Origin: an uncultured Maribacter sp.
GTDB taxonomy: Bacteria; Bacteroidota; Bacteroidia; Flavobacteriales; Flavobacteriaceae
Assembly: GCA_947504045.1 (NCBI GenBank)
Contig: CANNFY010000001.1
Coordinates: 682,001 to 746,000 of the forward strand
Direction of reading: 5' to 3'
Length of the DNA: 64,000 bases
Shown here: piece after piece, positions 1 through 64,000 of the stretch
Layout: the number at the start of each line of letters is the position of its first letter
How positions within the stretch are numbered: position 1 is the stretch's first letter
Notes under the pieces: model-generated
Databases searched by the model: none
What the model was told of the DNA's origin: nothing
Seen by the model: the letters and a program-made list of their open reading frames with translations, nothing else
Program-made: the position numbers and the translations under genes

Positions 1-461
1 TATGAACGTTCTAGTGTTTTAAAACCAAAATAGTCGTAGCCAAAATCTCGGTTATATATTATTGTAGAGTCTAGTTTTTCTGAATTTTCTAGTATTACAT
101 TATAAACCTCATCAGACAACAACGGAGCTTCTTTATTTGTTCTTGGGTTTACATACAAGTACAAATCTTTCATTGTTTCTGAGAAAGATTTTTTTGTGTT
201 TTTATGTAGGTTAGAAACAGATATACGAGCTGCTAGCTTTGCATAATCTGGATGCGTTGTGGTCATTGTTGCTGCAATTTCTGCTGCTAAATTATCTAGC
301 TCAGAAGTTGTAACACCATCATACAATCCTTCTATTACTCGCATAGCCACTTTTAAAGGGTCTACTAAAGCGTTTAATCCGTAACAAAGTTTACGAACTC
401 TTGCTGTAATTTTATCGAACATTATTAGTTCTTTTCTTCCGTCTCTTTTTACTACATACAT
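1..461 (-). CDS. nrdA: Ribonucleoside-diphosphate reductase alpha subunit, N-terminal part (cut by window edge)
   Basis: This is the amino-terminal 153 codons of the large (R1) subunit of class Ia ribonucleotide reductase, which reduces ribonucleoside diphosphates for DNA synthesis. The protein starts [18 protein letters not shown] and continues as an ATP-cone domain, the allosteric activity site typical of NrdA N-termini. The rest, including the active-site cysteines, lies beyond the left edge. I chose the ATG at 461 because it precedes the ATP-cone in frame; an ATG at 457 is in another frame. It lies 135 nt downstream of nrdB on the same strand, so the order is nrdB-nrdA. The assignment is secure from the ATP-cone and the neighbour. 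Confidence 0.93.
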
Positions 462-565
462 ATTGCTACAAAGGTTTTAATGTGTGTTAAATATTAGGGT
501 CAGCCGGTCATTAAACCAACTTAAATTAGTTTTTAACTAGTAGGTTACTATTAAATAATGGGGTG

Positions 566-592
566 TAAAACAATAATTAAATTATTGTTTTA
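566..592 (-). terminator. Perfect hairpin between nrdB and nrdA
   Basis: Arms TAAAACAATAAT (566-577) and ATTATTGTTTTA (581-592) pair perfectly around a 3-nt loop. The hairpin begins 4 nt after the nrdB stop. It is AT-only apart from one pair and has just a short T run after it in the minus direction. It may be a weak or partial terminator, or an mRNA-end stabiliser that sets nrdB above nrdA. The role is inferred. Confidence 0.45.
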
Positions 593-596
593 GCCT

Positions 597-1583
597 TTAA
601 AAATCAGCATCAAAGCTTATTTTTTGAGAATCTTCATCATCATCCGTATTTAGAACACCAGCTTTTTGATATTCTGAAACTCGTTTTTCGAAGAAATTTG
701 TTTTTCCTTGTAAGGAAATCATATCCATAAAATCGAACGGATTTGTAGAGTTGTATACTTTTTCGCATCCTAATTCTACTAACAAACGATCGGTAACAAA
801 TTCTAGATACTGGGTCATTAACTTAGCATTCATTCCTATTAAACTAACAGGAAGAGATTCTGTTATAAACTCTCTTTCTATATTAAGAGCGTCTACTAAA
901 ATTTCTTTTATTCTTTCTTTTGGTACTTTATTTACAATGTGGTGGTTGTGTAAATGCACAGCAAAGTCGCAATGCATACCTTCATCTCTAGAAATTAATT
1001 CGTTAGAGAATGTTAATCCAGGCATAAGACCTCTCTTTTTTAACCAATATATAGAACAGAAAGAACCTGAAAAGAAAATACCTTCTACTGCTGCAAAGGC
1101 AATTAAACGTTCTGCAAAACTTGGAGACTCTATCCATTTAAGAGCCCAATCTGCTTTTTTCTTAATTGCTGGAAAGTTTTCTATAGCCTGAAAAAGTTTG
1201 GTTTTTTCTTTATCATCTTTTACATAAGTATCTATTAAAAGAGAATATGTTTCAGAATGAATATTTTCCATCATTATTTGAAAACCATAGAAAAATTTAG
1301 CTTCTGAATATTGCACTTCATTCACAAAATTTTCTGCTAAGTTTTCGTTTACTATACCATCTGAAGCTGCAAAAAATGCAAGAATGTGTTTTATAAAATA
1401 ACGTTCATCATCACTTAACTTATTATTCCAATCTGTTAAGTCTTCATGCAAGTCTATTTCTTCTGCAGTCCATATACATGCCTCTTGTTTTTTATACCAA
1501 TCCCACAAATCATTATGCTGAATTGGAAAAATTACAAACCGATCTTTATTTTCGGCTAAAATAGGCTCTATGGATACAGACAT
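597..1583 (-). CDS. nrdB: Ribonucleoside-diphosphate reductase beta subunit (class Ia R2)
   Basis: R2 carries the diiron-tyrosyl radical that starts catalysis in the NrdA subunit. The 328-residue protein has the complete ligand set in its usual order: D75 in AASDG, E106 and H109 in [10 protein letters not shown]167 in AVEGIF, and E201/H204 in RDEGMH. The radical tyrosine is Y113. The C-terminus SFDADF is the type of tail that docks to R1. The sequence resembles the eukaryotic R2 branch ([27 protein letters not shown]) more than E. coli NrdB, as is common in Bacteroidota. Length is normal. No clear NrdR box was found upstream. It is the first gene of nrdB-nrdA; nrdA starts 135 nt downstream after a hairpin. 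Confidence 0.97.
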
Positions 1584-1799
1584 AATATATTGTTTAAAAA
1601 AATGAATTCTAAAAGTTTAATAGAAAATTACATATTTCTATGGACTAACAAAGATGTAAAAATAACCTCAAATTTTAAGATGCATTTAAGAAATATGCTT
1701 ACAAAGTTTTTAACACACAATGTTGAAATGTATGTTTAGCAGTAATGTTTATAAGCCCTAACAAAGAATTGCTTTTTTGAATAAAAAAAGGGCTAAAAA

Positions 1800-1843
1800 A
1801 AATAAACCAAAAAGTATTAAAACATATACTTTTTGGTTTATTT
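1800..1843. terminator. 18-bp perfect inverted repeat, probable terminator
   Basis: AAATAAACCAAAAAGTAT (1800-1817) is exactly complementary to the arm at 1826-1843, with loop TAAAACAT. The arms are AT-rich and end in A/T runs, so the structure could act on either strand. It stands alone upstream of nrdB and may end a transcript entering from the right, or insulate nrdB. No flanking gene ends directly at it. Confidence 0.5.
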
Positions 1844-1916
1844 AAAATAGTTATAATTTTAACATAAAAGCCTAATACACAGCATTTACCAACATACGGT
1901 TCTCCAATGCCCCCTA

Positions 1917-2015
1917 ATGAAAGGTAATTACTACAGTTTAGATGATTTAGGTAGTTCCCCCGAAACCTATAATCAAAAAAAATCCAATTTCCAACTGGTT
2001 GGTTTTGGCAATTAA
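1917..2015 (+). CDS. Possible 32-residue peptide ORF
   Basis: An ATG at 1917 opens a 32-codon frame ending in TAA at 2013-2015. The product begins MKGNYYSLDDLGSSPETYN and ends NFQLVGFGN. Its balanced, polar and aromatic composition is unlike the Lys/Asn/Ile-rich nonsense typical of AT-rich spacers, which is why I list it. There is no signal peptide or membrane segment. The only promoter-like match upstream, TAATTTTA near 1852, has one mismatch. I do not recognise a family. It could be a real small protein, a leader peptide, or the preserved 5' end of a lost gene. It sits alone in a kilobase otherwise without genes, left of the LytTR system. Confidence 0.35.
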   Translation: MKGNYYSLDDLGSSPETYNQKKSNFQLVGFGN

Positions 2016-2205
2016 TGTAATAAAAAACACTGTTCGGTAAAATAAAAAAATACCTAAGAACCGTAATTTTATATTGGTAACTTATATATATTATTTTTTT
2101 AAAAAAATTTTGATAAAATTACTACATTCTATATAAATTTTAAGACGGTTTTTCCTTCTATTTTTGATTATTTTAAATACTATTCTTATAAGAAGAAAAC
2201 AGACC

Positions 2206-2334
2206 TTACTTTTTATACTTAACAACTTCTACTATGCTATCTTCTATTTTTTTATTGGATGATTTGTTTTCCACTATAGAAGCAACTATAAGTAATGTTA
2301 GTAGGCAGATAAATAACAATAAACATTTTTTCAT
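2206..2334 (-). CDS. Possible small membrane or secreted peptide, 42 residues
   Basis: ATG at 2334 opens a 42-codon frame. Residues 1-20 (MKKCLLLFICLLTLLIVASI) form a basic start plus a hydrophobic stretch, as in a signal peptide or single membrane anchor. The remaining 22 residues are charged (ENKSSNKKIEDSIVEVV, then KYKK). A TACATTTG -7 element on the same strand at 2393-2400 would place a transcription start about 50 nt upstream, which supports expression. It is divergent from the LytTR response regulator gene. No family is recognised. A role as a peptide signal for the neighbouring sensor kinase is only a hypothesis. Confidence 0.4.
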   Translation of the reverse strand: MKKCLLLFICLLTLLIVASIVENKSSNKKIEDSIVEVVKYKK

Positions 2335-2392
2335 TTTTAATAATGGATCTAATTAATCATAAACATTAATAAAAAGGGGAATATTTAATACT

Positions 2393-2400
2393 CAAATGTA
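2393..2400 (-). promoter_or_regulatory. Promoter -7 element (TACATTTG)
   Basis: Read on the minus strand the bases are TACATTTG, a perfect match to the Bacteroidota sigma-ABfrA -7 consensus TAnnTTTG. A TTG lies 14 nt upstream (2415-2417), slightly nearer than the usual 17-23 nt. It points toward the 42-residue ORF. Confidence 0.45.
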
Positions 2401-2431
2401 AACTAACAATTACTCAACATAATAATCTTAT

Positions 2432-2545
2432 GTATAAATGGTATATAATTTTGTGTGTATGGAAAAGAATATGAGAAATATATGTGTTATTTTTCTTGTT
2501 AATATATTGTTGTGGAAAACAATATTTAATATGTACCATTTATAC
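2432..2545. repeat. Nested inverted repeats upstream of the LytTR operon
   Basis: Outer arms GTATAAATGGTA (2432-2443) and TACCATTTATAC (2534-2545) are perfectly complementary over 12 bp across about 90 nt. Inside lies a second perfect hairpin, ATATTGTT (2504-2511) with AACAATAT (2518-2525). A TAATTTTG -7 element lies at 2446-2453, and a 34-codon ORF (2459-2563, MEKNMRNICVIFLVN...) runs through the region. It could be a folded leader, a small RNA, or a paired operator. Nothing proves which. Confidence 0.4.
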
Positions 2546-2596
2546 TTAAATACAAACCATTAATACATATTTATATAAAAACTTTAGTATTAATTT

Positions 2597-2604
2597 TATT
2601 TTTG
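2597..2604 (+). promoter_or_regulatory. Promoter -7 element for the LytTR operon (TATTTTTG)
   Basis: TATTTTTG matches TAnnTTTG and ends about 30 nt before the ATG at 2635, giving a leader of roughly 25 nt. No TTG is found at the -33 position, so an activator may be needed. Confidence 0.4.
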
Positions 2605-2634
2605 AATAAATTGCCTTAAACATAATATTTGCTT

Positions 2635-3369
2635 ATGCTAGAAGCTGTAATTGTTGATGACGAAATTAAAGCCTTACAAAGTTTATCTTGGGAATTAACA
2701 AACTTTAGTCAAGAAATTAAAGTAGTTGCTTCTTTTACAGACCCATTTGCTGCTTTAAATTATTTAGAAACCCATACTCCAGATTGTTTATTTTTAGATA
2801 TAGAAATGCCTACAATGGATGGCTTTCAGTTTATTCAAAAATTACAGAATAAAAACTTTCCTGTTATTATTACTACTGCTTATAACCAATATGCTATAAA
2901 GGCCCTTAAAAACGAAGCAATAGATTACTTATTAAAACCTATAGATACAGATGATTTAAAAGAAACTATTGTAAAAATTAAAAAATTTAATGCCAAAAAT
3001 TTAACGGTAGATAAGCTCGAAAAAATTCTATTAAATTATAATTCTAGTACCAGCCATAAAAAGATTACTTTTAATACAGACGGTAAGTTATTATTTCTTG
3101 AAAACGACCAGATATTATATGCAGAATCTGATGGAAATTACAGTACCATATATTTAACAGATGGTCAAAAAATAGTGCTTACAAAAAAGCTAAAAGAAGT
3201 GAATGAAATATTACCGGCAGATACTTTTTTTAGAATTCATAACTCCTACATTATTAACCTTAATAAGATTAAAGAGTTTTTAAAAACAGATGGGTATGTT
3301 ATTTTAAATTCCAATCATAAAATTCCTGTTTCGCGTCAGAAAAAATCTGATTTTCTAGATTTATTATAA
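2635..3369 (+). CDS. LytTR-family response regulator
   Basis: A two-component DNA-binding regulator of 244 residues. The N-terminal receiver domain has the acidic pair in VDDE (residues 8-10), the phospho-acceptor D55 in LFLDIEMP, and the conserved lysine in DYLLKPI near residue 104. The C-terminal LytTR domain (about 145-244) has the typical FRIHNSYIINLNKI segment. I start at the ATG at 2635 (MLEAVIVDD); a TTG two codons earlier is possible but less natural. The sensor kinase gene follows after 24 nt. LytTR proteins bind pairs of direct repeats about two helical turns apart; the TTCATCGA sites elsewhere in this window are candidate targets, by inference only. Confidence 0.92.
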   Translation: MLEAVIVDDEIKALQSLSWELTNFSQEIKVVASFTDPFAALNYLETHTPDCLFLDIEMPTMDGFQFIQKLQNKNFPVIITTAYNQYAIKALKNEAIDYLLKPIDTDDLKETIVKIKKFNAKNLTVDKLEKILLNYNSSTSHKKITFNTDGKLLFLENDQILYAESDGNYSTIYLTDGQKIVLTKKLKEVNEILPADTFFRIHNSYIINLNKIKEFLKTDGYVILNSNHKIPVSRQKKSDFLDLL

Positions 3370-3393
3370 GTAAAATTTACAAAACCAAAAACG

Positions 3394-5325
3394 TTGCAAA
3401 TACTTAAATACCTATTTACTCTTTTTATACTAATAACATATACTAATAATGTTTATGCACAAGGGGTAGATATAAAATTTATAGAACTTACAGATAGCCT
3501 AATAAAAACTAACCCAAAAACATATAAAGAACTAGACAAGGTTTTAAGGTTTAAAAGAAAAGACACCTTATATATGCGATATTTTGCAAATAGTGCAGAA
3601 AAAAAAGAGTGTTATGCTGGGCAATCTTATGCTTTAAACCAGTTAGGAAGAAGGTATAGAGCATATTCACAATTTTCTAAAGCAATAGCATTACATAACT
3701 TAGCTTTAGAGGCTGCAACTAAAAAAAACAACCTAGAGTTTAAAGTGTTTAGCCTTAATATGCTTAGTGTTGTCTACCGAAGAACAGATGCCATTAAAAC
3801 TGCTTTAGATTATAACCAAGAAGCTTTAGAACTAGCAGAAACTGTTAAAAATCCATCCGATAATTTAAAACGAAGTATAAATGTTTCATTAAACGGTATT
3901 GGTAATATATACCAAACTTTAGAACAGTATGATTTAGCTATAAAACAATTTAAAAAATCTATGCTTTTAGAAGATGCATTAGGTAATAAATTAGGTATAG
4001 CAATTAACCATCAAAACATTGGAGAATGCCAAGAGGCTAAATTAAATTTAGAAGATGCCTTAGAAAGTTATAAAACATCTCTAAAAGTAAATAATGAGAT
4101 AGAGAATGAAATGGGAATAGTTATTTGCAAAAATAGTATTGGCCAAATATATGTAAAACAAGATAAAATAGATAAAGCACTAGCTATTTTAAAACCAACT
4201 TTAGCAAGATCAAAAGCTTTAGGAGACCAGTATGTAACTTCTGCTATTCATATAAATATAGGAACTGCTTTAATGAAAAAAAGTTTGTATTCCGAGGCTG
4301 AAAAAAACATGTTAGTAGGACTAGAATTAGCAAAAAAACACAACTTACCAAGCGGTATAATAAAAGCCAACTTAAACCTTTCTGACCTATATTCTACACA
4401 AGGTAAATTCGAAAAATCTTTAGAGTATTATAAAAAAGCACAAAATATTGATGAAGAAATTACTAATGTTAGAAATTTACGATATGTAAACGACATGATT
4501 ATTAGGTATGATACCGAAAAGAAAAGTAGCCAAATAGAAGTTTTAGCCAAAGAAAATGAAATTGTAAAATTAAAATTAAGAAAAAACAAAACTACTTTAC
4601 TAATTGGCTCTTTTGCACTAACATTACTAGCGGGTATCTTTTTTATACTTTATAGACAATACCAATTAAAAAATGAAAAGCAACTACTTACCCTAGAACA
4701 AACCATGTTACGAAGTCAAATGAATCCTCATTTTCTTTTTAACTCTTTAAACTCTATTAAGCTTTACATTATAAATAACGAGAAAAAAAATGCCGTTTAT
4801 TACCTAAATAAATTTTCTAAACTTGTTCGTAAAATATTAGAAGCTTCCTCTTTAAAAGAAATTCCTTTAGCAGAAGAGTTAGAAACTATAGATTTATATA
4901 TGAATATAGAGAACATACGTTTTTCTAATGAGATTAACTTTACTATTTCTGTAGCGGAAAATATAGATACGCATACCATAAAAATACCTTCGTTAATTTT
5001 ACAGCCTTTTTTAGAAAATGCTGTATGGCACGGTCTTTCTTCTAAAGATGGCGAAAAAAAAATAACCTTAAACGTAAATAAATCTAATGATGGTTTTATT
5101 CATATTACAATAACAGATAATGGTATTGGAAGAACTGAGGCCGAAAAAATTAAAAAAAATAAGGTTCTTAAAAGAAAATCTATTGGTATAGATATTACAA
5201 AAGAGCGATTAACAAATTTCTCTAAAGACTATCAAAACTCTTTTAATATTGAAATTATAGATCTGTTTGACGAAAATAAAAAGCCTACAGGAACACAAGT
5301 GGTATTACATATACCTACCTTTTAA
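3394..5325 (+). CDS. TPR-repeat LytS-like sensor histidine kinase
   Basis: Partner kinase of the LytTR regulator just upstream. A signal peptide (residues 1-22, ending VYAQ) is followed by a periplasmic array of about seven TPR-type helical repeats (about 75-355), a short coiled segment, one membrane helix (about 399-420), and a cytoplasmic His_kinase domain (PF06580) with H446 in MNPHFLFNSL and an ATPase domain carrying DNGIG. Such proteins sense through the TPR region; the ligand is unknown. The gene starts with TTG at 3394: no ATG exists near the signal peptide. Its 3' end overlaps the convergent DUF3109 gene by 11 bp. Confidence 0.9.
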   Translation: MQILKYLFTLFILITYTNNVYAQGVDIKFIELTDSLIKTNPKTYKELDKVLRFKRKDTLYMRYFANSAEKKECYAGQSYALNQLGRRYRAYSQFSKAIALHNLALEAATKKNNLEFKVFSLNMLSVVYRRTDAIKTALDYNQEALELAETVKNPSDNLKRSINVSLNGIGNIYQTLEQYDLAIKQFKKSMLLEDALGNKLGIAINHQNIGECQEAKLNLEDALESYKTSLKVNNEIENEMGIVICKNSIGQIYVKQDKIDKALAILKPTLARSKALGDQYVTSAIHINIGTALMKKSLYSEAEKNMLVGLELAKKHNLPSGIIKANLNLSDLYSTQGKFEKSLEYYKKAQNIDEEITNVRNLRYVNDMIIRYDTEKKSSQIEVLAKENEIVKLKLRKNKTTLLIGSFALTLLAGIFFILYRQYQLKNEKQLLTLEQTMLRSQMNPHFLFNSLNSIKLYIINNEKKNAVYYLNKFSKLVRKILEASSLKEIPLAEELETIDLYMNIENIRFSNEINFTISVAENIDTHTIKIPSLILQPFLENAVWHGLSSKDGEKKITLNVNKSNDGFIHITITDNGIGRTEAEKIKKNKVLKRKSIGIDITKERLTNFSKDYQNSFNIEIIDLFDENKKPTGTQVVLHIPTF

Positions 5326-5887
5326 CATGCTCTTTAGCCACTTCTTCTAGTTCTGCATACCACTCTTTGCCAAACTTTCTAATTAAAGATTCTTTTACAA
5401 ATTTATAAATAGGCACTTTTAATTCGTCTCCAAGTGCACAAGCAGGATCACAAATTTGCCATTTATGATAATTTACAGCTGTTAACTCTGTGTATTCTCT
5501 AACTCTAACCGGGTATAAATGGCAAGAAACTGGTTTTTTCCAATCTATTACACCATCGTTATACGCCGCTTCTATACCGCACTTAGCAGTTTTTTTATCA
5601 TCAAAAATTACGTAAGCACAAGCACTACCATTTATTAATGGAGTTTCCCATTCGCCATCATCTCCTTTAATAAAAGCGCCTTGTTTTTCTATTTCAGCAA
5701 CACCCTCTTTGCTTAAATAAGGTTTTACTTTGCTGTAAATATCTACCATAATATCGGTTTCATCTTCTGCAACAGGAGCCCCTGCTTCACCATCTATACA
5801 ACACTGTCCTTTACAAGCGTTAAGGTTGCAAACAAAATCATTTTCTATTATCTCTTCAGATACTATGGTTTTACCTATTTGAAACAT
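5315..5887 (-). CDS. DUF3109 family cysteine-rich protein
   Basis: A 190-residue protein with the cysteine cluster CNLNACKGQCC near its N-terminus and further cysteines at SCHLYPV and CDPAC. The pattern fits DUF3109 (PF11307), a Bacteroidota family presumed to bind a metal or iron-sulfur cluster; its function is not established. I choose the ATG at 5887 because family members begin MFQIGKTIVSEE; an upstream in-frame ATG at 5953 would add 22 residues that look non-native. It is convergent with the sensor kinase, overlapping it by 11 bp tail to tail. Confidence 0.85.
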   Translation of the reverse strand: MFQIGKTIVSEEIIENDFVCNLNACKGQCCIDGEAGAPVAEDETDIMVDIYSKVKPYLSKEGVAEIEKQGAFIKGDDGEWETPLINGSACAYVIFDDKKTAKCGIEAAYNDGVIDWKKPVSCHLYPVRVREYTELTAVNYHKWQICDPACALGDELKVPIYKFVKESLIRKFGKEWYAELEEVAKEHVKR

Positions 5888-5973
5888 ATTTTTTAATAAA
5901 GTGCCAATATACGTTTTCTTATATATTCTTCTACTTTTATGAAGTGTAAACATTAAAAATTTGATAATAAATG

Positions 5974-5981
5974 TACCTTTG
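5974..5981 (+). promoter_or_regulatory. Promoter -7 element for marC-like gene (TACCTTTG)
   Basis: TACCTTTG matches TAnnTTTG and ends 18 nt before the ATG at 6000. A TTG lies at 5961-5963, but only 10 nt away, so it is not at the usual -33 position. Confidence 0.45.
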
Positions 5982-5999
5982 ACAAAATTTTTTTAAACT

Positions 6000-6587
6000 A
6001 TGACTTTCAATTTTGATTTTAAAGAGGTTGTTACTTCTGGAATGATTCTTTTTGCAGTAATAGATATTATAGGTAGTATTCCTATAATTATTGGATTAAG
6101 AAATAAAGTAGGGCATATACAATCCGAAAAAGCATCTATTGTAGCAACTTTAATAATGATTGCTTTTTTGTTTATTGGAGAAGAAATTTTAAACCTAATT
6201 GGTATAGATGTAAATTCTTTTGCTGTAGCTGGGGCATTTATTATTTTTTTCTTAGCTATTGAAATGATTTTAGGAATTAGCCTTTACAAAGATGATGAGC
6301 CTGAAAGTGCCTCTATAGTACCCATTGCTTTTCCATTAATTGCAGGTGCTGGTACTATGACGTCTTTACTTTCTTTACGTGCAGAATTTCATGTAGAAAA
6401 TATAATTATAGCAATTTTTATAAATGTTATATTTGTTTACATTGTTTTAAAGTCTTCTAAAAAAATAGAACATATTTTAGGAACAAATGGCATTAATGTA
6501 ATTAGAAAAGTATTTGGTGTAATTTTATTAGCAATAGCAGTTAAATTATTTGCTGCAAATATTAACCAACTGTTTTTAAAAATGTAA
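6000..6587 (+). CDS. MarC family (UPF0056) integral membrane protein
   Basis: A 195-residue inner-membrane protein with about six hydrophobic segments. The N-terminal VTSGMILFAVIDIIGSIPII and the central FPLIAGAGTMTSLLSL are family hallmarks of MarC/UPF0056. The family was once linked to multiple antibiotic resistance but this was not upheld, and its transport substrate is unknown. Length is normal. A small membrane-protein gene follows after 7 nt and is likely co-transcribed. Confidence 0.9.
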   Translation: MTFNFDFKEVVTSGMILFAVIDIIGSIPIIIGLRNKVGHIQSEKASIVATLIMIAFLFIGEEILNLIGIDVNSFAVAGAFIIFFLAIEMILGISLYKDDEPESASIVPIAFPLIAGAGTMTSLLSLRAEFHVENIIIAIFINVIFVYIVLKSSKKIEHILGTNGINVIRKVFGVILLAIAVKLFAANINQLFLKM

Positions 6588-6594
6588 TTAGAAT

Positions 6595-6798
6595 ATGAAC
6601 AAAACACTTACTATAGTTTTAATAGTGCTTGCAATTGCACTTATTGCTTATAATGCAACTCTAGTAGATTTTAATAACTTATTTGAAGGAAATAGTATTA
6701 TTGCCTTAATTGGGATTATTGCTGCTTTAATTGCTATTGTATTAATATTAGTATTTAATACTAGTAAAAAAATAGAAAAAAAGGTTAACGAACGTTAG
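6595..6798 (+). CDS. Small two-helix membrane protein (67 residues)
   Basis: Two hydrophobic stretches (residues 4-20 and about 37-56) are separated by a short polar loop (VDFNNLFEGNS), followed by a basic tail (SKKIEKKVNER). No family is recognised. It lies 7 nt after the MarC-like gene on the same strand, so it probably belongs to that transcript. Its stop overlaps the stop of the convergent protease gene by 4 bp. The real-gene call rests on the clean two-helix pattern and tight spacing. Confidence 0.7.
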   Translation: MNKTLTIVLIVLAIALIAYNATLVDFNNLFEGNSIIALIGIIAALIAIVLILVFNTSKKIEKKVNER

Positions 6799-8426
6799 TT
6801 ACTAGAATCTGTATTTTCCTCTTTAATATTTTCTGTTACAGACGGTTTATCTAATTCTAAAACTTTGTGCAGCATTGCATCTTTTGTACTTTTAATTTTA
6901 GCATAAATATTATCTCCATATAATTGGTTTGCTAATGCTGCTTTTAAATACAATTTTACACTATCCTCAAAATCATAAAAATTCAATTTTAATTTTCTAG
7001 TAGATATTGCGTATTCTACAAAATTTTGAAAAAGAATATCATCTACTTTAAAATCATTAATAAATTCTTCTTGGGTATAGTCATCATAACGCGTACGGTC
7101 TTGATCTAAATGCTCAAAAATAAAGTAGGATAAATACCCATAATTATCTATAGTTTCTACAGCTTCCTCTTCGGTTGTTCCTATTGGCACAAAAACATCA
7201 GGAATTATACCTCCACCACCATAAACAATTTTTCCTTTAGGCGTTTTAAATTTTAACGAGTCTGCTACTTTTATACTATCTGCAGATATTAACTCTCCAT
7301 TATTAAAACGTTCTGTAAACTTTTTATAATAATCTTTATTTCCGTTTTTATATGTTTTTTGAATACTTCTTCCTGTAGGTGTATAATACCTAGATACTGT
7401 TAATCTTACTGCAGAGCCGTCTCCTAGTTCCATTTCTCTTTGCACCAATCCTTTTCCAAAAGACCTTCTTCCTACAATAGTACCAATATCATTATCTTGT
7501 AATGCTCCTGCTATAATTTCACTTGCAGATGCGGAACGTTCGTTTATTAAAACATATACTGGTTTATCTTCAAACTCTCCTTTATCTGTTGCAAATATTT
7601 TGTCTATATCTCCTTTTTTATTCTTTGTAAACAAGATAAGTTTTCCGTCTTTTAAAAACTCATCGGCCATTTCTTCGGCAACCCCTAAATAGCCCCCAGG
7701 ATTGTCTCTTAAATCTAGAGTTAGTTTCTTTGCTCCTTGTTTTCTTAAGTATTTTAATGCTGCTTTAAATTCTTTATATGTAGACTCTGCAAAGCGGTTA
7801 ACTTTAATATATCCAATATCATTTGTTAGCATAAAATAAGCCTCCACACTTTTAATTGGAACAATATCTCTTTTAACTTTTACCGTAAAAAACCTATCTT
7901 CTTGTTTTCTATAGACCTTTAAATTTACAGTAGTTCCTTTTTTACCTTTTAACTTTTCTATAATTTCTCCGTTGCCAAGTTTTTTACCATATAACGTATC
8001 TAAATTTGCCATTAAAATCCTATCTCCAGGTTTTATTCCTTTTTTAAAACTGGGGCCATTAGTAACTGTTCTTATTACAGAAATAGTGTCTTTATAAGCA
8101 TAAAAATTAATACCAATACCTACAAAATCGCCTTTCATATTTTCGGCAACACCTTTCATTTCACTTTTAGGTATATATACAGAATGGGGATCTAACTTTT
8201 CTAAAATGTTATTTACAGTAACATCTACAATACTATCTGTATTAATATCATCTACATATTCATAATCTATATAGTCTATTAATCTATTAAGCTTGTCTTT
8301 TTTAGAATTTGTAGTAAACAAACGCTCTGGAGAATCATTAAAATTAAGTTTTCCTCCTAAAAAAATGCCTATTGCCATTGCTAGAGCAATAATAGTTGGC
8401 CATAAATAGGTATTTATACGTTTCAT
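6795..8426 (-). CDS. S41 family C-terminal processing peptidase (CtpA/Prc-like)
   Basis: A 543-residue periplasmic serine protease anchored by an N-terminal hydrophobic segment (residues 7-24). A PDZ domain lies at about 95-180 (GDFVGIGINF, GPSFKKGIKPGDRI). The peptidase domain follows with LDLRDNPGG (about 237-245), the catalytic serine in RSASASEI (S300) and catalytic lysine in RSFGKG (K325), 25 residues apart as in E. coli Prc. The ~100-residue C-terminal extension is charged. Members of this family trim or degrade envelope proteins by their C-termini. The dCMP deaminase gene is 11 nt upstream on the same strand. Confidence 0.93.
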   Translation of the reverse strand: MKRINTYLWPTIIALAMAIGIFLGGKLNFNDSPERLFTTNSKKDKLNRLIDYIDYEYVDDINTDSIVDVTVNNILEKLDPHSVYIPKSEMKGVAENMKGDFVGIGINFYAYKDTISVIRTVTNGPSFKKGIKPGDRILMANLDTLYGKKLGNGEIIEKLKGKKGTTVNLKVYRKQEDRFFTVKVKRDIVPIKSVEAYFMLTNDIGYIKVNRFAESTYKEFKAALKYLRKQGAKKLTLDLRDNPGGYLGVAEEMADEFLKDGKLILFTKNKKGDIDKIFATDKGEFEDKPVYVLINERSASASEIIAGALQDNDIGTIVGRRSFGKGLVQREMELGDGSAVRLTVSRYYTPTGRSIQKTYKNGNKDYYKKFTERFNNGELISADSIKVADSLKFKTPKGKIVYGGGGIIPDVFVPIGTTEEEAVETIDNYGYLSYFIFEHLDQDRTRYDDYTQEEFINDFKVDDILFQNFVEYAISTRKLKLNFYDFEDSVKLYLKAALANQLYGDNIYAKIKSTKDAMLHKVLELDKPSVTENIKEENTDSSN

Positions 8427-8437
8427 TACTTTTTTTG

Positions 8438-8869
8438 TTAGTTAGAAATTTCTGGTATGTGTACTAATTCTACACCGGCTTTTTCTAAAAATTTTAGACC
8501 AGAATCATCTTTATACGCATTTTGGTATACTACTCTTGTTATACCAGATTGGTGTATTAGTTTACTACACTCTCTACAAGGAGACAAGGTAATATACAAT
8601 GTAGCACCATTACATGATTGCGTAGAAGAGGCTACTTTAGATATTGCATTTGCTTCTGCATGCAAAACATACCATTTGGTATACCCTTCTTCGTCTTCGC
8701 AAACATTGTCAAAACCTGTAGGTGTACCATTGTAACCATCAGAAATTATCATTCTATCTTTTACAATAATTGCACCTACTTTTTTTCGTTCGCAATTAGA
8801 TAATAAGCCCCACTCTTTTGCAATACGCAAATAAGCTTTATCATATTTTTTTTGTTTTGTTTTAATCAT
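8438..8869 (-). CDS. Deoxycytidylate deaminase (ComEB-like)
   Basis: A zinc-dependent deaminase of 143 residues. The catalytic set is complete: H70 and E72 in HAEANAIS, and C98/C101 in PCRECS. The segment GYNGTPTGFDNVCEDEEG is typical of dCMP deaminases (ComEB type) rather than cytidine or tRNA adenosine deaminases. It likely converts dCMP to dUMP for dTMP synthesis. It precedes the S41 peptidase by 11 nt, an arrangement I believe is common in Flavobacteriaceae. Confidence 0.9.
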   Translation of the reverse strand: MIKTKQKKYDKAYLRIAKEWGLLSNCERKKVGAIIVKDRMIISDGYNGTPTGFDNVCEDEEGYTKWYVLHAEANAISKVASSTQSCNGATLYITLSPCRECSKLIHQSGITRVVYQNAYKDDSGLKFLEKAGVELVHIPEISN

Positions 8870-8963
8870 TTAAAAAAACCTTTTAAAACTTTTTTTGGGT
8901 AAACCACTAAGATACCTGCTTTATAAAACAACAACAGCCTATTATAGTTAAATTTAACAAACC

Positions 8964-9548
8964 TTAGCCTGGAAAAGTGTTTACTAACATTGGTATTGTT
9001 ATTAATAATACCAAAATAGAACCTACAATTACAAAATAGCGTTGTTTTACTTTTAGTATTTCTTGAAAAATTAATGCTATAATTAGCACTGTTAATACTA
9101 TAGTTAATTGTGACAATTCTATTCCTAAAGCAAAACCAAATAAAGGGGTTATTTTTTCTTCTTCTCCAGATAATAACAATTTAAAATAGTTAGAAAAACC
9201 AAAACCATGTATTAATCCAAAAAATGCAGTGGCAATAACATGTAGTAAAATACTTTTCTCCATTTTAATTGTATTTACGTATAATACATTAAAAATAGCG
9301 GTAATAAAAATGGTAACAGGTATTAAAAACTCAATAAAACTAACATCAAAAACCACTATTTCATAAACAGAAAGCACTAATGATGTACAGTGCGCTATTG
9401 TAAAAATTGTTGCTAACAGTAAAACGTTTTTCCAACTTTTAAAGGAAAAAGGCAGGGCTAATACTGCTAAAAAAAGAATATGATCATATGCAGAAAAATC
9501 TAACACATGTTCTAACCCTAAGGTAATATAAAACCAAAATTCTTGCAT
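8964..9548 (-). CDS. HupE/UreJ-family membrane protein
   Basis: A 194-residue protein with about six membrane helices. The start FYITLGLEHVLDFSAYDHIL and the internal FTIAHCTSLVLS and IHGFGFSN match the HupE/UreJ_2 family, with histidines placed for metal binding. Relatives are linked to nickel uptake, but the Bacteroidota versions are not tied to hydrogenase or urease here and their substrate is unknown. The gene lies 9 nt after the DnaJ-domain gene and is probably co-transcribed with it. Confidence 0.85.
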   Translation of the reverse strand: MQEFWFYITLGLEHVLDFSAYDHILFLAVLALPFSFKSWKNVLLLATIFTIAHCTSLVLSVYEIVVFDVSFIEFLIPVTIFITAIFNVLYVNTIKMEKSILLHVIATAFFGLIHGFGFSNYFKLLLSGEEEKITPLFGFALGIELSQLTIVLTVLIIALIFQEILKVKQRYFVIVGSILVLLITIPMLVNTFPG

Positions 9549-9557
9549 AATTGTATG

Positions 9558-10295
9558 TTAGCTAATTCCTCTTTCTTTTTGTATATCTTCGTATGCCTTT
9601 TGCACCCTTTTAAACTTTTCTTCGGCTCCTTTTTTAATTGCTTCGTTTTCTGTAACTACTTTATCTGGATGGTATTTTTTTGCCATAGCACGGTACGCTT
9701 TTTTTACTTCAGAATCTGTAGCAGATTTAGATATTTCTAAAATTTTATAGGCATTGTCCGAAGAGGAGAAAAACATTGCTTTTATACTCTCAAAATCTGT
9801 AGCATTTACTCTTAAGTACCCCGCAATTTCTTTAATTTTAGCTACTTCCGGATTGCTTACATGCCCATCTGCTTTAGCAATACCAAATAAAAAATGTATT
9901 AATTGCAAACGAACTTCATACCTAGTTCTTTGGTTTAAAAAACTGCAAATTCGTTGTGCTGATATTTCATGCTTTTTATTAATTTCATTAAAAGTTCTAA
10001 ATATTGCGTTAGCTTTTTCTTTACCATAATTACTAACAAAATACTGCCTCACATAGTCCATTTCTGTCTGTGATATTTTACCATCAGCCTTAATTACAAT
10101 GGAACATAAAGAAAGTAAGTTAAGTTCAAAATCTGCAGGAGAAACTTTTTGTCTTGTAATATCGCTAAAAACGGTATTTCCACCGCCTTTATTAGAATTC
10201 ATATTATCTATAAAGCTGCCAACAAAAAAACCCAAAATTGCTCCAGGATATCTTAAGAAAAAATACCCTAAAATAGCAGCAAACCACTTAATCAT
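9558..10295 (-). CDS. TerB/DnaJ-domain membrane-associated co-chaperone (DjlA-like)
   Basis: A 245-residue protein with a hydrophobic N-terminus (residues 5-30, containing small-residue motifs such as GAILGFFVGS), a TerB-like helical domain (about 55-175, with KADGKIS and KADGHVS), and a C-terminal J domain (about 180-243) whose HPD motif is at 209-211. The layout matches DjlA, an inner-membrane J-protein that works with DnaK. A HupE-like gene follows after 9 nt. Confidence 0.88.
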   Translation of the reverse strand: MIKWFAAILGYFFLRYPGAILGFFVGSFIDNMNSNKGGGNTVFSDITRQKVSPADFELNLLSLCSIVIKADGKISQTEMDYVRQYFVSNYGKEKANAIFRTFNEINKKHEISAQRICSFLNQRTRYEVRLQLIHFLFGIAKADGHVSNPEVAKIKEIAGYLRVNATDFESIKAMFFSSSDNAYKILEISKSATDSEVKKAYRAMAKKYHPDKVVTENEAIKKGAEEKFKRVQKAYEDIQKERGIS

Positions 10296-10387
10296 ATTTA
10301 TACATTTTTTTTCAAAGATATGGTATTACCTCAAAAAAATTAAATAAACCAACCGTAATGAAAACGAACCAAGTACGACAAATTAAC

Positions 10388-10395
10388 TATCTTTG
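10388..10395 (+). promoter_or_regulatory. Promoter -7 element for bacilliredoxin gene (TATCTTTG)
   Basis: TATCTTTG fits TAnnTTTG exactly and ends 26 nt before the ATG at 10422. No TTG is seen at -33. Confidence 0.45.
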
Positions 10396-10421
10396 TAATA
10401 TTAAAATTTAAATAAAAAAAT

Positions 10422-10832
10422 ATGTATCCTGCGGAATTAGTTAAACCAATGAGAGAAGACTTAGCATCTGCTGGTTTTCAAGAATTATATACTGCCCAAG
10501 AAGTAGAAAGTGCTATAGCAAAAGAAGGTACTACTTTAGTAGTAGTTAACTCTGTTTGTGGCTGTGCTGCTGCAAATGCAAGACCTGCTGCAAAAATGAG
10601 CTTACAAAATGCTAAAAAACCAGATCATACGGTAACTGTATTTGCTGGTGTAGATAAAGAAGCTGTTGATGCTGCTAGAAATTTAATGATTCCTTTTCCT
10701 CCATCATCGCCATCTATGGCTCTTTTTAAAGATGGAGAATTAGTTCATATGATAGAACGTCATCATATTGAAGGAAGACCAGCACAAATGATTGCTGATA
10801 ATCTTGCTGAAGCATATAATGAATTTTGCTAA
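10422..10832 (+). CDS. BrxA/BrxB family bacilliredoxin
   Basis: A 136-residue thioredoxin-fold protein with the family CGC motif at residues 46-48 (NSVCGCAAANARPA). The families YphP/YqiW (BrxA/BrxB) reduce bacillithiol mixed disulfides in Bacillus; the Bacteroidota members keep the motif and the same length. The cis-proline region FPPSSPSMALF is also present. It is monocistronic: its own -7 element lies upstream and a strong terminator follows the stop by 24 nt. Confidence 0.92.
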   Translation: MYPAELVKPMREDLASAGFQELYTAQEVESAIAKEGTTLVVVNSVCGCAAANARPAAKMSLQNAKKPDHTVTVFAGVDKEAVDAARNLMIPFPPSSPSMALFKDGELVHMIERHHIEGRPAQMIADNLAEAYNEFC

Positions 10833-10855
10833 AAAATAATTTAAACATTATTTTT

Positions 10856-10890
10856 AAAACCGCTCTTTTGTAAAGAGCGGTTTTTTATTT
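10856..10890 (+). terminator. Strong intrinsic terminator after bacilliredoxin gene
   Basis: AAAACCGCTCTTT (10856-10868) pairs with AAAGAGCGGTTTT (10872-10884) around a 3-nt loop and is followed by a T-rich run. It closes the bacilliredoxin transcript just before the acyltransferase gene. Confidence 0.9.
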
Positions 10891-10897
10891 TTACACA

Positions 10898-11638
10898 ATG
10901 GGAAAAATTTTTGCCTACATACTTACACCAATATTTGCATTATTTTTTATGCTTATCCTATTAGTTTTTCAACCAATACAATGGGTGTGCTTAAATTTAT
11001 TTGGCTATAATGCACATGTAAAGAGTGTAAACTTATTTAATTTATGTTTAATAAGATGTACGCATATTTTAGGAACTACTTACAAATTTAATAACCCATA
11101 TAAGATACCAACAAATAGACCCTTAATACTAGTATCTAACCACCAAAGTATGTACGAGATTTCTCCTATAAGTTGGTGGATGCGTAAACACCACCCAAAA
11201 TTTGTTAGTAAAAAAGAATTAGGAAAAGGAATACCAAGTGTATCGTTTAATTTAAAGCATGGAGGTTCTGTACTTATAGATCGTAATGACGGTAAACAAG
11301 CTATTAAAGAAATTGCAAAATTAGGTTCTTATATAGAAAAACATAACCGATGTGCTGTAATATTCCCTGAAGGTACACGCAGTAGAACCGGACACCCTAA
11401 ACCTTTTCAAACCATTGGGCTTAAAATATTAATTAAAAAAGCACCATCAGCACTACTAGTTCCTATTAGTGTAAACAACTCTTGGAAAATGCTACGTTAT
11501 GGCAAATTTCCAAATGGTCTTGGTAGTCGTATAACAATTGATGTGCATAAACCTTTAGAAATAGAAGGTGATATTGATGAGCTAATTGCCCAAATAGAGC
11601 AAACTGTAGCACAAGGTGTACATTCTTTTAAAGCCTAA
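10898..11638 (+). CDS. PlsC-like 1-acyl-glycerol-3-phosphate acyltransferase with HX4E box
   Basis: A 246-residue membrane acyltransferase, likely making phosphatidic acid or a related lipid. A hydrophobic N-terminus (residues 8-35) precedes the acyltransferase domain. Motif III FPEGTRSRTG (156-165) is standard. Motif I reads NHQSMYE (81-87), giving H82 followed by E87 where nearly all members have aspartate (HX4D); I checked the codon (GAG). The substitution is conservative but at a catalytic residue. The start lies 8 nt past the upstream terminator. An HD-domain gene follows after 11 nt. Confidence 0.88.
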   Translation: MGKIFAYILTPIFALFFMLILLVFQPIQWVCLNLFGYNAHVKSVNLFNLCLIRCTHILGTTYKFNNPYKIPTNRPLILVSNHQSMYEISPISWWMRKHHPKFVSKKELGKGIPSVSFNLKHGGSVLIDRNDGKQAIKEIAKLGSYIEKHNRCAVIFPEGTRSRTGHPKPFQTIGLKILIKKAPSALLVPISVNNSWKMLRYGKFPNGLGSRITIDVHKPLEIEGDIDELIAQIEQTVAQGVHSFKA

Positions 11639-11649
11639 ATTATTCTATT

Positions 11650-12309
11650 TTGAAAAAAGACAACATAATTCAGGAAACCATAGCCTTTGTAAAAACTACT
11701 CTAGAAGGAGCTGAAGGCGGGCATGATTGGTTTCATATAGAACGTGTTTATAAAAATAGCTTGTTAATAGCAAAAGAAGAAAATGTAGATCTATTTGTTG
11801 TTTCTCTTGGTGCATTGTTACATGATATAGCCGATGCTAAATTTTATAATGGAGACGAAAGTGTTGGTCCTAAAATTGCTAGCAATTTTTTACATTCTAA
11901 AAAGGTTACTCCAGAAGTAATACACCATGTGGTTAAAATAATAGAAAATATTTCGTTTAAATCTTCTCTAGAAACAAAGAAAGAGAAATTTAACTCTTTA
12001 GAACTACAAGTAGTGCAAGATGCAGATCGTTTAGACGCAATTGGTGCTATTGGTATTGCAAGAGCTTTTAACTACGGTGGATTTAAAAATAGAGTTCTTT
12101 ATAACCCAGAAATTGCTCCTAATTTAAAAATGACAAAAGAAGAATATAAAAAATCTACCGCCCCTACTATTAATCATTTTTATGAAAAGCTACTTCTTTT
12201 AAAAGACAAAATGAATACTCCTTCTGGCAAAAAAATTGCAGAACAAAGGCATTCTTATATGCTTCAATTTTTAGAACAATTTAAACTAGAATGGAATGGC
12301 AGCTTATAA
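11650..12309 (+). CDS. HD-domain metal-dependent phosphohydrolase
   Basis: A 219-residue protein with the HD fold: H29 in WFHIERV, H58-D59 in LLHDIADAKF and a distal aspartate in QDADRLDAIGA. This is the YedJ-like uncharacterised group of HD hydrolases; substrate not known. It starts with TTG at 11650, 11 nt after the acyltransferase gene, so both are probably one operon. Length is typical. Confidence 0.88.
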   Translation: MKKDNIIQETIAFVKTTLEGAEGGHDWFHIERVYKNSLLIAKEENVDLFVVSLGALLHDIADAKFYNGDESVGPKIASNFLHSKKVTPEVIHHVVKIIENISFKSSLETKKEKFNSLELQVVQDADRLDAIGAIGIARAFNYGGFKNRVLYNPEIAPNLKMTKEEYKKSTAPTINHFYEKLLLLKDKMNTPSGKKIAEQRHSYMLQFLEQFKLEWNGSL

Positions 12310-12322
12310 TAAAGTGCTTATT

Positions 12323-13393
12323 TTAAAATAAGCTCATTTGCCCATCTTTATACTGTTTATGTAATTTGTTATTTAGCTTAGGAAAACTTTTATCTTTAAA
12401 ATAAGTTAGCCTTGCTATACGAACCATATTATGTATTTGTTCTGCTATTTTACCTTCACCTTTAGACCTTAATCCATATCTACTATCGTTTAAGGTACCA
12501 CCATGGCATTCTTTAATTTGATTTAATACTTTCTGAGCTTTATCTGGTATTGTTTTAATAATCCAATCTGTAAATATCTCTCCTATTGCACCATTTAATC
12601 TAACTACTGTAAAAGCAAAAGAAACCGCTCCTTTTTCTGAAACTACCTTTGCAAGATTTAAAATTTCATGACTATTAATACCAGGTATTATTGGGGCTAA
12701 CATTGCATTTACAGGAATATTATTTTCAGATAATACTCGTATAGCTTCTAATCGTTTTTTAATTGTTGTAGTTCTTGGTTCTAATACCCTTCTTGTTTCT
12801 TCTGATAACGAAGTAACAGAAATATTTACGCCTATTAAATTATCTTTTGCAAGTTCTTTAAGAATGTCTAAATCTCTAAGAATTAAAGCATTTTTGGTAA
12901 TAATGCCAACAGGGTGTTTATATTTTAAAAACACCTTTAAACAAGCTCTTGTAATTTTATATTCTTTTTCTGCAGGTTGGTAACAATCTGTATTACCAGA
13001 TAAAACTATTGTTTTAGCCTCCCATCGTTTATTTTTTAGTTTTGCTTCTAAAAGCTTAGGAGCATCTTTTTTAATTAAAATTTTTCTTTCAAAATCTAAA
13101 CCAGCACTATAACCCCAAAACTCGTGTGTATTTCTGGCATAGCAATAAATACAACCATGCTCACAACCCTGATACGGATTCATAGAAAAAGCCATACCAA
13201 TATCGGGGCTTGTTACTTTATTAACTATTGTTTTAGGAAAAATAGGAATGTATTGGGTCTTATTTTTATTGGCTTGTTCCCCTTCTATTCTACAAAATTC
13301 TAAAAAATCGTTTCTGGTTTCGTAAATAAATTCTGAAAATTTATTGGTTTTATTTTGTTGTGCACCTCTCCCTTTTAGATAGTTGTTTGACAT
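12323..13393 (-). CDS. Radical SAM protein, PA0069/Rv2578c-like
   Basis: A 356-residue radical S-adenosylmethionine protein. The cluster motif CX3CX2C is at C77, C81, C84 (YQGCEHGCIYCYARNTHE), a form characteristic of the PA0069 family related to spore photoproduct lyase in its core. The segment LSGNTDCYQPAEKEYKITR is also a family hallmark. The reaction is not established. It is convergent with the HD-domain gene, 13 nt apart. Confidence 0.9.
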   Translation of the reverse strand: MSNNYLKGRGAQQNKTNKFSEFIYETRNDFLEFCRIEGEQANKNKTQYIPIFPKTIVNKVTSPDIGMAFSMNPYQGCEHGCIYCYARNTHEFWGYSAGLDFERKILIKKDAPKLLEAKLKNKRWEAKTIVLSGNTDCYQPAEKEYKITRACLKVFLKYKHPVGIITKNALILRDLDILKELAKDNLIGVNISVTSLSEETRRVLEPRTTTIKKRLEAIRVLSENNIPVNAMLAPIIPGINSHEILNLAKVVSEKGAVSFAFTVVRLNGAIGEIFTDWIIKTIPDKAQKVLNQIKECHGGTLNDSRYGLRSKGEGKIAEQIHNMVRIARLTYFKDKSFPKLNNKLHKQYKDGQMSLF

Positions 13394-13443
13394 TAAATTT
13401 TGGATTTATTCCAAAATTATGTAAAAAATCCAATATTAAAAAT

Positions 13444-14994
13444 TTAATCCACAGCTACTTTTACCAATTGTTTTTTGCTTCCTCTTTTAGCATAAAATAA
13501 AAGTGTATTCTCTTTATTGTTTATTAATGGTTTAGACACCATTATTGGTAAACGAACATCTTTATCATCTACTAATTTTTTATACGATAAATCTCCTGTA
13601 GGTGTTACTTGAATAACAAATAGGTTAGGGTTTCTACTAAAACCTTGCTTAAATAAAATTCTGCTTTTACTCATTTTTTGAGGATTTTCTCCAGAATTAA
13701 TAAAAAAGAACATGGTATCGCCTTTACCATAAGCTGTATAAGAAGCATATGCTGCATCGCCTTGTGTAACTTCTGCTTTATTAATATTACGAGCCCAAAC
13801 CATAGTACCTTCTGCATTTAGTTTAGCACAAACAATGTCGTTATAATGATAACGTTCTACCTCTAAACGCGTTCCTGTAGAAGTAGCATCCATACCTTTG
13901 GTTACAAAATACTCTTCTGCACTAAAAAGTAAGTCATTCTGCGGAGTAATATAAATACTTTTAAATATTAAATTTTTTATTTCGGCATCTACCTCTCTAC
14001 CAAATTTATCTACCATAAATTGTTCTGAGAAAGCATTATACTTTTTAGATAAAATATTTAAAGTGCTACTATTTAGTTTATAATAACATAAACCATTATA
14101 CCTATTGTCTTTACGGTCTGCATAAAAACCTACCACCACTATATTTTCTCCTATACGTATAGGTTTTAAAGATTCTGGGTATTTACCGGCATCATTAAAT
14201 TCTTGAATATTATGTGCGGTATTGGTAACACGAACTACCTCATATTGAAATCTACGTTCTTTAGCATCAAACCTTCTTTTCTTAAAATATGCCTTACCAG
14301 AAAAGTATACGGTTTTAAAATCTGGTGCAATTTCTATATTTTCAAAGGCATAATTTTTTTCTTGTATTGCAGCTGTAAAGTCATAGGTTATGTGCTTCTT
14401 TAAATCAGTTCCAAAAAGATGCATATCATACATAATCTTTTTACCGTCTCTATGCTGCACTGTTATTGCAAAAGCATTTTTGGCATCATTAAAATGAACT
14501 GCTGTAGAAAATCCATTATTAAAACTTCTATTATACTTACTTACAGCAAGTGGGTTAGATACTTCTTTTGAAGGAATGGATAGTAATACCCTTTCTGTAA
14601 AGTTAAAATCGTCTAGTGGACTTTGGTGTATAATATAATCATAGCTTTCTTTCCTATAATTATATTTTAATTCTAACAGGTATAATTGCCCATTACGCAC
14701 AAAACCATCAACCATATGCATGGCAGAATATTTATAATTATAGTCTTTAACCAAATTTAAATCCTTATCATAAACTTCAATAAAGTGGCCTTTTGCCTTT
14801 AATAAAACACCACCATAATACTTTCTTACTATAATACTTTGCTCTTTAGCATCATTAGAAAAAGACATGACAGTAGAATATTTATACCTATCGTTATAAT
14901 TTTCTCCTAAGCTATAATTTACAGGAATATCTTGTGCTTTAACTAAAGTAAAGCTACATAGTAATAACAGTACAAAAATGGTTTTTTTATACAT
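13444..14994 (-). CDS. Exported protein of unknown function (516 residues)
   Basis: A signal peptide (residues 1-20, ending VKAQ) is followed by about 495 residues of mainly beta-strand-like sequence with repeated stretches of the type L-x-E-V-x-x-x-x-x-L, suggesting a beta-propeller-like fold. There is no sorting tail or lipobox. I do not recognise a family beyond Bacteroidota hypothetical proteins. It lies 23 nt after the crotonase gene on the same strand and could be its co-transcript. Confidence 0.75.
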   Translation of the reverse strand: MYKKTIFVLLLLCSFTLVKAQDIPVNYSLGENYNDRYKYSTVMSFSNDAKEQSIIVRKYYGGVLLKAKGHFIEVYDKDLNLVKDYNYKYSAMHMVDGFVRNGQLYLLELKYNYRKESYDYIIHQSPLDDFNFTERVLLSIPSKEVSNPLAVSKYNRSFNNGFSTAVHFNDAKNAFAITVQHRDGKKIMYDMHLFGTDLKKHITYDFTAAIQEKNYAFENIEIAPDFKTVYFSGKAYFKKRRFDAKERRFQYEVVRVTNTAHNIQEFNDAGKYPESLKPIRIGENIVVVGFYADRKDNRYNGLCYYKLNSSTLNILSKKYNAFSEQFMVDKFGREVDAEIKNLIFKSIYITPQNDLLFSAEEYFVTKGMDATSTGTRLEVERYHYNDIVCAKLNAEGTMVWARNINKAEVTQGDAAYASYTAYGKGDTMFFFINSGENPQKMSKSRILFKQGFSRNPNLFVIQVTPTGDLSYKKLVDDKDVRLPIMVSKPLINNKENTLLFYAKRGSKKQLVKVAVD

Positions 14995-15017
14995 ATAAAA
15001 AATGGTTTTAAGGTGTT

Positions 15018-15800
15018 TTACTCTCCAGAAAAATCTGCTTTTCTTTTTTCTAAAAAAGCAGTAGTTCCTTCTTTAAAATCGGCAGTACCAAAACATTTAC
15101 CAAAGGCTTCAATTTCAGTTTTATACCCATCTAAAGTAGTATTAAAACCAGCATTTACGGCTTTTATTGCCTGACTTATAGCTACAGGAGAGTTATTTGC
15201 AATTTTATTTGCAATTTTTTTACACAAGGGTAGTAACTCTTCTTGTGTAACTACATAATTAACTAAACCATATGCTAAAGCTTTAGGAGCATCAATCATT
15301 GTAGCTGTCATAATTAATTCTAAAGCGCGGCCCTTGCCAATTAATTGTGGTAACCTTTGTGTTCCACCATAACCAGGAATAACCCCTAAAGAAACTTCTG
15401 GCAACCCCATTTTAGCATTAGTACTAGCTACTCTAAAATGGCAAGCCATTGCAAGCTCTAAACCGCCACCTAATGCAAACCCATTAATTGCTGCAATAAC
15501 TGGGGTTTCCATTTTTTCGATAAAACTAAAAAGAATTTCTTGTCCGTTTTTTGCTAAACTAGCTCCTTTTTTTTCAGAAAAGTTTGCAAATTCTGAAATA
15601 TCTGCGCCAGCAACAAAAGCTTTTTCTCCACTACCTGTTAAAACAATAGTTCTTACATTTTTATCTTTATCTAGGTTTTTTAAAGCTTTAGATAGCTCTT
15701 TTATGGTTTCTTTATTTAACGCATTTAACTTATTAGGCCTATTAATAATAATTTCGGCAATAAATTGGTTTTGCTCAACTATAATAGTATTGTATGCCAT
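15018..15800 (-). CDS. Enoyl-CoA hydratase/isomerase (crotonase) family protein
   Basis: A 260-residue crotonase. The oxyanion-hole segments AFVAGADISEFA (about 70-81) and NGFALGGGLELAMAC (about 106-120) are intact, and the catalytic glutamate pair is present at the usual places (E115 in GGLELA and E135 in GLPEVSLG). It probably hydrates short-chain enoyl-CoA in beta-oxidation or amino acid breakdown, but the exact substrate cannot be read off. It starts 6 nt after the upstream histidine kinase gene. Confidence 0.9.
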   Translation of the reverse strand: MAYNTIIVEQNQFIAEIIINRPNKLNALNKETIKELSKALKNLDKDKNVRTIVLTGSGEKAFVAGADISEFANFSEKKGASLAKNGQEILFSFIEKMETPVIAAINGFALGGGLELAMACHFRVASTNAKMGLPEVSLGVIPGYGGTQRLPQLIGKGRALELIMTATMIDAPKALAYGLVNYVVTQEELLPLCKKIANKIANNSPVAISQAIKAVNAGFNTTLDGYKTEIEAFGKCFGTADFKEGTTAFLEKRKADFSGE

Positions 15801-15806
15801 AATGTT

Positions 15807-17258
15807 TTAATTTTCTTTAGGAAATTTTACCGTAAATACCGTTCCTTTTCCTGGTTGTGATGTATAATCTATAGTTCCTTTATAGGATTCAACAATATTT
15901 TTTACCATTCCTAAACCTAATCCCATTCCGCTAGTTTTTGTAGTAAATTTTGGTTCAAAAATTTTGTCTTTATTTTCATCTACTATTCCAACGCCATTAT
16001 CTGCAACCATAATTTTTACATAATTTTCTTCAGATGCCATAGAAACTAAAATTCTTGGAGAGGCAACTTCTGGAACCGCCTGTATGGCGTTCTTTACTAA
16101 ATTAGTAATTACTCTAATAAGTTGGGTTCGGTCTAATTTGGCTATAATTTCTTTTTCATCAGATATAAAGTGTATGTAATTTTTATTAAAAATATCTAAT
16201 GCAAGTTTTACTATTTTAACCACATTTAAAGTTTCGTTTAGCTGTGCAGGCATTTCTGCAAAATTAGAAAAGGCCGATGCTATACTACTCATTGTATCTA
16301 TTTGCTGTATAAGCGTTTTTGAGTATTCTGCTAATTTTGTTTTTATTTCTGGATCTTCTGGGTTAAATTTTCGCTCAAAACTTTGTACTGTTAAACGCAT
16401 AGGAGTTAACGGATTTTTTATTTCGTGCGCTACTTGTTTTGCCATTTCTCGCCATGCTTGCTCCCTTTCACTTTTTGCCAATTTTACTGCACTTACTTCT
16501 AACTCATCTATCATGGCATTATAAGAAGAAATAAGACTATTCATTTCTTCACCAGGACTCTCTAAAAATATTTTTTCATTGCGTTTGGTTAAATCGGTTT
16601 TACTCATCATATTAGATATGGTTTCTAAAGAACGAGTAATGTATTTAGATATAAAATATGCCAAACTAATTGCCATAAGCAGCATTACCAAATAAACCCC
16701 TCCTAAACGCATTAAGAACTCTCTAAGCTCCATATCGTTTAGTGTGTTATCTTCAAAATATGGCAAATTTAATATACCAATAGGTTTAAACTTATAGTCT
16801 GTAATATAGGTGTATGATGCTTGATATTTATCTCCTGCAGCCGAGTTTTCCTCTACAAATCTTTTATCTATAGTTGCTTCTAAATTATTTAACACATGAG
16901 CATCTAAACAATTAGAAATGGAGTCTTGTTCAAACTTTGGTCTTGAACTTTTTATAAGTGCGCCTTCTAAATCATAAATATTAAAATTTACATTTTGCAC
17001 ATCTGCAATTTGGTAAATTTCTTCTTTAAAAATATTGGCTAAATTTTGAGTATTAACTGGGTAAGTAGTACGCTGTAAAGTATAATTTATACTTTGTTTT
17101 ATTTGATGCTCTTTACGCTCTAAACGTACTTCATGATAGTCTTTAGATTGCTCTCTATATTGATAAATAGTAATACCCGCAATTAATACAGATGCTATTA
17201 GCACCAGTAATATCATAGAAACAAAAATACGAGACCTAAGTGAAAAATTTTTAAGCAA
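15807..17258 (-). CDS. NtrY-like sensor histidine kinase (orphan)
   Basis: A 483-residue membrane kinase: helix 1 (about 9-33), a periplasmic sensor region (about 35-180), helix 2 (about 185-205), a HAMP domain (about 206-260), then the HisKA domain with phospho-acceptor H278 in AHEIKNPLTPMRL, and the ATPase domain with ADNGVGI and GMGLGLGMVK. The H-box form is that of NtrY-like kinases. No response regulator is adjacent. The crotonase gene follows 6 nt downstream; HemJ lies 107 nt upstream. Confidence 0.9.
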   Translation of the reverse strand: MLKNFSLRSRIFVSMILLVLIASVLIAGITIYQYREQSKDYHEVRLERKEHQIKQSINYTLQRTTYPVNTQNLANIFKEEIYQIADVQNVNFNIYDLEGALIKSSRPKFEQDSISNCLDAHVLNNLEATIDKRFVEENSAAGDKYQASYTYITDYKFKPIGILNLPYFEDNTLNDMELREFLMRLGGVYLVMLLMAISLAYFISKYITRSLETISNMMSKTDLTKRNEKIFLESPGEEMNSLISSYNAMIDELEVSAVKLAKSEREQAWREMAKQVAHEIKNPLTPMRLTVQSFERKFNPEDPEIKTKLAEYSKTLIQQIDTMSSIASAFSNFAEMPAQLNETLNVVKIVKLALDIFNKNYIHFISDEKEIIAKLDRTQLIRVITNLVKNAIQAVPEVASPRILVSMASEENYVKIMVADNGVGIVDENKDKIFEPKFTTKTSGMGLGLGMVKNIVESYKGTIDYTSQPGKGTVFTVKFPKEN

Positions 17259-17364
17259 TGTAACCTATTTAGTGTTAAAGATAAGGAATATACACAAGGC
17301 TCTAAACTAGAATGTTTAACCTTTTTCTACATAAAAACGTATCAAATATTAAGCCAATACGTAT

Positions 17365-17913
17365 TTATGCTTCAGGATTTTTACTGCGTATACTTTTGTA
17401 TAATTTAATACCTAACATTAATAAAACACCTAAAACAATAATACCTACAACGCCAAATACCCAATTAAAAGTACTTTTTAAAATAACTAAAAATACTATT
17501 GCAAATAAAATTAGTGTAGCTCCTTCGTTCCAAATTCGCATAAATTTTGAAGTATATTTTACCTCATCTTTTTGCAATTGCTTAAATATTTGGTGGTTTT
17601 TTAAATGGTAAATAATTAGTAATACTACAAAGCCTAACTTAATATGCATCCATGGTTGTTGTAACCAACTTGGCATTAATAGTAACAACCAAATTGCAAA
17701 TAAAACACACAAAACAGCAGAAGGCCATGTAATAATATACCAAAGCCTTTTGGTCATTAATTTTAGCTGTTTTGATAAAATCTCTTTTTCTGGCGATGGT
17801 TTTTGCCAAGCTTCTATATGATAAATAAATAGTCGTGGAATATAAAATAACCCTGCAAACCATGTAATTACAAATATGAGGTGTAAAGATTTTATGTAGT
17901 TATAATACTCCAT
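17365..17913 (-). CDS. hemJ: Protoporphyrinogen IX oxidase HemJ (UPF0093/CopD-like)
   Basis: A 182-residue membrane protein with four to five helices. The motifs SLHLIFVITWFAGLFYIPRL (about 9-28), YHIEA, WMHIKLGFVVLLIIYH and RIWNEGAT match the HemJ family (PF03653), including the conserved histidine H11. HemJ oxidises protoporphyrinogen to protoporphyrin in bacteria that lack HemG and HemY. Ferrochelatase, the next enzyme, is encoded 55 nt upstream on the same strand, which strengthens the call. Neither alternative oxidase is seen in the window. Some databases would label it simply CopD family. Confidence 0.87.
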   Translation of the reverse strand: MEYYNYIKSLHLIFVITWFAGLFYIPRLFIYHIEAWQKPSPEKEILSKQLKLMTKRLWYIITWPSAVLCVLFAIWLLLLMPSWLQQPWMHIKLGFVVLLIIYHLKNHQIFKQLQKDEVKYTSKFMRIWNEGATLILFAIVFLVILKSTFNWVFGVVGIIVLGVLLMLGIKLYKSIRSKNPEA

Positions 17914-17968
17914 TATTTATATTTTGCTAAACAAGCTTACATATTTATTAAAAATGTTTGCACCTGTG

Positions 17969-19000
17969 TTAAGAAGGTAGTGTGTTATTATCCTGCCAAT
18001 TCTTAAGCCATTTTACCATAACCTGTACCCAATCGTCTCCATCATTTAAGCAAGGTATATGCTTATAGTCTTCACCACCGGCTTCTTGAAATTGATGCTT
18101 ACCTTCCATTGCAATTTCTTCTAGTGTTTCTAAACAATCGGAAACAAAAGCTGGGGTTATTACTGCTAAATTTTTCTTTCCTTCCTTAGGAAAACGTTCA
18201 AATTCATAATCTGTGTATGGTTTTAACCAAGGATCATTTGGCAGTCTAGATTGAAAAGATAAACTAACTTTATCTTCTGGTAAATTTAGGTGCTTTTTTA
18301 CACTTTCTGTAACATCAAAACATTGGTGACGGTAACAGGTATTATGTGCTACAGAATTTGTAGAACAACAGCTGCCATCTAATTTACAATGAAATTTTGT
18401 GGGATCACTCTTTTTAATATGTCTTTCTGGAATACCATGGTAAGAGAATAATATGTGGTCATATTCAAAATCTTTAAGTCCGTCTGCAATACTCTCAGAA
18501 AGTACTCTAATATAATCTTCATTTTTATAAAAAGCGGGTAAAGTAGTTATCTTCATCTCAGGAAAAAAAGCATCTTTATCTTCCATTGCTTTAACAACAA
18601 CTGTTTCAAAAGAAGACATAGCGTATTGGGGATATAAAGGAACAAGTAAAACATCATCTACTCCTTTATCTTTTAGTTCTTGTAAAGCCTTTTTTATTGT
18701 CATACTTCCATAGCGCATACCTAATGCAATAGGCATATCTATAAATTGCTTTACTTTTTCGGTAAATCTTTCAGAAATTACAACCAATGGAGAGCCTTCA
18801 TCCCACCATATTTTACTATAAGCCTCCGCAGATTTTTTAGGTCTAGTTTGTAAAATAAGTCCTCGTACAAGAAAAGTTCGTAACCATTTAGAAACATCAA
18901 TAACCCTTTCATCCATTAAAAATTCATCTAAATAGGGTTTAACATCTTTGGGGGTTGGACTATCTGGCGATCCAAGATTAACTAATAATACTCCTTTCAT
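17969..19000 (-). CDS. hemH: Ferrochelatase
   Basis: Inserts iron into protoporphyrin IX, the last step of heme synthesis. The 343-residue protein starts MKGVLLVNLGSPDSP and contains the SYHGIPERH catalytic histidine segment, PLYPQYA, and the FQSRLPNDPWLKPYT block, all typical. The internal cysteines KLDGSCCSTNSVAHNTC are common in Bacteroidota ferrochelatases. HemJ follows 55 nt downstream, so the two terminal steps are encoded together. A -7 element lies at 19020-19027. Confidence 0.97.
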   Translation of the reverse strand: MKGVLLVNLGSPDSPTPKDVKPYLDEFLMDERVIDVSKWLRTFLVRGLILQTRPKKSAEAYSKIWWDEGSPLVVISERFTEKVKQFIDMPIALGMRYGSMTIKKALQELKDKGVDDVLLVPLYPQYAMSSFETVVVKAMEDKDAFFPEMKITTLPAFYKNEDYIRVLSESIADGLKDFEYDHILFSYHGIPERHIKKSDPTKFHCKLDGSCCSTNSVAHNTCYRHQCFDVTESVKKHLNLPEDKVSLSFQSRLPNDPWLKPYTDYEFERFPKEGKKNLAVITPAFVSDCLETLEEIAMEGKHQFQEAGGEDYKHIPCLNDGDDWVQVMVKWLKNWQDNNTLPS

Positions 19001-19019
19001 CTCTTCTTTTTATCTATAA

Positions 19020-19027
19020 CAAAAATA
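19020..19027 (-). promoter_or_regulatory. Promoter -7 element for hemH (TATTTTTG)
   Basis: On the minus strand the bases read TATTTTTG, matching TAnnTTTG, about 20 nt before the hemH ATG. No TTG at the -33 spacing. Confidence 0.42.
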
Positions 19028-19196
19028 CTACTTGTATTGAATATACGTTAAGATATTCAAAGACTTTATTAATAGTAATATAAGGTTTATCAATAAAGTA
19101 GTACCTTAAACACTAACAGCAAGAAAAAGTTAATTAGCATTTTGTTGTAATACATTTAAATTCTTTTAAAATACATTGCCAAATATTTATTTTTTT

Positions 19197-22100
19197 ATGC
19201 ACCTAAAAATTACGCTAATTACTTTTTTCCTTTGTCTTGGTATAAATGCACAAGAAAAAAATAGTCTACTATGGGAAATTTCGGGTAACGGGTTACAAAA
19301 AAGCTCTTACCTATATGGCACAATGCACGTTAGTAAAAAAATTGCTTTTCGTTTAGACGATGTTTTTTATGATGCTTTAGACAAAAGTGACATAATTGCC
19401 TTAGAATCTGACCCAAATACCTGGTTAGATAGTGATGCTATAAATGGAAACTCAATTGGCAATATTGGAAACGGATTAATGACCAAAGGTTTTTACACCT
19501 ACCCATTTACAATTAACAACCCAAGAAAAGAAAATATTGCTTCGTATTTAGCAGCAGAAGACCGTATTATTAACAACATACTTTATAGAACAAGTTCTTA
19601 CTCTCAAAACTTTGAAGAAGAAACGTATTTAGATATGTTTATTTACCAAGCAGGAAAAAAGTTTGATAAACAAATAGTTGCTTTAGAAGATATAGAAGAG
19701 TCTTCTACTCTTGTAGCTAGGGCAAGTAAAAACCCTATTAAACAAAAACCAGATGATTGGCTTTTAAAAAGAATGCAACAACAAGACCCTATGTTTATGT
19801 TGCAAGATGCTTATAGAGAACGTAATATTAGCTTACTAGATTCTATAGACAGAGCCATGTATACACCATATTACATAAAAAATATGTTACATATTAGAAA
19901 CCGTAACATGGTAAAAAGCTTAGATTCTGTAATGCAGTTAGGTAAAGTTTTTGCGGGTATTGGCGCAGCACATTTACCCGGAAAAAATGGGGTTATAGAT
20001 ATGCTTCAGAAGAAAGGCTACACCGTAAAACCTTTAACTTCTAAAGCCGGAAAAAAAGGAGTGCAGCTAAAAGCAAAAATAGAAAACAAAATAAAAATAA
20101 ACTCCTATAATAAACATGAAGTAGAAGACCACTTTTTTAGTCTTCTTTTACCAAATAAAATTTATCCTATAAATTCTACAAATAAAACAACCTACGTTTC
20201 TCCTGATCTAGCAAATGGTAGTTTTGTAGTAATAAATAGAATTCCTTTGCATTCTTTTTTAAAGCAAGAACACACCTACTCTTTAGAAGATATAGATCAT
20301 TTATTGTTTGAAAATATTCCAGGAAAAATTATTGAAAAAAACAAAATATACCGAAATGGATATAATGGCTTAGACATTAAAAACAAACTAAAAAACGGAG
20401 ATTTACAACGTTACCAAATTTATAAAACCCCTTTAGAAATTATCATTTTTAAAATGGGTGGCGAAGGTAATTTTGTTTCACAATTTTCTGATACTATTTT
20501 TAATAGCATAGCTTTTAAAAAAAGAGAGGCTAAAAAAATTATTGTAACCTCTAGTTATAAAGATTTTAAAATTAAAATGCCTTCTTTATACAACTTTACA
20601 AACACATCTAGAAACGGTAATAGGTTTGTAGAGGGTTATGATAGTATAACAGATTCTTACTACTTTCTTAAAAAAGCCAACATAAACGATTTTAATTTTA
20701 TAGAACAAGATTCTTTTGAGCTAAAACAAATACAAAAAAGGTTTTACCAAGATTTAAAACTAAGTCCAACGTATGCCCCAATAAAAAACAATTCTTTAAC
20801 ATCAAGTGCTGCCTTTAAAAAGGGAGATAAGCACCTTCATATAAAAACCATTTTTGCAAATAACAGTTATTATTTATTAGGCGCATTAACTAATAAAAAA
20901 GAAGAAGCATTAGAATATTTTGCATCATTAACACTAAAAAATTCGGAATATGAAAAACCTTTTACCAAAGTAATAGATACCGCACTTTTATTTAGTACTA
21001 TCTCTAACGTATCTCCTCCTAAATTTGTAGAAAGCAGTAAAGACTATTACAACGAAAAAAATACAAAAGACTACGAAGCCTTTAATAAAAAAACAATTTA
21101 TAGTAATAAAAACCAAGAAGCAATATGGGTCGCTGTAAATAAATCTCATGATTTATTAATGTTTAAAAACATAGACTCTGTTTGGGCTTTACGTAAAAGA
21201 CTATATGCCAAAAATACATTTATACTAAAAAATGCAACACAAAAGGTTTTAGACAAAGAGGTTTATGAATTACAATTTACACTAACAGATACCGCAAGTA
21301 CCCGTGGAATATTAGTAAAAAATGTTGTAAAAGGTGGATTACTTTGGGAATTAAAAACCCCAATTGATACTATTACAAAACCTAATAATTTTGTAACTGA
21401 TTTTTACGACAATTTTATTCCTTTAGATACCATTATTGGAAAAAATATATTAAAAGATAAAACCCCTGAATTTTTTACAGCCTTAAAAAATAACGACAGT
21501 CTTGCTACCGATGGGTATAGGTATGTAAAATTTAGCAAAAAACACCTTAACGATTTAAAATATTATATATCTAAACATACCTTTACAGATAGCCAAAAAG
21601 ACATACAAAACTATTTAATTAAAGAGTTGTCTAAAATTAAAAATACAGACCTAAAAGATTTTTACACAGAATTTTACACCCAATCGTATAGCAACTCTAA
21701 TGCACAGGCCAAAGTACTAAAAGCACTAGCTTATAAAAAAGACGATAATGCAACTGAGCTAATGCTAAATTTAATGTCAACAGACCTGCCATTAATTTCT
21801 AATCAATATCAAATAAATTCTATTTTTAAGCCTTATAATGATAGTTTAAACCTTGCAAAAAGCTTGTATCCAGAAATTTTAGAGTATAGTGCTATTGAAG
21901 AATACAAAATGCCTATTTTCTCTTTACTAGCAAAACTTAAAACAAATAAACTTGTTAAAACCAAAATATATAAAAAGTATAAAAAACAAATATTAAACGA
22001 TGCCAAAATACTTCTTAAAAGACAACTAGGAGTAGATAACAACATCTATAATCAAAATAGATATGCAACACTGCAAAATAAAACCAGTAGCATCTTAGAA

Positions 22101-22712
22101 GATTATGTAACCTTACTTTTTCCTTTTAGAAAAGAAAAATCTGTAGCGCAGTTTTATTCTCAATTATTAATGGTGAAAGATGAAAACATAAAAACCACTT
22201 ATGTTACTTTATTAGCCGTAAATAACGAAGTTATACCAAATGGTTTATTACATGATTTAGCTTCAGATATAAACTCTAGAGTGCAATTATTTTACAAATT
22301 AAAAAATGAAAATAAGCTGCATTTATTTCCTAAAAAGTATAAAACACAACAACATATAGCCGAAGCATTACTTTTTCAAACCACAATGTATGACAAAGAA
22401 AAAGTAATTCTTAAATACTTATGTAATGAAACAATAGACTACGATGGAAAAAAAGTTTCTGCATACTATTTTAAGAAAAGAAATAATGACGATTATGACA
22501 AAAATTACAGCCTTTATATGCTAGTTTTTGAAAAAGGAAAAGGAATAAAAACCAACGTGTTTTATAAAAATAATGGTATGCGTATAGAAGATACTGATAC
22601 CGATGAGGATACTTTAAAATATGTAACAGAAGAATTTTTATTACAAAAACACCAAAGAGCGGTCATATACAGACCAAATGGTTATGGCGGTTATGGTTAT
22701 CACGGATTTTAA
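19197..22712 (+). CDS. Giant exported TraB/GumN-domain protein (1171 residues)
   Basis: A signal peptide (MHLKITLITFFLCLGINA) leads into a TraB/PrgY/GumN domain of about 270 residues: LWEISGNGLQKSSYLYGTMH, DIIALESDP, and GIGAAHLPGKNGV. TraB-like proteins are possible metalloproteases; the glycine-threonine-histidine (GTMH) and GAAHLPG motifs are kept. The following about 880 residues have no family I recognise; they look like mixed alpha/beta and then helical-repeat sequence, ending in a Gly/Tyr-rich tail (RPNGYGGYGYHGF). I use the ATG at 19197; a TTG at 19176 would spoil the signal peptide. Typical TraB/GumN proteins are about 300 residues, so this is greatly extended. Confidence 0.85.
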   Translation: MHLKITLITFFLCLGINAQEKNSLLWEISGNGLQKSSYLYGTMHVSKKIAFRLDDVFYDALDKSDIIALESDPNTWLDSDAINGNSIGNIGNGLMTKGFYTYPFTINNPRKENIASYLAAEDRIINNILYRTSSYSQNFEEETYLDMFIYQAGKKFDKQIVALEDIEESSTLVARASKNPIKQKPDDWLLKRMQQQDPMFMLQDAYRERNISLLDSIDRAMYTPYYIKNMLHIRNRNMVKSLDSVMQLGKVFAGIGAAHLPGKNGVIDMLQKKGYTVKPLTSKAGKKGVQLKAKIENKIKINSYNKHEVEDHFFSLLLPNKIYPINSTNKTTYVSPDLANGSFVVINRIPLHSFLKQEHTYSLEDIDHLLFENIPGKIIEKNKIYRNGYNGLDIKNKLKNGDLQRYQIYKTPLEIIIFKMGGEGNFVSQFSDTIFNSIAFKKREAKKIIVTSSYKDFKIKMPSLYNFTNTSRNGNRFVEGYDSITDSYYFLKKANINDFNFIEQDSFELKQIQKRFYQDLKLSPTYAPIKNNSLTSSAAFKKGDKHLHIKTIFANNSYYLLGALTNKKEEALEYFASLTLKNSEYEKPFTKVIDTALLFSTISNVSPPKFVESSKDYYNEKNTKDYEAFNKKTIYSNKNQEAIWVAVNKSHDLLMFKNIDSVWALRKRLYAKNTFILKNATQKVLDKEVYELQFTLTDTASTRGILVKNVVKGGLLWELKTPIDTITKPNNFVTDFYDNFIPLDTIIGKNILKDKTPEFFTALKNNDSLATDGYRYVKFSKKHLNDLKYYISKHTFTDSQKDIQNYLIKELSKIKNTDLKDFYTEFYTQSYSNSNAQAKVLKALAYKKDDNATELMLNLMSTDLPLISNQYQINSIFKPYNDSLNLAKSLYPEILEYSAIEEYKMPIFSLLAKLKTNKLVKTKIYKKYKKQILNDAKILLKRQLGVDNNIYNQNRYATLQNKTSSILEDYVTLLFPFRKEKSVAQFYSQLLMVKDENIKTTYVTLLAVNNEVIPNGLLHDLASDINSRVQLFYKLKNENKLHLFPKKYKTQQHIAEALLFQTTMYDKEKVILKYLCNETIDYDGKKVSAYYFKKRNNDDYDKNYSLYMLVFEKGKGIKTNVFYKNNGMRIEDTDTDEDTLKYVTEEFLLQKHQRAVIYRPNGYGGYGYHGF

Positions 22713-22742
22713 TATATCTTGTATAAAATTAATACCGTAGCC

Positions 22743-23585
22743 ATGAAAATCTTTTATTTTTTTCTCTTTACGCTTATTGCAAATACTATTGTTTTTTCGC
22801 AACAATTGGTTTGTTCTACACAAGATAAAGAAGCTTTTGAAACTAAAATAATAGCTATTGATGGTTTTTTAGAAAAAGAATTTGGAAAAACAATTACCTC
22901 TGTAGGTAAAACCTTTTTAGGTATACCATATGTAGCAAAAACACTAGAAATTAATGAAAATGAACCTCTAGTAATTAATTTACAAGAATTAGATTGTACT
23001 ACTTATGTAGAAAATGTTTTAGCATTTAGCCTTGTATTAAAAAACGAAAAAACAAGTTTTAAAGACTTTACACAAACTCTAGAAACCATCAGATATAAAG
23101 ATGGTAAGCGTAATGGTTACGCATCTAGACTGCATTATTTTTCAGAATGGATTGCTAATAATGAAAAGAAAGGATTTCTTAAAAATATAACCTCAGAAAT
23201 TGGTGGTATAGAAATTAATAAGACCATTAATTTTATGAGTACCCATAGAGAGCTTTACCCTTTTTTAAAAGACAACGAGTCTAACTTTACTAAAATAAAA
23301 GAATCCGAAAAATTTTTAAATAAAGAGCCACTTTGTATTCTTGAACAAGACCAAATTAAGAAAAACGAGCACTTAATTAAATCTGGCGATATAATTGCAC
23401 TTACTACAGCTATAAAAGGGCTAGATATTACACACACCGGAATTGCAATTAAAAAACAAGATGGCAGAATTTACCTGTTACACGCATCTACATCTGGCGA
23501 GGTAAAAATATCTAAACAGCCACTAGTAGCATATCTTAAAAAGATAAAAAACAATACTGGCATTATGGTTTGTAGACCAATATAA
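22743..23585 (+). CDS. DUF1460 NlpC/P60-like cell-wall amidase-like protein
   Basis: A 280-residue exported protein: signal peptide (residues 1-19, ending FSQ), then a DUF1460 domain. The putative catalytic cysteine is in LDCTTYVENVLAF and the histidine in THTGIAIKKQDGRIYLLHAS, the NlpC/P60-like layout seen in the structurally known Bacteroides members, which act on cell-wall peptides. I use the ATG at 22743 since it begins the signal peptide; TTG at 22719 is less likely. It follows the giant TraB protein by 30 nt and may share its transcript. Confidence 0.87.
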   Translation: MKIFYFFLFTLIANTIVFSQQLVCSTQDKEAFETKIIAIDGFLEKEFGKTITSVGKTFLGIPYVAKTLEINENEPLVINLQELDCTTYVENVLAFSLVLKNEKTSFKDFTQTLETIRYKDGKRNGYASRLHYFSEWIANNEKKGFLKNITSEIGGIEINKTINFMSTHRELYPFLKDNESNFTKIKESEKFLNKEPLCILEQDQIKKNEHLIKSGDIIALTTAIKGLDITHTGIAIKKQDGRIYLLHASTSGEVKISKQPLVAYLKKIKNNTGIMVCRPI

Positions 23586-23608
23586 ATTTCTAATTTTAAG
23601 GCAAACGT

Positions 23609-23622
23609 TTTGTAATTACAAA
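23609..23622. promoter_or_regulatory. 14-bp perfect palindrome just before the Crp-family gene
   Basis: TTTGTAATTACAAA is a perfect palindrome ending 5 nt before the ATG of the Crp-family regulator. The location fits an autoregulatory operator. The half-site TTGTAA is unlike the classic Crp half-site TGTGA. Role inferred. Confidence 0.4.
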
Positions 23623-23627
23623 CAATC

Positions 23628-24203
23628 ATGAATCAGTCTCATTTTTTAAAAAGCATTTTTAAAACTGAAAATTTTAGTGCCGAAGAAATAGAGTTGATTA
23701 TTACCCAGTTTAAAGAAATAGAATTTAATAAAAACGATTTTTTAATAGAAAAAGGAAAAGTAGCAGGCTATTACTTTTTTCTTGAAAGCGGTTTTTTACG
23801 TTCGTTTACTATAGATACCGAAGGGAATGATATTACTACAAAATTCTTCTCTAAAAATGATATTGTTATAGATTGGAATTCTTATTTCTTAAAAAAGCCT
23901 TGCAAAGAATCTATCCAAGCAGTAACAAATGGAAAATGTTGGAAAATTAGCTTTAGTAATTTTATGAAACTGTTTCATATAGAAGCCTTCCGAGAAGTTG
24001 GTAGAACCAGACTTATTACCAATTATTTTGAATTAAAAAACCATTCTATTTCCGTAATTGCTGACCAAGCAAAAGATAGATATTTAAATTTATTACAAGA
24101 AAAGCCATCGATAATACAAAATGTACCGTTAAAACATATTGCAACCTATTTAGGTATTACCGATACTTCTTTAAGTAGAATTAGAAAAGAAATAACGCTC
24201 TAA
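23628..24203 (+). CDS. Crp/Fnr family transcriptional regulator
   Basis: A 191-residue regulator with an N-terminal cyclic-nucleotide-binding-like beta-roll (about 25-115; FLIEKGKVAGYYFFLESGFLRSF) and a short C-terminal helix-turn-helix (HIATYLGITDTSLSRIRKEI). There is no cysteine set for an iron-sulfur cluster and no clear cAMP-binding glutamate-arginine pair, so the ligand is unknown. This short Bacteroidota subfamily often sits beside the genes it controls; here three same-strand genes follow (membrane protein, YciI-like, SRPBCC). A palindrome lies right upstream. Confidence 0.9.
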   Translation: MNQSHFLKSIFKTENFSAEEIELIITQFKEIEFNKNDFLIEKGKVAGYYFFLESGFLRSFTIDTEGNDITTKFFSKNDIVIDWNSYFLKKPCKESIQAVTNGKCWKISFSNFMKLFHIEAFREVGRTRLITNYFELKNHSISVIADQAKDRYLNLLQEKPSIIQNVPLKHIATYLGITDTSLSRIRKEITL

Positions 24204-24213
24204 TATAACCAAA

Positions 24214-24906
24214 ATGCTATCGGACCAAATACCTTATATAATCTCTATTCTTTTTCTAGTAGCGTTTACGTTTCCAATAATAATGGTGGCACGTTTAGCA
24301 AAAAAAGGAGGGGTTAAAAACGGATTTTGGCTAGTGCTTAGCTTTTACATTATTTACTTAACTATAGTTGCAATAGCTAGTTTTAATGGTTTTTTTGATG
24401 CTATTATGCTACCTCCAAAAATTGTAGTAACCACAACGTTACCTTTAGCAATAGTTGTTACTATACTGTATAACACTAAGGTTTGTAAAAAAGCAAATAC
24501 TCTTTTATCCTTAAAAGATTTAGTTCAGATTCATATATTTCGTCTTATCGGAAGCACCTTTATTATACTTTTCTTGTACAATTTGCTCCCTCCTGTATTT
24601 GCTCTATTTTCAGGCATAGGAGATATACTTACTGCCGCGACCAGTATTTTTGTTGCAAAAGCTATTCAAAACAAAAAATCGTACGCCATAAAACTCACTT
24701 ATATATGGAACACCTTTGGCCTTGTAGATATCTTAGTTACTTCTGCAATGGCAATTATATTTACTAAAATAAGTATAGACACTGGTAGCCAGGGCGTAGA
24801 ATTTTTAGCAAAATTTCCTTTTTGTTTTATTCCTGCATTTGCACCACCAACCATTATTTTTCTTCATCTTTTGGTTTTCAGAAAATTATCTTCCAAAAAA
24901 GTGTAA
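24214..24906 (+). CDS. Multi-pass membrane protein of unknown function
   Basis: A 230-residue protein with about seven hydrophobic helices and a basic C-terminus (RKLSSKKV). Features include FSGIGDILTAATSIFVAKAI and an FGLVDILVTSAMA segment. I do not recognise the family by name; related unnamed proteins occur near Crp-like regulators. It lies 10 nt after the Crp gene, so the two are probably co-transcribed. Confidence 0.75.
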   Translation: MLSDQIPYIISILFLVAFTFPIIMVARLAKKGGVKNGFWLVLSFYIIYLTIVAIASFNGFFDAIMLPPKIVVTTTLPLAIVVTILYNTKVCKKANTLLSLKDLVQIHIFRLIGSTFIILFLYNLLPPVFALFSGIGDILTAATSIFVAKAIQNKKSYAIKLTYIWNTFGLVDILVTSAMAIIFTKISIDTGSQGVEFLAKFPFCFIPAFAPPTIIFLHLLVFRKLSSKKV

Positions 24907-24991
24907 TTCTTATTTCTTGTCATAGGCAAAGTTTTTAGTCCTTTTGCTCCTCTACTTTTGGTGTATTGTATAACACTAAAAATGAAAAGAC

Positions 24992-25345
24992 ATGAAAACA
25001 GAACAAACATTTATGATGTTATTTAGCTATACTCCAAATCCTGAGTATATATCCACTGCAAAAGAAATACAACAAATGCAACAAGAATGGGGAAGCTTTA
25101 TTGGCAACATTGCTATTAAAGAAAAATTAGAAAGCACCCACCAATTAGGTTTTGAAGGAAAACAAATAACGCCAGACTTAGGAGTAAAAGAAGGCATTTT
25201 ACTTTCAGGCAACAAAACTATAAGTGGAAACATGATTGTAAAAGCAAACTCCTTAAACGAAGCTGTAGAAATGGCCAAAGACAGTCCAATTTTAAAAATG
25301 GGTGGCTCTGTAGAAGTACGCAATATAATACCAATGAATAACTAA
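24992..25345 (+). CDS. YciI-like (DGPF-domain) protein
   Basis: A 117-residue protein of ferredoxin-like fold, similar to YCII-related proteins such as PhnB-neighbour DGPF proteins: MMLFSYTPNPEYISTAKEI, a central GIL-LSGNKTISGN segment, and ending in KMGGSVEVRNIIPMN. Such proteins often accompany ECF sigma factors or small regulators; no function is established. It lies 85 nt after the membrane protein gene and 14 nt before the SRPBCC gene. Confidence 0.75.
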   Translation: MKTEQTFMMLFSYTPNPEYISTAKEIQQMQQEWGSFIGNIAIKEKLESTHQLGFEGKQITPDLGVKEGILLSGNKTISGNMIVKANSLNEAVEMAKDSPILKMGGSVEVRNIIPMNN

Positions 25346-25359
25346 TATAAACTCTAAAA

Positions 25360-25896
25360 ATGAAAAAAATGATACTATCTATAATCGGAGCTGTAGTAAT
25401 CCTATTTTTAGGAATAGGATTTTATAATGCAAGCAAACTACAAGAAATACATATTCAGAAAACTGTAACTATAAAAGCAGATATACAAAATACTTTTGAT
25501 CATGTTGTGTATTTTAAAAACTTTACCAAATGGTCGCCGTTTTATGAGGCAGACCCAAATCAAAAAACTACTATTAAAGGAACAGATGGAGAAATTGGCG
25601 CACAATTTCATTGGAATGGCAACCAAGGAAAAGATTTAGGTTATCAAGAAATTAAAGAAATTCAACCCCTAAAGTATATTAAAATGGAGTGCGATATTCA
25701 AAAACCTTTTACAGCAAAACCAAGCTTTGAATATACTTTTCAAAAAATTGGGAATACAACAAAAGTTACCCAAGATTTTAACCTAAAATCTAGCATAATA
25801 GATTCTTTTTTTATGTGGCTTTTTAGTGCCAAAAAAAATATGGAAAAAATGAACGCTAGAGGAATGGAGCTTTTAAAAATTACTTGCGAAAAGTAA
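25360..25896 (+). CDS. SRPBCC family protein with N-terminal membrane anchor
   Basis: A 178-residue protein: one hydrophobic helix (residues 4-22) then a START-like SRPBCC ligand-binding domain (about 33-175; VTIKADIQNTFDHVVYFKNF, FTKWSPFYEADP, TKVTQDFNLK). Members bind hydrophobic ligands; the substrate is unknown. It is the last gene of the Crp-led cluster; a repeat element and terminator follow. Confidence 0.82.
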   Translation: MKKMILSIIGAVVILFLGIGFYNASKLQEIHIQKTVTIKADIQNTFDHVVYFKNFTKWSPFYEADPNQKTTIKGTDGEIGAQFHWNGNQGKDLGYQEIKEIQPLKYIKMECDIQKPFTAKPSFEYTFQKIGNTTKVTQDFNLKSSIIDSFFMWLFSAKKNMEKMNARGMELLKITCEK

Positions 25897-25956
25897 TATA
25901 TCACCTTAAAAAAGCCGCTTTTTTTAAGATAAATTACCGCTTACTTTTTAAAAAGT

Positions 25957-26104
25957 ACAAACCCCTTAGTTTGTAAATCTACTTTTAAAAAACGAAAACG
26001 GAACCAATTTTACTTTTCATCGATACTAAACTAAAAAACGTCTTTACTTTTTAGTAAAGACGTTTTTATGTATGCAGACAAAACCAACTATCTAGTCTGT
26101 TTTG
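25957..26104 (+). repeat. Dispersed 148-bp structured intergenic repeat, copy 1
   Basis: Starts with hairpin ACAAACcccttaGTTTGT (25957-25974), carries the core ACTTTTCATCGATACTAAA at 26012, and ends with an imperfect palindrome AAAACCAACTATCTAGT starting at 26080. A second copy at 40835-40982 has the same three blocks at exactly the same spacings (55 and 68 nt). The intervening sequence differs but includes a hairpin in both. Family unknown. Confidence 0.6.
26034..26067. terminator. Intrinsic terminator inside repeat copy 1
   Basis: AAAAACGTCTTTACT (26034-26048) pairs perfectly with AGTAAAGACGTTTTT (26053-26067) around loop TTTT. A/T runs on both sides allow use from either strand, ending both the SRPBCC transcript and the convergent AraC gene transcript. 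Confidence 0.75.
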
Positions 26105-26122
26105 CTTTTTTTGGCAATCTTA

Positions 26123-27010
26123 CTATCCGTTAGATAAAGACATTACATATTTTTTAGGTGTAGTACCATATTTCTTCTTAAAAGCTGCAATAAAATGGCT
26201 AGAAGTACTATATCCTATTCGTAAACCTATTTCGTTAACATTATGCTGCCCAGACTCTAATAGAGCACGAGCATGATCCATTTTATAATCAAACAAAAAA
26301 CTATAAACAGAGTCTCCGTAAATTTGCTTAAACCCTTCTTTTAATCTTTTAAGACTAATACCTACCTGTTTAGCTAAGTCTGGCAAACTTGGTGGCTCTG
26401 CCATATTTTGTATCATAATTTCTTTAGCTTTTCGTATACGTTTTACATTATCCTCGTCTACTAAAAAAGGACATTGCTCTATATCAGCATCGGTACTTTT
26501 ATTAAAAAATAAAGAAATTAGCTCATACACTTTTCCTTTTGTGTACAATGCCTTTATGGAAGGATGCAAGTTATAACTCATTATTTGACTTAGAACTACA
26601 GCAATAGCAGGAGAAACAGGATCTTGAGAATAATACTTTTTTTCTTTAAACTCTTGGCTTAAAAAAGGAATATAGCTTGCTTCTTTAGAAAATAAAGAAT
26701 GAAACTTTCTAATTGTCATTATAATAGAAACCAACCAAGAGTTTGGTTGTAGCTCCAGATTTAAAGGTAAATCTATTTGTGTGTTATAAAGTAATAAAGA
26801 ATTCTCTTCAGAAATATCTAAAGCATACCTACCATCATTAAAAATAAACTTTCCTCTGCCTTTTAAACAAAAATGAAACTGTATATAAGAGCTATTTATA
26901 TCTCTTGTAACTTTCTGAATTTCAGCAGTATCATTTTGTATTTTTAAAACATTAAACCCTTGTTCTAACAACACCTCATCATAGGAACCTAAAACGACAT
27001 TTTTATCCAT
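26123..27010 (-). CDS. AraC family (PchR-like) regulator beside the heme genes
   Basis: A 295-residue regulator with an N-terminal cupin-like sensor region (about 1-170) and two C-terminal helix-turn-helix motifs (about 190-292; LAKQVGISLKRLKEGFKQIY and IGYSTSSHFIAAFKKKYG). The segment GDSVYSFLFDYKMDHARALL resembles PchR, the siderophore-responsive AraC type. A Cys-Pro pair at C180-P181 (IEQCPFLVDED) is the minimal heme-regulatory motif, so heme sensing is an attractive but unproven idea. It is divergent from hemA with 205 nt between starts and carries a 12-bp inverted repeat right upstream. Confidence 0.9.
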   Translation of the reverse strand: MDKNVVLGSYDEVLLEQGFNVLKIQNDTAEIQKVTRDINSSYIQFHFCLKGRGKFIFNDGRYALDISEENSLLLYNTQIDLPLNLELQPNSWLVSIIMTIRKFHSLFSKEASYIPFLSQEFKEKKYYSQDPVSPAIAVVLSQIMSYNLHPSIKALYTKGKVYELISLFFNKSTDADIEQCPFLVDEDNVKRIRKAKEIMIQNMAEPPSLPDLAKQVGISLKRLKEGFKQIYGDSVYSFLFDYKMDHARALLESGQHNVNEIGLRIGYSTSSHFIAAFKKKYGTTPKKYVMSLSNG

Positions 27011-27032
27011 AAAAAATTATTTAATAGGATTA

Positions 27033-27059
27033 TTTTATTTAGAATGTTTCTAAATAAAA
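27033..27059. promoter_or_regulatory. 12-bp inverted repeat, candidate operator
   Basis: TTTTATTTAGAA (27033-27044) and TTCTAAATAAAA (27048-27059) are perfectly complementary with a 3-nt spacer. It lies 23 bp upstream of the AraC gene start in the AraC-hemA divergent region, where a regulator of either gene could bind. Confidence 0.45.
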
Positions 27060-27188
27060 ATGAATAAAACGATAATATTTACTGCTAAAATACAGGTTTT
27101 TACTACACCAACAATTGAATATAGCCTTAAAACCCTTAAATCGATATTTATAGTTCCTCTAGCGTTATTTTTATCCGTGCAATGAAAT

Positions 27189-27196
27189 TACATTTG
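27189..27196 (+). promoter_or_regulatory. Promoter -7 element for the heme operon (TACATTTG)
   Basis: TACATTTG is a perfect TAnnTTTG match ending 19 nt before the hemA ATG. There is no TTG at -33, which suggests that an activator assists. Confidence 0.5.
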
Positions 27197-27215
27197 CCTG
27201 CATTCGCATATTAGT

Positions 27216-28475
27216 ATGAAAGATTATCACATTTCTAAACACAACTCTTTTTATACCATTGGCCTAAATTACAAAAAGGCTGATGCAGAAATGCGTGGAA
27301 AATTTAGCCTTTCGGAAAATGCTATGCAAAAAATATTAACCGATGCTAAAATGCAAGGTATAGATGGTTTGCTTGCAACATCTACCTGTAATAGAACAGA
27401 ACTGCACGGCTTTGCGCAACACCCTTTTCAGCTTATAAAAATGCTTTGCGATAATACAGAAGGTACTGTAGAAGAATTTCAACAAGTAGCTTATGTTTAC
27501 AAAAACAAAGATGCCATTTCGCATCTTTTTAAGGTTGGAACTGGTTTAGACAGTCAAATTCTTGGAGATTTTGAAATAATTAGCCAGTTAAGACAAAGTT
27601 TTTCTCGTTCTAAAAAGCAAGAAATTGCAAACCCATTTATAGAGCGTCTTTGTAACTCTGTAATACAAGCCAGTAAGCGTATAAAAAACGAAACAGAAAT
27701 TTCATCAGGAGCAACATCTGTTTCATTTGCATCTGTACAATATATTTTAAAAACAATGCCAGATGTTTCAACAAAAAAGATTTTGCTTTTTGGCACTGGT
27801 AAAATTGGAAGAAACACTTGCGAAAACCTAATAAAACACACCAAAAATCCTAACATAACCTTAATTAACAGAACTAAAAATAAAGCAGAAAAAATTGCAG
27901 GTAAGTTTAATTTAATGGTTAAAGATTATGGTGATTTGCAAACGGAGATTAGAACTACCGATATTCTTGTAGTTGCCACAGGTGCAAACCAACCAACTAT
28001 TTCTAAAGATCTAATACATACTAAAAAGCCATTATTAATTTTAGATTTATCTATTCCAAAAAATGTAGATAGTTCTGTTACAACTTTAGATAATGTAGAG
28101 GTTATACATTTAGATCATTTATCGCAAATAACAGATGAAACTTTAGAAAGAAGAAAACAATTTATTCCGCAAGCAGAAGAAATAATAGAAGAAGTTAAAG
28201 AAGACTTTATTCAATGGTTAGAAAGCAGAAAATTTGCTCCTGTAATTAAAGCTTTAAACAAAAAGCTTAAAACCATGAAGGAAGAGGAATTAGATTATCA
28301 TTCCAAAAAATTAAATGATTTTAATTCCAAACATGCAGATGCAATTTCTAACCGCATAATTCAAAAAATAACCAAGCAATTTGCCAATCACTTAAAAGAA
28401 ACTGGTAATGATGCAGACGAAAGCCTAGAATTAATCCAAAAGGTATTTCAACTACAAGTAAGCACAAATGAGTAA
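27216..28475 (+). CDS. hemA: Glutamyl-tRNA reductase
   Basis: First enzyme of the C5 heme route: it reduces glutamyl-tRNA(Glu) to glutamate-1-semialdehyde. The 419-residue protein has the catalytic cysteine C58 in TSTCNRTEL, the substrate segment GLDSQILGDFEI, the NADPH-binding LLFGTGKIGRNTC and a C-terminal dimerisation helix region. Length is normal. Its last codons overlap hemC by 8 bp, so the genes are translationally coupled. A -7 element is right upstream and the AraC gene is divergent. hemL, the next enzyme, is not in the window. Confidence 0.97.
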   Translation: MKDYHISKHNSFYTIGLNYKKADAEMRGKFSLSENAMQKILTDAKMQGIDGLLATSTCNRTELHGFAQHPFQLIKMLCDNTEGTVEEFQQVAYVYKNKDAISHLFKVGTGLDSQILGDFEIISQLRQSFSRSKKQEIANPFIERLCNSVIQASKRIKNETEISSGATSVSFASVQYILKTMPDVSTKKILLFGTGKIGRNTCENLIKHTKNPNITLINRTKNKAEKIAGKFNLMVKDYGDLQTEIRTTDILVVATGANQPTISKDLIHTKKPLLILDLSIPKNVDSSVTTLDNVEVIHLDHLSQITDETLERRKQFIPQAEEIIEEVKEDFIQWLESRKFAPVIKALNKKLKTMKEEELDYHSKKLNDFNSKHADAISNRIIQKITKQFANHLKETGNDADESLELIQKVFQLQVSTNE

Positions 28476-30051
28476 CACCATTAGAATAGGTACTCGTGAT
28501 AGTGAATTAGCACTATGGCAAGCAAATTACGTTAAAAGACAATTAGACGCCTTAGGCCACAACACCAAGATTGTTGCCGTAAAATCTACAGGAGACATCA
28601 TATTAGACAAACCGCTTTATGAACTAGGCATAACAGGTATTTTTACCAAAACACTAGATATTGCTATGCTAAATGGCGATATAGACATTGCGGTTCATTC
28701 TATGAAAGATGTTCCAACAGCATTACCTAAAGGTATAGTAAAAGCAGCCGTTTTAAAACGAGCCAACTATATGGATATTCTTGCTTTTAAAAACAACGAA
28801 GAATTTTTAGGAGCTCCAGAAGGTATTATTGCAACAGGTAGCCTTAGAAGAAAAGCACAATGGCTTAACCGCTACCCTACGCATACTGTAGTAGATTTAA
28901 GAGGAAATGTAAATAGTAGACTTCAAAAACTAGAAGATAATAATTGGAACGGTGCTATTTTTGCAGCTGCAGGCTTAGACCGTATAAATTTACAACCAGA
29001 AAATACTATTGGACTTACCTGGATGATTCCTGCGCCTGCACAAGGAGCAATAATGGTAGTTGCAAAAGAAGAAAATGAAGAACTAAGAGAAATTTTAGCC
29101 GAACTAAACCATGAAGCTACAGATACGTGTGTAGGTATAGAACGCCAGTTTCTAAGAACTTTAGAAGGTGGATGTACTGCTCCAATTGGTGCTTTTGCAT
29201 ACATAAATAAAGAGGAAGAAGTTGTTTTTAAGGGAGTATTACTTTCTAAAGACGGAAAACAAAAAATAGAGGTAGCAAAATCTGTAAAGCTTGGCAAACA
29301 CCAAACTCTCGGAGAAGATTTAGCACATAAAGTATTAGAAAAAGGAGGTAAACGCCTAATGGGGCAGCTTAATAATGGCCCTACTGCTCCACACATATTT
29401 GCAACAAAAAAATTAACTCCTGAGCAGCTTCAATTATTTGATACAACTGTTAGTGTAGATTCTGAAGATTTTATAAAAATAAAACTTACTAGAATTCCTC
29501 GTCCTGTGTTAAAAAAGCCACACCAAAATGTAATTTTTACCAGTAAAAATGGAATTGAAGCGCTAATACAAAACGTTACTGCTAGCGAATTACAGTTTGA
29601 GAATATTTATTGCGTAGGTCGCAAAACCAAGCGTTTAATAGAAAGACGAATTGGCGAAGTAACCTATTGTGCTCCAAATGCAGAAAAACTAGCAGAATAT
29701 TTGGCGGAAAATCTAGAAGATAAAGAGGTCACTTATTTCTGTGGTGATATTCGTTTAGATACTTTACCAAATTTATTGACTGAGAGTAATATTACCGTTA
29801 CAGAAATTGAAGCATACCAAACAAGACTTGCACCAAAAACTGTAGAAGAAGACACTAAAGGCATCTTATTTTTTAGTCCTTCTGGAGTACAAAGTTACAT
29901 TAAGATTAACAACAATACTAAAATTGCGTATTGCATTGGAGAAACCACGGCTTCTGAAGCTAGAAAGCATTTTACAGAAGTTAAAGTAGCTAAAATGCGT
30001 ACCGTAGAAAGTGTTATTACCTTGGCAAATTCTGATTTTATTACCAAATAA
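28468..30051 (+). CDS. hemC-hemD: Fused hydroxymethylbilane synthase and uroporphyrinogen-III synthase
   Basis: A 527-residue bifunctional protein. Residues about 1-305 are HemC (porphobilinogen deaminase): D82 in HSMKDVPTAL and the dipyrromethane-binding cysteine C236 in EGGCTAPIGA. Residues about 325-525 are HemD (uroporphyrinogen-III synthase): VIFTSKNGIEAL, YFCGDIRLDTLP, LFFSPSGVQSYI and IGETTASEARKH. Free HemC is about 310 residues, so the length confirms a fusion. It channels hydroxymethylbilane to ring closure. The start overlaps hemA by 8 bp. Fusion is known in some Bacteroidota. Confidence 0.95.
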   Translation: MSNTIRIGTRDSELALWQANYVKRQLDALGHNTKIVAVKSTGDIILDKPLYELGITGIFTKTLDIAMLNGDIDIAVHSMKDVPTALPKGIVKAAVLKRANYMDILAFKNNEEFLGAPEGIIATGSLRRKAQWLNRYPTHTVVDLRGNVNSRLQKLEDNNWNGAIFAAAGLDRINLQPENTIGLTWMIPAPAQGAIMVVAKEENEELREILAELNHEATDTCVGIERQFLRTLEGGCTAPIGAFAYINKEEEVVFKGVLLSKDGKQKIEVAKSVKLGKHQTLGEDLAHKVLEKGGKRLMGQLNNGPTAPHIFATKKLTPEQLQLFDTTVSVDSEDFIKIKLTRIPRPVLKKPHQNVIFTSKNGIEALIQNVTASELQFENIYCVGRKTKRLIERRIGEVTYCAPNAEKLAEYLAENLEDKEVTYFCGDIRLDTLPNLLTESNITVTEIEAYQTRLAPKTVEEDTKGILFFSPSGVQSYIKINNNTKIAYCIGETTASEARKHFTEVKVAKMRTVESVITLANSDFITK

Positions 30052-30131
30052 ATAATGATAGTCCAATTACTATAATTAAAAATAGCTAAAAGCAAAAAGC
30101 TAAAGGCCATTAACCAATAGCAGTATATAAT

Positions 30132-31154
30132 ATGAAGAACGATTTATTTCTAAAAGCATTAAAAGGAGAAACTGTACAAAGACCACCAGTTTGGATGATG
30201 AGACAAGCAGGGCGTTACCTTCCTGAGTTTATGGAAATTAAAGCTAAATATGATTTTTTTACGCGTTGCCAAACTCCAGAACTAGCTTCTGAAATAACGG
30301 TACAACCTATTCGAAGATATGGGATGGATGCTGCTATTTTGTTTTCTGATATTTTAGTAATACCGCAAGCCATGAATATTGAGGTAGAAATGAAACCAAA
30401 TTTTGGCCCATATTTACCAAACCCTATTCGTTCGCAAAAAGATTTAGACAGTGTTATTGTTCCAGATATTCAAGATACACTTGGCTATGTTATGGATGCT
30501 ATAAAAATGACCAAAGAAAAGCTGAACGATGAAATTCCTTTAATTGGTTTTGCTGGATCTCCTTGGACTATTTTATGCTATTGTGTACAAGGACAAGGAA
30601 GTAAAAACTTTGATAAAGCCAAAGAATTATGTTTTACACAACCTGTAGTTGCACATTCTTTATTACAAAAAATAACAGATACTACTATTGCCTACCTTAA
30701 AGAAAAAGTAAAAGCTGGTGTAAATGCTGTACAAGTATTCGATTCTTGGGGAGGAATGCTTTCTCCAACAGATTATCAGGAATTTTCTTGGCAATACATA
30801 CAACAAATTATTGATGCGCTTAAAGAAGAAGCTCATGTAATTGCATTTGGTAAAGGGTGTTGGTTTGCCTTAAATGATATGGCAAAATCTGGTGCCTCTG
30901 CATTAGGAGTAGATTGGACATGCTCTGCACGTAATGCTCGCTACCTAACCGGAGGAAATATTACACTTCAGGGTAATTTTGACCCTTCTCGTTTATTATC
31001 ACCACCTGCAGAAATAAAAAAGATGGTACACCAAATGATTACTGAATTTGGTAAAGACAAATACATTGTTAACCTAGGCCACGGAATTTTACCTAACATA
31101 CCATTAGAAAACGCAAAAGCATTTATAGATGCCGTAAAAGAGTATAAAGAATAG
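30132..31154 (+). CDS. hemE: Uroporphyrinogen decarboxylase
   Basis: Removes the four acetate carboxyls of uroporphyrinogen III to give coproporphyrinogen III. The 340-residue protein begins with the signature [17 protein letters not shown] and has the second signature [12 protein letters not shown] near residue 137. Length is standard. It follows hemC-hemD by 80 nt on the same strand. Confidence 0.97.
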
Positions 31155-31197
31155 TACTCTTTTCTTTTGCCTATTTTTTGTATTATTATATCTAATT

Positions 31198-31941
31198 ATG
31201 ATAAAAAATATTTTAAAAGGCATTACTTCTTACGCCAATTCTTTTAAACTTATTGCACAACTAAAATTGTGGAAATATTTTTTTATACCCATTGGTATTA
31301 GTGTTGTAACAGCCATTTTTATTGGTTTTACCAGCTATACACTTGCGGATGATATTGGCGCTTTTATCTCCAAAATTTGGATGTGGGATTGGGGAAAAGA
31401 AACTTTTACCTCTATAAGTAACTTTGTTGGTGGCGCAACTGTAATTCTACTCGGACTTGTACTTTACAAGCATATTGTAATGGCATTTTCAGCTCCTTTT
31501 ATGAGTCCTGTATCCGAAAAAATTGAAGCGCATTTTACAAAAAATACAAACCACGAGCATAGAAAAACTTCTTTTAACGACCAACTTTGGAGAGGTATTA
31601 GAATAAATATAAGAAATCTTTGGAAAGAGATTTTGTTTACTATTCCACTTATAATCTTAGGGTTTATTCCAGTAATTGGTATTGCATCTACAATTTTAAT
31701 ATTTTTGGTTCAGGCATATTATGCAGGTTTTGGTAATATGGATTATACACTAGAACGTCATTTTAAGTATAAAGAAAGTATTCAATTTGTAAAAAAGAAT
31801 AAAGGGTTTGCTATTGGCAATGGTATGGTGTTTATGTTATTTCTTTTAATTCCATTTATTGGTATTATTCTAGTATTACCACTATCCGTAACAGCAGCTT
31901 CTAAACAAACTGTGGCTATTTTAGAAAATCAAAAACATTAA
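31198..31941 (+). CDS. EI24 domain (CysZ-like) membrane protein
   Basis: A 247-residue protein with four main hydrophobic stretches (about 24-50, 75-100, 145-180, 205-235) and the EI24/CysZ-type pattern, including MAFSAPFMSPVSEKIE and LIFLVQAYYAGFGNMDYTLE. CysZ relatives take up sulfate, but the substrate here cannot be assigned. It lies within the heme transcription unit, 43 nt after hemE and 5 nt before the acetyltransferase gene. Confidence 0.85.
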   Translation: MIKNILKGITSYANSFKLIAQLKLWKYFFIPIGISVVTAIFIGFTSYTLADDIGAFISKIWMWDWGKETFTSISNFVGGATVILLGLVLYKHIVMAFSAPFMSPVSEKIEAHFTKNTNHEHRKTSFNDQLWRGIRINIRNLWKEILFTIPLIILGFIPVIGIASTILIFLVQAYYAGFGNMDYTLERHFKYKESIQFVKKNKGFAIGNGMVFMLFLLIPFIGIILVLPLSVTAASKQTVAILENQKH

Positions 31942-31946
31942 ATCTA

Positions 31947-32489
31947 GTGGACTTGAATTTTGATTCTTATTATCTAGAACCAATACAAGAAAAACACGCT
32001 TGGGGTTTATGCGATTTTGTTACCTCTAATTCGGATAGATTAAAACGTTATTTCCCTTTAACATTAGCAGCAAATTTAACTCCAGAATTAGCCACTATTT
32101 TTACCAATAAAAAAGTAAAAGAGTTTCAAAGCAACCAAGAGTATCTATTTATTCTCCGAAGTAATTTAGAAAAAAACATAATCGGTATAATTTATTTAAA
32201 AGAATTAAATTGGCAAACTAAACAAGGGGAGCTAGCATATTGCATTGGGTATGATTACGAAAGACAAGGTATTACAAGTAAAGCCATTACAGTTGTAACA
32301 AAATGGGCTTTTAGTCAAAAAGCATTAAAAACACTGCAAATAATAGTACATAAAACAAATACCGCAAGTATTAAGGTTGCCCTAAAATGTAAATTTACAT
32401 GGCAAAAAACATTACCTAAAGAACATACTCCTTCTAATGAAAATCCGTTAGATATGGAGTTATACGAACGTTACAAATCTATAAGCTAA
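31947..32489 (+). CDS. GNAT family N-acetyltransferase (RimJ/RimL-like)
   Basis: A 180-residue acetyltransferase with the GNAT core: acetyl-CoA loop region DYERQGITSKAITVVTKWAF (about 110-129) and the following LKTLQIIVHKTNTASIKVA. This is the ribosomal-protein-serine acetyltransferase-like group; substrate unknown. The start is GTG at 31947, 5 nt after the upstream gene. It overlaps the next gene by one base (TAATG). Confidence 0.85.
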   Translation: MDLNFDSYYLEPIQEKHAWGLCDFVTSNSDRLKRYFPLTLAANLTPELATIFTNKKVKEFQSNQEYLFILRSNLEKNIIGIIYLKELNWQTKQGELAYCIGYDYERQGITSKAITVVTKWAFSQKALKTLQIIVHKTNTASIKVALKCKFTWQKTLPKEHTPSNENPLDMELYERYKSIS

Positions 32490-33124
32490 TGCAGATAATA
32501 GAAAAATATGATCGTCAGTTTGAATATTTAGGTATACTAATTAACCTTTTAATAGCCTATCAATTTTATGTAATTTGGAGTAACCCAACTATTAACGATG
32601 CTCCTACTGTTTCTACATTAGCCGCTTTAATGGCTTTTGAGTTTATTATGATCCACTCTGGTGTTTTTATGGCTGTTATGCCTAGAAAAATATCATTATA
32701 CATATTATTTCCCATTTATGGTCTTTTTGCACTTGCTTTTAATTCTGCAACGGAAAATAATACTATATTAATAGCTTACTTAGTAGTTGTATTTAACCGT
32801 ATGCGTTTTGCATTTTCAGATGTAAGTCCAGCTTTAAAAAATAGAGCAATATTAACTTCTGCTTTAGCTGCAGTTATATATTTTATATTAATTTTTGTAA
32901 TCCTGTTTTGTATGAATTCCATTCCTGAACTTGGGCTACATGAAGAGTACTTGGAAATTTCGGGTTATAACGCCGCAAAAACATCCGGTGGTGTGTTTAT
33001 AGACACGCCACATATTGCTATTTGTTTTGGACTAATCTATTATTGTTTTTTAGTTCTAATTGAAGTATTGTTACTTTATAAGCCACAAAATAAAAACCCG
33101 CCTATAAATATTCCTGATTTATGA
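32489..33124 (+). CDS. Multi-pass membrane protein of unknown function
   Basis: A 211-residue protein with about five to six hydrophobic helices; features include FIMIHSGVFMAVM and NRMRFAFSDVSPALKNRAIL. No family recognised. One-base overlap with the acetyltransferase gene before it and a four-base overlap with hemF after it show it is a fixed member of this operon, though a heme role is not demonstrated. Confidence 0.78.
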   Translation: MQIIEKYDRQFEYLGILINLLIAYQFYVIWSNPTINDAPTVSTLAALMAFEFIMIHSGVFMAVMPRKISLYILFPIYGLFALAFNSATENNTILIAYLVVVFNRMRFAFSDVSPALKNRAILTSALAAVIYFILIFVILFCMNSIPELGLHEEYLEISGYNAAKTSGGVFIDTPHIAICFGLIYYCFLVLIEVLLLYKPQNKNPPINIPDL

Positions 33125-34023
33125 AAGATACTTTCTACGCCTATATTCAACAACTACAAGACACTATAACCTCTAAATTAGAAGAAATAGATGGTGTTGC
33201 TACATTTAAAGAAGACCTTTGGAAAAGACCAGAAGGCGGTGGTGGTAGAACACGTGTAATAGAAAATGGGGCTGTTTTTGAAAAAGGTGGCGTAAACATT
33301 TCTGCAGTACATGGTGCTTTACCAGAAAGCATGCAAAACTATTTTGGTGTTAAAGATGCCGATTTTTTTGCTTGCGGACTAAGTTTAGTATTGCACCCTA
33401 AAAACCCAATGGTTCCCACAGTGCATGCTAATTGGCGTTATTTTGAAATGTATGACAAACAAGGTAATATTGTAGACCAATGGTTTGGTGGTGGACAAGA
33501 CCTTACTCCTTATTATTTATTTGAGGAAGACGCTATTCATTTTCATAAAACATGCAAAACAGCTTGTGGTAAACATAACCCTGAATTTCATAAAAAATAT
33601 AAAGAACGTTGCGATACCTATTTTTGGAATGCGCACCGTAATGAAGCAAGAGGCTTAGGAGGCTTATTTTTTGATTATTGTAAAGCAACCGATGATATGT
33701 CTATGCAAGACTGGTACAACTTTGTAACCGAAGTTGGCAATAGCTTTTTAGAAGCATATATACCAATTGTTATAAAAAGAAAAGAATTGCCATATACAAA
33801 AGCACAAAGAGACTGGCAAGAGGTTAGGCGCGGCCGTTATGTAGAATTTAATTTGGTACATGACAAAGGAACTTTATTCGGATTACGCACTAATGGCCGT
33901 ATAGAAAGTATTCTTATGAGTCTTCCTCCACATGTACAATGGCATTATAATCACCATCCTGAAAAAGGTAGTGCAGAAGAAAAACTACTACAAGTTTTAG
34001 CAACTCCAAAAGATTGGGTTTAA
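33121..34023 (+). CDS. hemF: Oxygen-dependent coproporphyrinogen-III oxidase
   Basis: Converts coproporphyrinogen III to protoporphyrinogen IX using O2. The 300-residue protein has the family signature regions PTVHANWRYFEM, WFGGGQDLTPYYLFEEDA, and GLFFDYCKATDD, and ends ATPKDWV. Length is normal for HemF. Aerobic use agrees with HemJ downstream in the pathway. The start overlaps the previous gene by 4 bp (ATGA). A short basic ORF follows after 9 nt. Confidence 0.96.
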   Translation: MKDTFYAYIQQLQDTITSKLEEIDGVATFKEDLWKRPEGGGGRTRVIENGAVFEKGGVNISAVHGALPESMQNYFGVKDADFFACGLSLVLHPKNPMVPTVHANWRYFEMYDKQGNIVDQWFGGGQDLTPYYLFEEDAIHFHKTCKTACGKHNPEFHKKYKERCDTYFWNAHRNEARGLGGLFFDYCKATDDMSMQDWYNFVTEVGNSFLEAYIPIVIKRKELPYTKAQRDWQEVRRGRYVEFNLVHDKGTLFGLRTNGRIESILMSLPPHVQWHYNHHPEKGSAEEKLLQVLATPKDWV

Positions 34024-34032
34024 AACTAGATT

Positions 34033-34191
34033 ATGGCTAAAAAAGGAAAAGAAAAAAATACGGTAAACAAAGCAAAGCATACTAAGTTGATGAACCGTAA
34101 AAAGAATAAGCTTAAAAAAGAACAAGAGACCAGAAAAGAACGGCTAAAAGCTATTGTAAAGCTGAGCCAAGAAAAAGCAAAAGATAATTAA
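34033..34191 (+). CDS. Small lysine-rich basic protein (52 residues)
   Basis: ATG at 34033 opens a 52-codon frame in the operon: MAKKGKEKNTVNKAKHTKLM, then repeated Lys/Arg/Glu helix-prone sequence ending SQEKAKDN. Nearly half the residues are charged, mostly lysine. Its stop shares one base with the next ATG (TAATG), and it follows hemF by 9 nt, which strongly suggests a translated gene. I recognise no family; a nucleic-acid-binding role is only suggested by charge. Confidence 0.72.
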   Translation: MAKKGKEKNTVNKAKHTKLMNRKKNKLKKEQETRKERLKAIVKLSQEKAKDN

Positions 34192-34583
34192 TGGAAAACG
34201 ATTGTTTCTGCGGCAGCAAAAAATCATATACGATGTGTTGTAATATAGTACACAACAACATATTAAAAGCAAAAACTGCAGAACAATTAATGCGTTCTAG
34301 GTATTCTGCTTTTGCAATGGCAAACGGCGACTATTTAATGCAAAGTCACCATTCTACAACCAGACCAACTAAAGATAAAAAAGCAATTATTGCCTGGGCA
34401 AAGTCCGTTAACTGGATTAAATTAGAAGTTTTAGAAACAACCAAAGGAGCTGAAAAAGATACTGAAGGGACTGTAACTTTTAATGCGTACTATTACGAAA
34501 ATGGAAAGGTTAATGTTCTAAATGAAAAATCGGCCTTTGTAAAAGAAAATAAGCATTGGGTATATTTGGGTTTAGCAGATTAA
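34191..34583 (+). CDS. YchJ-like SEC-C motif protein
   Basis: A 130-residue protein with an N-terminal zinc-binding cysteine set (CFCGSKKSYTMCC) and the YchJ core LMRSRYSAFAMANGDYL. A typical YchJ has an N-terminal SEC-C-like zinc motif, one core domain and a C-terminal SEC-C; here the C-terminal one is missing, as in many Bacteroidota copies. Function not known. One-base overlap with the basic small ORF upstream. Confidence 0.88.
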   Translation: MENDCFCGSKKSYTMCCNIVHNNILKAKTAEQLMRSRYSAFAMANGDYLMQSHHSTTRPTKDKKAIIAWAKSVNWIKLEVLETTKGAEKDTEGTVTFNAYYYENGKVNVLNEKSAFVKENKHWVYLGLAD

Positions 34584-34592
34584 TACATTAGA

Positions 34593-35207
34593 ATGAAAAA
34601 AGTAGTACTATCCATTTTTGCAATTATTGCCATTATAATACTAAATGCATGCAACTCCAGAAAAAAAGGAAAGAGTGATATTGAGGTACTCTTTACTCCA
34701 GACACACTAACCGCTGGTTATACGTATTGGTGGCCAGAATCTGGTCCTTTTATAGGAGAGTGTAACACAGAACTTTCGTTAGTTTTTAGAGGTGTAGTTA
34801 CCCAATTAAATGAACCAACAGATGAAGCCGGTCCTTTATACACTTCCCAAGACGGAATTATAAAGTTAGAACAAGTATATAAAATTAAAGATATAGGTGT
34901 TAATAAATATACCAGTCAGAATTATTTTAAAACAGACTGCTTTAATGGTTTAGACTTAAAAATTGGTGATGCTGTTTTAGTTTCTTGTTATGATTATGAA
35001 GGAGATTATACTATTCCCGGCGAAAAATCTATTCTAAAAATATCAGGCGATAGTGATCCTATAATAAAATCCATAAAAAAGTATATTGATAAAGACCAAA
35101 ACCCAATAAAAATTAGAAAAGATATAAAACTTTGGGAAAAACATTTTTTAGATAGCGCACTAGAAAAACAAATTCGTTGTAAGCAAGAAATGCTTAAAAA
35201 CAACTAA
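34593..35207 (+). CDS. Putative lipoprotein of unknown function
   Basis: A 204-residue protein with a lipoprotein signal peptide (residues 1-20): hydrophobic stretch then lipobox LNAC with the modified cysteine at about residue 20. The mature part starts polar (NSRKKGKSD) and has four further cysteines (GECN, KTDCFNG, VSCYDY, IRCKQ). It may resemble small tissue-inhibitor-of-metalloproteinase-like (OB-fold) secreted proteins, but I cannot confirm this. It follows the YchJ gene by 9 nt and ends 5 nt before the convergent helicase gene. Confidence 0.75.
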   Translation: MKKVVLSIFAIIAIIILNACNSRKKGKSDIEVLFTPDTLTAGYTYWWPESGPFIGECNTELSLVFRGVVTQLNEPTDEAGPLYTSQDGIIKLEQVYKIKDIGVNKYTSQNYFKTDCFNGLDLKIGDAVLVSCYDYEGDYTIPGEKSILKISGDSDPIIKSIKKYIDKDQNPIKIRKDIKLWEKHFLDSALEKQIRCKQEMLKNN

Positions 35208-35212
35208 CATTA

Positions 35213-37849
35213 CTACTTCCAGATTACTGCTTTTTTAGTTGGTTTATCTTCGGTATTGGTAATATGCAAAATACGTGCTCTAAGTAATATAGCTCTACCT
35301 GTTTTTTGTCTGGTGTAAATTAATTGGGCGTTGTCCATATTTTTCTCCCAATGCTTTAAAAAGAGTAGCGCTCTTTCTTTTTTATCCCCAAAAATAGTAG
35401 GCACCACATAAAAGCTTTCTATACCTAGTTGCTTTTTAAACCAATGTTTTCTTAGTAATAAATACCTAGGGTTTTCTATAGGTGCTAAAACCTCTTCTAA
35501 AGCGGTTATAAAAACAGAGCTTTCATAATTTGTAGCTCCTAATAGCATACAAGAAATTGTACCATAAGTATCTAAATTAGTTTCTACCTGCAGTTTTGCA
35601 TTTGAGGTACTTATATACCCTAAATCTTGCATGGTATCTACTATTGCCCAACCCATTTTGGCAACATGCTTATGTATTTTTCCATAAGTTATGTAAAGCT
35701 TTATGGCTTTATAGGTTTTTATACCAAAGCCAAAAACAAAGGCAGATAGTAAGGCGTAAATAAATTGCAACCAACCTCTTGTTAAAAGAACCGTCATATT
35801 CTTAAGTAAAAACTCTGGTAAGAAAAAAGTAAGCATAGCAACTATTTCTACAAAACTATAGGCAACCATATCTTTATAAAGTAGTTTCTTTTGTTCAACA
35901 AAAGGTTTTTTACTTCTATGGTATTTTTTTAATTCTCTTTGTAAACCAGAACCATTTAAAACTGCTTGTTGCCATTTGTTTTTAATCTTTGCTCGGTTAG
36001 CGGATGCAAATAAAGCCTCTTTATTAGCTTTAGAAATTTCTTCTTCAGTATCCATATTAGAAACAGACAATCTATCTAGTCCACTTTCTATATATACAGG
36101 GTTTTCTTTAGAAATTCCCATAAAAGCATCAAAACGCCTAGTTAAGGTTTCGTAATCCTTTCCTTTATTTTCATCGGTTGGGTCTATACAGGCTAAATGC
36201 CAAATAACTGCAGTTTTATTTGGGTTTCCTTGTTGGGAACGAATGGCTCTTCCTCGCATTTGATTAGAAGAAACAAAAGAACCTACAAAAGATGCTAAGA
36301 TTAATGTGTTTATAGCTGGAGCGTCCCAACCTTCGCCTAAAAGAGATTTTGTTCCAATCAGTATATTAATAATTCCGTCTTGGAATAATTCTGTTACTAT
36401 TTCTACAACAGTAGTATTTCCAGAAGTGGCACTTTGTAGAATTACAAAATCAGCATCAGACTCCAATACAGAAAAATTGAGTTTCATTTGTGGATACCTT
36501 ACCAATAATTCTGTTTTAGCACTTGTGCTAATAATAACTAAGCTTCCTGTTAATATACCAATTGTTTTTTTGCTAACATTAGATGTTTTAAGCCTATGAA
36601 ATATGGGCATAACCCCTAATTTATTAATCTTGGAAACCTCATTTTGTTTCGTATTCAAATATTCTTTTCGAATATAATCTGTTAAAACAACCGTACGCAA
36701 TTCTGTTCCTAAATCTTTCTGTGCAGCCTCTGCAATTGCAACAATACTATTTAATTTACTAGCACTTGTAGAAAGGGTCTGGTAAAAAAGTTCAGAACCA
36801 ATTAAATCAATCCTTTTTGTTTTTAAAACCCCTAGTTTTCGCAACTTCTTTTCCCACTGTTTTAAGAGAACTTCATATTCTTGTAAGTTTTCTCTATCCT
36901 GAAAAAATAAGTAATTAAGAAGTATACGCAACCAATGTGTTGTTAAGGCAGGAAAATCTACCAATTCTTCTTTATCAAAACCTAAAACCTCTAATTTATC
37001 GGTTGCAATAGGTATATGTACACTTTGTAAATAGATAAGTAAAGCCGAGAAATAAGTAGGGTTTTGATAAATATCTTCTAAATACGTTTCTGTCTGGTGT
37101 AGAAAACGATGGTTCTGTATTAACTTTCTAAAATCAACATCAGCCTGTAAATCTTCTAATAATTGTGCTACTTTTTGTCTAAACTCATAAATGTAGTTTA
37201 TGGTACTATCCTCTGGTAAAGAAAAATGTACAAAATCTTGGTGTGCACATAAATCGCCCTCTTTAACTAAATCTGGTACCGCAATTTCATCATCAATTGG
37301 ACCACATAAATCAAAATAACGGTCCACCTCTGCACTACCACTATCGTAAGGCGGTGTTGCTGTTAACGCAACTATAGTTAGGTTTAACTCTTGCTTTATA
37401 GCATATAAACATTTCCACCATTCATTTTTTAAATGGTGTGCTTCATCTAAAACCAATGTTTGGATCCCTTGCGCTTTAAAAAAACGTAAAAAAGCCTCTT
37501 CAGATTCTTGCTTTTTAAAAAATGCATGTAAGCCTTGGTATGTACTAAAAGTAACATCAGAAGGTTCTGAAATAGCAAAAGAGAAATCTTTAAAAGGTTT
37601 TTTAGATACAAAAAACTCTTGCAAACGACTTTCCCATTGGTTACGAATGGTTAATGTTGGCGCTAAAACCAACGTCTTTTTTTCTAATTGTCTAACAATT
37701 TCAAGTCCTAAAAGAGTTTTTCCAGAACCTGGTGGCGCAATAACATGTAAATGATTGTCTTGAATATGTTGTTCAAAATTTGCTAAAAATGTTGCTTGAT
37801 AGGTTCTCCAAGGAAATTTAAAATGTAAAGACGTAAAGCTAAGCACCAA
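35213..37849 (-). CDS. DEAD/DEAH-box helicase with a C-terminal membrane region
   Basis: An 878-residue superfamily-2 helicase. Walker A APPGSGKTLL lies at 38-47, DEAH at 135-138 and ALTATPPYDSGS follows. The C-terminal helicase domain includes LIGTKSLLGEGWDAPAIN and the arginine motif NQMRGRAIRSQQG. After it, two strongly hydrophobic stretches (about 682-702 and 710-730, VAMLTFFLPEFL and FIYALLSAFVFGFG) are followed by about 140 residues of unknown fold. A helicase with apparent membrane helices is unusual. It is divergent from hemB and convergent with the lipoprotein gene. Confidence 0.85.
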   Translation of the reverse strand: MVLSFTSLHFKFPWRTYQATFLANFEQHIQDNHLHVIAPPGSGKTLLGLEIVRQLEKKTLVLAPTLTIRNQWESRLQEFFVSKKPFKDFSFAISEPSDVTFSTYQGLHAFFKKQESEEAFLRFFKAQGIQTLVLDEAHHLKNEWWKCLYAIKQELNLTIVALTATPPYDSGSAEVDRYFDLCGPIDDEIAVPDLVKEGDLCAHQDFVHFSLPEDSTINYIYEFRQKVAQLLEDLQADVDFRKLIQNHRFLHQTETYLEDIYQNPTYFSALLIYLQSVHIPIATDKLEVLGFDKEELVDFPALTTHWLRILLNYLFFQDRENLQEYEVLLKQWEKKLRKLGVLKTKRIDLIGSELFYQTLSTSASKLNSIVAIAEAAQKDLGTELRTVVLTDYIRKEYLNTKQNEVSKINKLGVMPIFHRLKTSNVSKKTIGILTGSLVIISTSAKTELLVRYPQMKLNFSVLESDADFVILQSATSGNTTVVEIVTELFQDGIINILIGTKSLLGEGWDAPAINTLILASFVGSFVSSNQMRGRAIRSQQGNPNKTAVIWHLACIDPTDENKGKDYETLTRRFDAFMGISKENPVYIESGLDRLSVSNMDTEEEISKANKEALFASANRAKIKNKWQQAVLNGSGLQRELKKYHRSKKPFVEQKKLLYKDMVAYSFVEIVAMLTFFLPEFLLKNMTVLLTRGWLQFIYALLSAFVFGFGIKTYKAIKLYITYGKIHKHVAKMGWAIVDTMQDLGYISTSNAKLQVETNLDTYGTISCMLLGATNYESSVFITALEEVLAPIENPRYLLLRKHWFKKQLGIESFYVVPTIFGDKKERALLFLKHWEKNMDNAQLIYTRQKTGRAILLRARILHITNTEDKPTKKAVIWK

Positions 37850-37908
37850 CTACAAAAGGATTTTAAAGACAAATATTAGTATAAATGTAGACAAACAACG
37901 TTTTACAA

Positions 37909-37923
37909 GCCAATAATATTGGC
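37909..37923. promoter_or_regulatory. GCCAATA palindrome between helicase and hemB
   Basis: GCCAATA (37909-37915) and TATTGGC (37917-37923) form a 7-bp perfect inverted repeat with a single central base. It lies in the 138-bp divergent region between the two gene starts and could be an operator. Role inferred. Confidence 0.3.
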
Positions 37924-37987
37924 GTAAGCCACAATTCTATTCTCGTTTTTCTTTTCTTTGTAGTATAAAACACTTTTATATTAAATT

Positions 37988-38977
37988 ATGTATCCACTAA
38001 TAAGAAACCGAAGATTACGTAGTAATATAGCCATTCGTAGATTAGTTCGTGAAACTATAATTACTCCAGATGATTTTCTTGTTCCTTTGTTTGTTGTTGA
38101 AGGTAAAGGAATAAAAAAAGAAATTCCGTCTATGCCAGGGCAATATCATTTAAGTTTAGACAATTTACAAAAAGAGGTAAAAGAACTATGGAATATGGGA
38201 CTTTGTGCGGTGTTACTTTTTGCAAAAGTTCCAGATAACCTAAAAGATAATAAAGGAACAGAAGCTCTAAATCCGGATGGATTAATGCAACGTGCTGTTA
38301 AGGCGGTTAAAGATGCTTGCCCGCAAATGTTAGTTATGACCGATGTTGCTTTAGATCCATTTTCTATTTATGGTCATGATGGTATTGTTGAAAACGGACA
38401 AATAGTAAATGACGAGTCTTCCGAAGTACTTGCAGAAATGAGTGTTTCCCATGCAGAAGCTGGAGCAGATTTTGTTGCACCAAGTGATATGATGGATGGT
38501 AGAATATTAACCATTAGAGAAGCTTTAGAAGATGAAGGCTATACCAATACTGGAATAATGAGCTATAGCGCAAAATACGCTAGTGCCTTTTATGGTCCTT
38601 TTAGAGATGCTTTGGATTCTGCACCAGTAGACAATAAAAATATTCCGAAAGACAAAAAAACCTACCAAATGGATTATTCCAATAGGTTTGAAGCCATTAG
38701 AGAAACCCAAATGGATATTGATGAAGGCGCCGATATTGTTATGGTAAAACCAGGTTTATGTTATTTAGACATTGTTCGCGAAATTAAAAACGAAGTTGAT
38801 GTTCCTGTTGCTGTTTACCAAGTTTCTGGAGAGTATGCTATGTTAAAAGCAGCTGCAGAAAAAGGATGGTTAGAACATGATGCTGTTATGATGGAGCAAC
38901 TAACTGCAATTAAAAGAGCTGGTGCAAATATTATTGCTAGCTATTTTGCCAAAGATGCAGTAAAACTATTAGGTTAA
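37988..38977 (+). CDS. hemB: Delta-aminolevulinic acid dehydratase (non-zinc type)
   Basis: Condenses two 5-aminolevulinate molecules into porphobilinogen. The 329-residue protein has both Schiff-base lysine segments: SYSAKYASAFYGPF and IVMVKPGLCYLDI. The metal-site segment reads DVALDPFSIYGHDG rather than the DVCLCxYxxHGHC form of zinc enzymes, so this is the magnesium/cation-activated type. Length is normal. It is separated from the hemA-hemF cluster by the divergent helicase gene. Confidence 0.97.
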   Translation: MYPLIRNRRLRSNIAIRRLVRETIITPDDFLVPLFVVEGKGIKKEIPSMPGQYHLSLDNLQKEVKELWNMGLCAVLLFAKVPDNLKDNKGTEALNPDGLMQRAVKAVKDACPQMLVMTDVALDPFSIYGHDGIVENGQIVNDESSEVLAEMSVSHAEAGADFVAPSDMMDGRILTIREALEDEGYTNTGIMSYSAKYASAFYGPFRDALDSAPVDNKNIPKDKKTYQMDYSNRFEAIRETQMDIDEGADIVMVKPGLCYLDIVREIKNEVDVPVAVYQVSGEYAMLKAAAEKGWLEHDAVMMEQLTAIKRAGANIIASYFAKDAVKLLG

Positions 38978-39232
38978 AATTAAAAAAGAACACTAAAAAT
39001 AGTAATTTATACTTTTTGGTATTTTTATAAAACAATACGTAGTAAAAAAAGTAATTAATGTTCCTATAATTAGCAATATAGGCAAAATCGTATATGATTT
39101 TACAATTGCGTTTTATTAAAACAAAGTTCCTTTTAACACCGTTTGTAAAGAAAACAAACTATAAATTAACTACTTATATAAAAACAAAAACTAAGTAAAT
39201 TTATCCGTATTTTTATACCCTAAACACTATAC

Positions 39233-40354
39233 ATGGCACTTTTAATTTTTTATGCATTAATATCTATATTCTTTTCTTTCTTATGCTCTATTTTAGAAGC
39301 AGTGTTATTAAGTATAACACCAACATTTATTAATGTAAAGAAAAAAGAAGGGAAAGCTTTTGCAGAAACCCTAGAAGAACTTAAAAAAGATGTAGACAAA
39401 CCGCTTATTGCTATACTTACTATAAATACAATTGCCCATACAGTTGGTGCAATTTTAGTTGGTGTACAAGCTAAAGTTGCGTACCAAGAAATGTATGGCA
39501 GTGCGCAACGTTCTTTTTTCGGTATACAATTTTCAGAAGAACTTATGGTTGGCGTAGTTTCTACCATAATGACCTTGCTTATTTTAATTGCATCTGAAAT
39601 TATTCCAAAAACTATAGGAGCAACCTACTGGAGACAGCTTTCTAATTTTTCGGCTAAATCTCTTAAAATAATGGTGTTGCTCTTAAAATGGACCGGACTA
39701 TTATGGATTTTACAGTTATTTACAAGACTAGTAGGTGGCAAAGGGCATCATGGTAGTGTGTTAAGTAGAGAAGATTTTACTGCAATGACAGATATTGCTC
39801 ATGAAGAAGGTGTTTTTCAAAAATCAGAATCTACTATTATAAAAAACTTATTACGTTTTGATGAGGTTTTAGTAAAAGATGTAATGACGCCTAGAGCAGT
39901 TATGAAAATAGCTTCAGAACAAAAAACCATTCGGTCTTTTTTTGATGAAAATCCAAAATTACGATTCTCTCGTATTCCTGTTTACGGCGAAAAGGTAGAC
40001 CATATTACAGGTTTTGTTCTTAAAGACACGATACTTGAAGAAATAATAAACGAAAATGATGATATTCCTTTATCAGAAATAAAAAGAGATATAATAATTG
40101 TAAAAAGAAACACCCCTATACCAGAGCTTTTTGATATTATTATTGCTAAAAGAGAACATATTGCATTGGTAGTTGACGAATATGGTTCTGTTAGTGGTAT
40201 AGTTACTATGGAAGATGTTATAGAAACACTTTTAGGTTTAGAAATAATGGATGAAAGCGATAGTGTAGAAGATTTACAACTTTTTGCAAGAAAAAAATGG
40301 GAAACAAGAGCTAAAGAAATTGGTATTATTGAAGAAAATACAAAGTTAGAGTAA
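39233..40354 (+). CDS. CNNM/CorC-family membrane protein with CBS domains
   Basis: A 373-residue protein: an N-terminal CNNM transmembrane domain (residues 1-170; helices near 5-25, 58-78, 105-125, 140-160) and a CBS-domain pair (about 215-335; DEVLVKDVMTPR and HIALVVDEYGSVSGIVTMED). It lacks the C-terminal CorC domain of longer family members (about 430 residues). It likely exports or senses Mg2+ or Co2+, by family. The Ogt gene follows after 1 nt. Confidence 0.87.
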   Translation: MALLIFYALISIFFSFLCSILEAVLLSITPTFINVKKKEGKAFAETLEELKKDVDKPLIAILTINTIAHTVGAILVGVQAKVAYQEMYGSAQRSFFGIQFSEELMVGVVSTIMTLLILIASEIIPKTIGATYWRQLSNFSAKSLKIMVLLLKWTGLLWILQLFTRLVGGKGHHGSVLSREDFTAMTDIAHEEGVFQKSESTIIKNLLRFDEVLVKDVMTPRAVMKIASEQKTIRSFFDENPKLRFSRIPVYGEKVDHITGFVLKDTILEEIINENDDIPLSEIKRDIIIVKRNTPIPELFDIIIAKREHIALVVDEYGSVSGIVTMEDVIETLLGLEIMDESDSVEDLQLFARKKWETRAKEIGIIEENTKLE

Positions 40355-40355
40355 A

Positions 40356-40829
40356 ATGGAAGAGGCATTTATTAAAACTCCATTAGGCATTACCAAAATA
40401 ACTGGTAATGAAAATGGTATTGCCTCTATTATTGTTCTAAATTCTAATGTTCCTCTTACCACAATTATACCAGAAGTTTTAGAAGATGCTGTGTACCAAC
40501 TTACCGAATATTTCAATGAAGAACGCAAAGTCTTTAATTTAACCTTAAATCCAGAAGGAACTAGTTTTCAAAAAAAGGTTTGGAAAGCTTTAGAAGATAT
40601 ACCCTATGGAAAAACAGTTTCTTATATGGATTTATCTAAAACCCTAGGAGACCCAAAAGCTATACGTGCCGTAGCAGCTGCAAATGGCAAAAATCCGCTT
40701 TGGATTGTAGTACCTTGCCATAGAGTAATTGGTAGTGATGGTTCTTTAACCGGTTATGCAGGTGGTTTACACCGTAAAAAATGGCTTTTAGAATTAGAAA
40801 GTCCTTCAAAACAGACCTCTTTATTTTAG
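40356..40829 (+). CDS. ogt: Methylated-DNA-protein-cysteine methyltransferase
   Basis: Repairs O6-alkylguanine by transferring the alkyl group to its own cysteine. The 157-residue protein has the active-site PCHRV (VVPCHRVIGSDGSLTGYAGG) and the DNA-binding helix motif GNPKAIRAVAAA-like segment DPKAIRAVAAANGKNP. It has no AdaA-type N-terminal domain. It starts 1 nt after the CNNM gene. A repeat element lies 5 nt beyond its stop. Confidence 0.94.
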   Translation: MEEAFIKTPLGITKITGNENGIASIIVLNSNVPLTTIIPEVLEDAVYQLTEYFNEERKVFNLTLNPEGTSFQKKVWKALEDIPYGKTVSYMDLSKTLGDPKAIRAVAAANGKNPLWIVVPCHRVIGSDGSLTGYAGGLHRKKWLLELESPSKQTSLF

Positions 40830-40834
40830 TTTTT

Positions 40835-40982
40835 ACAAACCAATTAGTTTGTTGTAAACTCGTATTGTTATAAACAGAATGGAGTTTTTACTTTTCATCG
40901 ATACTAAAACATCAAAAAAAGAAGTTTTAGTAATTGGTAATAGGTTTTTTTAAACTAAAAACCGACTACCTAGTTTGTTTAT
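40835..40982 (+). repeat. Dispersed 148-bp structured intergenic repeat, copy 2
   Basis: Begins with hairpin ACAAACCAATTAGTTTGT (40835), carries the same 19-base core ACTTTTCATCGATACTAAA at 40890 (23 identical bases with the preceding TTTT) and ends with AAAACCGACTACCTAGT at 40958. Spacings (55 and 68 nt) equal those of copy 1. A different hairpin, ACTAAAAC...GTTTTAGT (about 40903-40931), replaces the terminator of copy 1. Orientation is the same as copy 1. Confidence 0.6.
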
Positions 40983-41090
40983 ATTTAAATAAACGCATTT
41001 AAAACAGTACCTTAAAAACAACTATAAACAGGGTGTTTTAAACCTAAGAGTAACCATAAATTTGTTGCTTAACCTATTATTTATAATGTA

Positions 41091-42884
41091 ATGAAAATAC
41101 CATCTTTAACAGAAATTACTACTAAAGCAGAAAGTGCTTTTAAACGTTTTCCTATTACATTAGTATGGTCTATTCTAGGCTCTTTATATTGTATGAGTAT
41201 TGTAGGAGATTCTTCGATAGATTTATTTGAGGACAAATCTAATGTATTACTCACGCTAAGCTTGGGTATAAGCTGGCTAATAGGTATTCAATTTTTTGTA
41301 GAACAATTTAAAAACAAGAAAAAATGGCTTTGGTTAAAAGTAGTTGTCCTTGCCTTATTAGGTCTTTTTTACTGGTACTACCCTAGTGTATACCATTATA
41401 CACAAAACCCTATATACCTTACTAGATTTTTTCTTTACCTTATTGCTGGGCATTTATTTGTGCTTTTTGCTCCATTCCTAGTTAAATGGGATAAAAATGC
41501 CTATTGGAATTACTTAAACCTAACTGGAGTAGCTATAACTAGAAGTCTGTTTTTTTCAGGTATTCTTTTCTTAGGGTTAGTTTTAGCTTTAGTTGCTATT
41601 GATGCTCTTTTTGATATTACAATTAAAGGAGAAAGATACGGGCAGCTTTTTATATTTTGTATTGGTACTGTAAATACTTGGATTTATTTAGCAGATTTTC
41701 CTAAAAATGTAATTCAGAATACTACCATACAATTTAACAAAGCAATTGAAGTATTGGTTAAATATATATTAATACCGTTAGTTATTCTTTACCTATTAAT
41801 ATTATATGCATATAGTGCCAAAATTGTTATAGAATGGGAATTACCTAAAGGTTGGGTCTCCTATTTAGTAATTGCACTATCTGTTTTAGGCTATGTAATT
41901 CAAATCATAATAAACCCTATTCAAAAAAGTATACAATCTTGGACAATTAATAGGTTTTTTCCTTGGTTTTACTTCTTATTAATTCCGTTAAACATACTAT
42001 TATTTGTTGCTATTTTTAGGAGGATTAATGATTATGGAATTACAGAAAACAGATATTTTGTACTGGCAATTGCAATATGGAATGTAGCCATGATTGCCTA
42101 TTTATTATTATCTAAAACAAAGGCGTTAAGAACAATTCCTATTTCTTTATTTGCAATTGCAATTTTTTCTTCCTTTGGTTTTTGGGGAGCGCATAGTGTT
42201 TCTATTGCCAGCCAAACAAAGCGTTTTGAAAACATATTTACTTCAATAAAAGAAAATAATAACAATGCAACTGGTTTAGAACTATCACAACTAAAATCAA
42301 TTCTAAACTACTTAGAAGAACATGAAAAAATAACAAATCTAAATAAAATTACACAGTTAAACTTAGAAGATTTTAGACAAGTAACAAGTGATCCTAACAT
42401 ACCTGGATATTTAGAAAAGAACAAAATATGGAAAAAATTAGGTATTAATGTTGACCCACTATCAATTACAGTGGAACAACAAAATGACACTTATTATAAT
42501 CTTGATAATTATAGTAATTATAAGTTTTCAGAATCTATTAAGGAATTTGATTATTTCACATATCTAAAATATTATAATACCTCGAAAACTATTGATGCTG
42601 GAGAATATGAAGTTGAATTAGATATGGAATCTATAAAAATGAGTGTTCATTCAAAAAATGATACCACTAATAAAATAGAAATTCCTTTACACGAAAAATT
42701 AACTACGCTTTCTTATAAAAACCCAAGGCTAAACAATTTAGATAAAGAAAACTTTATAATAGAAGTAAAAACCAATACGTTACATGTAAAAATGTATTTT
42801 AATGAACTAAGCTTTAGACTTAAAAGTGATAACCATTTAGAATTATATCATTTTAGCTCGTTTATGTTTCTAAAAGAAAATTAA
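41091..42884 (+). CDS. DUF4153 family integral membrane protein
   Basis: A 597-residue protein with about 12 hydrophobic segments over residues 15-365, fitting DUF4153 (SLFFSGILFLGLVLALVAID, LFIFCIGTVNTWIYLADFPK), then a 220-residue soluble C-terminal tail. Function is unknown. The N-terminus is MKIPSLTEITTK. It is followed after 3 nt by the exonuclease gene. Confidence 0.82.
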   Translation: MKIPSLTEITTKAESAFKRFPITLVWSILGSLYCMSIVGDSSIDLFEDKSNVLLTLSLGISWLIGIQFFVEQFKNKKKWLWLKVVVLALLGLFYWYYPSVYHYTQNPIYLTRFFLYLIAGHLFVLFAPFLVKWDKNAYWNYLNLTGVAITRSLFFSGILFLGLVLALVAIDALFDITIKGERYGQLFIFCIGTVNTWIYLADFPKNVIQNTTIQFNKAIEVLVKYILIPLVILYLLILYAYSAKIVIEWELPKGWVSYLVIALSVLGYVIQIIINPIQKSIQSWTINRFFPWFYFLLIPLNILLFVAIFRRINDYGITENRYFVLAIAIWNVAMIAYLLLSKTKALRTIPISLFAIAIFSSFGFWGAHSVSIASQTKRFENIFTSIKENNNNATGLELSQLKSILNYLEEHEKITNLNKITQLNLEDFRQVTSDPNIPGYLEKNKIWKKLGINVDPLSITVEQQNDTYYNLDNYSNYKFSESIKEFDYFTYLKYYNTSKTIDAGEYEVELDMESIKMSVHSKNDTTNKIEIPLHEKLTTLSYKNPRLNNLDKENFIIEVKTNTLHVKMYFNELSFRLKSDNHLELYHFSSFMFLKEN

Positions 42885-42887
42885 TTT

Positions 42888-43601
42888 ATGCTACAAAAAT
42901 TAAACTTAGACTATATACTTTTCTTAGATATAGAAACTGTTCCTGAACAAGAGCATTTTGGCAATTTAGATGCCGATAAAAAGGAACTTTGGGAACAAAA
43001 ATCTAGATACCAACGTAAAGACGACTTTACTGCAGAGGAATTTTACGACCGTGCAGGTATTTGGGCAGAGTTTGGTAAAATTGTTTGTATTTCTGTTGGG
43101 TACTTTAATTTTAAAGGAGATATAAGAACTTTTAGAGTTACTACTTTTCATGGCCATGAAAAAACGCTTTTAAAGGAGTTTAAAAATTTATTAGATACCC
43201 ATTTTAGCAGTCCAAAACATTTACTTTGTGGACATAATGGTAAGGAGTTCGATTTTCCTTACATAGCACGTAGAATGCTAATTCATGGTATAGATTTACC
43301 GTATAAATTAAATTTATTTGGTAAAAAGCCATGGGAAATTCCGCATTTAGATACTATGGAGTTATGGAAATTTGGCGACTACAAACATTTTACATCGCTT
43401 AAACTTATGGCAAATGTTTTAGGAATTGCATCACCAAAAGAAGATATTGATGGTAGTATGGTACGCGAAGTTTTTTACAAAGACAAGGATATTGATCGTA
43501 TTTGTACCTATTGCGAGTTAGATGTTATTACTACAGCCCAGGTTTTTCTACGTTTACGAAACGATGACCTATTAGTTGATTCTGAAATTAAGCGTATTTA
43601 A
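42888..43601 (+). CDS. Predicted 3'-5' exonuclease, PolB-like (DEDD family)
   Basis: A 237-residue nuclease domain. Exo I is LFLDIETVPEQ (D and E), Exo II is CGHNGKEFDFPYIARRML, and Exo III is YCELDVITTAQVFLRL, the set for two-metal-ion 3'-5' exonucleases of the PolB-like group. No polymerase domain is attached. It probably acts in DNA repair or RNA processing, by family only. It overlaps the subtilase gene by 4 bp at the stop codons (convergent). Confidence 0.87.
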   Translation: MLQKLNLDYILFLDIETVPEQEHFGNLDADKKELWEQKSRYQRKDDFTAEEFYDRAGIWAEFGKIVCISVGYFNFKGDIRTFRVTTFHGHEKTLLKEFKNLLDTHFSSPKHLLCGHNGKEFDFPYIARRMLIHGIDLPYKLNLFGKKPWEIPHLDTMELWKFGDYKHFTSLKLMANVLGIASPKEDIDGSMVREVFYKDKDIDRICTYCELDVITTAQVFLRLRNDDLLVDSEIKRI

Positions 43602-45799
43602 TCTTTATAAAATTTGGTTGTAGATATTCCTTCTGACGAATCTATTACCAATATATACATTCCGGAAGATAGTTTAGAAACCGGTATACCCTCTTCTGGT
43701 ACATTACCGTGCTCTACTTCTAGGCCTGCTGTAGAAATTATTTGAAAATTACTATTTTCTTCATTATCGCCACTTATTTTTATAATATCACTAGAAGGGT
43801 TAGGATATACAGATATAGAGTGTTTTTTATTAATAGTATTTGTTTCTAAAATTTCATCTAAAACCGTAGTTTCTCCATTAAAAGTAAATGTAGAAATTAC
43901 ACTATATTCCGATGCTACATTTTCATTACAAAAAGTACGTAAACAAACTTCATAAGAAGAACTTAAATCTAAATCTGAAATATTAAAAATATTCTCATTG
44001 GTATATTTTGTATTCCATTCCGCAGTGCCAGCCTTTTTATATTGTACTTCGTAAAGAGCGTCCGGTACAACATCCCATTCTAAAGAAACAGTATCGTTAT
44101 TACTGTCTAAACTTAAATTCGTTGGCGCCGTAACCATACAATCTGTAACCGCAACACCTGAAATTATAAGTGAAAAATTCTGAAGGTCATTTGTAATTTC
44201 TCCTTTATGAGAAACTGTTATTGTATATTCTCCACTAGCATTAGCAATCGTAATTTTTTCAAAAGTATCTACTTTATTATCCCCTTTTGTTGCCGCTTGT
44301 GTTGCATTTGCTGCACTAAGTTTCCAAGGGTAATAGGTTGTATTATTTTGCGTAATTCTTATATCCAAATCGTTAACTAACGCGGCTTGGGTATTATTAA
44401 CAACTGTTCTATTAATAAACGTAGCAGCAGGGTCTGTCCAAGAAATAGAAGCCGTTAATTCTTCCCCTTCTGGTATAGTAACTTTTAACGTATAAACTTC
44501 ACCATCTGTAAGGCTTTCTTCTTTTATATAACTTTTATACTCTTTGTTTGCCATTAGTTCCGCTGCTGTTTTACTATTCATAACTCCCCAACCCATTTGG
44601 TAATCGGGTCCTGGTTCATTTACATCATCCGCAGTATGCAGAACTAAACCTTTTAAGGTTGCTGCTTTCATATAAGAGCCATATAAATTTTCATGATATT
44701 GTTGTAATAAAAGCATAGAGCCTGTTATGCCAGGTGTAGCCATAGAGGTTCCTGTAGAGGAATAGTAACTATTATCGCTATTAGAGTAGGTGGTAAAAAC
44801 ATCTGTTCCACTACCTGCAATATCTGGTTTTATTCTACCATCATCCACAGGGCCAAAACTGCTATACGACGCTACAGTAGCTTTAGTTAAGTTGCCACTA
44901 CTATTAATTGTTGCATCTGCAGCTGCTACGGTAATTCCGTTTTTAGAGGTTGCAAACCCTAAAAGCATATCGTAGCCTTTACCTACTTCTCCTGATATTG
45001 GCTGCTCATTATCGCCAGATTTTTGTGCATTACCAGCGGCTGTTACCATTAAATAATAAGGGGCATTATACATTAGATTGTCCCAATCTTGTGTTACTCC
45101 AATATAAGAACCAAAATACCAATCTGGAACACGGTCGGTTTGTATACCATAAGAATGGTTAGATAATAATAGACCGTTTGCCGCAGCTTCGGCAACCTCT
45201 ATCTTGTCTTTAGTCCAATCGCTAGTAATGCCCGTAGCCTCATAAGCAACACCTTTTGCTGTAGATTTTTGACCGGATGCCAATAAGGTTCCCATTACCA
45301 TAGTTGGGTGTGCACCAATATCGGTAGTATTATCTGCAATGGTTACTCTAGAATCAAATTCGGTATGGGTTTCTCTTGCAATTCCGGCATCCCAAACACC
45401 TACTTGCATACCTTTACCTGTTATTCCTAAATGTAATAAACCATCTTCATATAAAGAATTTGCTCTAGATGTACTGCTTACATGATCCGAAAATGTAGTG
45501 TAATAAATAGGCGTGTTGTCTTCTCCTAAATCTAACAATTCTATATATGTACCATCAGAAAGTTTTTCTTTTAGTTGCCAACCATTTTTAGAAGCTAAAG
45601 TTTTTATTCTTTCCTGTTTTGTAGCATATGCACTTTCTAATTTAGAAACAACTTTTTTTAATTTAGAAACATCATAAGCTTTAGCCAGCTTATTTTTTTG
45701 GGCTTGGTTTTGTGCCGATGCTATTAACGAACAAAATGTTAAAAAAAAGCATGTCGTTAATTTAAAAAGCCATAGACAAGTAGGTTGCTTATTGCTCAT
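43598..45799 (-). CDS. Secreted subtilisin-like (S8) protease with T9SS sorting tail
   Basis: A 733-residue exported protease. A signal peptide (residues 1-29) is followed by a propeptide-like region, then the S8 domain with D137 (VGVWDAGIAR), H164 (AHPTMVMGTL), oxyanion N257 (TAAGNA) and S352 (GTSMATPG). A proprotein-convertase-like beta domain, a fibronectin type III domain (about 565-645) and a type A T9SS tail (ISVYPNPSSDIIKI ... STTKFYKD) follow. The tail directs export by the type IX system. The promoter carries a TATATTTG -7 element and a TTCATCGA-type paired site. Confidence 0.93.
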   Translation of the reverse strand: MSNKQPTCLWLFKLTTCFFLTFCSLIASAQNQAQKNKLAKAYDVSKLKKVVSKLESAYATKQERIKTLASKNGWQLKEKLSDGTYIELLDLGEDNTPIYYTTFSDHVSSTSRANSLYEDGLLHLGITGKGMQVGVWDAGIARETHTEFDSRVTIADNTTDIGAHPTMVMGTLLASGQKSTAKGVAYEATGITSDWTKDKIEVAEAAANGLLLSNHSYGIQTDRVPDWYFGSYIGVTQDWDNLMYNAPYYLMVTAAGNAQKSGDNEQPISGEVGKGYDMLLGFATSKNGITVAAADATINSSGNLTKATVASYSSFGPVDDGRIKPDIAGSGTDVFTTYSNSDNSYYSSTGTSMATPGITGSMLLLQQYHENLYGSYMKAATLKGLVLHTADDVNEPGPDYQMGWGVMNSKTAAELMANKEYKSYIKEESLTDGEVYTLKVTIPEGEELTASISWTDPAATFINRTVVNNTQAALVNDLDIRITQNNTTYYPWKLSAANATQAATKGDNKVDTFEKITIANASGEYTITVSHKGEITNDLQNFSLIISGVAVTDCMVTAPTNLSLDSNNDTVSLEWDVVPDALYEVQYKKAGTAEWNTKYTNENIFNISDLDLSSSYEVCLRTFCNENVASEYSVISTFTFNGETTVLDEILETNTINKKHSISVYPNPSSDIIKISGDNEENSNFQIISTAGLEVEHGNVPEEGIPVSKLSSGMYILVIDSSEGISTTKFYKD

Positions 45800-45823
45800 A
45801 AATATATTGTAAGATTTGGACTA

Positions 45824-45878
45824 CAAATATATTTTTTTAACAAAAAGAATAATAAACTACTTTCTAGTTTTCGATGAA
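45824..45878 (-). promoter_or_regulatory. Subtilase promoter with TTCATCGA-type paired site
   Basis: On the minus strand TATATTTG (45824-45831) gives the -7 element about 25 nt before the ATG. Upstream lie GTTCATCGA (45871-45879) and GTTTATTAT, 22 nt apart, at roughly -31 and -53 from the predicted start of transcription. No -33 TTG is at its usual place. The paired repeats fit LytTR-type activator sites; this is inference. Confidence 0.45.
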
Positions 45879-45946
45879 CTACCTACATAAATAACTACTA
45901 TTGTTGTGAAACTATAAAAAAACGATGCGTAGGAATATTCTTATAA

Positions 45947-46906
45947 TTAAATATTCCTTTTTAATACCATATAAACCGGAAAGTGATCGCTATACCCGCC
46001 AATATATTTTTTCCCTGCAAAAGTTCTGTATGGGCTTCCCTTAAATTTACCTTTATACTCGGTTAAAAAAGTATCATCAAAAATATCTGCATCTGAAAAA
46101 CTGTGGGTATTTTTCTTGTAATTAAAAAAATTATGAGAAATTATTATTTGGTCAAACAAACTCCAATTTTTTCGGTAACTAGTACTTCCTCTATGGTTTG
46201 GAGAGTGTAGTTTTTCCATAGGGTTATAAAGTGTAGAATCTTTTACTAATGTTTGTATGCTTTCAGAGGTAGGATTATCATTAAAATCGCCCATTATAAT
46301 ATAATTTGGGTCCATTTCTTCTTCTTCTATTTTAGCCATTACACTCCGTACAGTTTTAGCTGCTTCTATACGCTTATAATCTGTTTCTTTGCTTCCGTCT
46401 CTTCTAGAGGGCCAATGGTTTACAAAAATATGAACCAATTCTCCATTTAATTTACCTTTTACATAAAGTATATCTCTAGTAGTATCTCTATCTCCATTTA
46501 AACTATTTATAAGTAGAGGAATAGCTTCTGAATGTACTACTTCAAAATTATCTTTTAAATATAATAAAGCGGTATCTATACCACGTTCATCAGGAGAATC
46601 ATAGTGTACATAATCATACCCAATTTCTTTTAAAGGTTCTGTTTGCAATAATTCTTGAACAACCTTTTCATTTTCTACCTCAGCAACACCGATTATAACT
46701 GGAGGTTTATTAATAGTACTAAACCCTATTTTAGAAATTACAGTTGCTAATCTAGATAGTTTTTTAGAATATCTTTTTTTTGTCCATTTCTTAAACCCTT
46801 TCGGAGTAAAATCATCATCTAAAGTGTGTTCTTCATCTGCAGTATCAAATAAATTTTCTAAATTATAAAATGCAATTGTATACAGTTCTTGATCTTTAGT
46901 ATTCAT
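45947..46906 (-). CDS. Endonuclease/exonuclease/phosphatase family protein
   Basis: A 319-residue EEP-fold hydrolase: IAFYNLENLFDTADEEHTLD (Mg-binding N and E), EVENEKVVQELL, MGDFNDNPTSES and the terminal SDHFPVYMVL histidine. These are conserved catalytic blocks of Mg-dependent nucleases and phosphodiesterases. No signal peptide is seen. Many Flavobacteriaceae carry such a protein; the substrate is not known. It is divergent from hflX (94 nt). Confidence 0.9.
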   Translation of the reverse strand: MNTKDQELYTIAFYNLENLFDTADEEHTLDDDFTPKGFKKWTKKRYSKKLSRLATVISKIGFSTINKPPVIIGVAEVENEKVVQELLQTEPLKEIGYDYVHYDSPDERGIDTALLYLKDNFEVVHSEAIPLLINSLNGDRDTTRDILYVKGKLNGELVHIFVNHWPSRRDGSKETDYKRIEAAKTVRSVMAKIEEEEMDPNYIIMGDFNDNPTSESIQTLVKDSTLYNPMEKLHSPNHRGSTSYRKNWSLFDQIIISHNFFNYKKNTHSFSDADIFDDTFLTEYKGKFKGSPYRTFAGKKYIGGYSDHFPVYMVLKRNI

Positions 46907-47000
46907 AAATGTAAAAGAAAATCTAAGGAATTTATATAAGGACCATAAATTTACAAAATAGCTACATTAGATTTATGTAATTTTACACTTTATAGAATTT

Positions 47001-48212
47001 ATGATAGAAAAGAAGACTACTGCCTATGAAAAGGCTGTTCTAATAGGCGTAATTAACAAAGAGCAGAATGAGGAAAAAGTAAAAGAATATCTAGATGAAC
47101 TAGAGTTTCTTACCTATACTGCTGGTGGCGAAGTGTATAAACGTTTTGTACAAAAAGTAGATATACCAAACCCAAAAACACTTATTGGTAGTGGTAAAAT
47201 GGAAGAGGTAGAGGCTTATGTTGAAGAAAACAAAATTGGTTCTGTAATTTTTGATGACGAACTTACGCCAGGACAACAACGTAATATAGAAAAGCAATTA
47301 CGCTGTAAAATTATTGATCGTACCAGTTTAATTCTAGATATTTTTGCACAACGTGCACAAACTAGTTATGCAAGAACACAAGTAGAACTAGCACAATACC
47401 AATATTTACTACCACGTTTAACAGGACTTTGGACCCACTTAGAAAGACAAAAAGGTGGTATTGGTATGCGTGGACCTGGAGAAACAGAAATTGAAACCGA
47501 TAGGCGTATTGTTCGTGATCGTATTACCCTTCTTAAAAAGAAATTACTAAAGATTGATAAGCAAATGGAAACCCAACGTGGTAACCGTGGTGCTCTAGTA
47601 CGTGTTGCCTTGGTTGGGTATACCAATGTTGGTAAGTCTACCTTAATGAATGTTATTAGTAAAAGCGATGTATTTGCAGAAAATAAACTTTTTGCAACTC
47701 TAGATACAACCGTACGTAAAGTGGTATTAGGTAACTTACCTTTTCTTTTAAGTGATACCGTAGGTTTTATTCGCAAATTACCTACACAGCTTGTGGAGAG
47801 CTTTAAAAGTACTTTAGACGAAGTTCGCGAGGCCGATTTATTATTGCATGTTGTAGATATAAGTCATCCTAATTTTGAAGAACACATAGATTCTGTACAA
47901 CAAATTTTATCCGAAATTAAAAGTGCCGATAAAAAAACTATAATGGTCTTTAATAAAATAGACCAATATGCGCATGAAACTATTGAGGCAGATGATTTAA
48001 TTACAGAAAAAACTTCTAAGCATTTTACTATAGAAGAATGGAAACAGACCTGGATGCAAAAAGTTGGAGACAGGGCTCTTTTTATTTCAGCACTAAATAA
48101 AGAAAATTTAGAGGAGTTTAGAAAACGTGTTTATGATGAAGTTAGAGACATTCATGTAACTCGTTTCCCATATAATAATTTTTTATACCCAGAGCATTTA
48201 GATGAATACTAA
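47001..48212 (+). CDS. hflX: GTPase HflX
   Basis: A ribosome-associated GTPase that rescues or splits stalled ribosomes. The 403-residue protein has the N-terminal HflX domain (LIGSGKMEEVEAY, FDDELTPGQQRNIEK), the linker segment ERQKGGIGMRGPGETEIETD, and the G domain with G1 GYTNVGKSTL, G3 DTVGF and G4 NKID. Length is normal. The tandem small-RNA genes start 19 nt past its stop. Confidence 0.96.
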   Translation: MIEKKTTAYEKAVLIGVINKEQNEEKVKEYLDELEFLTYTAGGEVYKRFVQKVDIPNPKTLIGSGKMEEVEAYVEENKIGSVIFDDELTPGQQRNIEKQLRCKIIDRTSLILDIFAQRAQTSYARTQVELAQYQYLLPRLTGLWTHLERQKGGIGMRGPGETEIETDRRIVRDRITLLKKKLLKIDKQMETQRGNRGALVRVALVGYTNVGKSTLMNVISKSDVFAENKLFATLDTTVRKVVLGNLPFLLSDTVGFIRKLPTQLVESFKSTLDEVREADLLLHVVDISHPNFEEHIDSVQQILSEIKSADKKTIMVFNKIDQYAHETIEADDLITEKTSKHFTIEEWKQTWMQKVGDRALFISALNKENLEEFRKRVYDEVRDIHVTRFPYNNFLYPEHLDEY

Positions 48213-48302
48213 ATAACGTATTTAATAAATTTATGTAGTTCATCGAAGAAAGCATACCACTCATATTTTACACAACATTATACTCCTACTTCACAACATA
48301 AA

Positions 48303-48335
48303 TTGTTCAAAATCTTAAGAGCTGTAGTATCTTTG
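48303..48335 (+). promoter_or_regulatory. Canonical promoter of small-RNA copy A
   Basis: TTG (48303-48305) and TATCTTTG (48328-48335) are separated by 22 nt, a full match to the Flavobacterium promoter form TTG-N17-23-TAnnTTTG. Transcription should start near 48341. Confidence 0.75.
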
Positions 48336-48340
48336 AAGTG

Positions 48341-48540
48341 TAATTAAGAAATAGTGTTTACCCCAAATAAACACCAGAGCTTAACCCAAAATGTTAAAGT
48401 TTCTTTTCCCCAAAAAAGAACTTAACCTAAAAAAATTACCGAAGTATATAAACTCGATTATCGAGTAAATTTCGGACCCAAATTTTACAGAATACCTACT
48501 TAATTAAAAAATTGGCCCTTTCCCCAAAAAGGGCTTTTTT
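48341..48540 (+). ncRNA. Candidate small RNA with CCCCAA hairpin loops, copy A
   Basis: About 200 nt, from the predicted start to the terminator T run. Hairpins: H1 GTGTTTA/TAAACAC with loop CCCCAAA (48354-48374); H3 GTTAAAGTTTCTTTT/AAAAGAACTTAAC with loop CCCCAA (48393-48426); H4 ACTCGA/TCGAGT nested in CCGAA/TTCGG (48439-48475); terminator GCCCTTT/AAAGGGC with loop CCCCAA (48515-48534). A weaker H2 (TTAAC/GTTAA, loop CCAAAAT) shares bases with H3, so the two are alternatives. It is not shaped like 6S RNA or tmRNA. Function unknown; a trans-acting or protein-titrating RNA is likely. Confidence 0.75.
48515..48540 (+). terminator. Terminator of small-RNA copy A
   Basis: GCCCTTT pairs with AAAGGGC around CCCCAA, followed by six T residues. 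Confidence 0.88.
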
Positions 48541-48665
48541 AATGCCTTATAATTACAATACTGTAAAAAGAATAAATCAAAAAATAAACACAAGTATGTA
48601 GTTCATCGATGAAAGCATACCACTCCTATTTTACACAACAGTATACTCCTACTTCACAACATAAA

Positions 48666-48698
48666 TTGTTCAAAATCTTAAGAGCTGTAGTATCTTTG
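48666..48698 (+). promoter_or_regulatory. Canonical promoter of small-RNA copy B
   Basis: TTG (48666-48668) and TATCTTTG (48691-48698), 22 nt apart, are identical in form to copy A. Confidence 0.75.
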
Positions 48699-48703
48699 AA
48701 GTG

Positions 48704-48902
48704 TAATTAAGAAATAGTGTTTACCCCAAATAAACACCAGAGCTTAACCCAAAATGTTAAAGTTTCTTTTCCCCAAAAAAGAACTTAACCTAAAAAAATT
48801 ACCGAAGTATATAAACTCGATTATCGAGTTAATTTCGGACCCAAATTTTACAGAATACCTACTTACTAAAAAATTGGCCCTTTCCCCAAAAAGGGCTTTT
48901 TT
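48704..48902 (+). ncRNA. Candidate small RNA with CCCCAA hairpin loops, copy B
   Basis: Nearly identical to copy A: the same H1, H3, H4 and terminator with CCCCAA-type loops. The base change AGTAAA to AGTTAA lengthens the H4 stem by one pair (AACTCGA/TCGAGTT). The hairpin stems are intact in both copies, so both are probably functional. Confidence 0.75.
48877..48902 (+). terminator. Terminator of small-RNA copy B
   Basis: GCCCTTT (48877-48883) and AAAGGGC (48890-48896) with loop CCCCAA, then six T residues. Confidence 0.88.
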
Positions 48903-48944
48903 ATTTTATACTTTTAACTAATTGAATAAAACAATATGTATAAA

Positions 48945-48971
48945 AAAAGCCCTCTTAAAAAGAGAGCTTTT
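48945..48971. terminator. Terminator of the SUF/DUF3078 transcript
   Basis: AAAAGCCCTCTT (48945-48956) pairs with AAGAGAGCTTTT (48960-48971), one mismatch, loop of 3 nt. In the minus direction seven T follow, as expected for the end of the DUF3078 transcript 35 nt upstream. Confidence 0.8.
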
Positions 48972-49005
48972 CTATATATTAATACTAATTTATTATCCGC
49001 TTGTC

Positions 49006-49920
49006 TTAGAAAGCATAGTTAAGACCAAACATCCAGTAACTTTGTGTATCTACATCTGTGTTTTCAAGTGTAGCACCTGCAACTGTACTATTTGCAAAAG
49101 ATTCTTGCTTATTACCTCTTAAACCAAATTCAAATCCTAAACCAATTCCTTTCCATATAGAATAACCAAAAGAGTTTATCCATGTCCAGTTAGACAGGTC
49201 GCTGCTCTTATAGCTTTGGAAAGTAGATAAGTTAGTTTTAAAGTTTACTGGTCCTAATTTTCTTGTATAATCAACAACAATTTTTGCACCTAAAGAAGAT
49301 TCGTATGCAGCATCATTATCTGCAAAAACAAAGTTGTAGTTTAATGGGTGTATAACAACTACCATATCAGTTATTGGAGTCCAAGTAGCACCAACACCTA
49401 TATCTAAATATCCAGGGTCATTAAAATTGTTAATAATAGAAGTTCTATATTCTCCTAATGCAGAAACAGCAAATTTGTCACTTAGCTTATAACCGTATAA
49501 AGAAGTAATTGTAAATACATCTGTAGTACCTTCAAAATCTTCACTATCCGTTGCATCATCTTTATCGTCTAATTTTACCCATGCAAGGTTAACATTTCCT
49601 GAGTTTCTCCAGAAGAACTTTTCACGATCTAAGTTTGCAAAAGCATTTACTGCAACTCCTATATTACCAGAACTGTTGTTTGGTGTTCCTTGTAAATACC
49701 AGTTATTAAACCCAGATAAATTAGCTCCTATTGTACCAAAAGCTCCTTTTTTCCAACCTGGAAAAGCATCAATTTTACCTTGTAATGCATCTACTCTACC
49801 TTGGATAGCTGCAACTGAATCTTTTTTTAAGGCTTGTTCTGCCTTTAACTCATCAATCGTTTGGGCGTAACTTGCAGATAAAGCAAATACTGCTACCAAA
49901 GTAAATACTAGTTTTTTCAT
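49006..49920 (-). CDS. DUF3078 outer-membrane beta-barrel-like protein
   Basis: A 304-residue exported protein: signal peptide (residues 1-19, ending SYAQ), a short charged helix (about 22-52; TIDELKAEQALKKDS), then an amphipathic beta-strand-rich region ending in an aromatic residue (MFGLNYAF), as in outer-membrane barrels. It matches DUF3078. Last gene of the SUF-linked series: it lies 72 nt after the DUF2480 gene and is followed by a terminator. Function unknown. Confidence 0.85.
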   Translation of the reverse strand: MKKLVFTLVAVFALSASYAQTIDELKAEQALKKDSVAAIQGRVDALQGKIDAFPGWKKGAFGTIGANLSGFNNWYLQGTPNNSSGNIGVAVNAFANLDREKFFWRNSGNVNLAWVKLDDKDDATDSEDFEGTTDVFTITSLYGYKLSDKFAVSALGEYRTSIINNFNDPGYLDIGVGATWTPITDMVVVIHPLNYNFVFADNDAAYESSLGAKIVVDYTRKLGPVNFKTNLSTFQSYKSSDLSNWTWINSFGYSIWKGIGLGFEFGLRGNKQESFANSTVAGATLENTDVDTQSYWMFGLNYAF

Positions 49921-49992
49921 AATTTTAATGTTTAAGTGTTTTTTTAATTTAGAAACGCAAAAGTAGTAAATGTCACTTATTGTTAAAACAAA

Positions 49993-50496
49993 TTATTTCT
50001 TTTTATATAATGGCACTGAAGAACAAGCTTCGCCATACATAATACTTTTGGCTACTTTCTGTAGTTTTATTGTTGCCCATAAATAGGCATTTTCTGGAAC
50101 TGGTTTATTGCTACACCCCTTAATTATAACAGGCTTACCCTCAAAAGCAGACACTTCTAAATTAACAATAATATTTTTATATAATAGAGTATCTAATTCT
50201 TTTAAAGTGCCTATAAAAACTTGTTTAACAAATGGCTCTAACTTTGTTGCAATTAACATATATGCCCAAGCCGGAATAATTGCATCTGTGCTACAGTTAA
50301 CGGCAACATAACAGTCTTTATATTGTTCCCAGTTATGAGATTTTATAGTTGCTCTAAATTCTTTTTCTTTTAATAGTAAACCTTCATAGAGCCATGTACT
50401 AATATCTAACATTTCTCTTTTTCCTTCTGGATAATAATCCTCAAGGTTTAAGGTTATTAATTTACTTTGCGCAACTTTATTCACTATTTCGTCCAT
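49993..50496 (-). CDS. DUF2480 family protein
   Basis: A 167-residue cytoplasmic protein starting MDEIVNKVAQSKLITLNLED and fitting DUF2480, a Bacteroidota family found downstream of SUF genes. It has several cysteines (YKDCYVAVNCS, KGCSNKP, GEACSSVP) and the segment VNLEVSAFEGKPVIIKGCS. Its function is unknown; the repeated association with sufE and DUF59 genes suggests a role in Fe-S assembly or its control. Confidence 0.85.
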   Translation of the reverse strand: MDEIVNKVAQSKLITLNLEDYYPEGKREMLDISTWLYEGLLLKEKEFRATIKSHNWEQYKDCYVAVNCSTDAIIPAWAYMLIATKLEPFVKQVFIGTLKELDTLLYKNIIVNLEVSAFEGKPVIIKGCSNKPVPENAYLWATIKLQKVAKSIMYGEACSSVPLYKKK

Positions 50497-50601
50497 AACC
50501 TTCTGGTATATTTGAAGATATTGATATTGAAGATCGTTTTATTGAATTTGGTAAACCAAAATCTTTACTTCTTCTGTAACCTTGCTCTTATAGCTGAGTT
50601 C

Positions 50602-50937
50602 TTAAAGAAGTCCTATTTCTAATTTAGCCTCTTCGCTCATTAAGTCTTGCGTCCAAGGTGGATCAAAAGTAATTTCTACAATAGCACCTTTAATGTCATC
50701 TATAGATTTTACTTTTTCTTCTATTTCTACTGGCAAAGATTCTGCAACTGGGCAATTAGGAGAGGTTAGTGTCATTAATATTTTAACCTCTTTATCTTCA
50801 TTTACAAAAACATCATAAATTAAACCTAGCTCATAAATATCTACCGGAATTTCTGGATCATAAATAGTTTTTAAAACATTAACTATTTGTTCTCCTAATT
50901 CTTTTGTTTCTATATAATCTCCTGCTTCTTCGCTCAT
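50602..50937 (-). CDS. DUF59/MIP18-like Fe-S assembly protein (SufT-like)
   Basis: A 111-residue protein of the DUF59 (MIP18) family: IYDPEIPVDIYELGLIYDV and the cysteine-bearing loop LTSPNCPVAESLPVEIEEKV. SufT-like proteins assist late steps of Fe-S delivery. It begins 7 nt after sufE, within the SUF transcript. I leave the symbol blank because sufT usually has an additional domain. Confidence 0.9.
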   Translation of the reverse strand: MSEEAGDYIETKELGEQIVNVLKTIYDPEIPVDIYELGLIYDVFVNEDKEVKILMTLTSPNCPVAESLPVEIEEKVKSIDDIKGAIVEITFDPPWTQDLMSEEAKLEIGLL

Positions 50938-50943
50938 AATCTT

Positions 50944-51366
50944 CTAATTTAGTTGTGTTTGGTATGCTACTGCATATAATTTCAACTGTTTTATCATACT
51001 TACTAATCCATTTGCTCTTGTTGGAGACAAATGTTCTTTTAAACCAATTTCATCAATAAAATTAGTATTTGCATCTATAATGTCTTGTGGTTTCTGATTA
51101 CTAAAAACACGTATTAATATAGCAATAATTCCTTTAGTAATAATAGCATCGCTATCTGCGGTAAAAACTAACTTATCTTCTTGTAACTTGGCGTGTACCC
51201 AAACTTTACTTTGACAACCTTTTATTATATGATCGTCTGTTTTAAACTCTTGTTCTATTAAAGGTAAAGATTTTCCCAGATCTATCATATATTCATAACG
51301 CTGCATCCAATCGTCAAACATGGAAAACTCGTCTATAATTTCTTCTTGGATTTTATCTATGGTCAT
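50944..51366 (-). CDS. sufE: Cysteine desulfuration protein SufE
   Basis: Accepts the persulfide from SufS and passes the sulfur to SufBCD. The 140-residue protein has the acceptor cysteine C51 in IIKGCQSKVW. Length is normal. It lies 78 nt after sufS, with the DUF59 gene 6 nt downstream. The start is at ATG 51366. Confidence 0.95.
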   Translation of the reverse strand: MTIDKIQEEIIDEFSMFDDWMQRYEYMIDLGKSLPLIEQEFKTDDHIIKGCQSKVWVHAKLQEDKLVFTADSDAIITKGIIAILIRVFSNQKPQDIIDANTNFIDEIGLKEHLSPTRANGLVSMIKQLKLYAVAYQTQLN

Positions 51367-51443
51367 ACCTAGTATTTTTTACAAAAGTACAATACGAATC
51401 CTTGAGATTCAAAAGTTTAGGAAAATGATAACGAATACTTTTT

Positions 51444-52658
51444 TTATAACAGCATATTACGTGCTCTTTCTACACCTGCAACTAAAGTATCTATCTCTTC
51501 TTTAGTATTATAAAAGCTAAAACTTGCTCTTACCGTACCTGGAATTTTAAAAAACTCCATAATAGGTTGTGCACAATGGTGCCCTGTACGAACTGCAATT
51601 CCGAGTTTATCTAGTATAGAACCAATATCATAAGGGTGTAAATTATCAATATTAAAAGAAATTACTGATGTTTTCTTTTTTGATGTTCCGTAAATTTTAA
51701 GTCCATTTATACTTAAAAGTTGCTCCGTTGCATATTCCAAAAGTTCTTCTTCATATGTAGCAATAGCTTTAAAACCAATGGTATTCATATAATCCAAAGC
51801 TGCTCCGAATGCAATACCTCCACAAATATTAGGTGTACCAGCTTCAAACTTATGTGGTAAATCTGCATAGGTAGTTTTCTCAAAAGTAACTTCTGCAATC
51901 ATTTCTCCACCACCTTGGTATGGTGGTAATTTTTTTAGCCATTCTTCTTTACCATATAGCATTCCTACTCCTGTTGGCCCACAAACCTTATGAGCAGAAA
52001 CGGTGTAAAAATCTACATCTAAAGCCTGCATATCTGCTTTTATATGTGGTGCCGCTTGTGCTCCATCTATTAAAACAGCTGCTCCTACTTTATGTGCTTC
52101 TTTTATTATAGTTTCAATAGGGTTTACTGTACCTAACGCGTTAGACACATGGTTGCAGAAAACCAATTTAGTTTTATCAGAAAGTAATTCTTGGTATTTT
52201 TCCATAACCAACTCTCCTTCCAAATTCATTGGAATAACCTTAAGAATAGCACCTGTACGCTCACAGAGCATTTGCCAAGGCACAATATTAGAATGGTGTT
52301 CTAAAGCAGATACTATAATCTCATCTCCAGCAGACAGTAATGCACCAAAACCATTGGCTACCATATTAATACTATGCGTGGTTCCTGAAGTAAAAACTAC
52401 CTCGTGCGACTTTGCTATATTAAAATGTTTTTGAATGGTAATACGCGCTTGCTCATACTTATCTGTTGCTTCTTGTGATAATGCATGTACACCACGATGA
52501 ATATTAGCATTATACGAACTATAATACTCCACAATAACATCTATTACCTGTTGTGGTGTTTGGGATGTAGCTGCATTATCAAAATACACTAATGGTTTTC
52601 CGTTAACCTCTCGATTAAGAATGGGAAAGTCTTTGCGAATTGTAGTAACATCTATCAT
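51444..52658 (-). CDS. sufS: Cysteine desulfurase SufS
   Basis: PLP enzyme that takes sulfur from cysteine for Fe-S assembly. The PLP lysine is K224 in SAHKVCGPTG and the active cysteine C362 in RTGHHCAQP (numbering from the ATG at 52658). The C-terminal segment lacks the extra tail of NifS. I use ATG 52658 (MIDVTTIRKDFPIL) rather than the TTG at 52679, which lies inside the promoter. Its own -7 element lies right upstream, so it need not depend only on sufA promoter read-through. Confidence 0.96.
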   Translation of the reverse strand: MIDVTTIRKDFPILNREVNGKPLVYFDNAATSQTPQQVIDVIVEYYSSYNANIHRGVHALSQEATDKYEQARITIQKHFNIAKSHEVVFTSGTTHSINMVANGFGALLSAGDEIIVSALEHHSNIVPWQMLCERTGAILKVIPMNLEGELVMEKYQELLSDKTKLVFCNHVSNALGTVNPIETIIKEAHKVGAAVLIDGAQAAPHIKADMQALDVDFYTVSAHKVCGPTGVGMLYGKEEWLKKLPPYQGGGEMIAEVTFEKTTYADLPHKFEAGTPNICGGIAFGAALDYMNTIGFKAIATYEEELLEYATEQLLSINGLKIYGTSKKKTSVISFNIDNLHPYDIGSILDKLGIAVRTGHHCAQPIMEFFKIPGTVRASFSFYNTKEEIDTLVAGVERARNMLL

Positions 52659-52676
52659 AATACTTCTGCTAAGTTG

Positions 52677-52684
52677 CAAAGATA
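52677..52684 (-). promoter_or_regulatory. Promoter -7 element for sufS (TATCTTTG)
   Basis: On the minus strand TATCTTTG matches TAnnTTTG and lies 18 nt before the sufS ATG. An internal promoter in the SUF cluster is likely. Confidence 0.48.
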
Positions 52685-52724
52685 ACTACTAGTACATAAA
52701 GATTAATATAATCTATTATAAACA

Positions 52725-53372
52725 TTAGAAAATGGCATAGGATGCTGAAAATTGGAAAACGGAATTGTATGCTTTAGTATGGTCTTCAATAAATGAATTT
52801 TGGTATAAATTTTTAAAACCTCTATAATATCGCACTCCAACAACTATTTCTTCTGTAAGATTATAGCTTACACCCAAGGTAGCGCCATAATCTAACTCTA
52901 TATCTCCAGAAACTTCATGTTTCTCATTTTCGTTGAGTCCTGTACTTTTTATAACACTATTCAATAAAAAGCCTAGTTGTGGCCCAAAATTTAAACTAAA
53001 ATTATCTAGTAAATTCCATTTTACACTTAACGGAATCTGTAAATAATTGTTTTTATAAACAGATTTAAACGAGGCATCTTCATATATAACAGAGTCAAAT
53101 CCATAGTATTCGTAATCTCTTAAATCTCCTTTATATACTTGTCCAATAGATGCATATAATATTTCTGGTTTAAAGGAAAATTTAGAATTAATATCTATTT
53201 CAGCATAAACACCAGCATGAAACGATATTCTTGAACTATAATCAAAATAAGTACTCGTATAATCTACATTAGAAAGATTAATCCCTCCTATAACTCCAAA
53301 TTTTACATCTTGAGCAGAAAGTGAAAAGCCTATTAAAAAAATAGAAACGGTTAAAAAGTAAAGTTTTTTCAT
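52725..53372 (-). CDS. Outer-membrane beta-barrel protein inserted in the SUF cluster
   Basis: A 215-residue protein with a signal peptide (MKKLYFLTVSIFLIGFSLSA) and the PF13568-type porin-family pattern: GVIGGINLSNVDY, PEILYASIGQVYKGD, and the terminal FQFSASYAIF. I use the ATG at 53372 rather than the longer frame at 53408. It carries its own TAAATTTG -7 element (53406-53413). It sits between sufD and sufS, an unexpected place for an outer-membrane protein. Confidence 0.85.
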   Translation of the reverse strand: MKKLYFLTVSIFLIGFSLSAQDVKFGVIGGINLSNVDYTSTYFDYSSRISFHAGVYAEIDINSKFSFKPEILYASIGQVYKGDLRDYEYYGFDSVIYEDASFKSVYKNNYLQIPLSVKWNLLDNFSLNFGPQLGFLLNSVIKSTGLNENEKHEVSGDIELDYGATLGVSYNLTEEIVVGVRYYRGFKNLYQNSFIEDHTKAYNSVFQFSASYAIF

Positions 53373-53405
53373 AAAATTGGTTACTCTTGGTTTGGTATTG
53401 TACCT

Positions 53406-53413
53406 CAAATTTA
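53406..53413 (-). promoter_or_regulatory. Promoter -7 element for the barrel gene (TAAATTTG)
   Basis: Minus-strand TAAATTTG, a TAnnTTTG match, about 34 nt before the ATG at 53372. Confidence 0.42.
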
Positions 53414-53475
53414 TGCAAAAAAGAAAACGGCATCATATAGATACCGTTAGTAATTTTATTTTTTAGAATAAGTCT

Positions 53476-54792
53476 TTATAAATCAAACCCTAAACTAACT
53501 CCTAATTTATTTGCTATCAATGCATTAATTCTAGATTTAAGTTCTGGAATACGTACACTTTCTAATACATTATTAGCAAAAGCATACATTAACAAAGCTC
53601 TTGCTTCTTTTATTGGAATACCTCTAGATTGTAAATAGAATAATGCATCTTCATCTAACTGACCAATGGTACAACCATGTGAACATTTTACATCATCAGC
53701 AAAAATTTCTAATTGTGGTTTTGTATTTATGGTTGCCTTATCACTTATAAGAATATTGTTGTTTTGCTGAAAAGCATTTGTCTTTTGAGCAATTTTATCT
53801 ACAATAATTTTACCATTAAATACTCCTGTAGAGCTCTCGCCATATATACCTTTATAATCTTGATGACTTTCACAATTAGGCTCTATATGGTGTACTAATG
53901 TATGGTGATCTACGTGCTGCTTTTCTCCTAAAATAGTAACTCCTTTCATAATAGAGTCTATATATTCTCCATTCTGATAAAAGTTAAGATTATTTCGTGT
54001 TAATTTACCTCCAAAAGAGAACGTATGTACCTTAACTACACTCTTATTTTTTTGGTCTATATATGTATTATCAATTAATGATGCATTTGCATTATCGTTT
54101 TGTAACTTATATATATCTACAATTGCATTGTCTGCTGCAAAAACCTCAGTAACAGCATTGGTTAGTACATTATTGTCTGTTAAACTTTGGTGTCTTTCTA
54201 TAATTTGCACCTCAGCATTTTCTTCTACAACTACTAAATTTCTTGGTTGTAGTAGTAAAGAAGCTTCATTACCTGTAGAAAAATGTAATATCTCTATAGG
54301 TTTTTTTGGCATCTTATTTTTAGGAATGTAAATATATGCTCCTTCTTTACTAAATGCAGTGTTTAAGGTTGTTAAAGACTCGTCTTTAGATGCTACTTTA
54401 TTAAAATAAACATCTATTACCGGCTTATACATGTCTTTTGTTAGCGCTGCACTCATTAAACAAATATCTACACCATCGTGTGTTGTTTCGGATAAATAAG
54501 AGCTATAAACACCATCTACAAAAACAATTTTATAGGTGTCTATCTCATGTAAAAAGTACTGTTTTACATCTTTGTATTCTATCGTATTTTCAGTCTTTGG
54601 AAAAAGACTAAAATCTATTTTACGTAAATTATTTAAAGAAGTATATTTCCAGGCTTCTTCCTTTTTTGTTGGAAAACCTTTAGCTTCAAAATTCTTAATA
54701 GCTTCGGTACGAATATCATGAACAGAATGTTCTACATCTACATTGTCTTCAAATGCTATAAAGGAAGAAACTAGTTTGTCTTTTAATTCCAT
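53476..54792 (-). CDS. sufD: Fe-S cluster assembly protein SufD
   Basis: Scaffold partner of SufB in the SufBC2D complex. The 438-residue protein has a predicted right-handed beta-helix core and a C-terminal helical part (SHGCTIGQLDEDALFYLQSRGI near 375-396), typical of SufD. It follows sufC by 52 nt in the order A-B-C-D. Confidence 0.94.
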   Translation of the reverse strand: MELKDKLVSSFIAFEDNVDVEHSVHDIRTEAIKNFEAKGFPTKKEEAWKYTSLNNLRKIDFSLFPKTENTIEYKDVKQYFLHEIDTYKIVFVDGVYSSYLSETTHDGVDICLMSAALTKDMYKPVIDVYFNKVASKDESLTTLNTAFSKEGAYIYIPKNKMPKKPIEILHFSTGNEASLLLQPRNLVVVEENAEVQIIERHQSLTDNNVLTNAVTEVFAADNAIVDIYKLQNDNANASLIDNTYIDQKNKSVVKVHTFSFGGKLTRNNLNFYQNGEYIDSIMKGVTILGEKQHVDHHTLVHHIEPNCESHQDYKGIYGESSTGVFNGKIIVDKIAQKTNAFQQNNNILISDKATINTKPQLEIFADDVKCSHGCTIGQLDEDALFYLQSRGIPIKEARALLMYAFANNVLESVRIPELKSRINALIANKLGVSLGFDL

Positions 54793-54844
54793 TTTTTAAG
54801 TTTTAAGTAATTGGTATTAAGTAATTAGTACTTTATACTAATTA

Positions 54845-55597
54845 TTAAACTGCAGCCTCTTGTTTAAGCCAATCGTATCCTTTTTCTTCTAACTCTAACG
54901 CTAGTTCTTTACCTCCAGATTTTACAATTTTACCATTATGTAAAACATGTACAAAATCTGGTACTATATAATCTAATAAACGTTGGTAGTGTGTAATTAC
55001 TAAAACCGCATTGTCTTTACTCTTAAGTTTATTAACACCGTTAGCAACAATACGCAAAGCATCAATATCTAAACCAGAATCGGTTTCATCAAGTATAGCA
55101 AGTTTAGGTTCTAACATTGCCATTTGAAAAATTTCGTTTCTTTTTTTCTCCCCACCAGAAAAACCTTCGTTTAAAGAACGAGATAAAAATTTACGGTCTA
55201 TTTCTAAAAGTTCTGACTTTTCTCTAATTAACTTCAACATGTCTTTTGCTGGCATTTCTTCAAGTCCTTTTGCTTTTCTAGACTCGTTAATTGCAGTTTT
55301 CATGAAGTTAGTTACAGAAACTCCTGGAATTTCTACTGGATATTGAAAAGATAAAAACACTCCTTTGTGTGCTCTTTCTTCTGGTGAAATATCTTCTAAA
55401 TCTTCTCCATCTAATTCTACAGAACCATCGGTAACTTCAAAATTCTCTTTTCCAGCGATTACAGATGCCAAGGTACTTTTTCCGGAACCATTAGGGCCCA
55501 TTATAGCATGAACCTCACCTGCTTTCATCTCCAAATTAATTCCTTTTAAAATTTCCTTGTCCTCTACTTGTGCATGTAGATTATTAATTTTTAACAT
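54845..55597 (-). CDS. sufC: Fe-S assembly ATPase SufC
   Basis: ABC-type ATPase of the SufBC2D scaffold. Walker A is GPNGSGKSTL (about 34-43), the signature SGGEKKRNEI (about 147-156) is of the SufC form, and Walker B is LAILDETDSGLD. The 250-residue length is normal. It lies 68 nt after sufB. Confidence 0.97.
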   Translation of the reverse strand: MLKINNLHAQVEDKEILKGINLEMKAGEVHAIMGPNGSGKSTLASVIAGKENFEVTDGSVELDGEDLEDISPEERAHKGVFLSFQYPVEIPGVSVTNFMKTAINESRKAKGLEEMPAKDMLKLIREKSELLEIDRKFLSRSLNEGFSGGEKKRNEIFQMAMLEPKLAILDETDSGLDIDALRIVANGVNKLKSKDNAVLVITHYQRLLDYIVPDFVHVLHNGKIVKSGGKELALELEEKGYDWLKQEAAV

Positions 55598-55665
55598 TGT
55601 CTTCTACTTTAAATATTCTGGTGCCTTAGGCCTTTTTTATTTTTTTGTATATAATCTTATTTTGA

Positions 55666-57111
55666 TTATCCTACAGATCCTTCTAAACTAATTTCTAATA
55701 ATTTTTGTGCTTCTACAGCAAATTCCATTGGTAACTTATTAAGAACCTCTTTGCTAAAACCATTTACAATAAGTGCAATTGCTTTTTCGGTATCTATTCC
55801 TCTTTGGTTACAATAGAAAATTTGGTCTTCTCCAATTTTACTTGTTGTAGCTTCGTGTTCTATTTGTGCCGTTTTATTTTTTGCTTCTATGTAAGGAAAA
55901 GTATGAGCTCCACATTCATTACCCATTAATAAAGAATCACACTGCGAAAAATTTCTTGCATTTAAAGCTCTTGAACCAACTTGTACTAAACCACGATAGC
56001 TGTTTTGAGATTTTCCTGCAGAAATACCTTTAGAAATAATGGTGCTTTTTGTATTTTTTCCAAGGTGAATCATTTTTGTACCTGTATCTGCTTGTTGGTA
56101 ATTATTAGTAACAGCAATAGAATAAAACTCTCCAATAGAGTTATCTCCTTTTAAGATACAAGAAGGATATTTCCAAGTTACTGCAGAACCTGTTTCTACT
56201 TGTGTCCAAGATACTTTTGCATTTTTTTCGCAAATAGCTCTTTTGGTTACAAAGTTATAAACCCCACCTTTACCTTCGGCATTACCAGGAAACCAGTTTT
56301 GTACCGTTGAGTATTTTATTTCGGCATCGTCTAAAGCTATAAGCTCTACAACTGCTGCGTGTAGTTGGTTTTCGTCTCTAGATGGTGCTGTACAACCTTC
56401 TAAATAACTTACGTAACTACTTTCATCGGCAATTACTAATGTTCTTTCGAATTGTCCTGTTCCTCCTTCATTTATTCTAAAATACGTAGATAACTCCATT
56501 GGACATTTTACGCCTTTAGGAATATAACAGAAAGAACCGTCTGTAAATACTGCAGAGTTTAAGGCTGCATAAAAATTATCTGTTTTAGGAACTACGGTTC
56601 CCATATATTTTTTAACTAATTCTGGGTGTTCTTGTATAGCTTCAGAAATTGGCATAAAAATAATACCCTTTTCTGCAAGTGTCTTTTTAAATGTAGTTGC
56701 TACAGAAACAGAATCTACTACGATATCTACCGCTACATTTTGTAATTTTTTTTGCTCATCTACAGAAATGCCTAATTTTCTATACATTTCTAAAAGCTCT
56801 GGGTCTACATCGTCTAAAGTTTTGTTAGGGTCTGCTTTTTTAGGGGCAGAATAATAACTTATTGCCTGAAAATCTGGTTTTTCGTAATTTACATTTGCCC
56901 ATTCTGGCTCTTCCATACTTTCCCAAATACGAAAAGCTTCTAATCGCCAATCGGTCATCCATTGTGGTTCGTTTTTCTTTTTAGAAATAGCACGAACTAT
57001 ATCTTCATTAAGACCTTTTGGAAAAGTATCCGACTCTATATCTGTATAGAAACCATACTCATATTCTTTGGTTTCTAATTCTTTTTTTAATTCCTCTTCT
57101 GTATATGCCAT
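55666..57111 (-). CDS. sufB: Fe-S cluster assembly protein SufB
   Basis: Core scaffold of the SUF system. The 481-residue protein has the [20 protein letters not shown] block, [20 protein letters not shown]-like region, and the conserved cysteine ([19 protein letters not shown]). I use the ATG at 57111 (MAYTEEELK); the frame opens at a TTG three codons earlier. It follows sufA by 44 nt. Confidence 0.97.
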
Positions 57112-57155
57112 CTTACTCAATTAATTAATTTGAAAATGTATTAATTATTTTCAAG

Positions 57156-57485
57156 TTATAATGAAAAACTTTCTCCACAACCACAAGTTCTTTGCGCATT
57201 GGGGTTATTAAATACAAATCCTTTACCATTTAGGCCTCCTGAATATTCTAGAGTAGTACCTACTAGGTATAAAAAGCTTTTTTTATCTACAACAATGCGA
57301 ACATCATTATCTTCAAAAACCTTATCGGTTTCACCAACTTTATTATCAAAATCTAGCTCATAAGATAATCCGCTACAACCGCCACTCTTTACGCCTACAC
57401 GCACATAGTCTTTAGTAGCATCAAAACCTCCTTCAGCCATTAAACCAACAACTCTTTTTTTTGCTGTCTCAGATACTTTAATCAT
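57156..57485 (-). CDS. sufA: A-type Fe-S carrier (SufA/IscA family)
   Basis: A 109-residue A-type carrier with the three cysteine ligands: GGCSGLSYE and the terminal CGCGESF. It is the first gene of the SUF series on the minus strand and carries a -7 element upstream. The family name SufA is chosen for the operon context; the sequence alone cannot separate SufA, IscA and ErpA. Confidence 0.92.
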   Translation of the reverse strand: MIKVSETAKKRVVGLMAEGGFDATKDYVRVGVKSGGCSGLSYELDFDNKVGETDKVFEDNDVRIVVDKKSFLYLVGTTLEYSGGLNGKGFVFNNPNAQRTCGCGESFSL

Positions 57486-57514
57486 AGTTAACTGGATTAA
57501 ATCTAAATAGTTTA

Positions 57515-57522
57515 CAAATATA
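57515..57522 (-). promoter_or_regulatory. Promoter -7 element for the SUF operon (TATATTTG)
   Basis: Minus-strand TATATTTG matches TAnnTTTG and ends about 30 nt before the sufA ATG. No obvious -33 TTG. Confidence 0.48.
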
Positions 57523-57615
57523 TGTTTAAGTAGGTTTTTATCCTAAAAACTTACATTAATAAAACATATACATGTATAAGTTATCTTTATTTTACACTTT
57601 TTAATAGCGTTATTC

Positions 57616-58956
57616 TTATTTTATTTTAATAATGGTTACATCTGTTTTTCCTTTATTTTCTAAATTAAGAAAATCTGCACTTAGTGTTTCTCCTACTAGA
57701 ATAATGCTTTTATCCTCATTTTCAACAACATCAAAACCAAAATCTATATGTAACCCTCCAAATGTTTTTTGCCATGTAATGTTACCTTGATTGTCTGTTT
57801 TTATAAGCCAAATATCATTTTCTCCTGCATTTAAACTTACATCGTAGTTAATACTTTTTGTGTTTCCTGCAATTATAAAACCACCATTACTATCTGTAAT
57901 TACTGCTTGTGCTGCATCAAAGCCAGCTCCGCCATATGTTTTTTGCCAAACTAATTCTCCAGCATCATTAACTTTTACCAACCAAACGTCTGATTCTCCT
58001 TTATTTAAAGATACGTCTCCATCAGTACTAAAAGTATTTCCTGTAATAACATAAGCATTGTCGTTAGTTTTAGATATATCATATGCTATTTCTATTCCAG
58101 AGCCTCCAAAAGAGTTTTGCCAAACAAGCTCCCCTGCTTTATCTATTTTTAGAACCCAAAAATCATAACTACCATTAGAGGCTGTAATATCAAAATCGTT
58201 ACTTTCTGAAAATCCTGCCATTACAAAGCCTCCATCATTTGCTTGTACTACTGCATGTGCTCTATCATTATTAGAACCTCCAAAATATCTACGCCATTCT
58301 ATATTACCTTGGGCATCTATTTTTGTACCCCAAAATTCTCCTACACCATGCCTGGTTAAAGAGGAACTTTTATCTGTATATCCATCTAATTTAGCTAATG
58401 TTATATCTAAAAAACCTACAAAAAAATAACCGCCATCTTCAGTTTGAAGAATATCATACGAATGGTCATGACCCGAAAAACCATAACTTTTTTCCCACTG
58501 TAAGTTTCCGTTTTCATCTAATTTTATAATCCAATTATCATGAAAACCTTCGTTATTAGAGCCATCTCCATCATCGCTCATTGCGTAACCAGTTATAATA
58601 AAACCTTGATCTAAAGTTTGTTTTACACTTTGCCCTCTATCATCTTTACTACCACCAAAAGTTTTACTCCACTGTAACGCTCCTTCTGAATTTAGTTTTA
58701 TAAGCCAATAATCATTTACTTGAAGAGTTTTATGTATTAAGTCGCCATCTATGCTATTAGAATATCCAAGAACTGCATACCCTCCATCTGTTGTTTTTAT
58801 AATTGATTGCGCGGTTTCTTCTCCGGATCCTCCGTAATTTTTAACCCAATCTATTTCGCCTAAAAAAGTAGTACTTTCTATTGATGGTGTAGTATCCTCA
58901 TTTTTAGAACAGGAAAATAAAAGAATACTTACTAAAAAATATATTAGATTTTTCAT
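57616..58956 (-). CDS. Lipoprotein with repeated GGS-x-x-D repeats
   Basis: A 446-residue lipoprotein: lipobox LFSCS (cysteine near residue 16), then seven or eight tandem repeats of about 50 residues, each with a pattern like W-x-K-x-F/Y-G-G-S-x-x-D-x-A...T-x-D-G-G-F/Y-x-x-x-G. The repeats probably form a beta-propeller. Function unknown; a surface binding role is possible. The start shares one base with the upstream lipoprotein stop (TAATG), so the two are translationally coupled. Confidence 0.83.
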   Translation of the reverse strand: MKNLIYFLVSILLFSCSKNEDTTPSIESTTFLGEIDWVKNYGGSGEETAQSIIKTTDGGYAVLGYSNSIDGDLIHKTLQVNDYWLIKLNSEGALQWSKTFGGSKDDRGQSVKQTLDQGFIITGYAMSDDGDGSNNEGFHDNWIIKLDENGNLQWEKSYGFSGHDHSYDILQTEDGGYFFVGFLDITLAKLDGYTDKSSSLTRHGVGEFWGTKIDAQGNIEWRRYFGGSNNDRAHAVVQANDGGFVMAGFSESNDFDITASNGSYDFWVLKIDKAGELVWQNSFGGSGIEIAYDISKTNDNAYVITGNTFSTDGDVSLNKGESDVWLVKVNDAGELVWQKTYGGAGFDAAQAVITDSNGGFIIAGNTKSINYDVSLNAGENDIWLIKTDNQGNITWQKTFGGLHIDFGFDVVENEDKSIILVGETLSADFLNLENKGKTDVTIIKIK

Positions 58957-60176
58957 TAGCTAGATTTTTCTATAACAAATAAGCCACTATTAATATCTCC
59001 GATTATTATTTTTCCACTTTCAAAATAAGGATATACACTCCATACGCCATTAAAATCGGCATTGTCGTGCGAAGGAAAAGTATCAAAAAAACCTTCTTCG
59101 GTAATGTTTTTAGTTTCTATGCCAGATATATCTATAACTCGTATTCCTGCTGTATAATTAGCCAAGAAAAAAGAATTGCCCTTTACATATCCGTTATGAT
59201 CTATAGCACTTGTTTCTCCTAAATAAGTATGAAAAAGTTCAGGATTATCTAAATCTGTAAAATCAAAAATTAAAGTTCTAGAGCTAAATCCTAGGTTGGC
59301 TTCATCTAACTCATCTCCTAATAAAAAATATTGCTGTTCTTCGGTAAACCAACCTTGATGTGTATATTGAATATTTGGATAAAAGACCGTTGCAATTTCT
59401 ACCGGATTTAATTTATCCGTTACATCTGCAATTACCACTTGATCTTCGTTAGCTCCTATAAAAATTTCTCTGCCAAAATAATCTGCATCTGGCCCTATAT
59501 ATGTAACCACCTGAGCATCATGAGTATACCCATTATCAGCATACCCTCCAACTGCAGTTGGATTTGTTGGATCCTGAATGTTTATAAAATGTGCGCCTCC
59601 TAAAAAAGCATCTCCACGGGCTGTACCAACTACATATGCGAAACCAGTTTCTTGGTTAATTACAATATTATGAGCATTACCAAAACCTGTATAATGGGCA
59701 TCTGCACTAAAAGTTTCTGGTGCATTTGTAACCTCTCTTAATTTTGTTAAATCAAAAACTTGCATACCATGATTACTAGCTTCTGAAACTATAAAAGCAA
59801 AATTCTGATATACTTTAATATCTCTCCAAGAGCTTGCACTTGTTGCTGTTGGTAATTTTCCTAAATATAAAATGTTTTCCGTATCTGTAATGTCTACAAA
59901 GGCTGTACCATTGTCTAAACCCAAAATAGCATACTCTTTATTTGTTGTGGTATCTGTCCAGCCCCAAATATCATTTCCTGCAGCTGCATTAAAAACGGAC
60001 AATGGTAATTTTGCTAATAAATCGTAGCCATTGCATGGGTAAATATCTGCAAAACCATTTTCGCAAGGAGAAAAATTTAATTGATTATCTGCAACTTCTT
60101 GGCTATCAATACTATTGTCGCTAGAACAAGACAAAGTAATTAAAGATACTACTAGAGCAATAAATAATTTTTTCAT
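58956..60176 (-). CDS. Choice-of-anchor B / LVIVD-repeat lipoprotein
   Basis: A 406-residue lipoprotein: MKKLFIALVVSLITLSCSS contains the lipobox LSCS. The body has blocks such as LGLDNGTAFVDITD, YVVGTARGDAFLGGAHFINI, YTHQGWFTEEQQYFLLGDE and IDHNGYVKGNSFFLANYTAG, as in the choice-of-anchor B family with LVIVD-like propeller repeats. I use the ATG at 60176 because it begins the lipoprotein signal; the frame is open further upstream to 60281. The following gene overlaps by one base. Confidence 0.85.
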   Translation of the reverse strand: MKKLFIALVVSLITLSCSSDNSIDSQEVADNQLNFSPCENGFADIYPCNGYDLLAKLPLSVFNAAAGNDIWGWTDTTTNKEYAILGLDNGTAFVDITDTENILYLGKLPTATSASSWRDIKVYQNFAFIVSEASNHGMQVFDLTKLREVTNAPETFSADAHYTGFGNAHNIVINQETGFAYVVGTARGDAFLGGAHFINIQDPTNPTAVGGYADNGYTHDAQVVTYIGPDADYFGREIFIGANEDQVVIADVTDKLNPVEIATVFYPNIQYTHQGWFTEEQQYFLLGDELDEANLGFSSRTLIFDFTDLDNPELFHTYLGETSAIDHNGYVKGNSFFLANYTAGIRVIDISGIETKNITEEGFFDTFPSHDNADFNGVWSVYPYFESGKIIIGDINSGLFVIEKSS

Positions 60177-60238
60177 ATGTAAAAATATAATCTTTTCGCT
60201 TTTACTAGTAAAGATATGCTTATAATTGATAGGATTAG

Positions 60239-60246
60239 TATTTTTG
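60239..60246 (+). promoter_or_regulatory. Promoter -7 element immediately before thiL (TATTTTTG)
   Basis: TATTTTTG ends 4 nt before the thiL ATG, so transcription would start at or next to the start codon. That implies a leaderless or nearly leaderless mRNA. Confidence 0.4.
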
Positions 60247-60250
60247 CAGT

Positions 60251-61300
60251 ATGTTAGAAAACAAGAATCAAGAAAAAACATCTTTAGAAAGTTTAGGAGA
60301 ATTTGGACTTATAGACCATTTAACAAAAAACTTTAAGATAACACATAGCTCTACTATTAAAGGTATTGGTGATGATGCTGCTGTTTTAGATTTTAAAAAC
60401 AAGAAAGTGGTTGTTTCTACAGATTTATTAATAGAAAATGTACATTTTGACCTTAGCTATATGCCTTTAAAACACTTAGGCTATAAATCTGTAATGGTAA
60501 ATTTATCGGATATATATGCCATGAATGCTAAAGCTACTCAGATTACCGTTTCTATTGCTGTTTCTAACAGGTTTCCATTAGAAGCTTTAGAAGAATTATA
60601 TGCTGGTATTGCAACTGCAGCCGAAAAGTACAAAGTAGATTTAGTTGGTGGAGACACTACCTCATCTACTAAAGGAATGCTTATTAGTATAACTGCTATT
60701 GGCCAAGCAAATGAGGAAGATATTGTATATAGAAGTGGTGCTAAACCAAAAGATTTGTTGGTTGTAACCGGAGATTTAGGTGGTGCTTATATGGGCTTAC
60801 AAGTTTTAGAAAGAGAAAAAGAAGTTTTTAAAGTAAATCCAAATAATCAACCAGATTTAGAACCTTATTCTTATATAGTTGAAAGACAACTAAAACCAGA
60901 AGCACGCAAAGATATTCCTGAATTATTAAAAAAATTAGATGTACACCCAACTTCTATGATAGACATTAGCGATGGTCTTTCGTCTGAAATTTTACATTTA
61001 TGTCAAAATAGCAAAGTAGGTATTAATTTATATGAAGATAAAATACCATTAGACCCAACGGTAATTTCTGCATGTGAAGAGTTTAATTTAGATGGTACTA
61101 CAGTTGCTTTAAGTGGCGGTGAAGATTATGAACTTTTGTTTACTATAGACCAAAAAGAATTCCCAAAAATTAAGGGCAATCCTAACTTTTCTGTTGTGGG
61201 GCATACGACAGAAGAGAATGAAGGTGCTTTCTTAATCTCCAGGAATAATTCTAAAATTCCGTTAACCGCTCAGGGTTGGAATTCGCTCGCCAAAGCATAG
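60251..61300 (+). CDS. thiL: Thiamine-monophosphate kinase
   Basis: Phosphorylates thiamine monophosphate to thiamine diphosphate. The 349-residue protein has the AIR-synthase-like fold motifs GIGDDAAVLDF, VGGDTTSSTKGMLISITAIG, and DISDGLSSEILHL. Length is normal. No TPP riboswitch fits between the promoter and ATG. It ends 1 nt before the convergent zinc-protein gene. Confidence 0.96.
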   Translation: MLENKNQEKTSLESLGEFGLIDHLTKNFKITHSSTIKGIGDDAAVLDFKNKKVVVSTDLLIENVHFDLSYMPLKHLGYKSVMVNLSDIYAMNAKATQITVSIAVSNRFPLEALEELYAGIATAAEKYKVDLVGGDTTSSTKGMLISITAIGQANEEDIVYRSGAKPKDLLVVTGDLGGAYMGLQVLEREKEVFKVNPNNQPDLEPYSYIVERQLKPEARKDIPELLKKLDVHPTSMIDISDGLSSEILHLCQNSKVGINLYEDKIPLDPTVISACEEFNLDGTTVALSGGEDYELLFTIDQKEFPKIKGNPNFSVVGHTTEENEGAFLISRNNSKIPLTAQGWNSLAKA

Positions 61301-61301
61301 A

Positions 61302-61523
61302 TTAAGCTACTTGCTTTGCAGCAGCTCTGTGTCTTTTTTGATAAATATTTTCTAGGGTATTATTTATTTCCTGTAATTCTGGAGTTAAGACAGATAAATT
61401 TCCGCTAACATCTGTTGTAACCTCTCTACCGCAATGAATGCATTTATATTCTTTAATGTGTGAAGTAACCTTCTTAGACACTGCATAGTGGTGTCCAAAA
61501 ATACTGCATATATATTTCTTCAT
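61302..61523 (-). CDS. Small zinc-ribbon-like protein (73 residues)
   Basis: A 73-residue basic protein with a C6, H11/H12 and C28-X2-C31 arrangement (CSIFGHHY ... KCIHCGREVT), suggesting a zinc-binding site. The C-terminus is helical and charged. I do not recognise a named family. Convergent with thiL (1 nt apart). A TTCATCGA motif lies about 170 nt upstream on its strand. Confidence 0.75.
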   Translation of the reverse strand: MKKYICSIFGHHYAVSKKVTSHIKEYKCIHCGREVTTDVSGNLSVLTPELQEINNTLENIYQKRHRAAAKQVA

Positions 61524-61861
61524 AATGTAGGTTGTTTTTGGTTGTATTTCTAGGACTTGGGATTCTATAAATACATGATTTTTAATTATTTGGTTATGGC
61601 TATAAATGCTTTTTTTAAAACATTATGAAGAGATAACGCCATTAGCTTGTTTTTTATTGGCAATAACAAAAAAAAAATCTATTTTTTCGACAAATTACAT
61701 CTAATTCGATGAAATACCTTTTTGTATAGGTAATTAGACCTTTATATTTTACTTAAAAACAGAAGAAAAAGATTTTACACCACGTATTTTTTTATGTAGA
61801 AAATACTTGCAATAAAACTAACTATATGCAAGTAGGGTTTTGTTGCGTAATACATTAAGTA
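61524..61861. other. Gene-free intergenic stretch with a TTCATCGA motif
   Basis: 338 bp without a supported ORF. On the minus strand TTTCATCGAATTAG lies at about 61701-61714, and TTTGTCGAA 19 nt further on. AT-rich; no TAnnTTTG is clear. An 8-bp inverted repeat and a stem across the miaE stop are listed separately or noted below. Confidence 0.5.
61804..61834 (-). terminator. Inverted repeat downstream of miaE, weak terminator candidate
   Basis: TACTTGCA (61804-61811) pairs with TGCAAGTA (61827-61834) around 15 nt; in the minus direction TTTT follows. A second small stem, GTAATAC/GTATTAC (61847-61865), overlaps the miaE stop. Confidence 0.35.
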
Positions 61862-62443
61862 TTACCCATGAATAGTTTCTGACTTACCGTAATTTTTAAT
61901 TATTTCTCCTTCTTTTTCTAAAAGAGTTTTCCATTGCTTGTCTACATCAATACCTTCGCCATATTTACGAGCAAATCCTAGAAACGTTTTATAATGGCCC
62001 GCTTCACTAATCATTAATTCTCTATAAAATTTAGATAATTCTTTGTCTTTAATATTATCTGAAAGAACTTTAAAACGCTCACAACTACGAGCCTCTATCA
62101 TTGCAGAAAATAAAAGCCTATTTACAAGAGATTGTTGCCTACTTCCTCCTGTCATTTGAACTTTAAAAAGCTCATTTACGTAACTATCTTTACGCTCTCT
62201 ACCTAGTTTATAACCACGCTTTTTTATAATTTCATGTACCATTTGAAAATGCTCCAACTCTTCTTGAGCCAAGGCTAACAAATCTGTCACTAAATCCTCG
62301 TGTTCTGAATTTAAAGAAATTATGGTTATTGCATTTGTGGCAGCCTTTTGTTCGCACCAAGCATGATCCGTTAGTATTTCTTCAATATTACTTTCTACTA
62401 AGTTTGCCCAACGTGGGTCTGTTGCTAATTTTAAGCCAAGCAT
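61862..62443 (-). CDS. miaE: tRNA-(ms2io6A)-hydroxylase MiaE-like
   Basis: A 193-residue ferritin-like diiron protein. Ligand motifs EELEHFQMVHEI, EARSCERFKVL and ISEAGHYKTFLGF fit MiaE, which hydroxylates the ms2i6A37 base of tRNA. Length (about 190-200) agrees with the Bacteroidota branch. The aminopeptidase gene is 44 nt upstream on the same strand. Confidence 0.9.
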   Translation of the reverse strand: MLGLKLATDPRWANLVESNIEEILTDHAWCEQKAATNAITIISLNSEHEDLVTDLLALAQEELEHFQMVHEIIKKRGYKLGRERKDSYVNELFKVQMTGGSRQQSLVNRLLFSAMIEARSCERFKVLSDNIKDKELSKFYRELMISEAGHYKTFLGFARKYGEGIDVDKQWKTLLEKEGEIIKNYGKSETIHG

Positions 62444-62487
62444 ATATTTTTCTTCTTTATTAAAAAGTTTGATGCAAAATTTTTAAA

Positions 62488-63783
62488 CTATTTTGCATTC
62501 ATTAAGGTTTCTATTTGATCAACCTCTATAGGAATATTTGCCATTAAATTAAATGGCGTTCCATTTTCTTGTAAAACTACATCATCCTCTATACGTATTC
62601 CCATTTTTTCTTCTGGAATATAAATTCCTGGTTCAACAGTAAATACCATATTGGCTTTCATTGGTGTTTTTAAAGCTCCATAATCATGGGTGTTTAATCC
62701 AATATGATGGCTGGTTCCGTGCATAAAATATTTTTTATATGCTGGCCAATTTTTATCTTCATTCTGAATATCAGCTTTGTCTAATAAGCCAAGCCCGAGT
62801 AATTCAGATGTCATTATTTTTCCACATTCTTTATGGTAATCTGCCCATATAGTTCCTGGCACCAACATTGCTGTTGCTTCATTTTTTACTCGTAAAACCG
62901 CTTCATAAACTGCTTTTTGTCTTGGAGTAAATTTTCCGTTTACTGGTACTGTTCTTGTTAAGTCTGAAGAATAATTAGCATACTCTGCTGCAACATCCAT
63001 TAATATTAAGTCTCCGTCTTTACATTGTTGGTTATTTTCTATATAGTGTAATACGTTTGCATTGTTACCAGATGCAATTATTGGTGTATAAGCAAAACCT
63101 TTAGAGCGGTTACGAATAAATTCATGTAATAATTCTGCTTCAATCTCATACTCCCAAACATTAGGCTTAATAAAACTTAAAAGCCTACGAAAACCCTTTT
63201 CTGTTATATTACAAGCTATTTGCATTAAAGCAATTTCTTCTGGTTCTTTTACTCCTCTAATTTCTTGTAAAATAGGATTGCTTTTTGCGTATTGGTGCGC
63301 TGGAAACTGCTGTTTACATTTTATTATAAATCTATCTTCTCTAGTCTGCGTTTCTACTGCTTGGCGGTAATGTTCATTTGTATTAAAGTAAATAGTATCC
63401 GCTTCTGTCATTAAATCAAAAAATACTTTCTCAAAATCTGAAAGCCAATAAATAGTTTGTATACCAGATACTTCAGTTGCTTTTTCTTTGGTAAGTTTTT
63501 CACCTTCCCAAACGGCAATATGTGCATTGGTTTCACGAACAAATAACACCTCTTTATGTTTTTTATTTACAGTGTCAGGAAATAAAACTAATATAGTTTC
63601 TTCTTGGTCAGCTCCTGATAAATAAAAAATATCTCTATGCTGTTCAAACGGCAATGTACTATCTGCACTTATTGGATAAATATCATTAGAATTAAAAACA
63701 GCAATACTTTTTGGCTTCATTTTCGCCATAAATTTTGCTCTATTTTTAATAAAAAGACTATTTGATATTTGTTCGTATTTCAT
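62488..63783 (-). CDS. pepP: Xaa-Pro aminopeptidase (M24)
   Basis: A 431-residue dimetal aminopeptidase that removes N-terminal residues before proline. An N-terminal AMP_N domain (about 1-160) is followed by the M24 domain with metal ligands in MDVAAEYANYSSDLTRTVPV, HGTSHHIGLNTHD, VEPGIYI, and GIRIEDDVV. Length is normal. miaE follows 44 nt downstream. Confidence 0.93.
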   Translation of the reverse strand: MKYEQISNSLFIKNRAKFMAKMKPKSIAVFNSNDIYPISADSTLPFEQHRDIFYLSGADQEETILVLFPDTVNKKHKEVLFVRETNAHIAVWEGEKLTKEKATEVSGIQTIYWLSDFEKVFFDLMTEADTIYFNTNEHYRQAVETQTREDRFIIKCKQQFPAHQYAKSNPILQEIRGVKEPEEIALMQIACNITEKGFRRLLSFIKPNVWEYEIEAELLHEFIRNRSKGFAYTPIIASGNNANVLHYIENNQQCKDGDLILMDVAAEYANYSSDLTRTVPVNGKFTPRQKAVYEAVLRVKNEATAMLVPGTIWADYHKECGKIMTSELLGLGLLDKADIQNEDKNWPAYKKYFMHGTSHHIGLNTHDYGALKTPMKANMVFTVEPGIYIPEEKMGIRIEDDVVLQENGTPFNLMANIPIEVDQIETLMNAK

Positions 63784-63870
63784 AAGGTTTTATTTGTTGT
63801 AAATTTAACAAATATTGTTCTTTAAAACGGTAATAGAAATAATTTAAACCCTATTATTCATCTTAATAAA

Positions 63871-63901
63871 AAAACCATTGGAACTAAATTCCAATGGTTT
63901 T
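63871..63901. terminator. Strong hairpin terminator after the partial right-edge gene
   Basis: AAAACCATTGGAA (63871-63883) and TTCCAATGGTTTT (63889-63901) pair perfectly around loop CTAAA. It is 49 nt beyond the stop of the right-edge ORF in the minus direction and probably ends that transcript. Confidence 0.78.
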
Positions 63902-63949
63902 ACAAATAGTATCTGAATTATTACCTGTTTGTTACAGGCAATTACAATT

Positions 63950-64000
63950 TTATAATGCTTCTTTTCTTCTTATATTAATTTTCATAGCTCCTTCAATAGG
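63950..64000 (-). CDS. 3' end of a gene running off the right edge
   Basis: The minus-strand frame from the right edge ends with a TAA at 63950-63952; the last residues are PIEGAMKINIRRKEAL. A strong terminator follows 49 nt downstream, which fits a real gene end. Only 16 residues are seen, so I name no family. Confidence 0.45.
   Translation of the reverse strand, partial: PIEGAMKINIRRKEAL

Follow-up and report, generated by a model that had tools for sequence, protein, structure and literature searches.

Two tandem genes in the window (the whole stretch of 64,000 nucleotides that was analysed) are, on the evidence of their sequence, members of a family of structured, apparently noncoding RNAs that is absent from Rfam. 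We propose that a LytTR-type regulator drives several trans-acting copies of this sRNA, whose loops would titrate an RNA-binding factor, and we give this explanation as a whole a probability of about 0.5.

The two units (48232-48541 and 48595-48903) lie in tandem 3' of hflX and share 98% identity across 310 bp, which confirms two near-identical sRNA genes as an earlier note on this DNA had described them. The note had also assigned a promoter, an RNA of about 200 nt and a strong terminator to each unit, and all three could be located by sequence. The promoter reads TTG-22 nt-TATCTTTG, the RNA (predicted ~203 nt) would start at about 48338 in copy 1 and 48701 in copy 2, and the strong intrinsic terminator GGCCCTTTCCCCAAAAAGGGCTTTTTT closes both units (48514-48540 and 48876-48902). 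The copy 2 RNA folds at -38 kcal/mol, compared with a shuffle mean of -23.4 (z -4.26; 0 of 200 shuffles equally good). In addition, the C-rich loops claimed for H1, H3 and the terminator are present as CCCC loops in the window copies. A whole-assembly search found two full copies, both in the window, and the remaining matches were short. A collapsed-repeat artefact is unlikely, because the window copies differ and share one 1.49-Mb contig. The features of the locus are as follows.

47001 to 48212, + strand: hflX, conserved upstream neighbour (TIGR03156)
48235 to 48264, + strand: copy 1 upstream operator pair GTAGTTCAT-12-ACCACTCAT, LytTR consensus-like, 21 bp apart (sequence)
48269 to 48298, + strand: copy 1 proximal operator pair TACACAACA-12-TTCACAACA, its 3' end 4 bp before the -33 TTG
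48303 to 48335, + strand: copy 1 promoter TTG-22 nt-TATCTTTG, Bacteroidota -33/-7 type (sequence)
48338 to 48540, + strand: copy 1 sRNA, predicted ~203 nt (promoter and terminator limits; R1 model match 48339-48507, 104.8 bits)
48344 to 48384, + strand: copy 1 H1, closing stem TTAAG...CTTAA, loop ACCCCAAAT (fold and sequence)
48393 to 48426, + strand: copy 1 H3, loop CCCCAA (loop display and stem covariation)
48439 to 48475, + strand: copy 1 H4, found only in some copies of Maribacter-genus genomes
48476 to 48502, + strand: copy 1 conserved tail ACCCAAATTTTACA...ACCTACTTA, predicted largely single-stranded
48514 to 48540, + strand: copy 1 intrinsic terminator with CCCCAA loop (sequence and fold)
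48598 to 48627, + strand: copy 2 upstream operator pair GTAGTTCAT-12-ACCACTCCT (sequence)
48632 to 48661, + strand: copy 2 proximal operator pair TACACAACA-12-TTCACAACA (sequence; 21-nt pair test)
48666 to 48698, + strand: copy 2 promoter (sequence)
48701 to 48902, + strand: copy 2 sRNA, predicted ~202 nt (R1 match 48702-48870, 104.0 bits; fold z -4.26)
48707 to 48747, + strand: copy 2 H1 (fold and sequence)
48756 to 48789, + strand: copy 2 H3 (fold, loop display and sequence)
48876 to 48902, + strand: copy 2 terminator (fold and sequence)
49006 to 49920, - strand: DUF3078 gene, convergent neighbour (PF11276)

To estimate the spread of the family, a model (R1) of the RNA only, with promoter and terminator excluded, was built from 13 copies of 10 genomes. 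In this search across Flavobacteriaceae, a check that the earlier note had named, R1 matched 41 of 397 genomes and 28 of 237 genera at E <= 0.01; seven of the 41 genomes had supplied model sequences, and the E-values are rough. Furthermore, BlastN was run on seven other genomes of the genus and found the unit in every one (E <= 7e-33); five additional genera gave it at E <= 1e-5. At E <= 0.01, BlastN gave matches in 26 of 99 genomes, but short matches are included, and this figure was left uncounted. The RNA-positive set thus comprises 46 genomes, 41 found by R1 and five further same-genus genomes found by BlastN. At E <= 1, R1 gave 108 matches in the loci examined, and one of them, in a peptide gene (L050, E 0.71), was excluded. 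The remaining 107 copies, which include ten weak matches (E 0.0018 to 0.9), were used for copies per genome and for the operator pair; loop display, covariation, ORFs and the count of upstream pairs refer to the 97 copies with E < 0.001. There was one copy in 13 of the 46 genomes and two to six copies in 33. In 43 of the 46 genomes, hflX is followed by a copy in the same orientation, the DUF3078 gene is convergent in 41, and further copies sit elsewhere. When named genomes were scanned for an exact pattern, 20 stretches matched, from Maribacter, Ulvibacterium, Euzebyella, Pseudozobellia, Aurantibacter, Kriegella, a "Cytophaga sp." record and uncultured or metagenome-assembled Bacteroidota.

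The earlier view that no named family fits agrees with Rfam 15, which gave no match at gathering score in the window; the highest-scoring matches over the two sRNAs were to CyaR (21.7 and 21.0 bits, where the cut-off is 47). Ten further loci (relatives and regulon members) likewise gave 0 matches at gathering score. It is hardly credible that the units are a known housekeeping or cis-regulatory RNA, such as 6S RNA, a riboswitch or a 3' element of hflX. The size of ~200 nt and the usual position behind hflX would suit such an RNA, but the 6S-Flavo family (RF01685) has no match at the window locus, and its model finds one copy at another place in each of 12 genomes tested, our own included; all Rfam matches were below threshold. 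Moreover, some copies lie away from hflX, and each window copy has a promoter and a terminator of its own. An origin from phage or plasmid was also considered and rejected, as BlastN of window positions 48205-48910 against two collections returned only short chance-level pieces (E >= 0.2). An ATG ORF of at least 15 aa lies inside the model span in just 9 of the 97 copies; the sRNA of the window appears to be noncoding, and a coding role is unlikely. In the listed titles and abstract openings of open-access papers, we found no description of this sRNA family or of its regulator.

The copies share the skeleton TGTAATTAAG..ATAGTGTT.ACCCCAAAT..GAACTTAACC..[hairpin with CCC(C)AAA]..ACTTAACC..ACCCAAATTTTACA..ACCTACTTAA..terminator. 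The word CCCAA occurs 2.24 times per copy, compared with 0.51 in shuffles, and at least twice in 87 of the 97 copies; CCTACTT is found in 81 of the 97 (mean 0.88 versus 0.02 in shuffles). In local folds, the motif falls in the hairpin loop of H1 in 81 of 93 copies (41% with shuffled flanks) and in that of H3 in 77 of 97 (39% with shuffled flanks), and these two loops are among the most conserved parts of the family. H3 is more stable than its own shuffles (mean z -2.28), while H1 is only slightly so (-0.68). Both hairpins are kept family-wide, whereas H2 (GTTAA/TTAAC) and H4 are confined to copies of the Maribacter genus, and there to part of them. Thus, the mutually exclusive H2/H3 pairing that the earlier note had described is not a conserved feature.

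In H3, the stem covaries around a constant CCC(C)AAA loop. This was seen in 32 distinct hairpins of one strict form, representing 39 of the 97 copies, in which the search pattern fixes the four outer positions, so that positions 5-8 alone bear on covariation. Pair 5 was G-C in 12, A-U in 6, G-U in 6, U-A in 2 and U-G in 1 of the hairpins, with 5 mismatches. Positions 6-8 also vary, with more mismatches (paired in 20/32, 27/32 and 16/31). RNAalifold found no consensus structure when run on 25 RNAs aligned with MAFFT, probably because hairpins of differing length were misaligned, and the left arms were also misaligned in a MAFFT alignment of 21 H3 hairpins. Therefore, loop display and pairing were tested copy by copy.

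The DNA 5' of the copies is strikingly alike, even though R1 saw the RNA alone. In one common form it reads CCGTTCATCGAnGAAA..ACCGTTCATATTTTTCACAACA-N12-GTTCACAACAATAATTT. Two CACAACA-like words at a distance of exactly 21 nt precede 96 of the 107 copies, compared with 95 of 13000 random 130-mers from the same loci, and 11 copies are without the exact 21-nt pair. In 92 of the 96, the second word starts 46-47 nt before the model start. In addition, the upstream operator pair is found in a looser form in 61 of the 97 copies, and in relatives it reads CCGTTCATCGA...ACCGTTCAT. LytTR sites are described in PMC6193735 as 9-bp direct repeats, 11-13 (mostly 12) bp apart and about 4-11 bp upstream of the -35 box. 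The proximal pair of copy 1 (48269-48277 and 48290-48298) has this geometry, with 12 bp between the repeats and 4 bp before the TTG at 48303. Its letters depart from the LytTR consensus, and the upstream pair fits the consensus better.

A search of 18 genomes for the repeat pair (<= 2 mismatches; the reversed-pattern control gave 0 in each) found sites besides those of the RNAs. Twenty were examined, and the recurrent ones belong to a peptide gene, a kinase gene and a second sRNA. The kinase gene is a histidine kinase gene 3' of a REC-LytTR response regulator gene, and the repeat pair precedes it (L177, L178, L182 and L183). Pfam on L177 and L182 gave PF00072 and PF04397 for the regulator, and TPR, HisKA_2 and HATPase for the kinase. 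Furthermore, in 27 of 30 loci, our own genome included, the 700 nt that follow the regulator gene contain the pair on the same strand, compared with 104 of 2600 random windows; in the other three it is absent from the stretch examined. These 30 loci are those that the regulator search recovered from the 46 RNA-positive genomes. The regulator of our own genome is given here.

G000:C2:127463-128212: REC-LytTR response regulator (REC and LytTR domains)

With the L177 regulator as query, an ortholog was found in all 46 RNA-positive genomes at 87-100% identity (the match in G384 spans residues 60-249 only). It was found in one of 34 RNA-negative genomes (G037, 72%), and the rest gave <= 40% identity or nothing at E <= 1e-25. 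The negative set consists of 34 of the 43 such genomes among G009-G056, nine small or less complete ones being excluded; searching the 34 again with R1 at E <= 1 gave four chance-like matches. Fisher's test of the co-occurrence gives p ~1e-21, a value that ignores phylogeny and that shared ancestry could inflate. Among 296 genomes of the order, the regulator was present in 10 at E <= 1e-60, all of them Flavobacteriaceae. Four of the 10 (G221, G248, G209 and G126) are not R1-positive and make, with G037, five regulator-positive genomes without an R1 match. All five carry the repeat pair (<= 2 mismatches), before the peptide gene (G248, G126 and G037) or the second sRNA (G221 twice, G209 and G126); in G248, the pair also precedes a divergent copy of the window RNA behind hflX. 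The same search of five regulator-lacking genomes found four without the pair and one (G040) with a single pair at 2 mismatches.

Taken from sequence, these results make it very probable that the REC-LytTR system regulates the sRNA family directly through the repeats. It is improbable that the RNA family is real and merely co-inherited with a LytTR system that does not act on it. Such co-inheritance would agree with the fact that Fisher's test disregards relatedness, but the RNA-positive and RNA-negative genomes are genera of one family, and the stretch between the regulator and kinase genes has the same repeats in nearly all loci. The 9-12-9 spacing just 5' of the -35/-33 box is also the published LytTR geometry (PMC6193735). 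A LytS/LytTR pair near the peptide gene (G039 and G033; L050 and L172) was the first candidate regulator. The REC-LytTR/HisKA_2 system was preferred, since it has the repeats at its own kinase gene and co-occurs with the RNA. In two genera, no more than 4 kb separates the LytS-type kinase/LytTR pair from the peptide gene (L050 2052-3730 and L172 1306-2981; Pfam on L050 only).

The peptide gene under the same repeats encodes a conserved product of ~35 aa (for example, MDAQINNMPAPKEIQVYRNDFFSGVVHLMRKLFML) and adjoins a CoA-transferase-like gene. The peptide ends in (K/R)KLFML in 11 of 13 loci and has no Pfam match. In our own genome it is placed as follows.

L166 about 4942 to 5049 (G000:C1 near 759.0 kb), - strand: ~35-aa peptide gene, same repeats

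The peptide gene was also seen under these repeats at L167-L174, L050, L281, L285 and L279. Of 13 peptide mRNAs, 9 carry CCCAAA between -50 and +25 relative to the start codon, and 3 of the other 4 carry CTTAACC there; for L172 the upstream in-frame ATG was taken as the start, and the shorter start would add a CCCAAA. Conservation of the protein, or codon constraint, may partly explain the CCCAAA at codons 3-5 of the ORF. Since the peptide gene and the units have promoter repeats and leader motifs in common, the units might be decayed duplicates, that is, leftover leaders of the peptide gene without a function of their own. This is very improbable, because the RNA model reaches 28 of 237 genera, the H3 pairs covary and ORFs are present in so few copies.

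The second sRNA under the same repeats is conserved as well. It has the core TTTTCATTTTCATATAGTGTTCTC followed by a terminator, and it has ATAGTGTT in common with the window RNA. It was found in 13 of the 30 regulator loci, often in the regulator-kinase gap, and is absent from this gap in our own genome (L191). It was seen at L192, L195, L182 and other regulator loci, and also at L180, L181, L185, L277, L278, L280 and L286. The repeat pair occurs with 1-2 mismatches at a few more places (for instance, L175/L176, L179, L184, L282 and L287), which may be chance or minor members. By eye, in G001 and G003 a pair with 1 mismatch stands 5' of another conserved short ORF starting MKNVLLIKEIYLEAFKN (L175 4028, +; L176 3972, -).

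The mechanism that we infer, from transcription and regulator binding to the partner, its target and the sign of regulation, builds on the genes, the family, the loop display, the repeats and the co-occurrence as read from sequence. The TPR-containing HisKA_2 kinase, presumably membrane-linked, would sense a signal. The LytTR regulator would then bind the paired 9-12-9-bp repeats beside the -33 box and switch on one to six RNA genes, the small peptide gene and, in many relatives, the second sRNA; through similar repeats it would probably act on its own kinase gene too. The RNA shows CCC(C)AAA in two hairpin loops and in predicted single strand, in this genus in the terminator loop too, together with CUUAACC and CCUACUU. 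These motifs, multiplied within the RNA and across copies, would provide a higher dose of binding sites. The loops may thus titrate an RNA-binding factor that would otherwise sit on CCCAAA/CUUAACC around start codons, as in the peptide mRNA, and the kinase signal would thereby lead to post-transcriptional de-repression.

Titration is slightly favoured because the loop motifs around the peptide start codon are of the same sense. Genome-wide, ACCCCAAAT also occurs shortly before ATG more often than its reversed control (32 versus 17 in our own genome G000, 42 versus 20 in G039 and 38 versus 10 in G281), but this excess is weak, since overlapping matches and the sRNA copies are both included in the counts. 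We did not rely on this excess of the motif (CCCCAAAT) before ATG. As for the factor itself, a CvfB-like S1-domain protein is a possible candidate partner. Its gene (PF13509 and PF17783; L177 699-1535) precedes the regulator gene at a distance of about 1.7 kb, and similar genes were seen at the same position in L178, L182 and L183. RRM-domain proteins, to which the earlier note had pointed, and cold-shock proteins are further candidates.

Under the same regulator, the RNAs might instead act by base pairing, with the CCCC loops pairing to G-rich mRNA stretches as the three UCCC sites of LhrC do. This is a serious possibility, but well short of an even chance. In our own genome, the 20 nt before ATG show no enrichment of TTTGGGG (69 + 62, or 131, versus 84 + 62, or 146, for the reversed pattern), and the co-regulated peptide mRNA bears the same-sense motif and not its complement. 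In four relatives, TTTGGGG gave 123-130 on the minus strand versus 68-75 in the control and 60-77 on the forward strand versus 57-58, and this asymmetry was counted neither way. Given the CCCAAA in the peptide mRNA and the lack of TTTGGGG excess in our own genome, we therefore incline to titration. LisR, the regulator of LhrC, is of another type than LytTR. Rfam includes LhrC, and no LhrC match was among the Rfam results for the window and the ten loci. In favour of pairing, the anatomy resembles that of LisRK-LhrC in Listeria monocytogenes, where PMC4132741 describes near-identical copies under one two-component system, with redundant C-rich motifs in stem-loop, single strand and terminator. 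Furthermore, the characterised Bacteroides sRNAs pair near start codons, as reported in PMC11697453. In contrast to LhrC, the RNA described here is ~200 nt long and has a putative LytTR regulator and CCCCAAA in place of UCCC, and a peptide gene and a second sRNA stand under the same operator. Flavobacteria are also largely without Shine-Dalgarno pairing.

In layout, LisRK-LhrC and GacA-RsmY/RsmZ are the closest known systems, and judged by this comparison the window sRNAs belong to neither. The main output of GacA, a regulator of LuxR type, is redundant sRNAs with repeated loop motifs that act as a sponge for CsrA/RsmA, and in RsmY/RsmZ these motifs are GGA in hairpin loops. The likeness to GacS/GacA-RsmY/RsmZ is a response regulator that acts on redundant sRNAs with repeated hairpin-loop motifs; the earlier note had drawn the analogy with RsmY/RsmZ, which now gains support from an apparently dedicated two-component regulator (46/46 versus 1/34 genomes; repeats in 27/30 loci). 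The loops here are CCC(C)AAA and not GGA, and the proposed regulator is LytTR. We know of no CsrA-like partner for the window sRNAs and, to our knowledge, no CsrA/Rsm-type circuit is known in Bacteroidota. We suggest tentatively, at not quite even odds, that a Gac/Rsm-like circuit evolved independently in Flavobacteriaceae, in which a LytTR system would chiefly make redundant sponge RNAs, alongside the second sRNA and the ~35-aa peptide, and the CCC(C)AAA loops of these sponges would strip an RNA-binding protein from CCCAAA at start codons. The csRNAs and Qrr are also multicopy sRNAs under a single response regulator. Both CiaRH csRNAs of streptococci and Qrr of Vibrio are named in PMC11697453, and GacAS and RsmY/RsmZ are mentioned in PMC4132741. 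The csRNAs and Qrr differ from the RNAs described here in regulator family and phylum, and no Rfam match to them was found here.

Few Bacteroidota sRNAs have a known regulator. According to PMC11697453, Bacteroidota lack classical RNA chaperones, and the FopS sRNAs, which go with RbpB in Bacteroides thetaiotaomicron, are multicopy paralogs too. As far as that account goes, FopS consists of a single-stranded 5' stretch, which contains a seed termed R1 (not our model), and a terminator, with canonical promoters and no identified regulator. By this description the window RNA is set apart, as two loop hairpins precede its terminator and its operator is LytTR-type. A flavobacterial transcriptome describes other sRNAs, Rfp18 among them (PMC9723704). 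The present system has a narrow regulon that is legible from sequence, with a regulator, a kinase, two sRNA families and one peptide. It offers a set-up for finding which factor, if any, reads the CCCAAA loops. A Gac/Rsm-type or LhrC-type circuit might thereby come to light beyond Proteobacteria and Firmicutes.

Some copies are variant or rearranged. A paralogous subfamily (TGTATTTGAAATTTAGTGTTAGTCCCAAA..., with a TACATTCG-like -7 region in several) lies near ordinary copies and has the same repeats (L098 5666, L110 5844, L045 6107, L089 5992, L094 4418, L102 5961, L087 5726, L109 5534 and L118 5047). In one copy of G005 (L042 4821-5267), about 165 nt are inserted within the RNA. At the hflX locus, varying cargo genes (HTH-like, receiver-domain proteins and others) lie between RNA copies in a manner resembling a recombination hotspot (L037 3566-10884, L038 3641-6396, L039 3354-6421 and L046 4842-9750). 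In addition, small palindromes CCCGAT...ATCGGG occur at or near a CCC site of the RNA in several copies (L037 6085, L037 10690, L038 3746 and L038 6179), and similar ones were seen in L098, L110, L127, L129 and L124.
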